Source of the DNA: a virus
Virus record (IMG/VR): IMGVR_UViG_3300031730_000017
Span: 1-33,340 of that record
DNA: 33,340 nt
Reading direction: 5' to 3' (one strand)
This document shows positions 1-33,340 of this stretch, in pieces. A program made the translations under genes and the position numbers. The notes beneath the pieces are model-generated. The model made no database searches, was not told where the DNA came from, and was given only the letters and a program-made list of their open reading frames with translations. How positions within the stretch are numbered: the stretch's first letter is position 1; every line of letters starts with the position of its first letter.

Positions 1-1046
1 CGCTTACCACCGACCGTGACCTCTTTACCAACCGTATAGGCGCCTTCTTCCGGCTTTTCTTCCGGGCGCTTCGGAGCCTTAGCGCTAGCAGGTGTAAATC
101 CACGAAGACTTCGATTTTTCTGCGCGTAATCGTCAGCCTCGGCAAACGTAGACTGCGAACGGTTAGCGGCACGCTCAAGGATGCCGATGACAACCTCGTT
201 GGCCTTCGGATCAATACCGAAGCTCGGGGATGCCTGCTGCAAGATTTCGCGATCCTTATCGGACAAAGCGCCCTTCATCTGTTCGGCCATGTTCAAGAAC
301 AGCGGACGGGCGGCTACGTTGAAGGTCTGCATATCCGTACCAAGATCGGTTCCGAAATACTGCCCAGCCTGGGCAAGCAATTCCTGCGTTTTGCCGGTCT
401 TCGTGCCCTGCAGAACATTCTTGATGACCTTCAGGTTGTCGAGTGTGCTTGTGGCGGTCTGTGCCTGAGAGCGAAGGCTGTCATAGAACTCGGCATCTTT
501 CTTGTCCAACGCTTTTTCAAACCCAGTAGGCGGCGTGCCATCGGCATTGACTGTGACATTGGTACGTCCTGCGGCACGTTCCCTGACTTGCTGCTCAAGG
601 TAACGTTCGTCTGGGGTGGCAGTTCCTTTCTTTTTGTCGATCCAGAATCCATCCTTGAACTCGCGCCCTTCCAAAGCCTCTTTCTCAGCTGCGTTTCGTG
701 CATTAGCAGCAAAATCCTCTTTCTCGCGCGCACTTGCAGGAACCTGACCAACCGACTCGCCGAACTGGTTCAATTTGTCAATCATCAAAAGAGGCGGTCC
801 TTGTTCGGCACCTGACTGAAAGGCTCTGCGCTCTACAGGGGTTTGGGTTTGACGGTTGAATTGACGATCTTCCGCAGCGATGGCGCGCTTCTCTGCACGC
901 TCTTCAGCCGCAATAGCGCGTTTCTGCATAGCCTCTTCGTGAGCCAATGCCCTTTTCTCTTCCATGGACATGCCGAGCTTCTGAGCAAAAAGCTCTGAGA
1001 GCCTAGAGAATCCAGCGCCGATAGCGGCGTAAGCGTCAGCACCCAT
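1..1046 (-). CDS. Putative internal/ejection-type virion protein (3' end outside window)
   Basis: The frame stays open from an ATG at 1046 to the window edge (348 codons), so the C-terminus is missing. I do not recognise the family. The first 70 residues are an Ala/Glu/Arg-rich predicted coiled coil with a small tandem repeat (KRAIAAE at residues 42-48 and 53-59). The rest is helical, polar and soluble, with no signal peptide. It starts 1 base after the stop of the preceding gene, so it is probably translated with it. It is the last visible gene of a run that follows the tail-nozzle candidate, where short-tailed phages usually keep internal or ejection proteins. That role is inferred from position and composition. 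Confidence 0.75.
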   Translation of the reverse strand, partial: MGADAYAAIGAGFSRLSELFAQKLGMSMEEKRALAHEEAMQKRAIAAEERAEKRAIAAEDRQFNRQTQTPVERRAFQSGAEQGPPLLMIDKLNQFGESVGQVPASAREKEDFAANARNAAEKEALEGREFKDGFWIDKKKGTATPDERYLEQQVRERAAGRTNVTVNADGTPPTGFEKALDKKDAEFYDSLRSQAQTATSTLDNLKVIKNVLQGTKTGKTQELLAQAGQYFGTDLGTDMQTFNVAARPLFLNMAEQMKGALSDKDREILQQASPSFGIDPKANEVVIGILERAANRSQSTFAEADDYAQKNRSLRGFTPASAKAPKRPEEKPEEGAYTVGKEVTVGGK

Positions 1047-1047
1047 A

Positions 1048-1578
1048 TTAGCCTCGTGCGAGTAGTGGCGGGCGTTCTTGCATTGGCGGCTGCTCAGGCG
1101 GGGCACCCTCTTGCGGTTGTCCGCCTTCCATCTGCGCCTTCAACTGTTGACCACGTTCGCCCAACATTTTTCGAATCTGTTCCTTGACCGCATCCATCAT
1201 GCCGATAATGTCGAATTGGCCTTGTAAAAGGTCGTCAAGCTCATTGGCAATCTCGTCAATCGCGCCACCTTCGGCGAACCACACGACCGGATTGATTTCG
1301 AGTCCTGCGTCTTGAGCGTCAGTCATCACGGCTTCGATCATCTGCGTGAAGAACATCGCAAGCTGCTGCTCTGGATTCTTCCCGCTCAATAGCTTTACCA
1401 GAACTTCAGTTCCATCCTGCCCGCCTTCTGGACTCTGGATAAATTCCATCGCGCGAGCAACGGCGATATCAATGTCCTTTTCGTCTTCCTCTGAAAGCTG
1501 GTTGACTTCCATTTCAGGTTCTTGTGGTTGTCCCTGCGGCGCGCCCATCGGCGGCATCTGCTGCATCGGTACGCTCAT
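1048..1578 (-). CDS. Hypothetical virion-associated protein, Pro/Gln/Met-rich ends
   Basis: 176 residues from an ATG that overlaps the previous stop by 4 bases. Residues 1-24 and 150-176 are rich in Pro, Gln and Met and look disordered. The middle (30-145) is acidic and helical, with FAEGGAIDEIANELDD at 101-116. The C-terminus carries an RPPLL motif (169-173) that recurs in neighbouring genes. I recognise no enzymatic motif. It sits among the internal-protein candidates after the tail nozzle, so a structural or assembly role is likely but not shown. Confidence 0.75.
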   Translation of the reverse strand: MSVPMQQMPPMGAPQGQPQEPEMEVNQLSEEDEKDIDIAVARAMEFIQSPEGGQDGTEVLVKLLSGKNPEQQLAMFFTQMIEAVMTDAQDAGLEINPVVWFAEGGAIDEIANELDDLLQGQFDIIGMMDAVKEQIRKMLGERGQQLKAQMEGGQPQEGAPPEQPPMQERPPLLARG

Positions 1579-1910
1579 TTCTTCACCGGGTCTTTGACGA
1601 TAGGTGGAAGGGTGGGTTTGGCAACAAGCAATGGCGGTCGCTCATAGACCTCGGGGATTGGAATCTGACTGAACTTGTCGAGTGTCCCCGTACGTGCGTC
1701 ACGCTTACGCTGTTTCGCAAGTTGGACGTTGTAGTCATTCAAATCCGACTCGAAAAGAGTAGACCGGCGACCTTCGTCTGCCTGGATTCTCGCTATCTCT
1801 TTGTCAGCCGCGATCTGATCCTTTGTGTTTCCTCGGCTAGACCGACTAGACGCATACGCGCCTACAGCCGCAGTACCTACGGAAACCGCTGCAATTGCCC
1901 AAAATTCCAT
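1575..1910 (-). CDS. Small membrane-anchored virion-associated protein
   Basis: 111 residues. Residues 4-20 are hydrophobic with small side chains (Ala, Val, Gly) and form a likely membrane segment or signal anchor, followed by a basic Ser/Arg patch (21-30). A charged helical stretch (30-75) and a Pro-rich tail follow, with RPPLL at 91-95. The start overlaps the upstream stop by 1 base (TAATG), and the end overlaps the next gene by 4. A membrane segment in the internal-protein cluster would suit a DNA-ejection or channel component, but this is inference. Confidence 0.7.
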   Translation of the reverse strand: MEFWAIAAVSVGTAAVGAYASSRSSRGNTKDQIAADKEIARIQADEGRRSTLFESDLNDYNVQLAKQRKRDARTGTLDKFSQIPIPEVYERPPLLVAKPTLPPIVKDPVKK

Positions 1911-2116
1911 TACTTAGCCTCCATAGGGGTGTAGCCAAACGAAACCATCAATTTGCACGCTTCTAGCTGGTCTTCTCGCGTGGCAGCGTTCTCATTCATC
2001 AATGCGGTGTTGTCGTCATGGTTGAGGAAAAAGGTAATGCCACTGGAAAGGCAAACACGGTTCCCTTCCATGACTTCTTGTCTGTCGTCACATTCCAACC
2101 AGTGAAGAATCTTCAT
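1910..2116 (-). CDS. Small hypothetical protein
   Basis: 68 residues, ATG start overlapping the upstream oxygenase-like gene by 4 bases (ATGA). It is soluble and mildly acidic, with two cysteines near the N-terminus (9 and 22) and one later. No known domain is visible. Tight coupling on both sides supports a real gene in the tail/internal-protein operon. The function is unknown. Confidence 0.65.
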   Translation of the reverse strand: MKILHWLECDDRQEVMEGNRVCLSSGITFFLNHDDNTALMNENAATREDQLEACKLMVSFGYTPMEAK

Positions 2117-2712
2117 AGTTTGTCGAAAAACACAGTGCAGACGATACGCGGTTTTTCACCTAGCGCAATAGGCATGTCTTTTGGCCAGCGAGAGTGGAAA
2201 CGATTGGTTTCAAAGATCACAGCTCGATTCTCTACTGACTCTACAAGCTCTGTCATTTCCCATTCGTCTTCGTTCTGGATCGCTTCATTGAAATAGGAGA
2301 ATCGACGCCATCTTGCGACAATGGCAGCGTCAGAACACAACTCTTCAGAGTCCAATACCGTTTTCGTATCCGGTAATTCAAGTCTATCTAACCCAGTTTC
2401 CTTGTGTCTCCAAAACGCAGTCCCAGATGGACAATCCGGAGCCTGTAGACAAAGAACCATTCCCAAAGCTGTACCGTAGTTGTCGGTATGGATGTAGTGA
2501 GTCAGTGGGGTATCGGAACGCGCCATCCTCAGATGGTTCGCCTTGATCTTGACCGGCCCTAACCGTCTCTCAATCAGAGCCTTCACCGGTAACGTAACCT
2601 GCCCCACTCCGGTGTAGTGCTTCCCTTCCATTTCGTAATCGCCGTACTCAACGTCAGCGATAAACGACTTCACTAAATCGAAGTCGGGAAGGAAGTCATC
2701 AATGACGATCAT
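2113..2712 (-). CDS. Putative 2OG-Fe(II) oxygenase-superfamily protein
   Basis: 199 residues. It has the spaced metal and cosubstrate residues expected of a double-stranded beta-helix dioxygenase: H75-T-D77, a distal H173 in a segment reading VIFETNRFHSRWP, and R189 in RIVCTVFFD, which is the usual place for the 2-oxoglutarate-binding Arg. The N-terminus (VIDDFLPDFDLVKSFI) resembles the opening of prolyl-hydroxylase-like proteins. If active it would hydroxylate a protein or small molecule using Fe(II), O2 and 2-oxoglutarate. The substrate is unknown. It is embedded among virion genes with 4-base overlaps on both sides, so it is expressed late. The family call rests on motif reading only. Confidence 0.65.
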   Translation of the reverse strand: MIVIDDFLPDFDLVKSFIADVEYGDYEMEGKHYTGVGQVTLPVKALIERRLGPVKIKANHLRMARSDTPLTHYIHTDNYGTALGMVLCLQAPDCPSGTAFWRHKETGLDRLELPDTKTVLDSEELCSDAAIVARWRRFSYFNEAIQNEDEWEMTELVESVENRAVIFETNRFHSRWPKDMPIALGEKPRIVCTVFFDKL

Positions 2713-3551
2713 GGACCGTTAGGGACCGGCTGAGTAGAACCACCACCACGAGGCGCGCGCGACTGGTCAAAGAGACGACGGAACAGTTCAATAGCCCCTG
2801 ACTGGGAATATTCGTCCCAGGTTTCAGGATCGTCAAGAAAACGACTGTACGTCTCGCCGGCTACGGTGCGCATCAAGTCAGCGTCTCTGGCCTGCTGGTC
2901 ATAACCATACTGATCTTCATTCAATCGACGCTGATACCCGAACTGAGTTTCATCCCGTCCAGTGTTGTAGTCGCGTTCCCTCTGTGACTCGCCAGCCCGG
3001 TATTCTCGGTCACTCAGGGTCAAGTCGCGTTCTTGGGTCATGCGGTCACGATCCAGAACATTCCTTTCGCGTGCGGCCTCGAAATCCCTGTCGGCACCGT
3101 ACATAGAAGCGCCTGCCCCGATGTCGGCAGACTGAATCTGCGCCGCGTTACCTTCTGCGCTCATCCGCTGTTGACGAAGAGAATCGAGGTTCTGTCCTGC
3201 TGCGGTTCCGTAGGCTCCGGCCTGCTGCATAGCCACCTGTCCGGCAGCGTCAAGCCAAGCCTGTTCACCACCCGCAGCTGCAAGGTTTGAATTGATCCCA
3301 CCTCGGGAAGCTCCGGCCATGACACCACGCTGACGGGCTTGCTGAAGGATTCGGTTATCCCCACGGCCAAGCTCTTCCATGTGAGTCCCGGCAAGTTCAT
3401 TCCCTTGAACCTGACGTGTGTAACCTTCCCCGCTGCTGGTCATCCCAGGAGGCAATGGCCCGCCCTGCGCTCCGGTTCCCGGCGTCCCCGTAGAACGACT
3501 AAGCAGCGGCCTACGTGGATCGACAATCCAATTCTGATTAGGTGCCGGCAT
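2709..3551 (-). CDS. Putative internal virion protein, Ala/Gln/Arg-rich coiled coil
   Basis: 280 residues. After a Gly/Pro-rich N-terminus with RRPLL at 13-17, residues 60-140 contain the pattern RGGINSNLAAAGGEQAWL followed by Ala/Gln-rich helix. That pattern is common in minor structural proteins next to podovirus tail genes. Residues 150-215 are a very Arg/Asp/Glu/Gln-rich coiled coil, and the C-terminus is Gly/Pro-rich. The ATG lies inside the end of the nozzle gene (14-base overlap), and the stop overlaps the oxygenase start. No enzyme motif is visible. A role inside the capsid or during ejection is inferred from composition and place. Confidence 0.7.
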   Translation of the reverse strand: MPAPNQNWIVDPRRPLLSRSTGTPGTGAQGGPLPPGMTSSGEGYTRQVQGNELAGTHMEELGRGDNRILQQARQRGVMAGASRGGINSNLAAAGGEQAWLDAAGQVAMQQAGAYGTAAGQNLDSLRQQRMSAEGNAAQIQSADIGAGASMYGADRDFEAARERNVLDRDRMTQERDLTLSDREYRAGESQRERDYNTGRDETQFGYQRRLNEDQYGYDQQARDADLMRTVAGETYSRFLDDPETWDEYSQSGAIELFRRLFDQSRAPRGGGSTQPVPNGP

Positions 3552-6500
3552 TTGATGGCCTCGTCTTGAGTGGTTCGCTGATGAGAATTATAGACTGGAT
3601 CGTGAAGGGACGGAATTTATACGGACTGGTTTGTGTAGTGGTAGCGCCGTATACGGAATCGCCATTAGAGACGAACTGAATCGTTAGGGCATAGCCATCG
3701 GAACCGATTGAAGTTCTGACCTTCTCGACCTTTGAGAAAGGCTTGAGATCGAAAGCCAAAGAGCCTGCGCCAGAGGTTGACCCGCCATTAACGTTTTGCG
3801 GCGTTCCTGTCCCGACCTCTTCAAAGTTCACGGCGAATCGTGCGCCGAATGGAGCGAATCCGTAGCACTGTCCATGCACCAACATCTTGTCGTAGTGCTT
3901 GACTTCCCATTCTCTTCCGGCTGCGCCGCCGTTGATTTCAAACGATGCGTTAATTGGCAGCTTCCTATCCCAAGTCGTCCCTACATCACCTTGGTAAAGA
4001 AAACTCGGGGCGTAAACGTTCGCGTGAATCGTGATGTCCGTATCGTCTTCGTATTCCGCCTTTAGGTCATTCGAGAAAGCGCCGTATTCAGCCATTCCAT
4101 AAGGCGCAAGGAATAGCATATCTTTCCCGCCTGAAGTCACTCCGGTAAAAGTACACGCAGGAACAAAAGGAAGGTACTGAGTCGTGAACTGGGGATTGTC
4201 GTACCCATTGCCGACCATCGTCATAGTCAAGCAATACCGGTCCCTAAAAAACACTCGATACTGGTTTTTGTTCCTAATAACCTGAGCACCGATAGGCCCT
4301 GTGTTCGACAGCATCGTAGACCCAGCCTGCTGAAGCCTTGGAAGTAACCATGGTGAAACGGGGTCGCTTAGACGGCCACGAGCGAAGTCTCCGAAAGCGT
4401 CCGTAGCCGCGACCGTCCCTATTCCCCTGTAGTCACAGAACACAGGTTGCCCGACATTTTTCAATGTGTACTCAATGATTCCAGATTCGCTTGAAATAAC
4501 GTCATCGACCAAAGCGCCGCCAGAACCAACAATCTGCCGGATAGAGTTACGGCACATCACGCCCATGGACTGCTTTGAAAGACCGATGTAACCGTAGACT
4601 GAATCCCCGTGCAGGACCTGCTGAGCACCGCCCGCGAATGTCGGATACGTGCTTGTGTCATCGCTGATAGGGCTAGAGCCGCCAAGCGTCCCACCCACGA
4701 CACCAGCTGTAGATTCCGGATATCCCAAATCGGAGGCTATGGTAACGCCCTGGATGTAGCCCCAGAACGCTTGGTCAAGATGCTTCACCACATGCCGAGG
4801 CTTGTCCTGATTCGCCTCTACGCCGGTCCTGACGCGGATGTAATACGTCCCGTCAAACGTTCCGCCGAAGTCTGCGCCAGAAGCCATCAAGACCTGTTCA
4901 AGTCCTACTGACCCGAAGAAATTCACTTGATCCGTGATATCCCACTGAGCAGCATTCGTTTCCTGCGCGTTTGAAGACGCCAGATAAACTCGCTCGCATG
5001 CAGACGCTGCGGTTGCATAGGTCGTCCCGCTTGCGCCAGCGCTGTTGCGAATAATCTGCCCGGCCTTAATGGCGGATGGCGCCGATACTTCGTACAAGGT
5101 CAGCGTTCCTTGTGCGTCATTCGTAGTCCAGTCGCCCTTTTCCTTGTGATACCAGATTACCCTTGCTGTCGAGAAGTTCCGGAAGGCAACGATAGTCCCA
5201 GTTGCTGGTGTTGTTGCCGATCCTGCAAACGTGTAGGTGAACGTAGTAAGGCCCGTCACCGTAATGGTGTAGGTGCCGTTGTACTCAGCCTGATTCGCGC
5301 CAGAAATAGTAACCGACTGCCCTGTAGTGAACCCATGGGCTGCGGTTGTGGTGACTGTTGCGGTTGTCGTTACGCTGGTAACCGATGTAATCGCAGTTGT
5401 TGCCGTATCACCGAAGTACACAAGAGAAGACCGGTCTTTGTAGGTGATCCGAACGCGAACAGAGTCAATCTGCCTGTCGTTTCCGCCCGAACCATTAACT
5501 GCTTCTGCGGAAATGCTCATGCCAAAACTTGAGCTGTTCACTACCTCGGCAGAAAGGCTCGTATTCCAAAGGTCAGATGCCCCGCCATAAGAAGCGGTGG
5601 CGGTTACAGTTGGCCACAACTCGTTTTTCTTTTTGTCCTGCGACTGCCCAGGAACACCCACCAATCGGACTTCTCTGTCTCTAGCCGAAATAAACCCGGT
5701 TGCCTGTTTTCTCCGGCCCACTTCTACCTCTATCCCGAGGATCACCGCTGTACTCGGTAGGTTGAAACCTGCGTTGGTACACACGAGCGGCGGGCGCACA
5801 ACGCCATCGTTAGACTGGCTTGCGAATGTTCCAGCAGACCCGTCAATAGCATTGCTACTGTTCGTCCATCCTGAAGCCGTCCCAAACGTCACCCAGTCCG
5901 TAGTGGTTACAGTCGCTTCAAGCGATGAATCCCTGTTAGACCTGTTGAGAACGGTAGGGAAAGCATCGCCAGATGAAAATCGAACTTCGTACCCAAGATC
6001 AACGCGAGTCCAGATATCCCCATCCGTAACGTCCGTCTGCTCACCTTGCTTCATCATGATGGCGTTGCTTGACCTAACCACAGCACCCATCAGCAAAGGA
6101 TTCCCGGCTCCGGTCGTCAGATTCTGAGTATCGGTCGGTCTTATGATAGAACTGTAGCTATCGGTGCCAATCAGCTGTATCAACTGAATCCTTCCGACAG
6201 CGGTCCCAGCGCTCCAATCCCCAGAATCTGTGAACACCTTGTCTACGGTATAGCCAAGCAACCCACCGGCAGGGTAGGTTCCTGAGTAAGCGACTAGCAG
6301 CGTGTCCCCTTCTGCTGGCTCTACAGCCCCTAAAGTGAAAGCGCGCGTTTCAATATCCATAATTGCGTAAGCGCGATCACGAAACAGAAACCCGCCTTTA
6401 ACGCTTCCCAATGGATTAGACGGAAGCGGCCATCCGTGGGTATTTTCATCAGCGCTCAAGTCGAAAGCCGCGATCAACTGAGAAATACTGTCAACCGTAT

Positions 6501-7041
6501 TGGTGTAAGAGCCAAACGCGTAAGGCGCAAGGTCAGCAACAATCTTACTGGCAAGCCAAGGAACAGTTGACACCATTGCAAAACCGCCAGAGCCGTTCGT
6601 GATGAAGTCTTGGCTTGCCGGGAGTCTTCCTTGAATGTTGCAGAGGGCGATAAGCATCAATTCTGCCCCGGTCGTGCGCAAAAAACACACAACGCCCGTG
6701 CCGTCTACGTTCGCAAGCTCTCCTGTTGAGTAATTGAAGTTTCCTCCGGAACCCCAGCTGACAATAGTCCCCTCTGTAAACGTGCTGGGATTAACCACGT
6801 CAACAAGATTGCTGCTCAAATCGAGCGGATCGAAGCTCGCGCCAAAACCGTAAGAGTGCAATACATACGGGTCTACCACATCGTTCTGCACCCCGCCGGA
6901 AAACGCATTAATCCCCTGAATCTTCGTCAGCCCTCGAATGTTCGATATCTCGAAATTTTCGCAGGCCGATAGGGAGCCGGGATCAGCTTCTTGCTTTGAG
7001 CGAACAAGGTCAAGCCCGGTGAGGATGATGCTTTGAGGCAT
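3538..7041 (-). CDS. Large tail protein, candidate tail nozzle/tubular protein with FCCH-like insert
   Basis: 1167 residues from an ATG that overlaps the adaptor stop by one base (TAATG). The N-terminus (TGLDLVRSKQEADPGSLSAC, then ENFEISNIRGLTKIQGI) follows the pattern seen at the start of P22 gp10/T7 gp12-like nozzle proteins, where a short hairpin and a 'gene-product-list' loop precede beta-propeller-like repeats. Residues of about 548-618 form a Thr/Gly/Val-rich module (AAHGFTTGQSVTISGA, EYNGTYTIT, FTYTFAG) like the FCCH-type beta domain found inserted in many phage tail proteins. The remainder is beta-rich, without coiled coil or lyase motifs. It sits directly after the adaptor candidate, which supports a nozzle or central tail role. 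A receptor-binding function is also possible. Confidence 0.7.
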   Translation of the reverse strand: MPQSIILTGLDLVRSKQEADPGSLSACENFEISNIRGLTKIQGINAFSGGVQNDVVDPYVLHSYGFGASFDPLDLSSNLVDVVNPSTFTEGTIVSWGSGGNFNYSTGELANVDGTGVVCFLRTTGAELMLIALCNIQGRLPASQDFITNGSGGFAMVSTVPWLASKIVADLAPYAFGSYTNTVDSISQLIAAFDLSADENTHGWPLPSNPLGSVKGGFLFRDRAYAIMDIETRAFTLGAVEPAEGDTLLVAYSGTYPAGGLLGYTVDKVFTDSGDWSAGTAVGRIQLIQLIGTDSYSSIIRPTDTQNLTTGAGNPLLMGAVVRSSNAIMMKQGEQTDVTDGDIWTRVDLGYEVRFSSGDAFPTVLNRSNRDSSLEATVTTTDWVTFGTASGWTNSSNAIDGSAGTFASQSNDGVVRPPLVCTNAGFNLPSTAVILGIEVEVGRRKQATGFISARDREVRLVGVPGQSQDKKKNELWPTVTATASYGGASDLWNTSLSAEVVNSSSFGMSISAEAVNGSGGNDRQIDSVRVRITYKDRSSLVYFGDTATTAITSVTSVTTTATVTTTAAHGFTTGQSVTISGANQAEYNGTYTITVTGLTTFTYTFAGSATTPATGTIVAFRNFSTARVIWYHKEKGDWTTNDAQGTLTLYEVSAPSAIKAGQIIRNSAGASGTTYATAASACERVYLASSNAQETNAAQWDITDQVNFFGSVGLEQVLMASGADFGGTFDGTYYIRVRTGVEANQDKPRHVVKHLDQAFWGYIQGVTIASDLGYPESTAGVVGGTLGGSSPISDDTSTYPTFAGGAQQVLHGDSVYGYIGLSKQSMGVMCRNSIRQIVGSGGALVDDVISSESGIIEYTLKNVGQPVFCDYRGIGTVAATDAFGDFARGRLSDPVSPWLLPRLQQAGSTMLSNTGPIGAQVIRNKNQYRVFFRDRYCLTMTMVGNGYDNPQFTTQYLPFVPACTFTGVTSGGKDMLFLAPYGMAEYGAFSNDLKAEYEDDTDITIHANVYAPSFLYQGDVGTTWDRKLPINASFEINGGAAGREWEVKHYDKMLVHGQCYGFAPFGARFAVNFEEVGTGTPQNVNGGSTSGAGSLAFDLKPFSKVEKVRTSIGSDGYALTIQFVSNGDSVYGATTTQTSPYKFRPFTIQSIILISEPLKTRPSNAGT

Positions 7042-7766
7042 TAGATGGTTCCGTGCATGATGATCGGGTTAAGCTGCTCTGCGCACAACTGCCGGTAGAG
7101 AGTGGTCAGGGGAGAGCTTGGAACACTCCAATCGTCCAGGCCATTTCCGAGCCATCTGAGAACGCGATTAGACTCATTGCTCCGGCCGTAGTAGCACAGA
7201 GCGAGATAGACGATCAATTGATGATATTTCACGGGCAGCGAAGGGACCGTAGCGTCTGCTGCAAACGTTTGTGGTGTCTTGCGATATTCGTACTTCACAC
7301 CGTAGGCAACGTCAGCCTTCGGAAACACCTTCAAAGTCCCGTCAGGCGCCCGAGAGCAAAACTGCGGCCGGCCCGATGTGTTTGCAAACTTCCCACTGTC
7401 GTAAAATCCGTGAAACTCAGCCCATGGCAAAAGCTCCACTTCCTGGCAGTCTGTCGTCCCTATGCTGCTCTTGTAGAACAGCACAAACGGGCACCGATGC
7501 CCGAAGTAGGGACGAAGTTCCTCATAGTCCGACGAAGCGCCAGTTAGCGTTACAGTCACAGCGCCAAGGGCGAGCGTGTCGTTAGACGTAGACTCTGCCA
7601 GCATGAAACGCCACGTTCTCTGCGCCTCCTGAATCTCAAGCCAAGCCTGATCTATCCAGTTCACGTAACGCAAAAGCTCCCCGGTTTGCCCGATAGTGGT
7701 CGTCGGCACAGTGGTTTCACCACCGATTTCCTGATTGAGCCGCTGCGTTAACGTGAGGCGGTTCAC
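7041..7766 (-). CDS. Putative head-tail adaptor (connector) protein
   Basis: 241 residues from a GTG whose codon overlaps the preceding TGA (GTGA). The N-terminal segment TTTIGQTGELLRYVNWIDQA, followed by W-L-E-I-Q and WRFML, is the recognisable pattern of a widespread phage structural family that lies between capsid and tail genes and is thought to form the ring below the portal. A second conserved-looking stretch runs from YEYRKTPQTF to LPVKYHQLIVYLALCYYGR. Its place immediately before the nozzle candidate fits an adaptor. The family resemblance is from memory of the pattern, so the exact name is tentative. Confidence 0.7.
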   Translation of the reverse strand: MNRLTLTQRLNQEIGGETTVPTTTIGQTGELLRYVNWIDQAWLEIQEAQRTWRFMLAESTSNDTLALGAVTVTLTGASSDYEELRPYFGHRCPFVLFYKSSIGTTDCQEVELLPWAEFHGFYDSGKFANTSGRPQFCSRAPDGTLKVFPKADVAYGVKYEYRKTPQTFAADATVPSLPVKYHQLIVYLALCYYGRSNESNRVLRWLGNGLDDWSVPSSPLTTLYRQLCAEQLNPIIMHGTI

Positions 7767-8530
7767 GCGGCGATAACCTCTGGCATAACGTCAGGATAGC
7801 CGTAGACAAAGGTGCTGATGTTCGCGGAAAGCTCTTCAGCAGTGAGCGGCGTGGTTTTCTTGTTTTCCGGGTTGCGCGTGTGCGTGTCGATCCCGAGCTT
7901 ATTGGCAATCACCTGAAGCTCTCGAATGTTCTTGATCGCAGCGAACCAGTTCGGGCCTTTCTTCTGATACCACTCAAGCAACGAAGAGGGCAAATCCTCG
8001 GTCCCTGGCTCTACCATGATGACTTCCACGGTATACACAGGCTCAGCAGGCGTCCATTCCGTCACAACGTCGTTACCGATGGTTTCTTGATAGTGGCGGT
8101 GAAGCTCAATCTCGCGCAGCCGGGTAAGAATCGGCGCAGGAATGACTTGAACCGTGTTGTAACGGATCGGATAGCCCTTCACAGTCCCACCGTAGGAGCC
8201 ATTCGCGAAGATATGCGTTCCAACATCCTTGTCATGGGCACTCACAGGGCGGTTTACACGCACACGGAAACGCTTGCCGCCCCAGATTCCCTCTGGATCT
8301 AGATTGATGTCAGGAGTGACCTTGCTGGTCGGCTTAATCGCAGCCATGACCGAAGCTACTGGATTGGAAACGTCCATGCTCAAGCCAAGCGCCTTGCAGA
8401 GAATCTTCTGCAGCGCAGGCTCGCCGTGTGCGGGCTGGTACTTCTCGCCCAAGATTTTGCAGTATTCGCGCAATTCCTCTTTCGTGGAGTTGCGGAACAT
8501 GGTCTCTTTGGCTTTGTCAATCGAAATCAT
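7763..8530 (-). CDS. Hypothetical virion-module protein between decoration and adaptor genes
   Basis: 255 residues, ATG preceded by a clear GGAG at 6 bases' distance. The N-terminal 60 residues are helical and charged (MFRNSTKEELREYCKILG). The middle (80-165) is beta-rich with FRVRVNRP and PIRYNTVQVIPAPILTRLREI. The C-terminus contains helical segments with no catalytic motif. It follows the terminator-like hairpin and leads the adaptor-nozzle group. A head-completion or minor capsid role is possible. I do not recognise the family. Confidence 0.7.
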   Translation of the reverse strand: MISIDKAKETMFRNSTKEELREYCKILGEKYQPAHGEPALQKILCKALGLSMDVSNPVASVMAAIKPTSKVTPDINLDPEGIWGGKRFRVRVNRPVSAHDKDVGTHIFANGSYGGTVKGYPIRYNTVQVIPAPILTRLREIELHRHYQETIGNDVVTEWTPAEPVYTVEVIMVEPGTEDLPSSLLEWYQKKGPNWFAAIKNIRELQVIANKLGIDTHTRNPENKKTTPLTAEELSANISTFVYGYPDVMPEVIAA

Positions 8531-8543
8531 AAATTCTCCAATG

Positions 8544-8569
8544 AAAAGGGGCGACCGAAGCCGCCCCTT
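8544..8569 (-). terminator. Strong hairpin with UUCG tetraloop and short T-run
   Basis: On the minus strand AAGGGGCG and CGCCCCTT flank G-C-TTCG-G-T, giving an 8-bp perfect stem extended by G-U and C-G pairs around a cUUCGg tetraloop, followed directly by TTTTC. It lies in the only non-coding gap (8531-8588) between the decoration candidate and the next gene. A smaller CCC-GAAA-GGG hairpin precedes it. It is probably a partial intrinsic terminator or a transcript-stabilising structure that sets head-protein mRNA levels apart from tail genes. Confidence 0.7.
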
Positions 8570-8588
8570 ATGTGATGCCCTTTCGGGA

Positions 8589-9056
8589 TTAAACCGCCGT
8601 TACGATGGTGAAGGTGATTGTCGCGGAAGTCTCGGTTGCGTTCGTGGCAGTGAGGATGTACTCGTCACCTTGAACCGCCAACAGAGTGGGAACCGCCTGC
8701 CCGCTGCACTGCACGGTAATGTCCGTTGCGGCCTGGAATCCGGTGGAATCGTTCAAGATGCCATCCGGGTCCGTGGTCGTTCCGATGTCCACGGTGATGT
8801 CGTTTCCGGTGTCAGGATCGGCAGAGAAAGAGATATCCATGGATACCAGCTTTTCGCCAGTCACCAAGCCACCAGCGATATGCAACACGTCCGTGGTTGC
8901 GATAGTGCCTGTGTACGTATGGGTACGCGTACAGGTGTTTCCCTTCGCTTGGATCGTCGGGCCTTTGTAGATACGGGACGTGGTAGACGTTACCGCACCC
9001 GAAGCCGTGGACAGGACGGCGACAGAGCCGTATGCATCAGTGTAAAGGTTAGCCAT
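8589..9056 (-). CDS. Putative capsid decoration / head protein
   Basis: 155 residues, ATG with AAGGAG 7 bases upstream. That Shine-Dalgarno overlaps the stop of the major capsid gene. The protein is Thr/Ala/Gly-rich, beta-predicted and free of Lys-rich or membrane segments. The C-terminal half (VQGDEYILTATNATETSATITF) looks like an Ig-like or jelly-roll fold. It lies directly after the capsid gene and before a terminator-like hairpin, the usual position of a decoration or cement protein. The function is inferred from position. Confidence 0.65.
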   Translation of the reverse strand: MANLYTDAYGSVAVLSTASGAVTSTTSRIYKGPTIQAKGNTCTRTHTYTGTIATTDVLHIAGGLVTGEKLVSMDISFSADPDTGNDITVDIGTTTDPDGILNDSTGFQAATDITVQCSGQAVPTLLAVQGDEYILTATNATETSATITFTIVTAV

Positions 9057-9066
9057 GATCTACTCC

Positions 9067-10092
9067 TTAGGCCGGGTTATTGGTGACGCCGGCTTCAACG
9101 GTGATGGCCCAATTCTGGTTAAGAATCACGGGGCCATCGTGCCACTGAGCACCGACGATGCGGAGACGGTTGTCGCGGTCAGACTTGTCGGCATCCTTCA
9201 ACACAGTGAAGGTCACACCGCCCAAACCAGACTCAGACTCGGAACCCGCGAGAGATACACGACCGAAGGCTTCCTGCCCGAAGATCACGTAGGAGTAAAC
9301 GTCAACACTGACGCCGCCTACCGACTTCATGCCAGTTGCGCCGATAGCAGCACCCGCAGCAAGACGCGGTTCAAACTCCGGCGAGGTCACAAACGCCATG
9401 TCTTCCACGTAAGCGAAGAGTTCCGGCATCTTGTCGCCGCCGCCGATCTTCTGAGCCATCACGCAACCCGGAAGGTCGCGGATATCGCTCTGGCAGTCGG
9501 TATGGCACCACACCAGATAGGCCGGTTCCATGGCGTAGGTGTCGTAGTTGGTAGAGCCCTTGGTGGCTTCTCGGTGAACCTTGGCCTTGTTGGCCTTGAG
9601 GAATCGAGAAGCGACACGGAAGCGTCCAAGAGTCGGCGCACCGTTGATCGTGACTCGGGACGTAATCGCAGCCGAGTTGTAAATCACGTTGTTGCCGTTA
9701 CGGAAGGTGAACCAGCCGTTGACCTCTCGGGTCTTGCGGATCAAGTCAACCAGTCGGTTTTTCGAGTCGGCCAGAACGTCACGCTCGCCCATATCGGCCT
9801 GACGGGACGAAATCGCGAAGGACTCGGCAAACTCTTGCAGGGTCACAGTCGCGTTTTCGTAGGTCAGCGCACGGGATGCCTTGGAAACGCCCTCAGCGCT
9901 TTCTGTGGTGTCCACATCGGGAGTTACGGCACGAAGCCATGTCACAACTTCGTTCTTGTTCTTCGGCACGCGCTGCTTTTTCACGGAACGGTCAATGACC
10001 TGTACCGTGTCAGCAGCCATCAAGAGGTCGGGGGATACCCAGGTGTTAGTGGGATTGCCACTAGCGGTGTTGTTGTACGCATTAAATGCCAT
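9067..10092 (-). CDS. Major capsid protein, N4-gp56 type
   Basis: 341 residues. It builds the head shell. The sequence matches the N4-gp56-type capsid pattern: an N-terminal arm, EFAESFAISSRQADMGERDV-like long spine helix region (about 107-128), LVWCHTDCQSDIRDLPG (about 190-206), a Gly/Ala-rich loop, DVYSYVIFGQEAFGRVSLAG (about 270-290), and a C-terminal strand QNWAITVEAGVTNN. Length agrees with the family (roughly 300-400). The ATG is at 10092. A modest AAAGG lies about 10 bases upstream, overlapping the scaffold stop. It follows the scaffold gene and precedes the decoration candidate, the normal head-gene order. Confidence 0.88.
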   Translation of the reverse strand: MAFNAYNNTASGNPTNTWVSPDLLMAADTVQVIDRSVKKQRVPKNKNEVVTWLRAVTPDVDTTESAEGVSKASRALTYENATVTLQEFAESFAISSRQADMGERDVLADSKNRLVDLIRKTREVNGWFTFRNGNNVIYNSAAITSRVTINGAPTLGRFRVASRFLKANKAKVHREATKGSTNYDTYAMEPAYLVWCHTDCQSDIRDLPGCVMAQKIGGGDKMPELFAYVEDMAFVTSPEFEPRLAAGAAIGATGMKSVGGVSVDVYSYVIFGQEAFGRVSLAGSESESGLGGVTFTVLKDADKSDRDNRLRIVGAQWHDGPVILNQNWAITVEAGVTNNPA

Positions 10093-10098
10093 GAGAGT

Positions 10099-11157
10099 TT
10101 ACCTTTGAGTTCGTAGGCGTTGCATGTCCATGTCAAAGGCGGTGGCTACGTCCAAATTCTCGGGGTTCGCTCTCGCGACACCCACCCCAGAACTTCCCGG
10201 AACCGCACGCTTGACAAGGTTCTCTTGTCGGGTCTGATGCACCTGTGTAGCTTGGTGCGCTTGGGCGGCTTGCTCAGCGGTTTTCTTCTGCGTGCTCATG
10301 TGATCGTAGAAGCGTTCAAAAACCGCCTGTACTTCTTCAGCGTCTGCTGGGTCTCGTGAATTGAGCACCTGCACCATCGCCTTACTCATGAACTTCGGCA
10401 GAGAATCGAGCCAGTCACCCATTTCGTTGGAAACCGTGAGCACGTATTCATTCGTGTCAGGGTCTTGTTTAACCTCGGCATGCGTGGGCCAGTCTTGGTA
10501 CTTCGCCGCGAACACACTCTGAGCTGCTTTCTGCTCTTGGATGAACTGAGCGCTTCGGCTTTGCCCCAGATAATCGAGACTTGGCTTGACGTTCTTGTCC
10601 ATATACTCCCGGACTTTCGCCAATTCGGCCTGCTGGGCTTGGAACTGCTCATGAACCTTTGCAAGCTCTTCCTGATGCTTTCGCTCAAGGGCTTGAAACG
10701 CGGATTCAACAGGTGCGGCGTCTGCGGGGTATTGTGTGCGGTGAATTTCCCACTCCGGCAAACCTTTCAACAGGCTTACTGGGGGCTCACGCTTCTCTAT
10801 CGACGTCGCTGCGGCGGTAGGATTGTCTGCTCGTGACGTCGCTGCGGCACGGCTCTTTTCATTTTCCCACTGAGCAACTTTCTTCTCTAAGTGGGGAATC
10901 TTTCCTCTCAAACTGCGTCGGTCGCGATCAGCTTCCCTGTAACGATCTTCGATTTCCGCAGCTTTCTTGCGTTCCGCCTCTAGCAACTGTTTTGCAGCCG
11001 GTGGAAGCGTATTAATGTCGAATGTAGCAGAATCTTCAGGTTTTGCAACACCCTGAGCCTCTGGGGCAGATTTCTCTACTTTCTGGACTGGCTCTGATGC
11101 CTTGCCAGTGCCAAGCGTTTGCATATCGGCGTCAAACTGCGCGGCGATATCACTCAT
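10099..11157 (-). CDS. Putative scaffolding protein
   Basis: 352 residues, highly charged and mainly helical. Predicted coiled coils lie at about residues 55-110 (LLEAERKKAAEIEDRYREAD and after) and 155-195 (RKHQEELAKVHEQFQAQQAE). A Gln/His/Thr-rich linker precedes the C-terminus. It lies immediately upstream of the capsid gene, as scaffold genes usually do, and would guide procapsid assembly and leave before packaging. Nearly the same short motif occurs at both ends: AAQFDADMQTLGT at residues 5-17 and ATAFDMDMQRLRT near the end. The start overlaps the upstream stop by 8 bases. Confidence 0.8.
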   Translation of the reverse strand: MSDIAAQFDADMQTLGTGKASEPVQKVEKSAPEAQGVAKPEDSATFDINTLPPAAKQLLEAERKKAAEIEDRYREADRDRRSLRGKIPHLEKKVAQWENEKSRAAATSRADNPTAAATSIEKREPPVSLLKGLPEWEIHRTQYPADAAPVESAFQALERKHQEELAKVHEQFQAQQAELAKVREYMDKNVKPSLDYLGQSRSAQFIQEQKAAQSVFAAKYQDWPTHAEVKQDPDTNEYVLTVSNEMGDWLDSLPKFMSKAMVQVLNSRDPADAEEVQAVFERFYDHMSTQKKTAEQAAQAHQATQVHQTRQENLVKRAVPGSSGVGVARANPENLDVATAFDMDMQRLRTQR

Positions 11158-11335
11158 TTACTTCTCCAAAGGTTTCAAGCAAGGTGTTGAGTTCGTCAAT
11201 CCGAACCCGGCTATAAGCGTCTGAATTAGGCTCTCGATTGATAGGCCCGTCCCACAATTCCTGTTTCAGTTCCTCAATGCGTTTGGCGATAGCGTCCTTT
11301 ACCGCGCGCCATGTCTGAGTGTTCTTATCAATCAT
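11150..11335 (-). CDS. Small hypothetical protein between portal and scaffold
   Basis: 61 residues, ATG overlapping the portal stop by 4 bases (ATGA). It is charged and helical (TQTWRAVKDAIAKRIEELKQ, then LNTLLETFGE at the end). It resembles small head-assembly proteins found beside portal genes in several phages, but no domain is certain. Tight coupling to portal and scaffold on both sides supports a real gene with a head-assembly role. Confidence 0.7.
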   Translation of the reverse strand: MIDKNTQTWRAVKDAIAKRIEELKQELWDGPINREPNSDAYSRVRIDELNTLLETFGEVNE

Positions 11336-13479
11336 GCGAGGTTCACGTCATTGCCGCCCGTGCCCTCTGCTGCTATTTCCAATAGGGTTTTTGCGCGTTC
11401 CTGATTCAAAGTGTCAGCCTTCAGCTGAAGCTCTGCGGCAGTCTTGTCGCGTTCGCGTGAATCCTTGGCACCTTCAACAAGCGCTTTCGACTCAGCATCC
11501 AAGGCGGCAATGTTCTGCCGGACTTGTGCCTCGGCTTGGGTATTGAACTGATCGGACGCCGCCTTAATACTCGCAGCCTCAAGATTCATTCGTGCCACAA
11601 GCTGATCGTTCTGCATCTTCAGTTGAGCAACCTGCATTTCCCCGTCAATCTTCATCTGCTCAACGGCCTTCTGAGCCTCAATCTTCATCATTTCCGGGTT
11701 AGGCTGCTGCGCTTGTTGTTCCTGTATAGCCTGGGCTTCTTCCTTCGTGACCATGACGATATCGGCATCAAGGTTCGTCTGGTCAATGACCATCTTCGTA
11801 AGCTCATACATCCGGAAAAACGGGGCAATCGCAGGGTTTTGTGCCATCTGAATAACTTGCATGCCCTGCTGAGCGTTGATGTCCTTGGTGAGAAGGTGGC
11901 TTGATGCTTTGGGAACAACATCAAACGCCCACTTAGCCTCTTTGTTCGTCCCGTAAGCGAGTTCAAAGTCAATGAACGACCGGAACAAAGGCTTTGTGAT
12001 GCTGTCATCCCAGTTCTTCGCCGCGTCAGACTGAATAATGTTGTCTTCAATCCGCATCATCGCGAACATGGCCGCGCCCATCTTCACGTCAGCGTTAGGC
12101 GACTGTTCCATAGGCTGAACCATCGCGTGATTTTCGGCGTTCTGGCCGGACTGGGTATAAACGAGCATTGCGGACTCTGACGTATTGGGGACCGTCGTGA
12201 TCTGCAACACCTTGTTGATGTCGTCCGTACCGCTGCGCAAGAGGATAGGCTTACGAAACGGGTAACTCAGCACTCCGTTCTCGGTGTCGAATGCGCCCTT
12301 CACCACCCCAACAATGGGATAAGCCGCCGCCATAGAATTGAGCTTAACCGCTGACCATGCCAAGTTGCGGTCGTACTGGTCATTGGCGATATCGTGCGGG
12401 ACGCCCCAGCCAAAGACAGAATCCGGATCAACGGAATAGTTGAACACATGGAACTGAACGGCATCATCATCTGACGGGACGGCTTTCAGGGTAATCCCCT
12501 GACAGAACCACACTTCACCGTCCACCGTGTCTTGCTCGGCCTTCTGTGAAGAGTCGAGATAGTTCAGGCACTTCGTGTCAATCGAGCCGGTGAACTTCCA
12601 AATCGGGTATTTCCCTTTCAGGACCGCTTTCGTATCCCCTGACTCGGAAACGTTCGCCTTGTCGTTCAAAATGCCCGGATTCGGCGGAAGCTCCAAAAGC
12701 CTTGCAATCTGCTCAGCGTCAAAGCCTGGGGATTCGGCGAGCTTCTTAACCTGCTTTGGCGTCATCAAGTCGAGAAGGAAAACACCCTCGCACTCGCTCA
12801 TCTTCCGGCAAGGCTTGGGATAGAACCGCCTATAGTCCAGACGAATCACCGAGGGGACAATCGAGGCTTCCATGATGAACGTCGTTACCGGGTTTCCTGC
12901 CTCATCCTGGGTTGTAGTCGAGACTTTCTTGTTGACCACCTTCGGGAAAGGGCCGTGCAACACACCGGTCCCAACTTCACACGCGTCCTTGATGCACAAG
13001 CGCCCCTGAGTCGAGTAATCGGCCTCAGCAAGATAGTCCTTGATCTGCTTTTCCATCGCCGCCGCTGCCCTGTCGGCTTTCTGTGACAGCTTGAGCTTCA
13101 ACTCAGGATCGTTAGGGTCGATCCCTTCCAGCATCGTCGGAGTCGGCTTAGTCACCGGCGACGGAACAATGTCTGCCTGCTGCTCATCCGTGCCAAAGAG
13201 CATGTTCACGATGCGCGCAATGATCTTTCGGGCGATCGGCTTTGTGATGTTGTCCGTAGCCCTCTGATGCTCTGGCTTGTCGGTAGGCGTGGACATATAG
13301 CCGCCCGCGTCCTTCGTGCCAGACAATCGAGTTGTCCCGTCCCTCAGCTGCCTTTCTGCCTCTAGCCAGCGCTGTTCGTAAGTCGTGCGCCATTCAATCG
13401 CGGCGTCCTTGTCCTTCTCAAGCGCTGTCCCGTACTTATCGAGGTAATCCCGACGTTCGGTATCTTCGAGATTATCCAA
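11332..13479 (-). CDS. Portal protein
   Basis: 715 residues. It forms the dodecameric DNA entry ring at one capsid vertex. The N-terminal region with the YEQRW motif, the central RLDYRRFYPKPCRKMSECEG segment, KYPIWKFTGSID, FNYSVDPDSVFGWGVPHDIA and the long Gln/Ala/Glu-rich C-terminal coiled coil (about 560-700) agree with P22/N4-like portals of about 700 residues. It follows TerL and precedes scaffold and capsid. The start codon is TTG: AAGGA lies 8 bases before it, and the frame has no other early start. The TTG sits inside the last codons of TerL, so translation is probably coupled. Confidence 0.85.
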   Translation of the reverse strand: MDNLEDTERRDYLDKYGTALEKDKDAAIEWRTTYEQRWLEAERQLRDGTTRLSGTKDAGGYMSTPTDKPEHQRATDNITKPIARKIIARIVNMLFGTDEQQADIVPSPVTKPTPTMLEGIDPNDPELKLKLSQKADRAAAAMEKQIKDYLAEADYSTQGRLCIKDACEVGTGVLHGPFPKVVNKKVSTTTQDEAGNPVTTFIMEASIVPSVIRLDYRRFYPKPCRKMSECEGVFLLDLMTPKQVKKLAESPGFDAEQIARLLELPPNPGILNDKANVSESGDTKAVLKGKYPIWKFTGSIDTKCLNYLDSSQKAEQDTVDGEVWFCQGITLKAVPSDDDAVQFHVFNYSVDPDSVFGWGVPHDIANDQYDRNLAWSAVKLNSMAAAYPIVGVVKGAFDTENGVLSYPFRKPILLRSGTDDINKVLQITTVPNTSESAMLVYTQSGQNAENHAMVQPMEQSPNADVKMGAAMFAMMRIEDNIIQSDAAKNWDDSITKPLFRSFIDFELAYGTNKEAKWAFDVVPKASSHLLTKDINAQQGMQVIQMAQNPAIAPFFRMYELTKMVIDQTNLDADIVMVTKEEAQAIQEQQAQQPNPEMMKIEAQKAVEQMKIDGEMQVAQLKMQNDQLVARMNLEAASIKAASDQFNTQAEAQVRQNIAALDAESKALVEGAKDSRERDKTAAELQLKADTLNQERAKTLLEIAAEGTGGNDVNLA

Positions 13480-14953
13480 AGGCTAAGTCCTTAAATTGCG
13501 TTGTGGTTACTGCTGGACGTTCTGCTACGTCTTCGACAGCCATACAGAGATACCGGCATGAATCTAAAATATGGTCATTTACCTTCACGATACGCTGTGT
13601 TGGCTTGCCCTCGTCGTCCATTTCATATGAGTAGCTGCGGAATTCGTCTAGGAACTTTTCGCAGGTGCGGAAGACTTTTAGGCGCCCATCATTCAGCCGG
13701 GTCAGCACTTTGACGATGCCGGTATCAACCGCTTTCGTGGCAAGGCGAAGATTCAGCCCGTAGCCTTTGTACTCATTCAACATCTTCTTTCCGTCTATTT
13801 GGCTCACTGCAGAAGCATCGCCAACGCCCGGCATGTTGAGGAACCCGAAAGCTCTGTTTCGAGCTAGGAACCGAGTCGCGTGCAAGCCTGCGTCCGTTCC
13901 TTCGCCGCCATCCTTGTACTCGCTGACGATGTAAACCGTGTCTGAGTCTGCGTCATACGCTCCCCAGACAGCGGCAGTGTTGTGATATCCGCCGTCCATC
14001 GCCCAAATCCACCGCCAATGTTTCTGCGTCGGGATCGGGTCAATAACAAAGTCCTTCTCAAGCGTCGGATACACCGCACCCTGCCCGCGACTCGGGACGC
14101 CGGTTTTAACCGCGTCCTGCAGGTAAATCGACGTATTCGCCAATGTGTTCCTTTTCCACTCTTCAGTAAGGTGCGGTATCTCGTCCCAGCTACACGTCAC
14201 AATGACGCGCGAAGGGTCTGGTTCGTCCATAAACAACCTGACGGCTTCGGTTCGCCCCTCAAGCGCTGCAACGGTGTAGATAACCCGTGCATTCTCTCGG
14301 TTTCGTGTACGCATCAGCCCTTGCGAGTAGATCGCCAGTGGGCACGGCTCGTCATAGGCCACGATATCCTTATCCGTACCGTAGAACGCCGCCACGCCTT
14401 GTTCGTAAGCCTTGAAGCCTACGTGCGTAGTCGTTCCGTCAGCACGTTTGATGCGAAACGAGTCAATCGAGCCTTGAGACAAGCGGCTGATCGAATCAAG
14501 GTCAAGCCAGTCAACCGGCAGGATTCCACCGCCAATGTGTTCCAGCTTCGGCGGACCCAGCCACTTCGTCTGCATAATGTCGCGGACAGAGCGAATCGTC
14601 CCACCGCACACCCAAATGCTTAGTGGGCGGTTGTACCTGACGCCTTCCCACCAATGCGGATACCAGCCCCGTGCATGACAGGAAAGCTCATACAGCAGCG
14701 CCTCTGTTTTTCCACTTCCAACCGCTGCGAGGAACATTCGAGCGAAAACATTAGCCCCGCGAGCGAAGAATTCCAGGTGCTTCGGGTATCTTTCACGAGC
14801 CGGGAAAATCACCCCATCAGGCCCGATAGTTTCCTCATCCGGGAAATACAACCTTAGACGATTTCTGCTATCTCGCCTTTCTAGCTCATCCCGAATAGCC
14901 ACCAATGCCCGACGCTTCCCCTGGACATCCGCAGGCATTGCAAATGCGGTCAT
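13472..14953 (-). CDS. Terminase large subunit (ATPase and nuclease)
   Basis: 493 residues. It is the packaging motor that cuts concatemeric DNA and pumps it through the portal. The ATPase domain has a Walker A AAVGSGKT at 76-83, a Walker B IVAYDE at 197-202 and a coupling-type segment IYTVAA at 225-230. The RNase H-like nuclease domain shows acidic residues D320 (WAMDGG), D379 (GVGDAS) and D460/D464 (NDHILDS). Length is normal for TerL. The ATG overlaps the preceding stop by 4 bases. The gene is separated from TerS by three virion-like genes, which is not the usual adjacent arrangement. Confidence 0.92.
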   Translation of the reverse strand: MTAFAMPADVQGKRRALVAIRDELERRDSRNRLRLYFPDEETIGPDGVIFPARERYPKHLEFFARGANVFARMFLAAVGSGKTEALLYELSCHARGWYPHWWEGVRYNRPLSIWVCGGTIRSVRDIMQTKWLGPPKLEHIGGGILPVDWLDLDSISRLSQGSIDSFRIKRADGTTTHVGFKAYEQGVAAFYGTDKDIVAYDEPCPLAIYSQGLMRTRNRENARVIYTVAALEGRTEAVRLFMDEPDPSRVIVTCSWDEIPHLTEEWKRNTLANTSIYLQDAVKTGVPSRGQGAVYPTLEKDFVIDPIPTQKHWRWIWAMDGGYHNTAAVWGAYDADSDTVYIVSEYKDGGEGTDAGLHATRFLARNRAFGFLNMPGVGDASAVSQIDGKKMLNEYKGYGLNLRLATKAVDTGIVKVLTRLNDGRLKVFRTCEKFLDEFRSYSYEMDDEGKPTQRIVKVNDHILDSCRYLCMAVEDVAERPAVTTTQFKDLAFG

Positions 14954-15489
14954 GCCAGCTTTCTTGCCCGCCCAAACGATCCAGCCCGAGCGTTAGGGCC
15001 GGAACCCACAGCCTCACGGCATGCCCGAGCGATGAGCGTTCCGGGGTTAGGGCCGTTCCTTAAAATCCCGTTCACCACGTAGATAGCCTGCGTCGTCCCG
15101 TTGCTATTGGCGTGCGTCCCTACAGTGTCATAAGCGGTTGCAAGCTGGCTTGTGGTCACCAGGGTAGCCGTCCAGTAGGTTACGGTGTAGTGAATCGACA
15201 GGGGCGACGCAGGCCCATTCACAGCCGCAAAAATCGCGGTTGTCGTAGCGTCTGAGTCAAGGATCAACCTATAGTCGAACGCATAAACACCGTAAGCCGA
15301 GACAGGAATCCCTGTCCCGGTTACGTCTACGTACGATGTCCCAAGCTCTAGCTGATCGGACTCTTTGAGCGATGTCAACTCATTGAGTCCGAATGCCAGT
15401 TCCTTCAGTGCCAAAATACCGCCAGGACTCAGGTCTTGCGATCCCTGCATCTTTGTGATGACCGCGTCTAGCTGAGCCTTGGTGGGCAT
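14950..15489 (-). CDS. Hypothetical virion protein upstream of TerL
   Basis: 179 residues from an ATG that overlaps the previous stop by one base (TAATG). A longer TTG-initiated version adds only 8 residues and is less likely. A short helical N-terminus (AQLDAVITKMQGSQDLSPGG) precedes a beta-rich domain with YGVYAFDYRLILDSDATTTA and an Ala/Thr/Asn-rich strand region. That style is common in phage head or fibre appendage domains. The C-terminus is basic (FGRARKLA). The function is not known, and a minor head or fibre component is the best guess. Confidence 0.65.
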   Translation of the reverse strand: MPTKAQLDAVITKMQGSQDLSPGGILALKELAFGLNELTSLKESDQLELGTSYVDVTGTGIPVSAYGVYAFDYRLILDSDATTTAIFAAVNGPASPLSIHYTVTYWTATLVTTSQLATAYDTVGTHANSNGTTQAIYVVNGILRNGPNPGTLIARACREAVGSGPNARAGSFGRARKLA

Positions 15490-16109
15490 TACTGATCCGC
15501 CAGATTCATCCAAGTGATGATAATGGTTCCCGTCAAAGTCTGGGTTGCGTCAGCGTCCACATCGCCCGTGGTTGCATAGGCGGTGTTGATGTACAAATCC
15601 GCAGCGGTTCCAGTGCCGTTGATAAGTACAGGGGCCGCAAGGAACGGGACAACAGCAGTGCCGGCAACGTTGATCGTGGCCGAAGAGGTAAACGCAATGC
15701 TCGGGGCGATGTTCGCCATCGTCGAGGTTAGGGATACGTTCGATGCTGTAGCCGTACCAAGAGCCAGAGCGCCGGTCACGGAAGCGTTGAGGGTTGCTGT
15801 CAGGTCCGAAGTAGTCGTCTGAGCGATAGAGCCCACGCAGCCCATCACCAGAATCTGGCCTTCCGGGAAATCGAAAATCTTCGTTCCCTGGTACTCAGTT
15901 CCATTGACTACAGCCTGCGGGGTGGCCGTCAATCGCAGAGTCGTCTGCCGGATAGCCCCCTGTCGCGACTCAGAAGCTGTGACAGTGGCCCCGTTCGGAA
16001 GCCCGTTGCCTTCCAGCGGATCGCCGAACATCGTCAGAAGTGCCCGACGCTGGACGCCAGGGAAAGTGTTCAGTGCGCGGTTGCGCTCTACATTCGTGGT
16101 AATTGCCAT
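15489..16109 (-). CDS. Hypothetical beta-rich virion protein (decoration/appendage-like)
   Basis: 206 residues. The ATG is preceded by AAAGGA at 7 bases. A basic N-terminal arm (residues 1-25) is followed by a Thr/Ala/Ser-rich beta domain with repeated short strands (LTATLNASVTGALALGTATA) and very few charges. This composition is typical of capsid decoration or trimeric appendage proteins. It is the first gene after a regulatory gap, so it probably opens a transcription unit that continues into TerL and the portal. Confidence 0.65.
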   Translation of the reverse strand: MAITTNVERNRALNTFPGVQRRALLTMFGDPLEGNGLPNGATVTASESRQGAIRQTTLRLTATPQAVVNGTEYQGTKIFDFPEGQILVMGCVGSIAQTTTSDLTATLNASVTGALALGTATASNVSLTSTMANIAPSIAFTSSATINVAGTAVVPFLAAPVLINGTGTAADLYINTAYATTGDVDADATQTLTGTIIITWMNLADQ

Positions 16110-16185
16110 TGTGTTTCCTTTGCGTTGGAAGAATCCAACCGGCAGTTAGCCGGCGCTGCATCCGGAACCGGGATGCTCGGGTGAA

Positions 16186-16214
16186 AGTATAGGTTTTCGA
16201 TACCTTAGCAGAAG
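16186..16214 (-). promoter_or_regulatory. Possible weak promoter for the TerL/head operon
   Basis: On the minus strand TATACT (16186-16191) resembles a -10 box. The region 16-18 bases upstream is only a poor -35 match. GATACC (16199-16204) and GGTATC (16227-16232) form an inverted repeat across this site, which would suit an operator. A 6-bp hairpin (GTTGGA-agaa-TCCAAC, 16124-16139) lies in the leader before the ribosome-binding site. It could instead be a phage-specific promoter or no promoter at all. Confidence 0.3.
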
Positions 16215-16234
16215 ATTTGGCGGTTCGGTATCAT

Positions 16235-16288
16235 AAAAGCCCGCAATCCTGATCCCGGATTAGGGGATGTACCATTTGGTACAGGGCT
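16235..16288 (-). terminator. Branched terminator-like structure after the 109-residue gene
   Basis: Starting at the stop codon, minus-strand AGCCC (16284-16288) pairs with GGGCT (16238-16242), which is followed by more T's (TTTT run at 16235-16238). Two hairpins lie inside: TGTACC-AAAT-GGTACA (16268-16283) and AATCC-7-GGATT (16245-16261). The arrangement suggests an intrinsic terminator with a branched stem. The outer stem is short, so efficiency is uncertain. Confidence 0.45.
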
Positions 16289-16617
16289 CAAACCTTCTTA
16301 ATCCCAACGTCCGCCGTAATCAGCACGGTTCCGGAAGGGTCTGCGGATACGTCAAAGCGGTAGTAGCCGCCACGTAGTTCCATCATCGACACGTTCGCAG
16401 GGGTTCCGCCGCTTCCAGTGAACAGGACCGCCGTATTGGTGGCCCCGCCAGCGTTGAAGTCGTACAGGGTGACGAACGTACCGCCCACATTCCGCGCAAT
16501 CGCCACCGTCTCAGCCGCGCCCAGGCCCGTACACGCATACACGCACGTCTCGTAAGCGCTACTGTCGTGGTACTTGATGAAGTCCGTCGAATCGCCTTGT
16601 ATCAGTTCCTGTGCCAT
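16288..16617 (-). CDS. Small hypothetical virion protein
   Basis: 109 residues, ATG one base after the TerS stop (TGACATG). The protein is beta-rich with little charge: YETCVYACTGLGAAETVAIA, then VTLYDFNAGGATNTAVLFTG and RGGYYRFDVSADPSGTVLI. It resembles small phage decoration or collar proteins in composition, but no family is certain. It ends at a terminator-like structure, so it is probably the last gene of the lysis-TerS transcript. Confidence 0.65.
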   Translation of the reverse strand: MAQELIQGDSTDFIKYHDSSAYETCVYACTGLGAAETVAIARNVGGTFVTLYDFNAGGATNTAVLFTGSGGTPANVSMMELRGGYYRFDVSADPSGTVLITADVGIKKV

Positions 16618-16618
16618 G

Positions 16619-17098
16619 TCATTCCTTCAGTTCAGTAGATAGTTGCTTGATTAGGTCTGCCGCTGCCTTCTTGAGCACGTCATCTGGCACGGTTTCGTAT
16701 TGGATCGGGCCACCGTTGGCGCCTGTGTGTTCTTGTGTCACTTTCTCGCCGTAGTCAGCGGGCGCAATCTTGGTAGCCCGCCAGCGTAGGTGATGGGCCG
16801 CTTCCTTCGCTTTAGCCAGCTCGAATGGATCAGCAGCACTCTCAATGCCCTGTAACGCCTTCTCGTCCCACATACGAGACGTGACTCGCCTAGCCTCTCT
16901 CGCACGTGCGGAACGTTCAGGGATCGCCTCTAGCCACGTCTGAAGCGTCCCGAACGACACCCCAATCGCAGCGCAGATATGGGTCAGCGGTTCACCGTCG
17001 CAGATGCGTTCACATATGCGGTCGATACCCTCAGCGTCTAGTAGCGCTTGAGCAGGGGCTACACCGTTCCCGCCTGCGTTAACCTGATTTTTAGACAT
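16619..17098 (-). CDS. Terminase small subunit
   Basis: 159 residues. TerS binds the packaging site and regulates TerL. The N-terminal third holds an HTH-like segment (RICERICDGEPLTHICAAIG, then VSFGTLQTWL). The C-terminal half carries AKAKEAAHHLRWRATKIAPA followed by YGEK, a pattern seen in Sf6-type small terminases. I chose the ATG at 17098 because it overlaps the upstream stop as ATGTCTAA with GGA just upstream. An in-frame ATG at 17134 would add 12 residues but has no Shine-Dalgarno. A homing endonuclease gene lies directly upstream. Confidence 0.8.
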   Translation of the reverse strand: MSKNQVNAGGNGVAPAQALLDAEGIDRICERICDGEPLTHICAAIGVSFGTLQTWLEAIPERSARAREARRVTSRMWDEKALQGIESAADPFELAKAKEAAHHLRWRATKIAPADYGEKVTQEHTGANGGPIQYETVPDDVLKKAAADLIKQLSTELKE

Positions 17099-17615
17099 TC
17101 TTCCAGCACTTATAGGATTTCGGGTCTTCGGCATACAGATCGCGCATGTGCTGCCTGATGCTTTCAGCTTTCTCTGTCGCGCCAGCTCTTATGTACCCTT
17201 TCAGGGACCAACTATACCCATCAATGAGTACAGCTTCCTTCGTATTCCTTTTTGCCTCGTAATCGCCATTACGCAACTTGGCTAGGGTTTTTCGCCCGTT
17301 CTCACTGCGCACTTCTGGGGGACAAAACGGTTGACCCCCGCCTTCTGCCATATTCAGTAAGTCATACCCAGCGGCCTTACCGGAAGCGATGTAGAACTTC
17401 TCTCTGGACTGCCATTCTGCGCAGTTTTCCTCAATCACCACGCAGTCGGGCTCTAGCCCATTAGCGGCTAGCTTCCTAATCCACGCATACAGTGGGGTGT
17501 TCCGATTGCGGCTATCCCGAATGTGTCCAGCAAAACGTGTGCGGACGCAGTTCGCTTTCCCTATGTACCGAAGCGCACCGGTATCGGGGTGTATAAGGGC
17601 GTAGATATCAGCCAC
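17091..17615 (-). CDS. GIY-YIG homing endonuclease (free-standing, short)
   Basis: 174 residues. Mobile DNA endonuclease. The GIY-YIG module is visible at the N-terminus: IYAL (4-7), RYIGK (16-20), Arg25/Arg27 and H31, catalytic-type E72 in SREKFYI, and N88 in LLNMAEGGG. The C-terminal 80 residues are a short basic DNA-binding part. The start is GTG at 17615 with GAGG 7 bases upstream, overlapping the upstream stop (GTGGCTGA). A TTG two codons earlier is less likely. It sits just before TerS, a usual kind of target (conserved packaging gene). A second, larger paralogue occurs in the lysis module. Confidence 0.88.
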   Translation of the reverse strand: MADIYALIHPDTGALRYIGKANCVRTRFAGHIRDSRNRNTPLYAWIRKLAANGLEPDCVVIEENCAEWQSREKFYIASGKAAGYDLLNMAEGGGQPFCPPEVRSENGRKTLAKLRNGDYEAKRNTKEAVLIDGYSWSLKGYIRAGATEKAESIRQHMRDLYAEDPKSYKCWKNV

Positions 17616-17841
17616 GAACAATCCTCAACACCCTACCCAATTCCCTACCAATCTCATCCTCTACCGTCTGGGACGCCCCGGCACAGATGAGGTTTATCGC
17701 CCCATTCAGAGGCCAGCGGCTGTCTACAGCCATGTGGGGCCATGTGGTGTGGTACATGCGTTCTACCTTTGACAGTTCTTCGCGGACCTGGGGGATAAAG
17801 CTGATTGCGGTCTGTTCTGTTCTAGCGGTGCAGTCGGTCAT
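17608..17841 (-). CDS. Small hypothetical protein next to endonuclease
   Basis: 77 residues from the ATG at 17841, two bases after the stop of the fibre-like gene. A TTG further upstream would only add residues inside that stop region. It is soluble, with helical ends and ERMYHTTWPHMAVDSRWPLN in the middle. No domain is recognised. It ends inside the start of the GIY-YIG gene, so it may be the original neighbour of TerS before the endonuclease inserted. Confidence 0.6.
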   Translation of the reverse strand: MTDCTARTEQTAISFIPQVREELSKVERMYHTTWPHMAVDSRWPLNGAINLICAGASQTVEDEIGRELGRVLRIVRG

Positions 17842-17843
17842 GG

Positions 17844-18359
17844 TTAGATGATGCAAGGGATTCGGTAAACCTGCCCGGTGGAATCCGTGAGGGTGATCGT
17901 GGCGTTTGTCAGTGCAGCCTCTGCCCCAGCTACCAGCCCGGTTACGGCAGCATTCCCGAGCACAAGCTGTCCGGTGACCGTTGCACCAAGCGCATTCAGC
18001 TTCAGACGTGTAGCCCGAGTACCACCAGCACCCTGCGTCCGAAGATTCATGTCGAAGTCTTCGCTGGTGTCGGTTACGTCTGTAGCTACTACGTCAATTG
18101 ATCCACCGATTTCGACATTTTCCGAAGCCGTCTCAACCGAAAACGTCAGCGTTACACCCTGCCCGGCAGCAGGCGTCCCGGATGTTTCGTGACGCAAATC
18201 AAGCCCTATCGCCGCTGTATTGGTAAGGGCATCACTGCGTAGGAGCCGCACCCCCGGCGAATTTCCTGAAGTCACCGCTGTTTGAATTGTAAGCGTCTCA
18301 GCTATGACATTCCCGACTTTCTGCCCAGTAGGCAGTTCACTGATTTTGACTGTCGCCAT
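17844..18359 (-). CDS. Putative fibre/appendage protein (beta-rich, trimeric-fibre style)
   Basis: 171 residues, ATG start. An N-terminal motif ATVKISELPTG is followed by a Thr/Ala/Gly-rich beta domain with RLKLNALGATVTGQLVLGNA, the type of repeat seen in trimeric phage fibres. It ends with a short strand segment LTDSTGQVYRIPC. No coiled coil or enzymatic motif is seen. It is too small for a main tail fibre and could be a head fibre or a fibre tip. The following small protein (53 residues) shares the style of its last segment. Confidence 0.6.
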   Translation of the reverse strand: MATVKISELPTGQKVGNVIAETLTIQTAVTSGNSPGVRLLRSDALTNTAAIGLDLRHETSGTPAAGQGVTLTFSVETASENVEIGGSIDVVATDVTDTSEDFDMNLRTQGAGGTRATRLKLNALGATVTGQLVLGNAAVTGLVAGAEAALTNATITLTDSTGQVYRIPCII

Positions 18360-18364
18360 GTTCT

Positions 18365-18526
18365 TTAATCCGTAGTTACGTAAGTAGTTCCGTCATCAAG
18401 CATGACGTAAGTGGTTCCGTCGTCCAGTGTGATTGCGCCGTCTGGGATTAGCTCTCCGGTCCCGCCCGATCCGCCCACGATCCCACTAGCGATACTCTGG
18501 ACGATGCTTGAGACTATCGAACTCAT
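18365..18526 (-). CDS. 53-residue protein with tandem LDDGTTYV repeat
   Basis: Short gene from ATG 18526 (overlapping the previous stop as ATGA) to TAA at 18365-18367. Residues 1-20 are Ser/Ile/Val/Gly-rich (MSSIVSSIVQSIASGIVGGS) and may be an amphipathic or membrane-like helix. Residues 34-41 and 43-50 are a perfect tandem LDDGTTYV, likely a beta hairpin. It sits immediately before the fibre-like gene, so a virion or assembly role is possible. The junctions support it as real despite its size. Confidence 0.65.
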   Translation of the reverse strand: MSSIVSSIVQSIASGIVGGSGGTGELIPDGAITLDDGTTYVMLDDGTTYVTTD

Positions 18527-19056
18527 TTACCAAACCCACTAGAGCCGCCCATATTGGCCTTGACCTGTGCAACGCGTTCTTTCACGCGTTCAAGGAACCA
18601 TTCCGGCGTACCGGTTGCGGGGTTCCAGTCGCAGCACATGGCTGCAGTCGTCTTGCCTTCCAGAACGGCCGGATGCGTCTCAGTGAATATCCCCTGCTGC
18701 GTCCAGACGTTTGCCGCCTTCCGTTGAGCTTCAGGCGGGCTATTGAAATCAGTCTTCGGAACGCCGGGAACAACCTTGTATTCGATTGCGTCGAAACTGA
18801 AACCCATTCCGGGGATCACCCAGTTACGGGCGCAGAGGTTGCGGTAAGCCTTTTCCTTGACAATTTCACCGGACACCGAACCATCACCCCACTTCTTCAC
18901 AGCGCGATACGCAGGCTCGGACATGAAACGCTGGAACACTTTGGCCTTCACGGCTTCCGATTCAGTAGCCAGATACTCGTCTACGATCTTGACGCGAACG
19001 AGACCGTCATTGTCGCTTTGACGTGAGAAGCCTTTCGACCACGGGGATACTGCCAT
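18523..19056 (-). CDS. Hypothetical protein after the spanin genes
   Basis: 177 residues. I chose the ATG at 19056, which overlaps the Rz1 stop (TAATG) and has AAGGAG 9 bases upstream. It is soluble with mixed secondary structure and basic helical stretches (DEYLATESEAVKAKVFQRFM), a CC pair at 142-143 (AAMCCDWNP) and a C-terminal helix ending Gly/Ser-rich. I do not recognise a domain. The linked position between lysis and virion genes gives no clear role. Confidence 0.7.
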   Translation of the reverse strand: MAVSPWSKGFSRQSDNDGLVRVKIVDEYLATESEAVKAKVFQRFMSEPAYRAVKKWGDGSVSGEIVKEKAYRNLCARNWVIPGMGFSFDAIEYKVVPGVPKTDFNSPPEAQRKAANVWTQQGIFTETHPAVLEGKTTAAMCCDWNPATGTPEWFLERVKERVAQVKANMGGSSGFGK

Positions 19057-19364
19057 TATTGCATGCTCCTTGTCTTGTCGCGCCAATCGTTGACGCAACC
19101 AGTTAGTTTGATGTGCCGCCCGCCCAGCTCACCGTACAGCGTAACTAGGGAATCGAAGGCTTCCACCAGCTCCGCATAGGATTTCGTTTGCAGGTTCGGA
19201 ATCGCCGAAGGGGCAGCTTTGTATGCCGGGTCGCAATCCACCAACGGGGGCGGGGGTGGCGTTTCCGGTGACAATGTTGGCCTGATTGATTTGCTGGTTG
19301 AGCAAGCTGAAAGTGTCGTCAGAAAGACCACACACAGCAACGTCTTGCGGGTTAGCACGTACAC
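19056..19364 (-). CDS. Outer-membrane spanin lipoprotein (Rz1-like)
   Basis: 102 residues from a GTG with GGGGAG 9 bases upstream. Signal peptide 1-20 ends in the lipobox LSAC with Cys21 as the lipidated residue. A Pro-rich segment follows (PETPPPPPLVD, 33-43), as in Rz1 proteins. It would be anchored to the outer membrane and complex with Rz across the periplasm to fuse the two membranes at lysis. The gene overlaps Rz out of frame for 236 bases and extends 73 bases past the Rz stop, a known spanin arrangement. Confidence 0.85.
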   Translation of the reverse strand: MYVLTRKTLLCVVFLTTLSACSTSKSIRPTLSPETPPPPPLVDCDPAYKAAPSAIPNLQTKSYAELVEAFDSLVTLYGELGGRHIKLTGCVNDWRDKTRSMQ

Positions 19365-19662
19365 TGGCGGTTACTCCCCTGCTGATTGTGCTAGACGCAC
19401 GACGCGCCTTAGCAAGTGATGTTTGGTATTCCTCTGCTGCGGCTACTTGCGCTTCCTTCAACGTCTTGATGCTCGTTTCTTGCTCAGCTACCTTGGCTTC
19501 CCATTCAATCCTGGACTTCTCGGCAGCGGTCACGGCATCAGCGCGTTCCTTCAGTAGCTTTACCTCTGCCCGAGCAGTAGCGTTCGTGTCGCCTTTCATA
19601 TAACCAGCGCCGAACGTCCCAGCAAAGGCCAGAACCAGCCCTAAGATCAACCATGGATTCAT
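19129..19662 (-). CDS. Inner-membrane spanin (Rz-like)
   Basis: 177 residues. Residues 4-21 form an N-terminal membrane anchor (WLILGLVLAFAGTFGAGY), and 30-90 a periplasmic coiled coil rich in Ala, Glu and Lys. This is the layout of Rz. The second ATG (19662) is preferred over one two codons earlier because GAGG lies 8 bases before it and it overlaps the upstream stop (ATGA). Rz1 starts within it in another frame. The partner pairing completes the last lysis step in a Gram-negative host. Confidence 0.82.
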   Translation of the reverse strand: MNPWLILGLVLAFAGTFGAGYMKGDTNATARAEVKLLKERADAVTAAEKSRIEWEAKVAEQETSIKTLKEAQVAAAEEYQTSLAKARRASSTISRGVTASVRANPQDVAVCGLSDDTFSLLNQQINQANIVTGNATPAPVGGLRPGIQSCPFGDSEPANEILCGAGGSLRFPSYAVR

Positions 19663-19769
19663 GGGCATTGCCTCATTTCAGCATTGTGGAACCGCCCAGC
19701 GCTATACGCAGTGATACACGCACCGGTTAGGATGGATAGGAAGATTGTGGCTAGAAGGGCGCGTTTCAC
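19659..19769 (-). CDS. 36-residue membrane/lipoprotein-like peptide in lysis cassette
   Basis: Short gene from GTG 19769 (GTGA overlap with the holin-like gene) to TGA at 19659 (ATGA overlap with Rz). The product starts MKRALLATIFLSILTGAC, with a basic start, a hydrophobic core and a lipobox-like LTGAC, followed by a short polar tail. It could be a small membrane protein, a holin regulator or a mini-lipoprotein. Coupling on both sides and the signal-like sequence support it. The function is unknown. Confidence 0.6.
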   Translation of the reverse strand: MKRALLATIFLSILTGACITAYSAGRFHNAEMRQCP

Positions 19770-20155
19770 GACTTGTCAGATACTTTAGGCGGGATAGGCG
19801 GGGGATCGCCGGCAACCTTGGCAACCTCGATAACTGAATCATTGTTCTGTTTCTTGTTCACTGCATACCCAACGATCCACATTCCGCCCCATGCCGCAAG
19901 CTCAATCGCGCCGGCACGCCCAGCTATCATCAGGAAAACGATTCCCCAGCCTGTCACGATAAACGCACCCGCTTGGAATAGTTTGTTGCTAGCGAGACGG
20001 CCATTATCCGCCGTAACCACATCGAAGCACTGGATAAGTGGATTGCGACGCTGCTCGATTATCCACATAACACAGATGGCAGCAATGATAACCAAGAGCG
20101 CGAACATGGCGACAGTTTCGCGTGTGAGCCATTCCGGTAGATCAGGGATGTTCAC
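19766..20155 (-). CDS. Holin candidate, three membrane segments
   Basis: 129 residues from a GTG (GTGA overlap with the endonuclease stop). Hydrophobic segments lie at about 15-34, 61-78 and 83-99, with a charged C-terminal tail rich in Pro, Lys and Asp. Size, topology and position just before Rz/Rz1 suit a class I-like holin that would release the lysozyme. The loop NPLIQCFDVVTADNGRLASN between TM1 and TM2 is a pattern I have seen in other small phage membrane proteins. Other small membrane proteins in this cassette could be the holin instead. Confidence 0.6.
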   Translation of the reverse strand: MNIPDLPEWLTRETVAMFALLVIIAAICVMWIIEQRRNPLIQCFDVVTADNGRLASNKLFQAGAFIVTGWGIVFLMIAGRAGAIELAAWGGMWIVGYAVNKKQNNDSVIEVAKVAGDPPPIPPKVSDKS

Positions 20156-20994
20156 TTAGGCTCATCATCCATTCTTTCGCGCGCCGGTCCATTATAGCGC
20201 TCTGGTAGCTTACGCGAGAAATCACTAATTGTGAGTGATTCTTTCCCAATCAGATGTTTATTAAATCGGCGCCTGACAGCAGACGGATTCATACCAACTT
20301 CTTGCGCGATGTCCTTTACCCACCGCTTCACACCGTCCACTACGATCACTACTGTGTTTGGGTTTAGCAAGCCCTTTCTCCCGGCAATCTTTGCTCTAAA
20401 TTCCGGGTCCTTCCACAATTCTCGGTGACGATCAGCTTTCCTGAGCCGCTGCTCTTGAGTAAGGTTCATAGGAACCCCGAGCTGCGCATTGCTCTGTTTC
20501 TGTCGCGCTTCCGGGGAAGCCTTTCTACCAAGCTGATTAGGAGGGTTTGTTTTTAGCCACTCGCGAGTCTTCATTGACAGCTTCTCTCGCACATCTGGCG
20601 GCGTCACCCTTCCAAAGTTAGGATGCCTCTCGCCAGTGATCGCCCTGAGCTTGTCCTTCATCGCCTCGGAATGCCGAAACCCAGCTGTAGACTCTCCGCC
20701 AGGAAGAATGTTCAGCAATTTAGCCCCAAGGCCGCGAAACTGTGCGATCCAGTAAACCTCACCTTCCATCAGTTCGGCGTGCGATTCGTATCGTTCAATC
20801 TCCATTAGGACGGGGCGTTTACCTTGCCCTAGAAGCCGACTTATCCACCCTAGAACCTTCGGCCTTTTCTTACGTCTAGCTGATGAAATGTGATTAGATA
20901 GGCGCGTTTCTCCGCGATAAACCGTCTGCCCTACGTATCTAGCTAGTTTCGTATCCGGGTCAAGTAAGGCATAGACAATCATGGCGTCAGCCAC
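20152..20994 (-). CDS. GIY-YIG homing endonuclease with NUMOD-type repeats and C-terminal HTH
   Basis: 280 residues. GIY-YIG catalytic domain: VYAL (7-10), RYVG (19-22), H35, E79 in MEGEVYWIAQF, N95 in LLNILPGG. Residues of about 105-175 hold NUMOD3-like segments (HSEAMKDKL, HPNFGR, SPEARQKQS) that help DNA recognition. Residues 228-244 (KDIAQEVGMNPSAVRRR) form an HTH. The GTG start has GAGG 8 bases upstream, and the codons GTGGCTGA match those starting the other endonuclease at 17615. It interrupts the lysis genes between lysozyme and holin candidate. It looks complete, so mobility is possible. Confidence 0.9.
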   Translation of the reverse strand: MADAMIVYALLDPDTKLARYVGQTVYRGETRLSNHISSARRKKRPKVLGWISRLLGQGKRPVLMEIERYESHAELMEGEVYWIAQFRGLGAKLLNILPGGESTAGFRHSEAMKDKLRAITGERHPNFGRVTPPDVREKLSMKTREWLKTNPPNQLGRKASPEARQKQSNAQLGVPMNLTQEQRLRKADRHRELWKDPEFRAKIAGRKGLLNPNTVVIVVDGVKRWVKDIAQEVGMNPSAVRRRFNKHLIGKESLTISDFSRKLPERYNGPARERMDDEPK

Positions 20995-21422
20995 AAGTCA
21001 GCCTCACGCTTCCGGCGCTTGGTGAGCCCAGCCATGACAACCCCGTCATTCTTGTTCCACCGTGCCAGTTCAGCAGGCACCGCGTCATAGTTCCCACGGT
21101 TCAACTTGCGCAGTAGCGTGGATGATTCAAGCGCTTTCAGGCCGCAATTGTATGAGAAGCTGACGAGGCAATCGAACTGTCCCTGGGTCAGCGGAACCAT
21201 AACCAGCGCCTCTACACCCTTCTCAAACTTCGTCAGATCGGCACGCAACCGTTCTACCGCTGCGGGTTCGGTAATCGACATTCCGGGCAATACGTCAATC
21301 CCGGTACTGCCATAGCCCACCGTCCAAGGGTGCCCATCTTTACTGCCAGGATCGGGGTAAGACTTTGAGCTAAACCCCTCGAATCCCTTGATTGCTACAA
21401 TCCCATCGGGCGAGACTCGCAT
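20979..21422 (-). CDS. Endolysin, T4-type lysozyme (GH24)
   Basis: 147 residues. It cleaves the glycan strands of peptidoglycan. The catalytic triad pattern is visible: E15 (KGFEGF), D24 (SYPDPG) and T34 (PWTVGYG), followed by the family features LTQGQFDCLVSFSYNCG and a C-terminal RRKREADLW. There is no signal or SAR segment at the N-terminus, so export should depend on a holin. The ATG at 21422 follows GAGGGG and overlaps the preceding stop (TGATG). Length is normal for short phage lysozymes. Confidence 0.93.
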   Translation of the reverse strand: MRVSPDGIVAIKGFEGFSSKSYPDPGSKDGHPWTVGYGSTGIDVLPGMSITEPAAVERLRADLTKFEKGVEALVMVPLTQGQFDCLVSFSYNCGLKALESSTLLRKLNRGNYDAVPAELARWNKNDGVVMAGLTKRRKREADLWLTP

Positions 21423-21544
21423 CAAAACCCCTCGGAACCGTCGCTAAGGTAGGTTTTTCCAACAAACCCAGTCTTGTCGATTCCGCCGCCAACGCCTTCG
21501 CCGATCCATCCGCCCTTGTCACTGATCCATCCGGACTTGCTCAT
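21422..21544 (-). CDS. 40-residue Gly/Trp-rich protein
   Basis: Short gene from ATG 21544 (overlaps the upstream stop as ATGA) to the TGA that overlaps the lysozyme start. The sequence has alternating short units: SGWISDKGGWIGEGVGGGID then KTGFVGKTYL. It has no charge pattern or membrane segment of a usual holin and no known motif. Because its frame is also open further upstream, a 100-residue version is possible on paper, but the extra part is low-quality sequence overlapping another gene. The role is unknown. Confidence 0.6.
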   Translation of the reverse strand: MSKSGWISDKGGWIGEGVGGGIDKTGFVGKTYLSDGSEGF

Positions 21545-21717
21545 ACACCCGCCGCCGCACTGGCAGACTGAACGCTGGCCGAAACCGGAGCCATGGCGGT
21601 TGCCGTGTCGTCGATTTGCTGTTGCGTCACAAGATCGGAAGCGATTCGCGCCTTCGTGGCGTTCAAGCTCGCTATCTGATTGTTGATGATGATGATTACT
21701 GACGCCGCTGAACTCAT
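21541..21717 (-). CDS. 58-residue Ala/Ser-rich small protein
   Basis: Short gene from ATG 21717, overlapping the upstream stop (ATGA), to TGA at 21541, which overlaps the next start (ATGA). The product has a hydrophobic start (SVIIIINNQI), then an Ala/Ser/Thr/Gln-rich helix. It resembles small amphipathic phage proteins but has no known motif. The two neat 4-base junctions support it over the alternative longer frame on the same strand. Confidence 0.6.
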   Translation of the reverse strand: MSSAASVIIIINNQIASLNATKARIASDLVTQQQIDDTATAMAPVSASVQSASAAAGV

Positions 21718-22109
21718 TTAACACCTGCCTTTAGCTTGGCTATGTCACCCTCATGCTTAAGGGCGTATGCGTTTGTCACGCTGCCTTGATCGCGGACAGC
21801 GGACAATTCCTGTCTTACGGACTCAATAGCTTTCATGTCAGCACGTCTTTCAGCCGCCATGACTTCCATCGCGGAGATTGCACGGATGCGCTCAGTCTCC
21901 GCATCCTTGTGGAATCCGTAGGCTAGAGAGATGCCGCCTACAGCGAGAACGGCGCCTATCAGAAATCCAGCCCCGCCCATGTTGAAAACCGTGCTCGCGG
22001 TATTCGTGTTGCTTGGGGCAGATAACCTGTTCAGAGCTTCCCACCTGTCCAGCAAGCGGGCCACCCGTACCTCATGGGCTTCTAGCCCTTCCCCCATTTC
22101 AGCACCCAT
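21714..22109 (-). CDS. Membrane protein with coiled-coil C-terminus (lysis module)
   Basis: 131 residues, ATG with GGGAGG 7 bases upstream. A charged N-terminus (1-30) precedes one Gly/Ala/Val-rich membrane segment (44-66). A charged coiled coil (68-112) follows. It overlaps the previous membrane protein by 28 bases. It could be a holin partner, antiholin or Rz-type accessory. I cannot choose from sequence alone. Confidence 0.65.
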   Translation of the reverse strand: MGAEMGEGLEAHEVRVARLLDRWEALNRLSAPSNTNTASTVFNMGGAGFLIGAVLAVGGISLAYGFHKDAETERIRAISAMEVMAAERRADMKAIESVRQELSAVRDQGSVTNAYALKHEGDIAKLKAGVK

Positions 22110-22459
22110 TCCAGGGCCTCCCAGATACTTTTAGCTGCCATCAGCAGCAGGAACCCGGCCAGCAAAAAAGCACCTCTACCCATGTTCGCTATGCGGTTGT
22201 ATCCGTTGATCGTCTTTTCCAGTCCGACGATTCTGTTCATCACGGCTTTCCCTGTAACTACTCCGTTCTCGTCTGAGAAGGAATCCCGGAAACCGTTGTG
22301 AGCCACTTCCAACGCGTCTACGCGCCTGATTGTGGCCTCTATTCGTGCAATCAGCCTTTCCTCAAGGCCCTTGATGTGCAGCAGTAGGGCGTCTTCCATG
22401 CCCTCTAACGCTTGCTTGAGGGCGGCTAACCGCTCCCCGTTGGTGACTTCACCGCTCAT
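22082..22459 (-). CDS. Coiled-coil protein with C-terminal membrane anchor
   Basis: 125 residues. Residues 8-55 are a heptad-rich coiled coil (RLAALKQALEGMEDALLLHI and on), and residues 95-114 a hydrophobic membrane segment followed by a short basic/aromatic tail. This topology resembles XhlA-like lysis-associated proteins. I use the ATG at 22459, coupled to the previous stop (ATGA). A GTG four codons earlier is also possible. It precedes another single-TM protein of similar length, so the two may act as a pair. Confidence 0.65.
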   Translation of the reverse strand: MSGEVTNGERLAALKQALEGMEDALLLHIKGLEERLIARIEATIRRVDALEVAHNGFRDSFSDENGVVTGKAVMNRIVGLEKTINGYNRIANMGRGAFLLAGFLLLMAAKSIWEALEWVLKWGKG

Positions 22460-22713
22460 GGGTCCGGGCACACACTATGCTCAGGAGCTTGTCCGAGCAT
22501 GCAGGCAATTAGATCGTCGCGGTTGATGGCTCCGGCGTTTGCTGAGGACAGGAGCAGTGCGATGGCGACGAAGGCCCGCACGATATGCTTGTTCTTCGCG
22601 ATCTTTCGTTCCCAGATTGGATGATCGAGCAAATACGGGACGACACCATTGCGCTTACCACGCGCAGACCTTTCACGGTTTACGGCTTGTCGAATCTCTT
22701 TCGCTGCTTTCAT
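22456..22713 (-). CDS. Small membrane protein, first gene of late/lysis operon
   Basis: 85 residues from the ATG at 22713, which has AAGGA 7 bases upstream. The open frame runs further 5' without a good start and with poor, hairpin-rich sequence, so I reject the longer version. A basic N-terminus (1-43) is followed by a membrane segment at 44-61 (IVRAFVAIALLLSS, ending ANAGA) and a short tail with three acidic residues and two Cys. It may sit in the inner membrane. The function is unknown. Confidence 0.65.
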   Translation of the reverse strand: MKAAKEIRQAVNRERSARGKRNGVVPYLLDHPIWERKIAKNKHIVRAFVAIALLLSSANAGAINRDDLIACMLGQAPEHSVCPDP

Positions 22714-22734
22714 GGGCTTCCTTGCTGAATAGGT

Positions 22735-22792
22735 GGCCCGCCACCCTGCGGGAGATTCACAGGGGCGGGCCTCGGCTGAGGGGAACAGCCGA
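22735..22792 (-). promoter_or_regulatory. Structured leader: two adjacent hairpins before the lysis operon
   Basis: The stretch 22714-22905 holds no convincing gene. Minus-strand structures: TCGGCTG-7-CAGCCGA (22772-22792) and GGCCCGC...GCGGGCC (22735-22771) with an inner CCCTG/CAGGG helix and a 2-base bulge. Neither has a T-run, so they look like a folded 5' leader or processing site rather than terminators. The TATAGA at about 22846 could be a -10 box, but no good -35 is seen. Confidence 0.4.
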
Positions 22793-22905
22793 AAGGGATA
22801 AGGGTGTCGTCTGGCAGCTGGATCGCTAAGGCTTGGCTCTATACCCCGCAACCGCTCATCTAGCCAGCTCGAAAGGCCGGATTGCTCACGACACGGAAAA
22901 GGAAA

Positions 22906-22923
22906 CGCCCCGGTTAAGGGGCG
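22906..22923 (-). terminator. Terminator-like hairpin ending the early/junction transcripts
   Basis: CGCCCC and GGGGCG pair around a 6-base TTAACC loop, and the minus-strand continuation is TTTCCTTTTCC. It lies 8 bases after the stop of the small ORF at 22932. It would stop early transcription before the lysis operon. The T-run is interrupted, so strength is uncertain. Confidence 0.5.
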
Positions 22924-22931
22924 CTGTTGGT

Positions 22932-23129
22932 TCAAGCCGGCATGGGAGTGATTGGCTCTCGTGCCTCCCGCCGTATAGCTACTAAGTAGCGCCGACTTCC
23001 AGCAGCATCGTCCGCTGGTACTGCCTCTACAGGCTTGATTGAGGATGACCGGCGCTGATCCCCGGCTTCACTGGTTATCGTCGGAAGTGCTTGCCAGTTT
23101 CTGTCTCTAGTCCGCCACATGTTGCGCAT
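22932..23129 (-). CDS. Possible small basic protein at early/late junction
   Basis: 65 residues from an ATG without a clear Shine-Dalgarno. The N-terminus is basic and Trp/Arg-rich (MRNMWRTRDRNW), and the C-terminus Arg/Pro-rich. It lies between a 65-base hairpin and a terminator-like hairpin, so it may be a coding gene with a structured leader, or the segment may be a non-coding RNA with a chance open frame. Confidence is low because the translation has little recognisable character. Confidence 0.4.
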   Translation of the reverse strand: MRNMWRTRDRNWQALPTITSEAGDQRRSSSIKPVEAVPADDAAGSRRYLVAIRREAREPITPMPA

Positions 23130-23146
23130 CAGCCTGCGCTACATCC

Positions 23147-23211
23147 TCAAGTAGCTTACCTCCAGCGAGGCCCTCCGCATGCGCATTTGGAGTGAAGGTC
23201 AAGCTACTTGA
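23147..23211. other. Long inverted repeat (65-base hairpin)
   Basis: TCAAGTAGCTT (23147-23157) and AAGCTACTTGA (23201-23211) are perfect complements. Inside, ACC pairs with GGT after a single-base bulge, and CTCCA with TGGAG, leaving a GC-rich loop with GCATGC. It lies in the 154-base gap between genes. It could be a transcript-folding element, a protein-binding site or part of an origin. Confidence 0.7.
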
Positions 23212-23283
23212 ACATGCAACGTCACCATCCGGCGACTATACAAATCTACAGGGTTCAGAGCGCCCGTGCAACTGTTTTCTGTG

Positions 23284-23508
23284 TTATCGCACAACCTTTA
23301 CGGGCTCACGGTGGACATAACTCAGCCCGCCCGGAAGCGCCCAAACCGACGAAGTTCCGTAAACCCTCGGCTTCGGTAGCTTCGTGTACGAAAGCGGCCC
23401 ACAGTGTTCAACCTGTATAGGCATTCGCATCCCGAATAACTCAAGGTGGGGAATGAAACCTATGCAGGTTTGTGTTCCGCGAACCTTTTCACCTTCGATC
23501 ATTACCAT
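23284..23508 (-). CDS. Small hypothetical protein
   Basis: 74 residues. The ATG at 23508 has GAGG 5 bases upstream and overlaps the end of the preceding gene by 7 bases. A second ATG at 23502 forms TAATG. The protein is neutral to basic, with aromatic and Pro residues (PIQVEHCGPLSYTKLPKPRV, VWALPGGLSYVHREP) and no known domain. A weak promoter-like sequence (TTGCAC-17-TAGATT, or TATAGT) follows its stop. The function is unknown. Confidence 0.55.
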   Translation of the reverse strand: MVMIEGEKVRGTQTCIGFIPHLELFGMRMPIQVEHCGPLSYTKLPKPRVYGTSSVWALPGGLSYVHREPVKVVR

Positions 23509-23987
23509 TCTGGCCTCTTTGCGTTACTGGCTGCGGTTTCTATGGAATCGTGAAGAATTGCAACTATGTCGTTTTCCAGGGCAGCGAAGTCAGAACCGCG
23601 CATCTTCGCTATCTTCGCTCGGTCCCGAGATTGGTCTAGGTGTCGGCGTCCTAATGACAGTAGGGCAAATTCCGAATACAGGACGCTTCTAGCGATCCAT
23701 ACCCTACCCTTGAGTCTTCGGTAGATCAGCGGTTTCAACCGGCTTAGAACGTCCGCCAGTAGCGAATTCGTTAGGGCGGTTATCGTGTCTGCGCCTACCG
23801 GCCTATGGGTTGCTGCCAATAGCGCCGCATCGGCCCACAATCGGGCTATCGGCTCACTGTTTCCGCAAGCCAGATTCCCGACAACCTCAGTAGCCGCCTC
23901 ACCCCGCAAGTCAGAACCGCAGCGGGATAGTTGTTCTAAACGGCTTCGTGGTGCCCTAGCTTGGAAGACTTCGGTTTGCGGTTCCAT
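23502..23987 (-). CDS. Hypothetical helical protein
   Basis: 161 residues from the ATG at 23987, which has AGGAG 5 bases upstream. An upstream TTG would extend the frame into a strong hairpin and is less likely. The protein is Ala/Leu/Arg-rich and helical, with LKPLIYRRLKGRVWIARSVL in the middle and a C-terminal acidic helix. No known motif is visible. A 57-base inverted repeat lies just upstream of the ribosome-binding site, so expression may be regulated through it. Confidence 0.65.
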   Translation of the reverse strand: MEPQTEVFQARAPRSRLEQLSRCGSDLRGEAATEVVGNLACGNSEPIARLWADAALLAATHRPVGADTITALTNSLLADVLSRLKPLIYRRLKGRVWIARSVLYSEFALLSLGRRHLDQSRDRAKIAKMRGSDFAALENDIVAILHDSIETAASNAKRPEW

Positions 23988-24004
23988 TCCCTCTCCTGGA
24001 ATAG

Positions 24005-24061
24005 CCTCGCCGTTGGTTTGTTCCTGAGTCGCAGCCAGCAAACCCAGGGCCAACGGCGAGG
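24005..24061. other. Perfect 12-base inverted repeat with inner extension
   Basis: CCTCGCCGTTGG (24005-24016) and CCAACGGCGAGG (24050-24061) are perfect complements separated by 33 bases. Inside, TTTG pairs with CAAA, offset by a 7-base asymmetric bulge. It lies in the gap 23988-24092, directly before the Shine-Dalgarno of the 161-residue gene. There is no T-run, so a terminator is unlikely. A leader structure or protein-binding site is more likely. Confidence 0.75.
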
Positions 24062-24092
24062 TTGGCTGCTGCCGCCAATGCGCGGCAGTTGA

Positions 24093-24341
24093 TTATCCCG
24101 CGCATGTATTGCGGTTTGCAACATGATTTTGCTTTCTGCAATCTGGGGATTGCCGCCCAAGCCAAGTGTTGTACTTCTCGATATCACCGCGATTCTTGGC
24201 CCTCAGTGCTGAGCGCTTCTGTCGCTTGGACTTACGAATCACCTTTACCTGTTTAAGTCGCTCGTCTTTGCGTGCGTAAGCCTTGAACCGCTGCTCTTTG
24301 CGCTGGCGAGTTTTGGCCTTTTTATCGCGACCGGCTGACAT
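24093..24341 (-). CDS. Small, very basic protein (nucleic-acid binding?)
   Basis: 82 residues from the ATG at 24341, which has AAAGGA 6 bases upstream. A longer in-frame version from about 24422 has no ribosome-binding site. Lys and Arg dominate residues 5-50 (GRDKKAKTRQRKEQRFKAYA and on), with little hydrophobic core until IEKYNTWLGRQ. Such composition suggests RNA or DNA binding, for example a transcription antiterminator or nucleoid-like protein. No domain is recognised. Confidence 0.65.
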   Translation of the reverse strand: MSAGRDKKAKTRQRKEQRFKAYARKDERLKQVKVIRKSKRQKRSALRAKNRGDIEKYNTWLGRQSPDCRKQNHVANRNTCAG

Positions 24342-24715
24342 AATTTTCCTTTCGAGTGCGCAAGCCCCTTTTCCCGTGGAAGCTCCCCGCCTTGCTTGTG
24401 CTCTGGCTCTTGAGGGTTCCATGGTACTCAGCGTTCCCGTCTGTCTCACGACAGCTTGTCGGCGTTTCGACAAAGGCAGGGACGTGATAAGCGTCCTTTC
24501 CACGGCGCTCGTTGCAAGGGGTCAGCAGCGCGAGCGATTTGTTTGTGTCCGCAACATCTTTGGTGACTTGCCGGGAATGTAAGCCCGCATGACTAACGGG
24601 AGCCGTGCCGGCGATTGAGGAAAGTGCTTGCAAATGAGTACCAAATCGGTATCCTTTCCACACTTCTCTTGTTCGCACCACGAGAGTACCGCTAACACAC
24701 CTGCGGTTGCAACTC
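24342..24715. other. About 370-base stretch without a confident gene
   Basis: No frame shows convincing coding character. One minus-strand frame stays open from a GTG at 24663 to a TAA at 24322 (113 residues) but has no Shine-Dalgarno and an odd composition. A folded element occurs at 24570-24612: GCCGG/CCGGC enclosing a CCCG/CGGG hairpin. A near-dyad GTACCAAATCGGTATC (24638-24653) resembles the GTACC-AAAT-GGTAC dyad at 16269-16282. The stretch may hold a late-gene promoter or a small RNA. Confidence 0.4.
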
Positions 24716-24752
24716 CGAAGCCCCTGCCGCAATGGTCGGGGCTTCGTCTTTT
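24716..24752 (+). terminator. Intrinsic-terminator-like hairpin oriented for plus-strand transcription
   Basis: CGAAGCCCC (24716-24724) and GGGGCTTCG (24738-24746) form a perfect 9-bp stem with a 13-base loop, followed on the plus strand by TCTTTTC. On the minus strand, the direction of the genes, the downstream side has no T-run. It overlaps the stop of the 59-residue gene. It could stop antisense transcription or simply end or stabilise the early mRNA. Confidence 0.6.
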
Positions 24753-24931
24753 CAGAATGGCAATTCTTCCTGTTCAATGACGTACTCCGGCGCTTGCGGG
24801 ACATACTCAGAACCAGATGCTTCCATGACAGCCGCGATCACCCATTCCATAGGCTGAAAGTCCAGATGCCGCCCAGGATGGTAGGAATCTATATGCTTAC
24901 GGGCTAGGGCTACAGCTTCGTTGCGGGTCAC
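24752..24931 (-). CDS. 59-residue hypothetical protein
   Basis: From a GTG at 24931 with AGGAG about 8 bases upstream to TGA at 24752. The product is acidic and helical (MTRNEAVALARKHIDSYHPG, then DFQPMEWVIAAVMEASG), ending EQEELPF. That acidic tail with a terminal Phe resembles SSB-type C-tails, which may indicate binding to the same partners. It is the last gene of the early group before a strong hairpin. The function is unknown. Confidence 0.65.
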   Translation of the reverse strand: MTRNEAVALARKHIDSYHPGRHLDFQPMEWVIAAVMEASGSEYVPQAPEYVIEQEELPF

Positions 24932-24942
24932 GGCACTCTCTC

Positions 24943-25233
24943 CTAGTGCGCTGAATCAGGGGTTGCGTTTAGCCTTGCAGCAACCTTTTCAGCGTCTTCC
25001 CGCGTATCGAACCGCCATTCAGGCCATACATACCCGGCCTGAACATCCGTTACTGACTTCGCGCGGAAGTTCGCCAGTTTCTTGTATGCCGTATAGCCCT
25101 GAACCTTGTGGCCATTCTTACAGAGTCCTTCGACGATAGGCCGCTCAGCGTCCCCGTTACAGCCTATGACGAGAACCTTTGCCCCGTTCCGGAACGTTTT
25201 GCTTTCGATCACGTTGGCTACGATACCGAACAT
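24943..25233 (-). CDS. Hypothetical protein (early module)
   Basis: 96 residues. The ATG overlaps the upstream stop by one base (TGATG). It appears as a compact alpha/beta protein: KVLVIGCNGDAERPIVEGLC followed by KVQGYTAYKKLANFRAKSVT, and a C-terminal RFDTREDAEKVAARLNA helix. No known motif is certain. The C-terminal part resembles the 'parameter correction' helix seen in short DNA-metabolism accessory proteins, which is a weak hint only. Confidence 0.7.
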   Translation of the reverse strand: MFGIVANVIESKTFRNGAKVLVIGCNGDAERPIVEGLCKNGHKVQGYTAYKKLANFRAKSVTDVQAGYVWPEWRFDTREDAEKVAARLNATPDSAH

Positions 25234-25616
25234 CAGTCCTCCCGGATTATCGTGACCCTAGTCCACTTGCGCGGGCCTTGAATGTGTTCCGCTGCCCAGT
25301 GGATCAGGCAATCGGGTGAGTCGTTCTTGACGATCCCTAGCCCGAGCTTGTGAACGGACCTCGGCTGCAAGATATCGGGGATAGGTTTCGCGCCTGACCA
25401 GATAGCCCCGTGATCCGGCTTTTTCTTTCCTTCACGCTCGATCAGGATTGACCACTTTTCCCACGGAACCTTCGGCCTCAGCTTAAACGGGATACCGTTG
25501 GATAGGTGAACCCAAAGCATCTGGCTATACCATCCGCGCTTCATGGGGTACATGCTGTTATAGACGTTGGCTAGCAAAGTCTGGAACGGCAGTTCAATGA
25601 TAAACCGATCAGTCAC
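25233..25616 (-). CDS. Possible RusA-like Holliday-junction resolvase relative
   Basis: 127 residues from a GTG overlapping the previous stop (GTGACTGA). The segment DILQPRSVHKLGLGIVKNDS, then PDCLIHWAAEHIQGPRKWTR, resembles the second half of RusA-type enzymes, where a 'D-N' region and a GI..DDSP motif precede a final beta strand with basic residues. The classical first Asp cluster is not clear (KPDHGAIWSG), so activity is uncertain. It lies in the recombination cluster with SSB and a NinB-like protein, which supports such a role. An unrelated family is possible. Confidence 0.45.
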   Translation of the reverse strand: MTDRFIIELPFQTLLANVYNSMYPMKRGWYSQMLWVHLSNGIPFKLRPKVPWEKWSILIEREGKKKPDHGAIWSGAKPIPDILQPRSVHKLGLGIVKNDSPDCLIHWAAEHIQGPRKWTRVTIIRED

Positions 25617-25827
25617 GCAAACCCCGCCAGGCCAAGTCCAAAGTCCCAGCCCGAACCTTCTGCCGTATCACCTTGCTGTGCAGTCCAGTGATTCGACACG
25701 CCTCGCTCATCAGCATTGTGTTCCCGCCGATCCGGATTAGGGAATTCTGCGCTACGGCACGGTTTCGCACGCCTGTCTGGATTGCGGTTAGGCGCTTAAC
25801 GTCTTTGGGCACTACGAATTTGCTCAT
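25609..25827 (-). CDS. Small helix-turn-helix protein
   Basis: 72 residues. I use the ATG at 25827, one base after the previous stop (TGACATG). A longer frame with a Ser/Lys-rich extension overlaps the upstream gene and is unlikely. The C-terminal half, LMSEACRITGLHSKVIRQKV followed by RAGTLDLAWRG, reads as an HTH of MerR/excisionase style. The first half is basic. It likely binds DNA and may regulate early genes. Confidence 0.6.
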   Translation of the reverse strand: MSKFVVPKDVKRLTAIQTGVRNRAVAQNSLIRIGGNTMLMSEACRITGLHSKVIRQKVRAGTLDLAWRGLRD

Positions 25828-25828
25828 G

Positions 25829-26263
25829 TCAGTCGTGTTCGTATTCTTCGACTTCGATCCCTTCGCGGGTAACGAAGACTTGGACATGATCGCCGAACGC
25901 CTCTTCGAGCACGTCATGCATTCCGCTGAGCGCGTCGCTTAGCTCGTTGAGTGCAGCCCACGCCTCGGCAGAGAACCCATCTGGCACTTTCTTGTTGTAA
26001 GAGGAAATGTACTCAAACCCTTCATCCTCTTCGCCTTCTTCTTCAGTAGACTTGTTGCTGCGAACGTATATATCCCCGACGCTGAACACGCAAGGCTCGC
26101 CGTCGTTGAAATATGGTGTGTACTGAGTCCATTTGACCTTTTCCACTTCATCGAATTTGAACACACTCAGGATGGCAGGCGTAAGCAGCGTTTTAGCCTC
26201 TTCGATATACTTCGCCTTAGCCGCAGCGGCTTGTCCTGCAATAGCTTTCAACTGGTCAAACAT
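25829..26263 (-). CDS. Conserved phage protein of unknown function (acidic)
   Basis: 144 residues, ATG with AGGAGA 7 bases upstream. A helical N-terminus (MFDQLKAIAGQAAAAKAKYI) is followed by VEKVKWTQYTPYFNDGEPC, a motif I recall from many myophage and other phage proteins of unknown function. It is very acidic after residue 70 (STEEEGEEDEGFEYIS). Its role is unknown. The resemblance is from pattern memory and not a search. Confidence 0.7.
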   Translation of the reverse strand: MFDQLKAIAGQAAAAKAKYIEEAKTLLTPAILSVFKFDEVEKVKWTQYTPYFNDGEPCVFSVGDIYVRSNKSTEEEGEEDEGFEYISSYNKKVPDGFSAEAWAALNELSDALSGMHDVLEEAFGDHVQVFVTREGIEVEEYEHD

Positions 26264-26272
26264 GGTTCTCTC

Positions 26273-26629
26273 CTAGTCGTGGTTTTCAAAAGAAATAACG
26301 CGTGTGCGTTTTACAGTCCCGCTCATCCACCCCTCAATCGGCATCGTCCCTAACCACCTTTCCAGTGTTGGGATAAACCCCAAGTCCTGCAAAACGTGGT
26401 CCTCTGCTACGTCCCGAACGCTTACCAGCTTCCCGTCTGAATTCGTGATCGTGTCGCCAAACACCTTGGCGCAGAGGTATATTCCCCATGCTGAGTGCAG
26501 AATGGCGCGGTGCCGAACATCCGCTATTGCGATCTTCGTTGAGTCAATGAACTCGTGGATAGCCGAATAGTCCACAATCTGGCCACCGTACTTTTTAACA
26601 CTCAACCGTCCATGAAGGTGCGGTTTCAT
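26273..26629 (-). CDS. DUF6915-like protein
   Basis: 118 residues. The ATG at 26629 has AAGGGG 5 bases upstream. A longer frame starting 13 codons earlier lies inside the upstream small gene. The pattern MKPHLHGRLSVKKYGGQIVD, then HEFIDSTKIAIADVRHRAIL and EDLG-like VLQDLGFIPTLERWL, resembles a family with conserved His residues (H4, H6, plus HRA) sometimes annotated DUF6915. The conserved His and Asp could bind metal, but no activity is known. Confidence 0.65.
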   Translation of the reverse strand: MKPHLHGRLSVKKYGGQIVDYSAIHEFIDSTKIAIADVRHRAILHSAWGIYLCAKVFGDTITNSDGKLVSVRDVAEDHVLQDLGFIPTLERWLGTMPIEGWMSGTVKRTRVISFENHD

Positions 26630-26796
26630 TTCATCCCCTTGCGCTTGTCTGGTTCCTTGATTCCGCATGCCTTCCGATACGCGGCCCTACGCTCTAAGCG
26701 TTCTTTCTCGGTTGAACCCATCAGTGCCCAGGCTTGTTCTTGAGTGAATGGAACCCAGGCGGGATCGCGTTCGTAGCAGCCGGGCTTGACTTGCAT
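26626..26796 (-). CDS. 56-residue hypothetical protein after SSB
   Basis: Short gene from ATG 26796, which overlaps the SSB stop by one base (TGATG), to TGA at 26626. The product is basic and helical, with PAWVPFTQEQAWALMGSTEK and a Lys/Arg-rich end (ERRAAYRKACGIKEPDKRKG). It has no recognised domain. The junctions to SSB and to the following gene support it as real. Confidence 0.65.
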   Translation of the reverse strand: MQVKPGCYERDPAWVPFTQEQAWALMGSTEKERLERRAAYRKACGIKEPDKRKGMK

Positions 26797-27179
26797 CAGA
26801 AAGGAATTTCATCATCTTGAAATGGGGCGCCAGAGCTTTCCGGCTCTTTCGGCTTCGGTGCAGGCACCGGACGCGGCGCAGATTGAGCAGGCTTTCCGCC
26901 CAGCAAGGTAACGTCCTGCACGTTGCAGGTAGTGATAGTTTTCCCGTTGTATTCACGCACGCCATGCTCGCCGGAAATTCCGACAGTCGAGCCCTTGAGC
27001 AGGTGATCCGCGAGACTTTCAGCGCGTTTTCCAAACAAGGTGCATTCAACCCATGTCGTTTTCTTGTTGTCGCCCCACCCAGATTCCACCGCTACCGCGA
27101 AACTCAGCAGCGGCTTACCGTTCGGGGTTTTCAGTTCTGCATCGCGGCCCAACCGGCCAGTAAAGTTCCATGAATTCAC
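26796..27179 (-). CDS. ssb: Single-stranded DNA-binding protein
   Basis: 127 residues. It coats ssDNA during replication and recombination. The OB fold covers residues 1-95, including NFTGRLGRDAELK, LLSFAVAVESGW and WVECTLFGKRAESL, then VGISGEHGVREYNGKT. A Pro-rich linker is followed by the acidic tail DDEIPF (122-127), which recruits partner proteins. The start is GTG, coupled to the upstream stop (GTGA). It sits in a cluster with the HNH-like and NinB-like proteins. Confidence 0.92.
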   Translation of the reverse strand: MNSWNFTGRLGRDAELKTPNGKPLLSFAVAVESGWGDNKKTTWVECTLFGKRAESLADHLLKGSTVGISGEHGVREYNGKTITTCNVQDVTLLGGKPAQSAPRPVPAPKPKEPESSGAPFQDDEIPF

Positions 27180-27457
27180 GATATTTTAATCCTTCCGTTA
27201 GCTGCAAGCGCAGCGTGTGTGAGTACGATTGCGCGATCCATCTGTGCGCGACGATCTTCCTGTTTCATGTCCCGTCCGTTGTCGATTTCTCCGTGACATG
27301 ATGGGCACAATGCGGCAGTCATCCATGGTTTCGACTTCTGCCCCATTCCGCGATCCCGGTTTGAATGGGCCACCTGTACACCCCAGACATTACACAGAAC
27401 GCACGACTCAAGACTTGCGACAGCGGCGAACCAGCGTTTTTCTTCGGCTGTGCTCAT
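27176..27457 (-). CDS. HNH-like zinc protein of the recombination cluster
   Basis: 93 residues from an ATG (TGATG overlap) with GGAGG upstream. Zinc-type ligands are visible: C19-x2-C22 (ESCVLC), H31 in QVAHSN, and C51-x2-C54-H55 (LCPSCHGEIDNG). The pattern matches phage HNH/DUF1364-like proteins in which AH, CxxCH and ID come in that order. It may cut DNA at junctions or ends with SSB and NinB-like partners. Confidence 0.75.
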   Translation of the reverse strand: MSTAEEKRWFAAVASLESCVLCNVWGVQVAHSNRDRGMGQKSKPWMTAALCPSCHGEIDNGRDMKQEDRRAQMDRAIVLTHAALAANGRIKIS

Positions 27458-27936
27458 CAATCCTCCGGCGGGAACTGCAAATCAACGTCAGGCCGGTTCT
27501 TTTCCCTAAACCAGTTCGGATCAGGATCAGGAACCCATACGCCGGCAGCTTCCATAGCGCGCCGCTGAATGAACTCGTAAAACGCTGCCAGTTCTATCGT
27601 CTCGATTACGTCCCGCTTGCCATTCTCGTCATGCGTGGTTGTCCTGCGTGGCTTGCGTTTCCGCTGCCCCATCACTTCAACCTCTACCCAACCCCAGTTT
27701 TCCCCACAAAAGTAGATATGCAAGTCTTCTGGATCGTTACCGCTGGCTTCCTCAAGCGCCTTGTACGCGCAACCCCACAAGGCGGAATTCTGAAGGTTCG
27801 TTCGTTCCTTGACGTACCGCTTAACCTCGATAGACCACGGCTTATCTGCCGGAAGCGCCCCGATACAAGCCAGGACATTGGCGAGAATCGTATCCCGCCT
27901 TTTGTCCTTCGGATCGAGTAGGAACTTCTGGCTCAC
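27457..27936 (-). CDS. ninB: NinB-like recombination protein
   Basis: 159 residues from the GTG that overlaps the mini zinc gene stop (GTGA). R45-T-N-L-Q49-N50 followed by ALWG is the typical 'RS-x-QN-x-x-LW' pattern of NinB, and the downstream FYEFIQRRAMEAAGVWVPDP fits too. NinB-family proteins bind ssDNA and help recombination mediated by phage proteins. Its location beside SSB and an HNH-like protein agrees. The gene name is given for family resemblance only. Confidence 0.6.
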   Translation of the reverse strand: MSQKFLLDPKDKRRDTILANVLACIGALPADKPWSIEVKRYVKERTNLQNSALWGCAYKALEEASGNDPEDLHIYFCGENWGWVEVEVMGQRKRKPRRTTTHDENGKRDVIETIELAAFYEFIQRRAMEAAGVWVPDPDPNWFREKNRPDVDLQFPPED

Positions 27937-28067
27937 AGCAATTCCCACTCTTCCCGACATTCCTCGTGGCACGCCGCGCCTGACTCAGTAAACGCCAACT
28001 CGTCCTCATCCTCGATATCGAAGCCGCAGACTGAACAGCGCATAGGGAAGTCGATGGGGTGGGTCAT
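27933..28067 (-). CDS. Mini zinc-binding protein (44 residues), first copy
   Basis: From ATG 28067, overlapping the upstream stop (ATGA), to TGA at 27933. The product has C11-x2-C14-G and, 18 residues later, C33-H34-x2-C37, with an acidic linker (DIEDEDELAFTESG). It looks like a short treble-clef or zinc-ribbon knuckle. A second gene at 28890 has the same ligand spacing. The function is unknown. It could bind nucleic acid or a host protein. Confidence 0.7.
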   Translation of the reverse strand: MTHPIDFPMRCSVCGFDIEDEDELAFTESGAACHEECREEWELL

Positions 28068-28339
28068 TCGGGCAGTTCCACTTCAACGTATTTCACCCCA
28101 TCACCAAAGGTAATACAATTTGAACTTTGAACGATAGGCTCGAATGCGGCGTTTCCCGGAACATAGGCAATCGTCACCTTGCGCGGCTTGGGCTTGATGC
28201 GGTACTGAAGATCAGCACACCACGACGGTTCGTCGATATCTTCCCATTTCCCATCACCCAGCCTTTTGAACTGGACAGGTGACCCGTTGGCCCATTCTCT
28301 GATAACGCCGATATGGATTCTTACATCTTCACGGTTCAT
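28064..28339 (-). CDS. Conserved small phage protein of unknown function
   Basis: 91 residues, ATG coupled to the upstream stop (ATGA). The pattern R-x-H-I-G-V-I-R-E-WANGSPVQF, then GKWEDIDEPSW and LQYRIKPKPRKV, matches a small protein family common in phage early regions. No enzyme motif is visible. The family resemblance is by pattern. The role is unknown. Confidence 0.65.
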   Translation of the reverse strand: MNREDVRIHIGVIREWANGSPVQFKRLGDGKWEDIDEPSWCADLQYRIKPKPRKVTIAYVPGNAAFEPIVQSSNCITFGDGVKYVEVELPE

Positions 28340-28452
28340 TTCGCAGATTCCTTAGTGTAAAACGGCGTCCAAATCCCGAATAGGTAGATTCGAGTACGCG
28401 TCCAGTCGGGGCAATGGTAGGCAGCCCAGCGACGAAGGGATAGCCTAATCAT
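28336..28452 (-). CDS. 38-residue small protein
   Basis: Short gene from ATG 28452, overlapping the upstream stop (ATGATTAG), to TGA at 28336, which overlaps the next ATG. The product is basic and aromatic-rich (RLSLRRWAAYHCPDWTRTRI, then YLFGIWTPFYTKES), perhaps membrane-associated at its surface. No known motif is visible. It is supported by its junctions on both sides. Confidence 0.55.
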   Translation of the reverse strand: MIRLSLRRWAAYHCPDWTRTRIYLFGIWTPFYTKESAK

Positions 28453-28864
28453 GCGGGCTTTCTCGCCAATCTTCTGCAATCCCCAAGCGGATAAGTGTCG
28501 CTGCATCTTCGTCGGAAATTTCCACGCCTTCTGACCAGCCATAATGCGTAACGCCGTAGTAAGCGTCTTCATAGCTGGCATCCGGATCGTTGAACTCACC
28601 GCGCAGGCGCAGCATCCGCTCAATGCAAGTCTCGGTGCCAATGACGTTCCATTTGTCGTCGTAAATCTCAATGGGCTCTGGCGGATTACCGTCGTCGTCT
28701 GGCTCTTCGCTTTTTTCCTTCCACCCGCCCCATGTGTAATGGGTTTTCCTGTCATCCAGTCGCGCCAGAACCTGAGCATCCGAATCCGCTAGGACGTACA
28801 GCAGAATGGATTCTTTGCAGTCCTTCGGTGCGCAATGACGCATCTGAATCTTATGTAGTCTCAC
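28445..28864 (-). CDS. Hypothetical acidic protein
   Basis: 139 residues. The GTG at 28864 sits 4 bases after AGGAGGGG inside a repeated leader. A longer open frame has no start with a site. The product has a Cys-containing N-terminus (MRHCAPKDCKESILLYVLAD), then a long acidic and Trp/Tyr-rich part (EPIEIYDDKWNVIGTETCIE, GVTHYGWSEGVEISDE). I recognise no domain. The special leader suggests its expression is set separately from its neighbours. Confidence 0.65.
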   Translation of the reverse strand: MRLHKIQMRHCAPKDCKESILLYVLADSDAQVLARLDDRKTHYTWGGWKEKSEEPDDDGNPPEPIEIYDDKWNVIGTETCIERMLRLRGEFNDPDASYEDAYYGVTHYGWSEGVEISDEDAATLIRLGIAEDWRESPHD

Positions 28865-28889
28865 AACCCCTCCTATAGCCCCAGGTTTG
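28861..28889 (-). repeat. 29-base direct repeat leader (copy 1)
   Basis: A 29-base block is identical to the block at 31459-31487. On the minus strand it runs CAAACCTGGGGCTATAGGAG then GGGTTGTGA. It contains the Shine-Dalgarno AGGAGGGG, and its GTG is the start codon of the downstream gene. The block CTATAGGAGG also resembles the start of T7-family promoters. It may be a promoter or just a duplicated translation start region. Confidence 0.8.
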
Positions 28890-29006
28890 CTAAATATCTT
28901 CAAGGCAAGTCGCGTGACACGGGTCGCCATCTTCAGCGTAGGCGACAACATCGTCTTCCTCGAAATCCTTCCCACAGATAACACACGGACAGTCAGGCGG
29001 TTTCAT
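28890..29006 (-). CDS. Mini zinc-binding protein (38 residues), second copy
   Basis: From ATG 29006, overlapping the preceding gene by 14 bases, to TAG at 28890. The product has C8-x2-C11-G and C30-H31-x2-C34, with the same 18-residue spacing between the pairs as the gene at 27933. The linker is acidic (FEEDDVVAYAEDGDP). The two are likely paralogues. It ends at the edge of the repeated leader. The function is unknown. Confidence 0.7.
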   Translation of the reverse strand: MKPPDCPCVICGKDFEEDDVVAYAEDGDPCHATCLEDI

Positions 29007-29313
29007 TGTTGTAGCCCTCTAAGAATCGTTCAAATAGGACGTACTGAAGCAGCATGTCGTCTGGCTTTCCTGCCAACAAATTATCCCATTCCTCTTGGCT
29101 CACGTTGCGCCACTTCGGGTGTTTCGCGAGCCATGTATAAAACCTTTCTACGGTCTCAGGATCGGCATACGTTCGGTCTGGCATTTGCAGGGCTTTTGAC
29201 AGCCCAGTCATGTCTTGTTCGGTCTCAACCACGGTATTGAACACCACGCCATCAGGTCTGCGCTTGATCCAATCGACTAGACTTTCGTTATCCTTCTGAA
29301 CGGTCATCACCAT
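28993..29313 (-). CDS. Hypothetical protein
   Basis: 106 residues, ATG with GGAGGG 5 bases upstream (a second ATG lies two codons on). The protein is acidic and helical with Trp/Tyr residues (VERFYTWLAKHPKWRNVSQE, EEWDNLLAGKPDDMLLQYVL). No domain is recognised. The gene overlaps the mini zinc gene and the 56-residue gene, so it is co-translated within the accessory cluster. Confidence 0.65.
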   Translation of the reverse strand: MVMTVQKDNESLVDWIKRRPDGVVFNTVVETEQDMTGLSKALQMPDRTYADPETVERFYTWLAKHPKWRNVSQEEWDNLLAGKPDDMLLQYVLFERFLEGYNNETA

Positions 29314-29477
29314 TCAGCCCTCCATGAACGTCCGTGGCGTGCTCGCGCTTCCCATGCTTGCCACATCTTCTGCGCTACATTGTCGCGGAAGCTGTACCCG
29401 TCGCGACGCAAGCGAACGCCAGGAATGCAGCTAGCAAACCTTATAAAGTGTGCAATTTCTGCGTCCCAGTCGATCAT
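29307..29477 (-). CDS. 56-residue hypothetical protein
   Basis: From ATG 29477, overlapping the upstream stop (ATGA), to TGA at 29307, which lies inside the next start region. The product is basic with many Trp and Arg: VRLRRDGYSFRDNVAQKMWQ, AWEARARHGRSWRAEW. It matches no named motif, although the 'W-x-AWEAR' end is common in small phage proteins. Junctions support it. Confidence 0.65.
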   Translation of the reverse strand: MIDWDAEIAHFIRFASCIPGVRLRRDGYSFRDNVAQKMWQAWEARARHGRSWRAEW

Positions 29478-29752
29478 GCTGTTACCTCATCAGGATTCCA
29501 CACGCAGCGTTCGTCGGACCATTCGAGAGTTTCGGGTCGGTCAAGGATAGGCTCAATCTGCCAATCCATCGCAACCGCAGGACGCCCGTATCGAGTCACG
29601 ATGCCTATTCCAACGACATGCAGGAACCATCCGAGCAACCCGTTCGTTTCGAGCTGACCACGCTTCACAATAGTTGCCTCGCGGCCAACGAGTGCTGGGT
29701 CACTAGCCATAACAATCCTCACTCTCTGCCCTGCTCGGAATGAAGCGTTCAT
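29474..29752 (-). CDS. Hypothetical protein with KOW-like start
   Basis: 92 residues, coupled to its neighbours by ATGA overlaps. Residues 5-32 (FRAGQRVRIVMASDPALVGR, then EATIVKRG) resemble a small SH3-like KOW motif, used to bind RNA or proteins. The rest is mixed beta with aromatic residues (WFLHVVGIGIVTRYG, AMDWQIEPIL). The function is unknown. The KOW comparison is weak. Confidence 0.6.
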   Translation of the reverse strand: MNASFRAGQRVRIVMASDPALVGREATIVKRGQLETNGLLGWFLHVVGIGIVTRYGRPAVAMDWQIEPILDRPETLEWSDERCVWNPDEVTA

Positions 29753-29970
29753 TCAACGTCATCGTTAGTTACGAACGCCTCATAGCATTCTTCCCATCCG
29801 CGCAAAAATGCGTCCCGATTAGCGTCGTAAGCAGCGCACTTCTCAGCCAACTCTTTCTTGTTGTGATAGTTCTGGTTTGCAATCTGCGCCTCAACATTTA
29901 GGTCATGTTGGTTCACTCGGCTAGGTCGCTCGCCGTACATTTTAACGAGCGCGTTCAGGGCGGCACTCAT
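29749..29970 (-). CDS. Small hypothetical protein
   Basis: 73 residues with ATGA overlaps on both sides. It is helical, with many Asn and Glu residues (QHDLNVEAQIANQNYHNKKE, then LAEKCAAYDANRDAFLRGWE). No known domain is recognised, and the single-gene context gives no specific role. Confidence 0.6.
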   Translation of the reverse strand: MSAALNALVKMYGERPSRVNQHDLNVEAQIANQNYHNKKELAEKCAAYDANRDAFLRGWEECYEAFVTNDDVE

Positions 29971-30284
29971 GCTGATTCCTTCGGCGGGTTCAGGTAAAAG
30001 AACTTCTCAGCGCCGCGACTCTTCCACCACTCAAAATCTGAGTCATGGTCAAGGTCGCAGATTTTCATCTTGCCGTCTGAGAAGTACACAAGAGCTAGGT
30101 TGTCGTCGCATACGGCTTTGTCGATACTCATCCATGGCAGCGGGTCTGCTTGCCGCTTACCTTCACCGTCCGGTTGCATTGCGAGATACGTCTTGATCGC
30201 CCAGCCAGGAGCGGCGAATGTCCCAGCGTCCAAGAACGGGTGAAGGATTCCCGTGATTGCGTCTTTTGCTTCGCCTTCATTCAT
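29967..30284 (-). CDS. Small hypothetical protein
   Basis: 105 residues. The ATG overlaps the upstream stop by 8 bases. The protein has a helical N-terminus (KDAITGILHPFLDAGTFAAP) and a mixed C-terminal part with KICDLDHDSDFEWWKSRG. Two Cys residues (114-style spacing not present) do not form a visible metal site. The family is not recognised. Confidence 0.6.
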   Translation of the reverse strand: MNEGEAKDAITGILHPFLDAGTFAAPGWAIKTYLAMQPDGEGKRQADPLPWMSIDKAVCDDNLALVYFSDGKMKICDLDHDSDFEWWKSRGAEKFFYLNPPKESA

Positions 30285-30456
30285 TGTCTTCGTTTATCCC
30301 TAGAGTGACGGACACGTAAGGCGAGAAATAGACTTCTTCGATAATCGCTAAAGCGCGCTCAGGAAGGTCAAACACATGAGTCCTGACCTCAACGCCACCG
30401 CCAGCGCTAACGGCTTGCGTCGCGTCGGTTACGATCACGCATAGCTTCAGTTTCAT
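30277..30456 (-). CDS. Small beta-rich hypothetical protein
   Basis: 59 residues from the ATG at 30456, coupled to the Lar-like stop (ATGA). A longer frame would start inside that gene and is rejected. The sequence has alternating beta segments (LKLCVIVTDATQAVSAGGGV) and VYFSPYVSVTLGI. No domain is recognised. Confidence 0.55.
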   Translation of the reverse strand: MKLKLCVIVTDATQAVSAGGGVEVRTHVFDLPERALAIIEEVYFSPYVSVTLGINEDNE

Positions 30457-30665
30457 GGCTTGTTCCCAGTAACCGCCCTGCGGTTCCACGTATCAACAAC
30501 CATTTGCCGGAACGCTGACCAGCCCGTGCTAATCCCACAATTACTGCACGCCACACAGTGCGTAGGTGTAGCCATGTCGGAATCTTTGTACATCAACACA
30601 GATTGCCCACAGCACGGGCATGGCAATAGTCCGGGAGACGCATCCAAATTCTTTTCCATCTTCAT
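30453..30665 (-). CDS. Lar-like restriction-alleviation zinc protein
   Basis: 70 residues. It has two zinc knuckles, C16-x2-C19 (LPCPCCG) and C40-x2-C43 (VACSNCG), and the terminal WNRR at 60-63, the typical Lar-family layout. Lar from the Rac prophage eases type I restriction by altering host restriction-modification activity, so this protein may help the phage survive host defence. The molecular target of this protein is not shown. ATGA coupling occurs upstream and downstream. Confidence 0.7.
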   Translation of the reverse strand: MKMEKNLDASPGLLPCPCCGQSVLMYKDSDMATPTHCVACSNCGISTGWSAFRQMVVDTWNRRAVTGNKP

Positions 30666-30892
30666 GCCTTAACCTCTTGGATTCCGCAATTAAGCATTTC
30701 CACTATGCGTTGCGCAAGTTCCGGGTGATCGCCATCCACGGTTATAGGCGCGTACTTCTGCCCGTCCGCAAACCTGCACTCAATCGAGTAGTGCGAAACG
30801 CCGTCATCATCAACCGCAAGGCGAACCGTGGCGAACTCAACCGGGTTCCTTGGTGGCTCAAAGTTCTTGTCTAGGACAAAATTAATGCTCAT
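30662..30892 (-). CDS. Small hypothetical protein
   Basis: 76 residues, ATG start. The protein has beta strands with aromatic residues (VEFATVRLAVDDDGVSHYSI, ECRFADGQKYAPITVDG) and a C-terminal helix (HPELAQRIVEMLNCG). It looks like a small alpha+beta fold. No family is recognised. Coupling to the Lar-like gene may mean related timing, nothing more. Confidence 0.6.
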   Translation of the reverse strand: MSINFVLDKNFEPPRNPVEFATVRLAVDDDGVSHYSIECRFADGQKYAPITVDGDHPELAQRIVEMLNCGIQEVKA

Positions 30893-31035
30893 TTGGATTC
30901 AGCCAAGATAGCATCAACTTTCGCAAGCATCTGCCGGTAGAACTTGGCCGATTCTGCGCTCGTCTCATCGCAAATTGCGTCGTCTACCATGTCACGAAGA
31001 ACAACGAGCAATTCCCTTGAGATAAGTACGTTCAC
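30889..31035 (-). CDS. 48-residue helical protein
   Basis: From GTG 31035, overlapping the upstream stop (GTGA), to TGA at 30889, which overlaps the next start. The product is almost all helix: VLISRELLVVLRDMVDDAIC followed by DETSAESAKFYRQMLAKVDA. No known motif is recognised. The junctions support it as a real gene. Confidence 0.6.
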   Translation of the reverse strand: MNVLISRELLVVLRDMVDDAICDETSAESAKFYRQMLAKVDAILAESK

Positions 31036-31223
31036 ATGTATTCCTCTGTTCGGTTCTGCATGTCGTCAGCTGAAACGGTTCCACTACCTTTGCAGCGTCG
31101 GCATGCGTCCTCTTCCGTATCCGACGAGCCGCAGCACTCACCGTTAACAGCGTGGCCGCAGCACACATGGAACCATTCTTTCCCAGTTCCGTCGCAATCT
31201 CGGCACTCTGTTCTCTTATCCAT
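31032..31223 (-). CDS. DnaJ-type zinc-finger protein
   Basis: 63 residues from ATG 31223. The frame has an upstream TTG in the same region that adds only two residues. It carries C7-x2-C10-D-G-T-G and C41-x2-C44-K-G-S-G, the CxxCxGxG pairs of DnaJ central zinc domains, plus CC at 21-22 and CC at 30-31. There is no J-domain, so it is a lone zinc module that may bind unfolded or specific host proteins. The partner is not known. Confidence 0.75.
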   Translation of the reverse strand: MDKRTECRDCDGTGKEWFHVCCGHAVNGECCGSSDTEEDACRRCKGSGTVSADDMQNRTEEYM

Positions 31224-31225
31224 TT

Positions 31226-31462
31226 TCAACCTTCCTTATGGGGAAGCGGAGCCCACCACTGCGGATACCATTCGCTAGCGTTGTGATGTCCTTCCGGCAT
31301 TGGGAAGCACGCAACGGAACGCACCTTGTCACGATGCGAAGGCCCGTAAACTGGGATTACCTGCCAACTAGTGATTGCGAAGTAATCGCCGTCATAGCAG
31401 ATGATTTCCGTTCCATCCTTCGGAGCGGTCTCGATTGGTAGAAGTTCCTGCTTCGATTTCAC
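31226..31462 (-). CDS. Small conserved phage protein with ETAPKDGTEI motif
   Basis: 78 residues from a GTG inside the repeated leader, with AGGAGGGG upstream. PIETAPKDGTEII and the end WYPQWWAPLP form a pattern seen in many short phage proteins (some annotated DUF551-like). No activity is known. The leader shared with the gene at 28445 suggests parallel expression control. Confidence 0.65.
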   Translation of the reverse strand: MKSKQELLPIETAPKDGTEIICYDGDYFAITSWQVIPVYGPSHRDKVRSVACFPMPEGHHNASEWYPQWWAPLPHKEG

Positions 31463-31487
31463 AACCCCTCCTATAGCCCCAGGTTTG
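31459..31487 (-). repeat. 29-base direct repeat leader (copy 2)
   Basis: This block is identical over 29 bases to 28861-28889 and includes the Shine-Dalgarno and the GTG start of the downstream gene (31226-31462). The sequence diverges at once on both sides. A recent duplication or a functional constraint on a promoter and ribosome-binding unit could explain the exact match. Confidence 0.8.
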
Positions 31488-31506
31488 TTAGGGGCGGTGT
31501 CGGATA

Positions 31507-31734
31507 CTATGCTTTCGGCGTCATGATTTTCCCGAGTCCACCAAACCCATCCGAAGGCTCAATCCCGTCCTTCTGGCATTCGTGGTCGTTCTTGATCGCT
31601 TTCGGCATTTCGTGCTCAACGAGATACTTGATTGCCTCAGCAACTGCGCCAGCGTGCCCAATCTTCATGGCGCTGAAGCGTTCTGTCCGTGCTGCCCCAA
31701 AACTGCCCTGAATCGTGATCGTAATCATTCCCAT
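31507..31734 (-). CDS. Small hypothetical protein
   Basis: 75 residues. The ATG at 31734 has AGGAGA 7 bases upstream, and an internal ATG follows two codons later. The N-terminus is a beta strand (MITITIQGSFGA) followed by an alpha part (AGAVAEAIKYLVEHEMPKAI) and a Gly-rich end. No family is recognised. It is the gene after the ribbon-helix-helix regulator, within the same early group. Confidence 0.6.
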   Translation of the reverse strand: MGMITITIQGSFGAARTERFSAMKIGHAGAVAEAIKYLVEHEMPKAIKNDHECQKDGIEPSDGFGGLGKIMTPKA

Positions 31735-31743
31735 GGTCTTCTC

Positions 31744-31878
31744 CTAAAGTCCCAACTCTTTGAGATACCTGTCTATCGCATTCCGTATGTTCTCGGCCAT
31801 CGTCAGACCCGTTTTCTTTACCGCAAGCCTCAGACGCTTAAACATTGACTCGGTGTAGTAGATACTGGTTCGTTTCAT
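31744..31878 (-). CDS. Ribbon-helix-helix regulator (44 residues)
   Basis: The protein begins MKRTSIYYTE, a beta strand for DNA contact, followed by helix MFKRLRLAVKKTG and helix MAENIRNAIDRYLKELG, the layout of CopG/Arc-type RHH repressors. It likely dimerises and binds short palindromes. The ATG has no Shine-Dalgarno, and a promoter -10 box lies only 8 bases upstream, so the mRNA may be leaderless. An 11-base palindrome overlaps that box, suggesting autoregulation. No other function is implied. Confidence 0.75.
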   Translation of the reverse strand: MKRTSIYYTESMFKRLRLAVKKTGLTMAENIRNAIDRYLKELGL

Positions 31879-31883
31879 GTGCG

Positions 31884-32066
31884 CTAGTATGGCATACGTG
31901 GCGGGGGAGTCAAGAGAATTTTTGACTGCCTCGGAAGATGTTCGGAAACCAGCGCATGTCGCGCATCAGCCACTTCCTGACTGGTAGCGAAGTCCTTAGC
32001 GTCGATCCTTCGGCACAGCCGATCTACCTCGGGAACGCGAGAGCGGAGCTTATCGAAATTGCTCAT
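31884..32066 (-). CDS. 60-residue hypothetical protein downstream of helicase
   Basis: From ATG 32066, with GAGGA 9 bases upstream, overlapping the helicase stop by 17 bases, to TAG at 31884. The product is charged and helical (SNFDKLRSRVPEVDRLCRRI, then DAKDFATSQEVADARHALVS) with a Pro-rich end. The last codons overlap the RHH promoter. No family is recognised. Confidence 0.55.
   Translation of the reverse strand: MSNFDKLRSRVPEVDRLCRRIDAKDFATSQEVADARHALVSEHLPRQSKILLTPPPRMPY
31886..31913 (-). promoter_or_regulatory. Promoter with palindromic operator upstream of the RHH gene
   Basis: The minus-strand -35 is TTGACT (31908-31913), and the -10 CATACT (31886-31891) follows after a 16-base spacer. 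The palindrome GTATG-g-CATAC (31887-31897) overlaps the -10 box. A regulator gene starts at 31878, so RHH autoregulation is the simplest reading. The sequence lies inside the 3' end of the preceding gene. Confidence 0.6.
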
Positions 32067-33340
32067 TGCGCGGTTTCCTCTTGAAGCCTTCCTGCTTGAC
32101 TGGGGGTTCTTTCACTGGCGGAAAGTACGGTTCGGACTCAAAAACCGTCATGATGTGCATTGCGGAATTCCAGTGCAGCGTGCCCACCTTTCCGCCGCGC
32201 AGTTTCCGGATGAATGCTTTCGTGTATCCGATTGGAGTAGGTGAATTATCGTCTTCGTAATACCTCGGACGGTGAAGCATGATGATCCCGTCAGCGTCCT
32301 CTTCGATTCGGCCAGACTCGCGAAGATCAACCATGTGCGGCTCTTTCCCGGCGCCGTCGCGGTTCAACTGGCAGAGACACAGAACCGGAATGTTTAATCT
32401 TTTTGCGAGCCCCTTAAGCGCCTTCGTGACCAAGCCTATTTGCCGCGCAACGTTCTTGTTATCGTCGATATCCACAAGTCCCAAGTGATCCACGATCAGC
32501 AGAGACAGCGGACTCGCAGCGTGTAACTGCATCGTGCGCGCCTCGATACTGGCGAGCCTTTGGGTAGCAGAGTCGTCAATGAAGATCGGCCATTCTTGGA
32601 TGCGCTCGATTGCAGCCGTGATCTTGGCCCAAGTTTCCTCTGGCGCTTTGACCGGGTTCTCAATGTGCGACGAATCCACATGAGCATCGGCAGACAAGAA
32701 CCTATCCGACCATTCATCGGAAGCCATTTCGAGACTGAAAATCAGAACACGCTTGTTCGCCTTACCAGCCGCCGCCGCTATGTGGCCGGCAACCATTGAT
32801 TTCCCCATACTCGGGCGAGCCGCCAGGATGTAGAGCTTTTTAGGCTGTAGCCCGCTTGTAGCGGCGTTTAGCGAGGGGATTCCGGTATCCAGTCCAGATA
32901 GATCGCGCCCGTTCAATCCGTCTTGGTAGCGTTCGTGAATGCGGGTTAGCGATACCTTCACAGCCTGTTTAGCGCTCATCACAGCCCGAGAGTCAACGGG
33001 CATGGTGTCAGACAGTAAGCGTCTAGCCTCTTCGGTGACTTGTTCGATAGTCCGCCCCTCGGGACTATGGGCCAGTTTTCCGATTGCCGTGCTGGCGTCC
33101 AGTAGGCGGCGTAGCGTGGCCTTCTCGGCAACAATAGCGGCATAGGCCCGAATGTTCGCCGCGCTCGGGGTGGTGTTCGCCAAGTGAAGGATGTATTTCT
33201 GTCCACCGACAAGCTCGTCAATCCCTTGAGACTCAAACCATTCGCCCATGGTTACAGCGTCAGGGTCTTGCCCAGATTTGATCTTGTCGCCAATCGCCTG
33301 CCAGATTAGCCGGTGATCCTTGCGCCAGAAGTCTTGCTCT
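32050..33340 (-). CDS. Replicative DNA helicase, DnaB-like (5' end outside window)
   Basis: The frame is open to the window edge with 429 codons visible. Reading upstream of the in-frame Met at 33249 gives the end of a DnaB N-domain (EQDFWRKDHRLIWQAI), so the gene starts beyond the edge. Counting from that Met: Walker A ARPSMGKS (144-151), SLEM (172-175), Walker B LLIVDH (250-255), QLNR (294-297) and the arginine-finger region DLRESGRIEEDAD (308-320). It unwinds DNA at the phage fork as a hexamer. No primase or loader is visible in the window. Confidence 0.93.
   Translation of the reverse strand, partial: EQDFWRKDHRLIWQAIGDKIKSGQDPDAVTMGEWFESQGIDELVGGQKYILHLANTTPSAANIRAYAAIVAEKATLRRLLDASTAIGKLAHSPEGRTIEQVTEEARRLLSDTMPVDSRAVMSAKQAVKVSLTRIHERYQDGLNGRDLSGLDTGIPSLNAATSGLQPKKLYILAARPSMGKSMVAGHIAAAAGKANKRVLIFSLEMASDEWSDRFLSADAHVDSSHIENPVKAPEETWAKITAAIERIQEWPIFIDDSATQRLASIEARTMQLHAASPLSLLIVDHLGLVDIDDNKNVARQIGLVTKALKGLAKRLNIPVLCLCQLNRDGAGKEPHMVDLRESGRIEEDADGIIMLHRPRYYEDDNSPTPIGYTKAFIRKLRGGKVGTLHWNSAMHIMTVFESEPYFPPVKEPPVKQEGFKRKPRNEQFR

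Follow-up and report, generated by a model that had tools for sequence, protein, structure and literature searches.

Directly 3' of dnaB, a virus fragment recorded as IMGVR_UViG_3300031730_000017 carries a small gene that, judged by its sequence, encodes a DNA-binding protein and joins the RHH repressors as a new member. The window analysed here is the whole of that record, 33,340 bases. The gene is real, and we give an even chance to the account that it is a small gene of the replication operon, expressed through operon transcription and coupling to the ORF before it. The main competing account gives it its own leaderless message, repressed by its own product. The two readings, such a message or read-through with the neighbours, are close to each other.

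The RHH ORF, read from 31878 to 31744 on the minus strand (MKRTSIYYTESMFKRLRLAVKKTGLTMAENIRNAIDRYLKELGL), encodes 44 residues, and its assignment to the RHH class in a preliminary description was borne out. Residues 3-40 aligned to positions 1-38 of the Pfam RHH_1 profile (PF01402; 38 of 39 positions covered) with an E value of 1.9e-4 and a score of 21.7 bits, passing the gathering cut-off of 20.5. PHROG matches were to families named 'transcriptional repressor' and 'Arc-like repressor'. The codon score exceeded those of all 95 spurious ORFs, a clear coding signal. The protein is similar in size to the CopG/Arc-type repressors (Pfam RHH_1), CopG having 45 and Arc 53 residues; profile alignment places an N-terminal strand, RTSIYYTE, ahead of two helices as in those proteins, and the phage context is shared with Arc. 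The likeness to CopG and Arc is a family-level sequence match with no close homologue. A single-sequence AlphaFold2 monomer, with no alignment behind the model, gave one long helix (pLDDT 80, pTM 0.45); the RHH strand-helix-helix fold forms only as a dimer. Like CopG and Arc, it most likely acts as a dimer that represses at least one promoter of the phage.

The source of the record is a tailed phage, a virus of bacteria, and the minus strand carries nearly all of its genes. From the right-hand end leftward these are a DnaB-type helicase (cut), small early genes, an SSB-like protein, a phage lysozyme, the terminase and portal, and the tail region. The dnaB frame stays open to the record end (33249-33340), and the sequence preceding the replication operon is absent. 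Since the record is cut within dnaB, the usual early regulatory region is out of view; an early promoter and additional targets of the RHH protein are to be expected in that absent stretch, and the part of the genome that is missing probably holds the targets of this protein. Within the collections searched, the phage is an orphan. IMG/VR searches returned no close relatives of the RHH, 60-aa, 75-aa or TerL proteins, and the best DnaB and TerL relatives were about 41% and 38% identical, respectively. Across 1.6 Mb of fetched loci, phmmer found no RHH relative save one bacterial match, an 89-aa ORF in which 27 residues align at 63% identity. At the DNA level no kin of the operon turned up, the matches being only 42-62 nt long.

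Table 1. Features at and around the RHH gene, in positions of the window.
Feature	Position	Strand	Basis or remark
RHH (CopG/Arc-type) DNA-binding protein ORF, 44 aa	31744..31878	-	Pfam RHH_1, PHROG repressor families, codon score
Downstream ORF, 75 aa, function not known	31507..31734	-	Its SD overlaps the RHH stop codon
Upstream 60-aa ORF	31884..32066	-	SD present; overlaps dnaB stop; 3' end holds the putative promoter
DnaB-type replicative helicase	32050..33339	-	Pfam DnaB_C 4.6e-65; NCBIfam phage_DnaB; 5' end cut by record end
Putative -35 box TTGACT (5/6)	31908..31913	-	Consensus match only
Putative -10 box CATACT (4/6), TG extension	31886..31891	-	Consensus match only
Predicted leaderless transcription start, should the promoter be active	31878..31880	-	Inferred from -10 spacing
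Palindrome GTATG-n-CATAC, possible single-dimer operator	31887..31897	.	Perfect copy once in record

The gene had been described as a self-contained module; it lies instead in a tightly packed, one-way operon, with gaps of 5 nt to the preceding ORF and 9 nt to the following one. The preceding 60-aa ORF begins at an SD of -6.0 kcal/mol and ends at a TAG (31886-31884) shortly ahead of the RHH ATG at 31878. Its coding score was ambiguous, with 9.5% of the spurious ORFs scoring higher. Coding bias was worst over its last 15 codons, the stretch of the putative promoter, where it fell to non-coding values (-0.18 against a gene-tail mean of 0.27; one of 37 tails was as low). Searches for relatives found no homologue of the 60-aa ORF and no convincing homologue of the 75-aa ORF downstream of the RHH gene. 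The idea that frameshifting fuses the 60-aa ORF with RHH was set aside, since inspection by eye showed no classical slippery heptamer.

The start of the RHH gene has no Shine-Dalgarno sequence, as had been stated: the best anti-SD pairing was +0.5 kcal/mol, compared with -3 to -11 kcal/mol for most genes. Among the starts listed it is the sole clear one that neither has an SD nor overlaps the gene before it; the GTG start at 28984 counts as uncertain in this survey. The remaining clear SD-poor starts (1910-2116, 2113-2712, 29474-29752 and 30662-30892) are all -4 overlaps, for which coupling is expected. Just before the RHH ATG the reported promoter-like pair is present, TTGACT and CATACT separated by a 16-nt spacer, with a TG at the extended -10 position and the -10 ending 7 nt short of the ATG, a geometry that fits a leaderless message. 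The perfect palindrome GTATGGCATAC, GTATG-c-CATAC on the minus strand, covers the -10, also as described. The TG extension is not independent evidence, because GTATG-N-CATAC forces the TG. The putative -10 sits in the last codons of the 60-aa ORF, whose TAG supplies the final T of the box. The proposed placement of the promoter inside the end of an upstream gene is right as to position; coding support for that gene is ambiguous. On a simple promoter matrix applied to both strands, the site ranked third overall and first among those that stand at the start of a gene. The RNA fold near the ATG was unremarkable (z -1.0), and Rfam and tRNA scans were empty.

Taken singly, the DNA elements occur at the level expected by chance. 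Between 24000 and 33340 there were 5 promoter-like sites (5.6 +/- 2.5 expected). Palindromes of the 5-1-5 form numbered 29 (about 34 expected), and a -10-overlapping palindrome accompanies about 8-9% of chance promoter sites. Copies of the palindrome with at most two mismatches numbered 7 against 7.8 expected, a chance level that argues against a regulon. The search of the record for the palindrome, which had been suggested as a check, returned the one perfect copy, so that no second copy marks any target promoter; 'early timing switch', like 'self-contained module', exceeds the evidence. The operator claim is likewise weakened, the palindrome being a single copy with 5-bp arms on a chance-level background and having no second half-site or repeat adjoining its 11 bp.

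Operon transcription and coupling would proceed as follows. The RHH gene would be co-transcribed with the replication operon, and its SD-less ATG would be reached mainly by ribosomes terminating on the 60-aa ORF, by termination-reinitiation or through local unfolding; the TTGACT/CATACT pair and the palindrome may then be chance matches in the codons of the upstream ORF. With that ORF's stop only 5 nt upstream, operon coupling is a sufficient account of expression; if the 60-aa ORF is not translated, coupling fails. The short gaps on both sides, the overlaps at the other SD-poor starts, the chance-level frequency of each DNA element and the single palindrome copy support coupling, whereas the singular character of the RHH start, the weak coding signal of the 60-aa ORF and the rank of the site on the promoter matrix speak against it. 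At short positive gaps, +2 nt cost 5, 20 and 70% of reinitiation in three E. coli pairs (PMC10666635). Removal of the SD lowered reinitiation by 60-90% in three of five E. coli pairs, and the SD was essential in a fourth (PMC6728339). For gene VII of phage f1, rescue of a defective start through coupling is cited in PMC12548453 (Ivey-Hoyle & Steege 1989).

A leaderless, autoregulated RHH gene is a tentative possibility: an extended -10 promoter in the 3' end of the upstream ORF would start the message at the ATG, and an RHH dimer would block its own promoter at GTATG-c-CATAC, with operon read-through perhaps adding to expression. What argues for it is the conjunction of the elements, taken as a promoter match of at least 9/12, a -10 ending 4-10 nt before the start and an overlapping palindrome with 5-bp arms. 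Under a first-order Markov model, a 9/12 site in leaderless geometry has a chance of 0.002 per start and 0.12 over 57 starts; with the palindrome over the -10 these fall to 1.5e-4 and 0.008. Synonymous resampling of the upstream codons, amino acids kept, gave 0.05 for the site and 0.0066 for site plus palindrome, and only 9 of 22,249 control ATGs (0.04%) in the fetched related loci showed the conjunction. These odds beyond chance are suggestive, not proof, all having been computed post hoc, after the pattern was seen. Leaderless-geometry promoters were not enriched at the 1246 ORF starts of the related loci (0.24%, compared with 0.27% of control ATGs), the module pattern had no match in the viral contigs of IMG/VR, and there is no close relative for a conservation test. 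The fading of codon bias across the promoter stretch, the lack of both SD and overlap at the RHH start, and the rank of the site on the promoter matrix fit the leaderless account.

Precedents exist for a promoter so placed. In two phage-type regulators with leaderless messages, lambda cI (transcribed from PRM) and PaaR2, a -10 likewise stands immediately before the ATG and there is no SD; the PaaR2 start was mapped by 5' RACE (PMC8630535). Both differ from the present case in being non-RHH proteins with divergent, intergenic control regions and mapped starts, whereas the RHH site lies inside an operon and is predicted only. Tn1721 tetR and CvkR are further leaderless cases from mobile elements, and CvkR showed no autoregulation (PMC9938897). 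A cI-like mode of expression is possible for the RHH gene. Binding to the own promoter is common among RHH proteins, as in SvtR and AvtR (PMC5569661) and RelB (PMC2812701). At relO, one RelB dimer covers a 12-bp palindrome within an operator spanning about -10 to +17; autoregulation by an RHH protein, established for RelB and putative here, is the shared feature. Repression by RelB needs two adjacent palindromes, however (PMC2812701), whereas one is seen here, and this phage operon shows no RelE-like toxin. The operator of another RHH protein, E. coli NikR, has a GTATGA half-site that contains GTATG/CATAC (PMC4486848); its half-sites, to which a tetramer binds, are widely separated, whereas here they are 1 nt apart, and the common 5-mer may be a coincidence. 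As with relO, CopG/Arc-family operators differ from the single 5-1-5 palindrome in being two-dimer sites, and RHH operators in general usually hold two dimer sites. The full picture, a minimal RHH autorepressor made from a leaderless mRNA with promoter and operator within the last codons and stop of the preceding gene, in parallel with lambda cI/PRM, is conceivable and somewhat doubtful. If true, the phage would possess a very compact switch that limits itself, and the regulators of mobile elements (lambda cI, Tn1721 tetR, PaaR2, CvkR) would gain one more tie to leaderless translation; if not, the gene is a routine one for a small DNA-binding protein within a phage operon. On RHH expression, either answer would be fairly ordinary.

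An unlikely arrangement pairs a real leaderless promoter with a palindrome that does not serve as the operator of the RHH protein, this protein acting elsewhere, for example in the missing region upstream of dnaB. The cut within dnaB and the frequency with which palindromes fall on the -10 of chance promoter sites are consistent with that arrangement; nothing positive points to another operator. Less probable still is an antitoxin or partition protein in place of a plain regulator. RHH domains are common in antitoxins, and there is weak similarity to ParG (Pfam 0.013; PDB 1p94, E 1.3). Both roles are disfavoured. With 44 residues, no C-terminal tail is left for toxin binding, and partner genes are lacking, no neighbour having a match to a toxin, ParA/ParF or defence family.

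Several features elsewhere in the window were recorded in passing. An intergenic hairpin, GCCCC-10-GGGGC (31463-31506), lies just upstream of the strong SD (AGGAGGGG) of a 78-aa ORF at 31226-31462; its fold was no better than those of shuffles. About 2.3 kb (22472-24751) hold no convincing minus-strand gene in a genome packed elsewhere, the four minus-strand ORFs inside having no Pfam match. By eye, two minus-strand ORFs (17091-17621 and 20152-20994) resemble GIY-YIG homing endonucleases at their starts (IYALIHPDTGALRYIGKA; IVYALLDPDTKLARYVGQT), and one of them overlaps the start of a small-terminase-like gene (16619-17134). The early region also encodes a DUF6915 protein of function not known (26273-26668, minus strand; Pfam E 5e-40). 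Within a 144-aa ORF (25829-26263), positions 26079-26140 match many genes of Streptomyces and Gordonia phages at 79-90% DNA identity over 42-62 nt, a match that stands out in an otherwise orphan genome.
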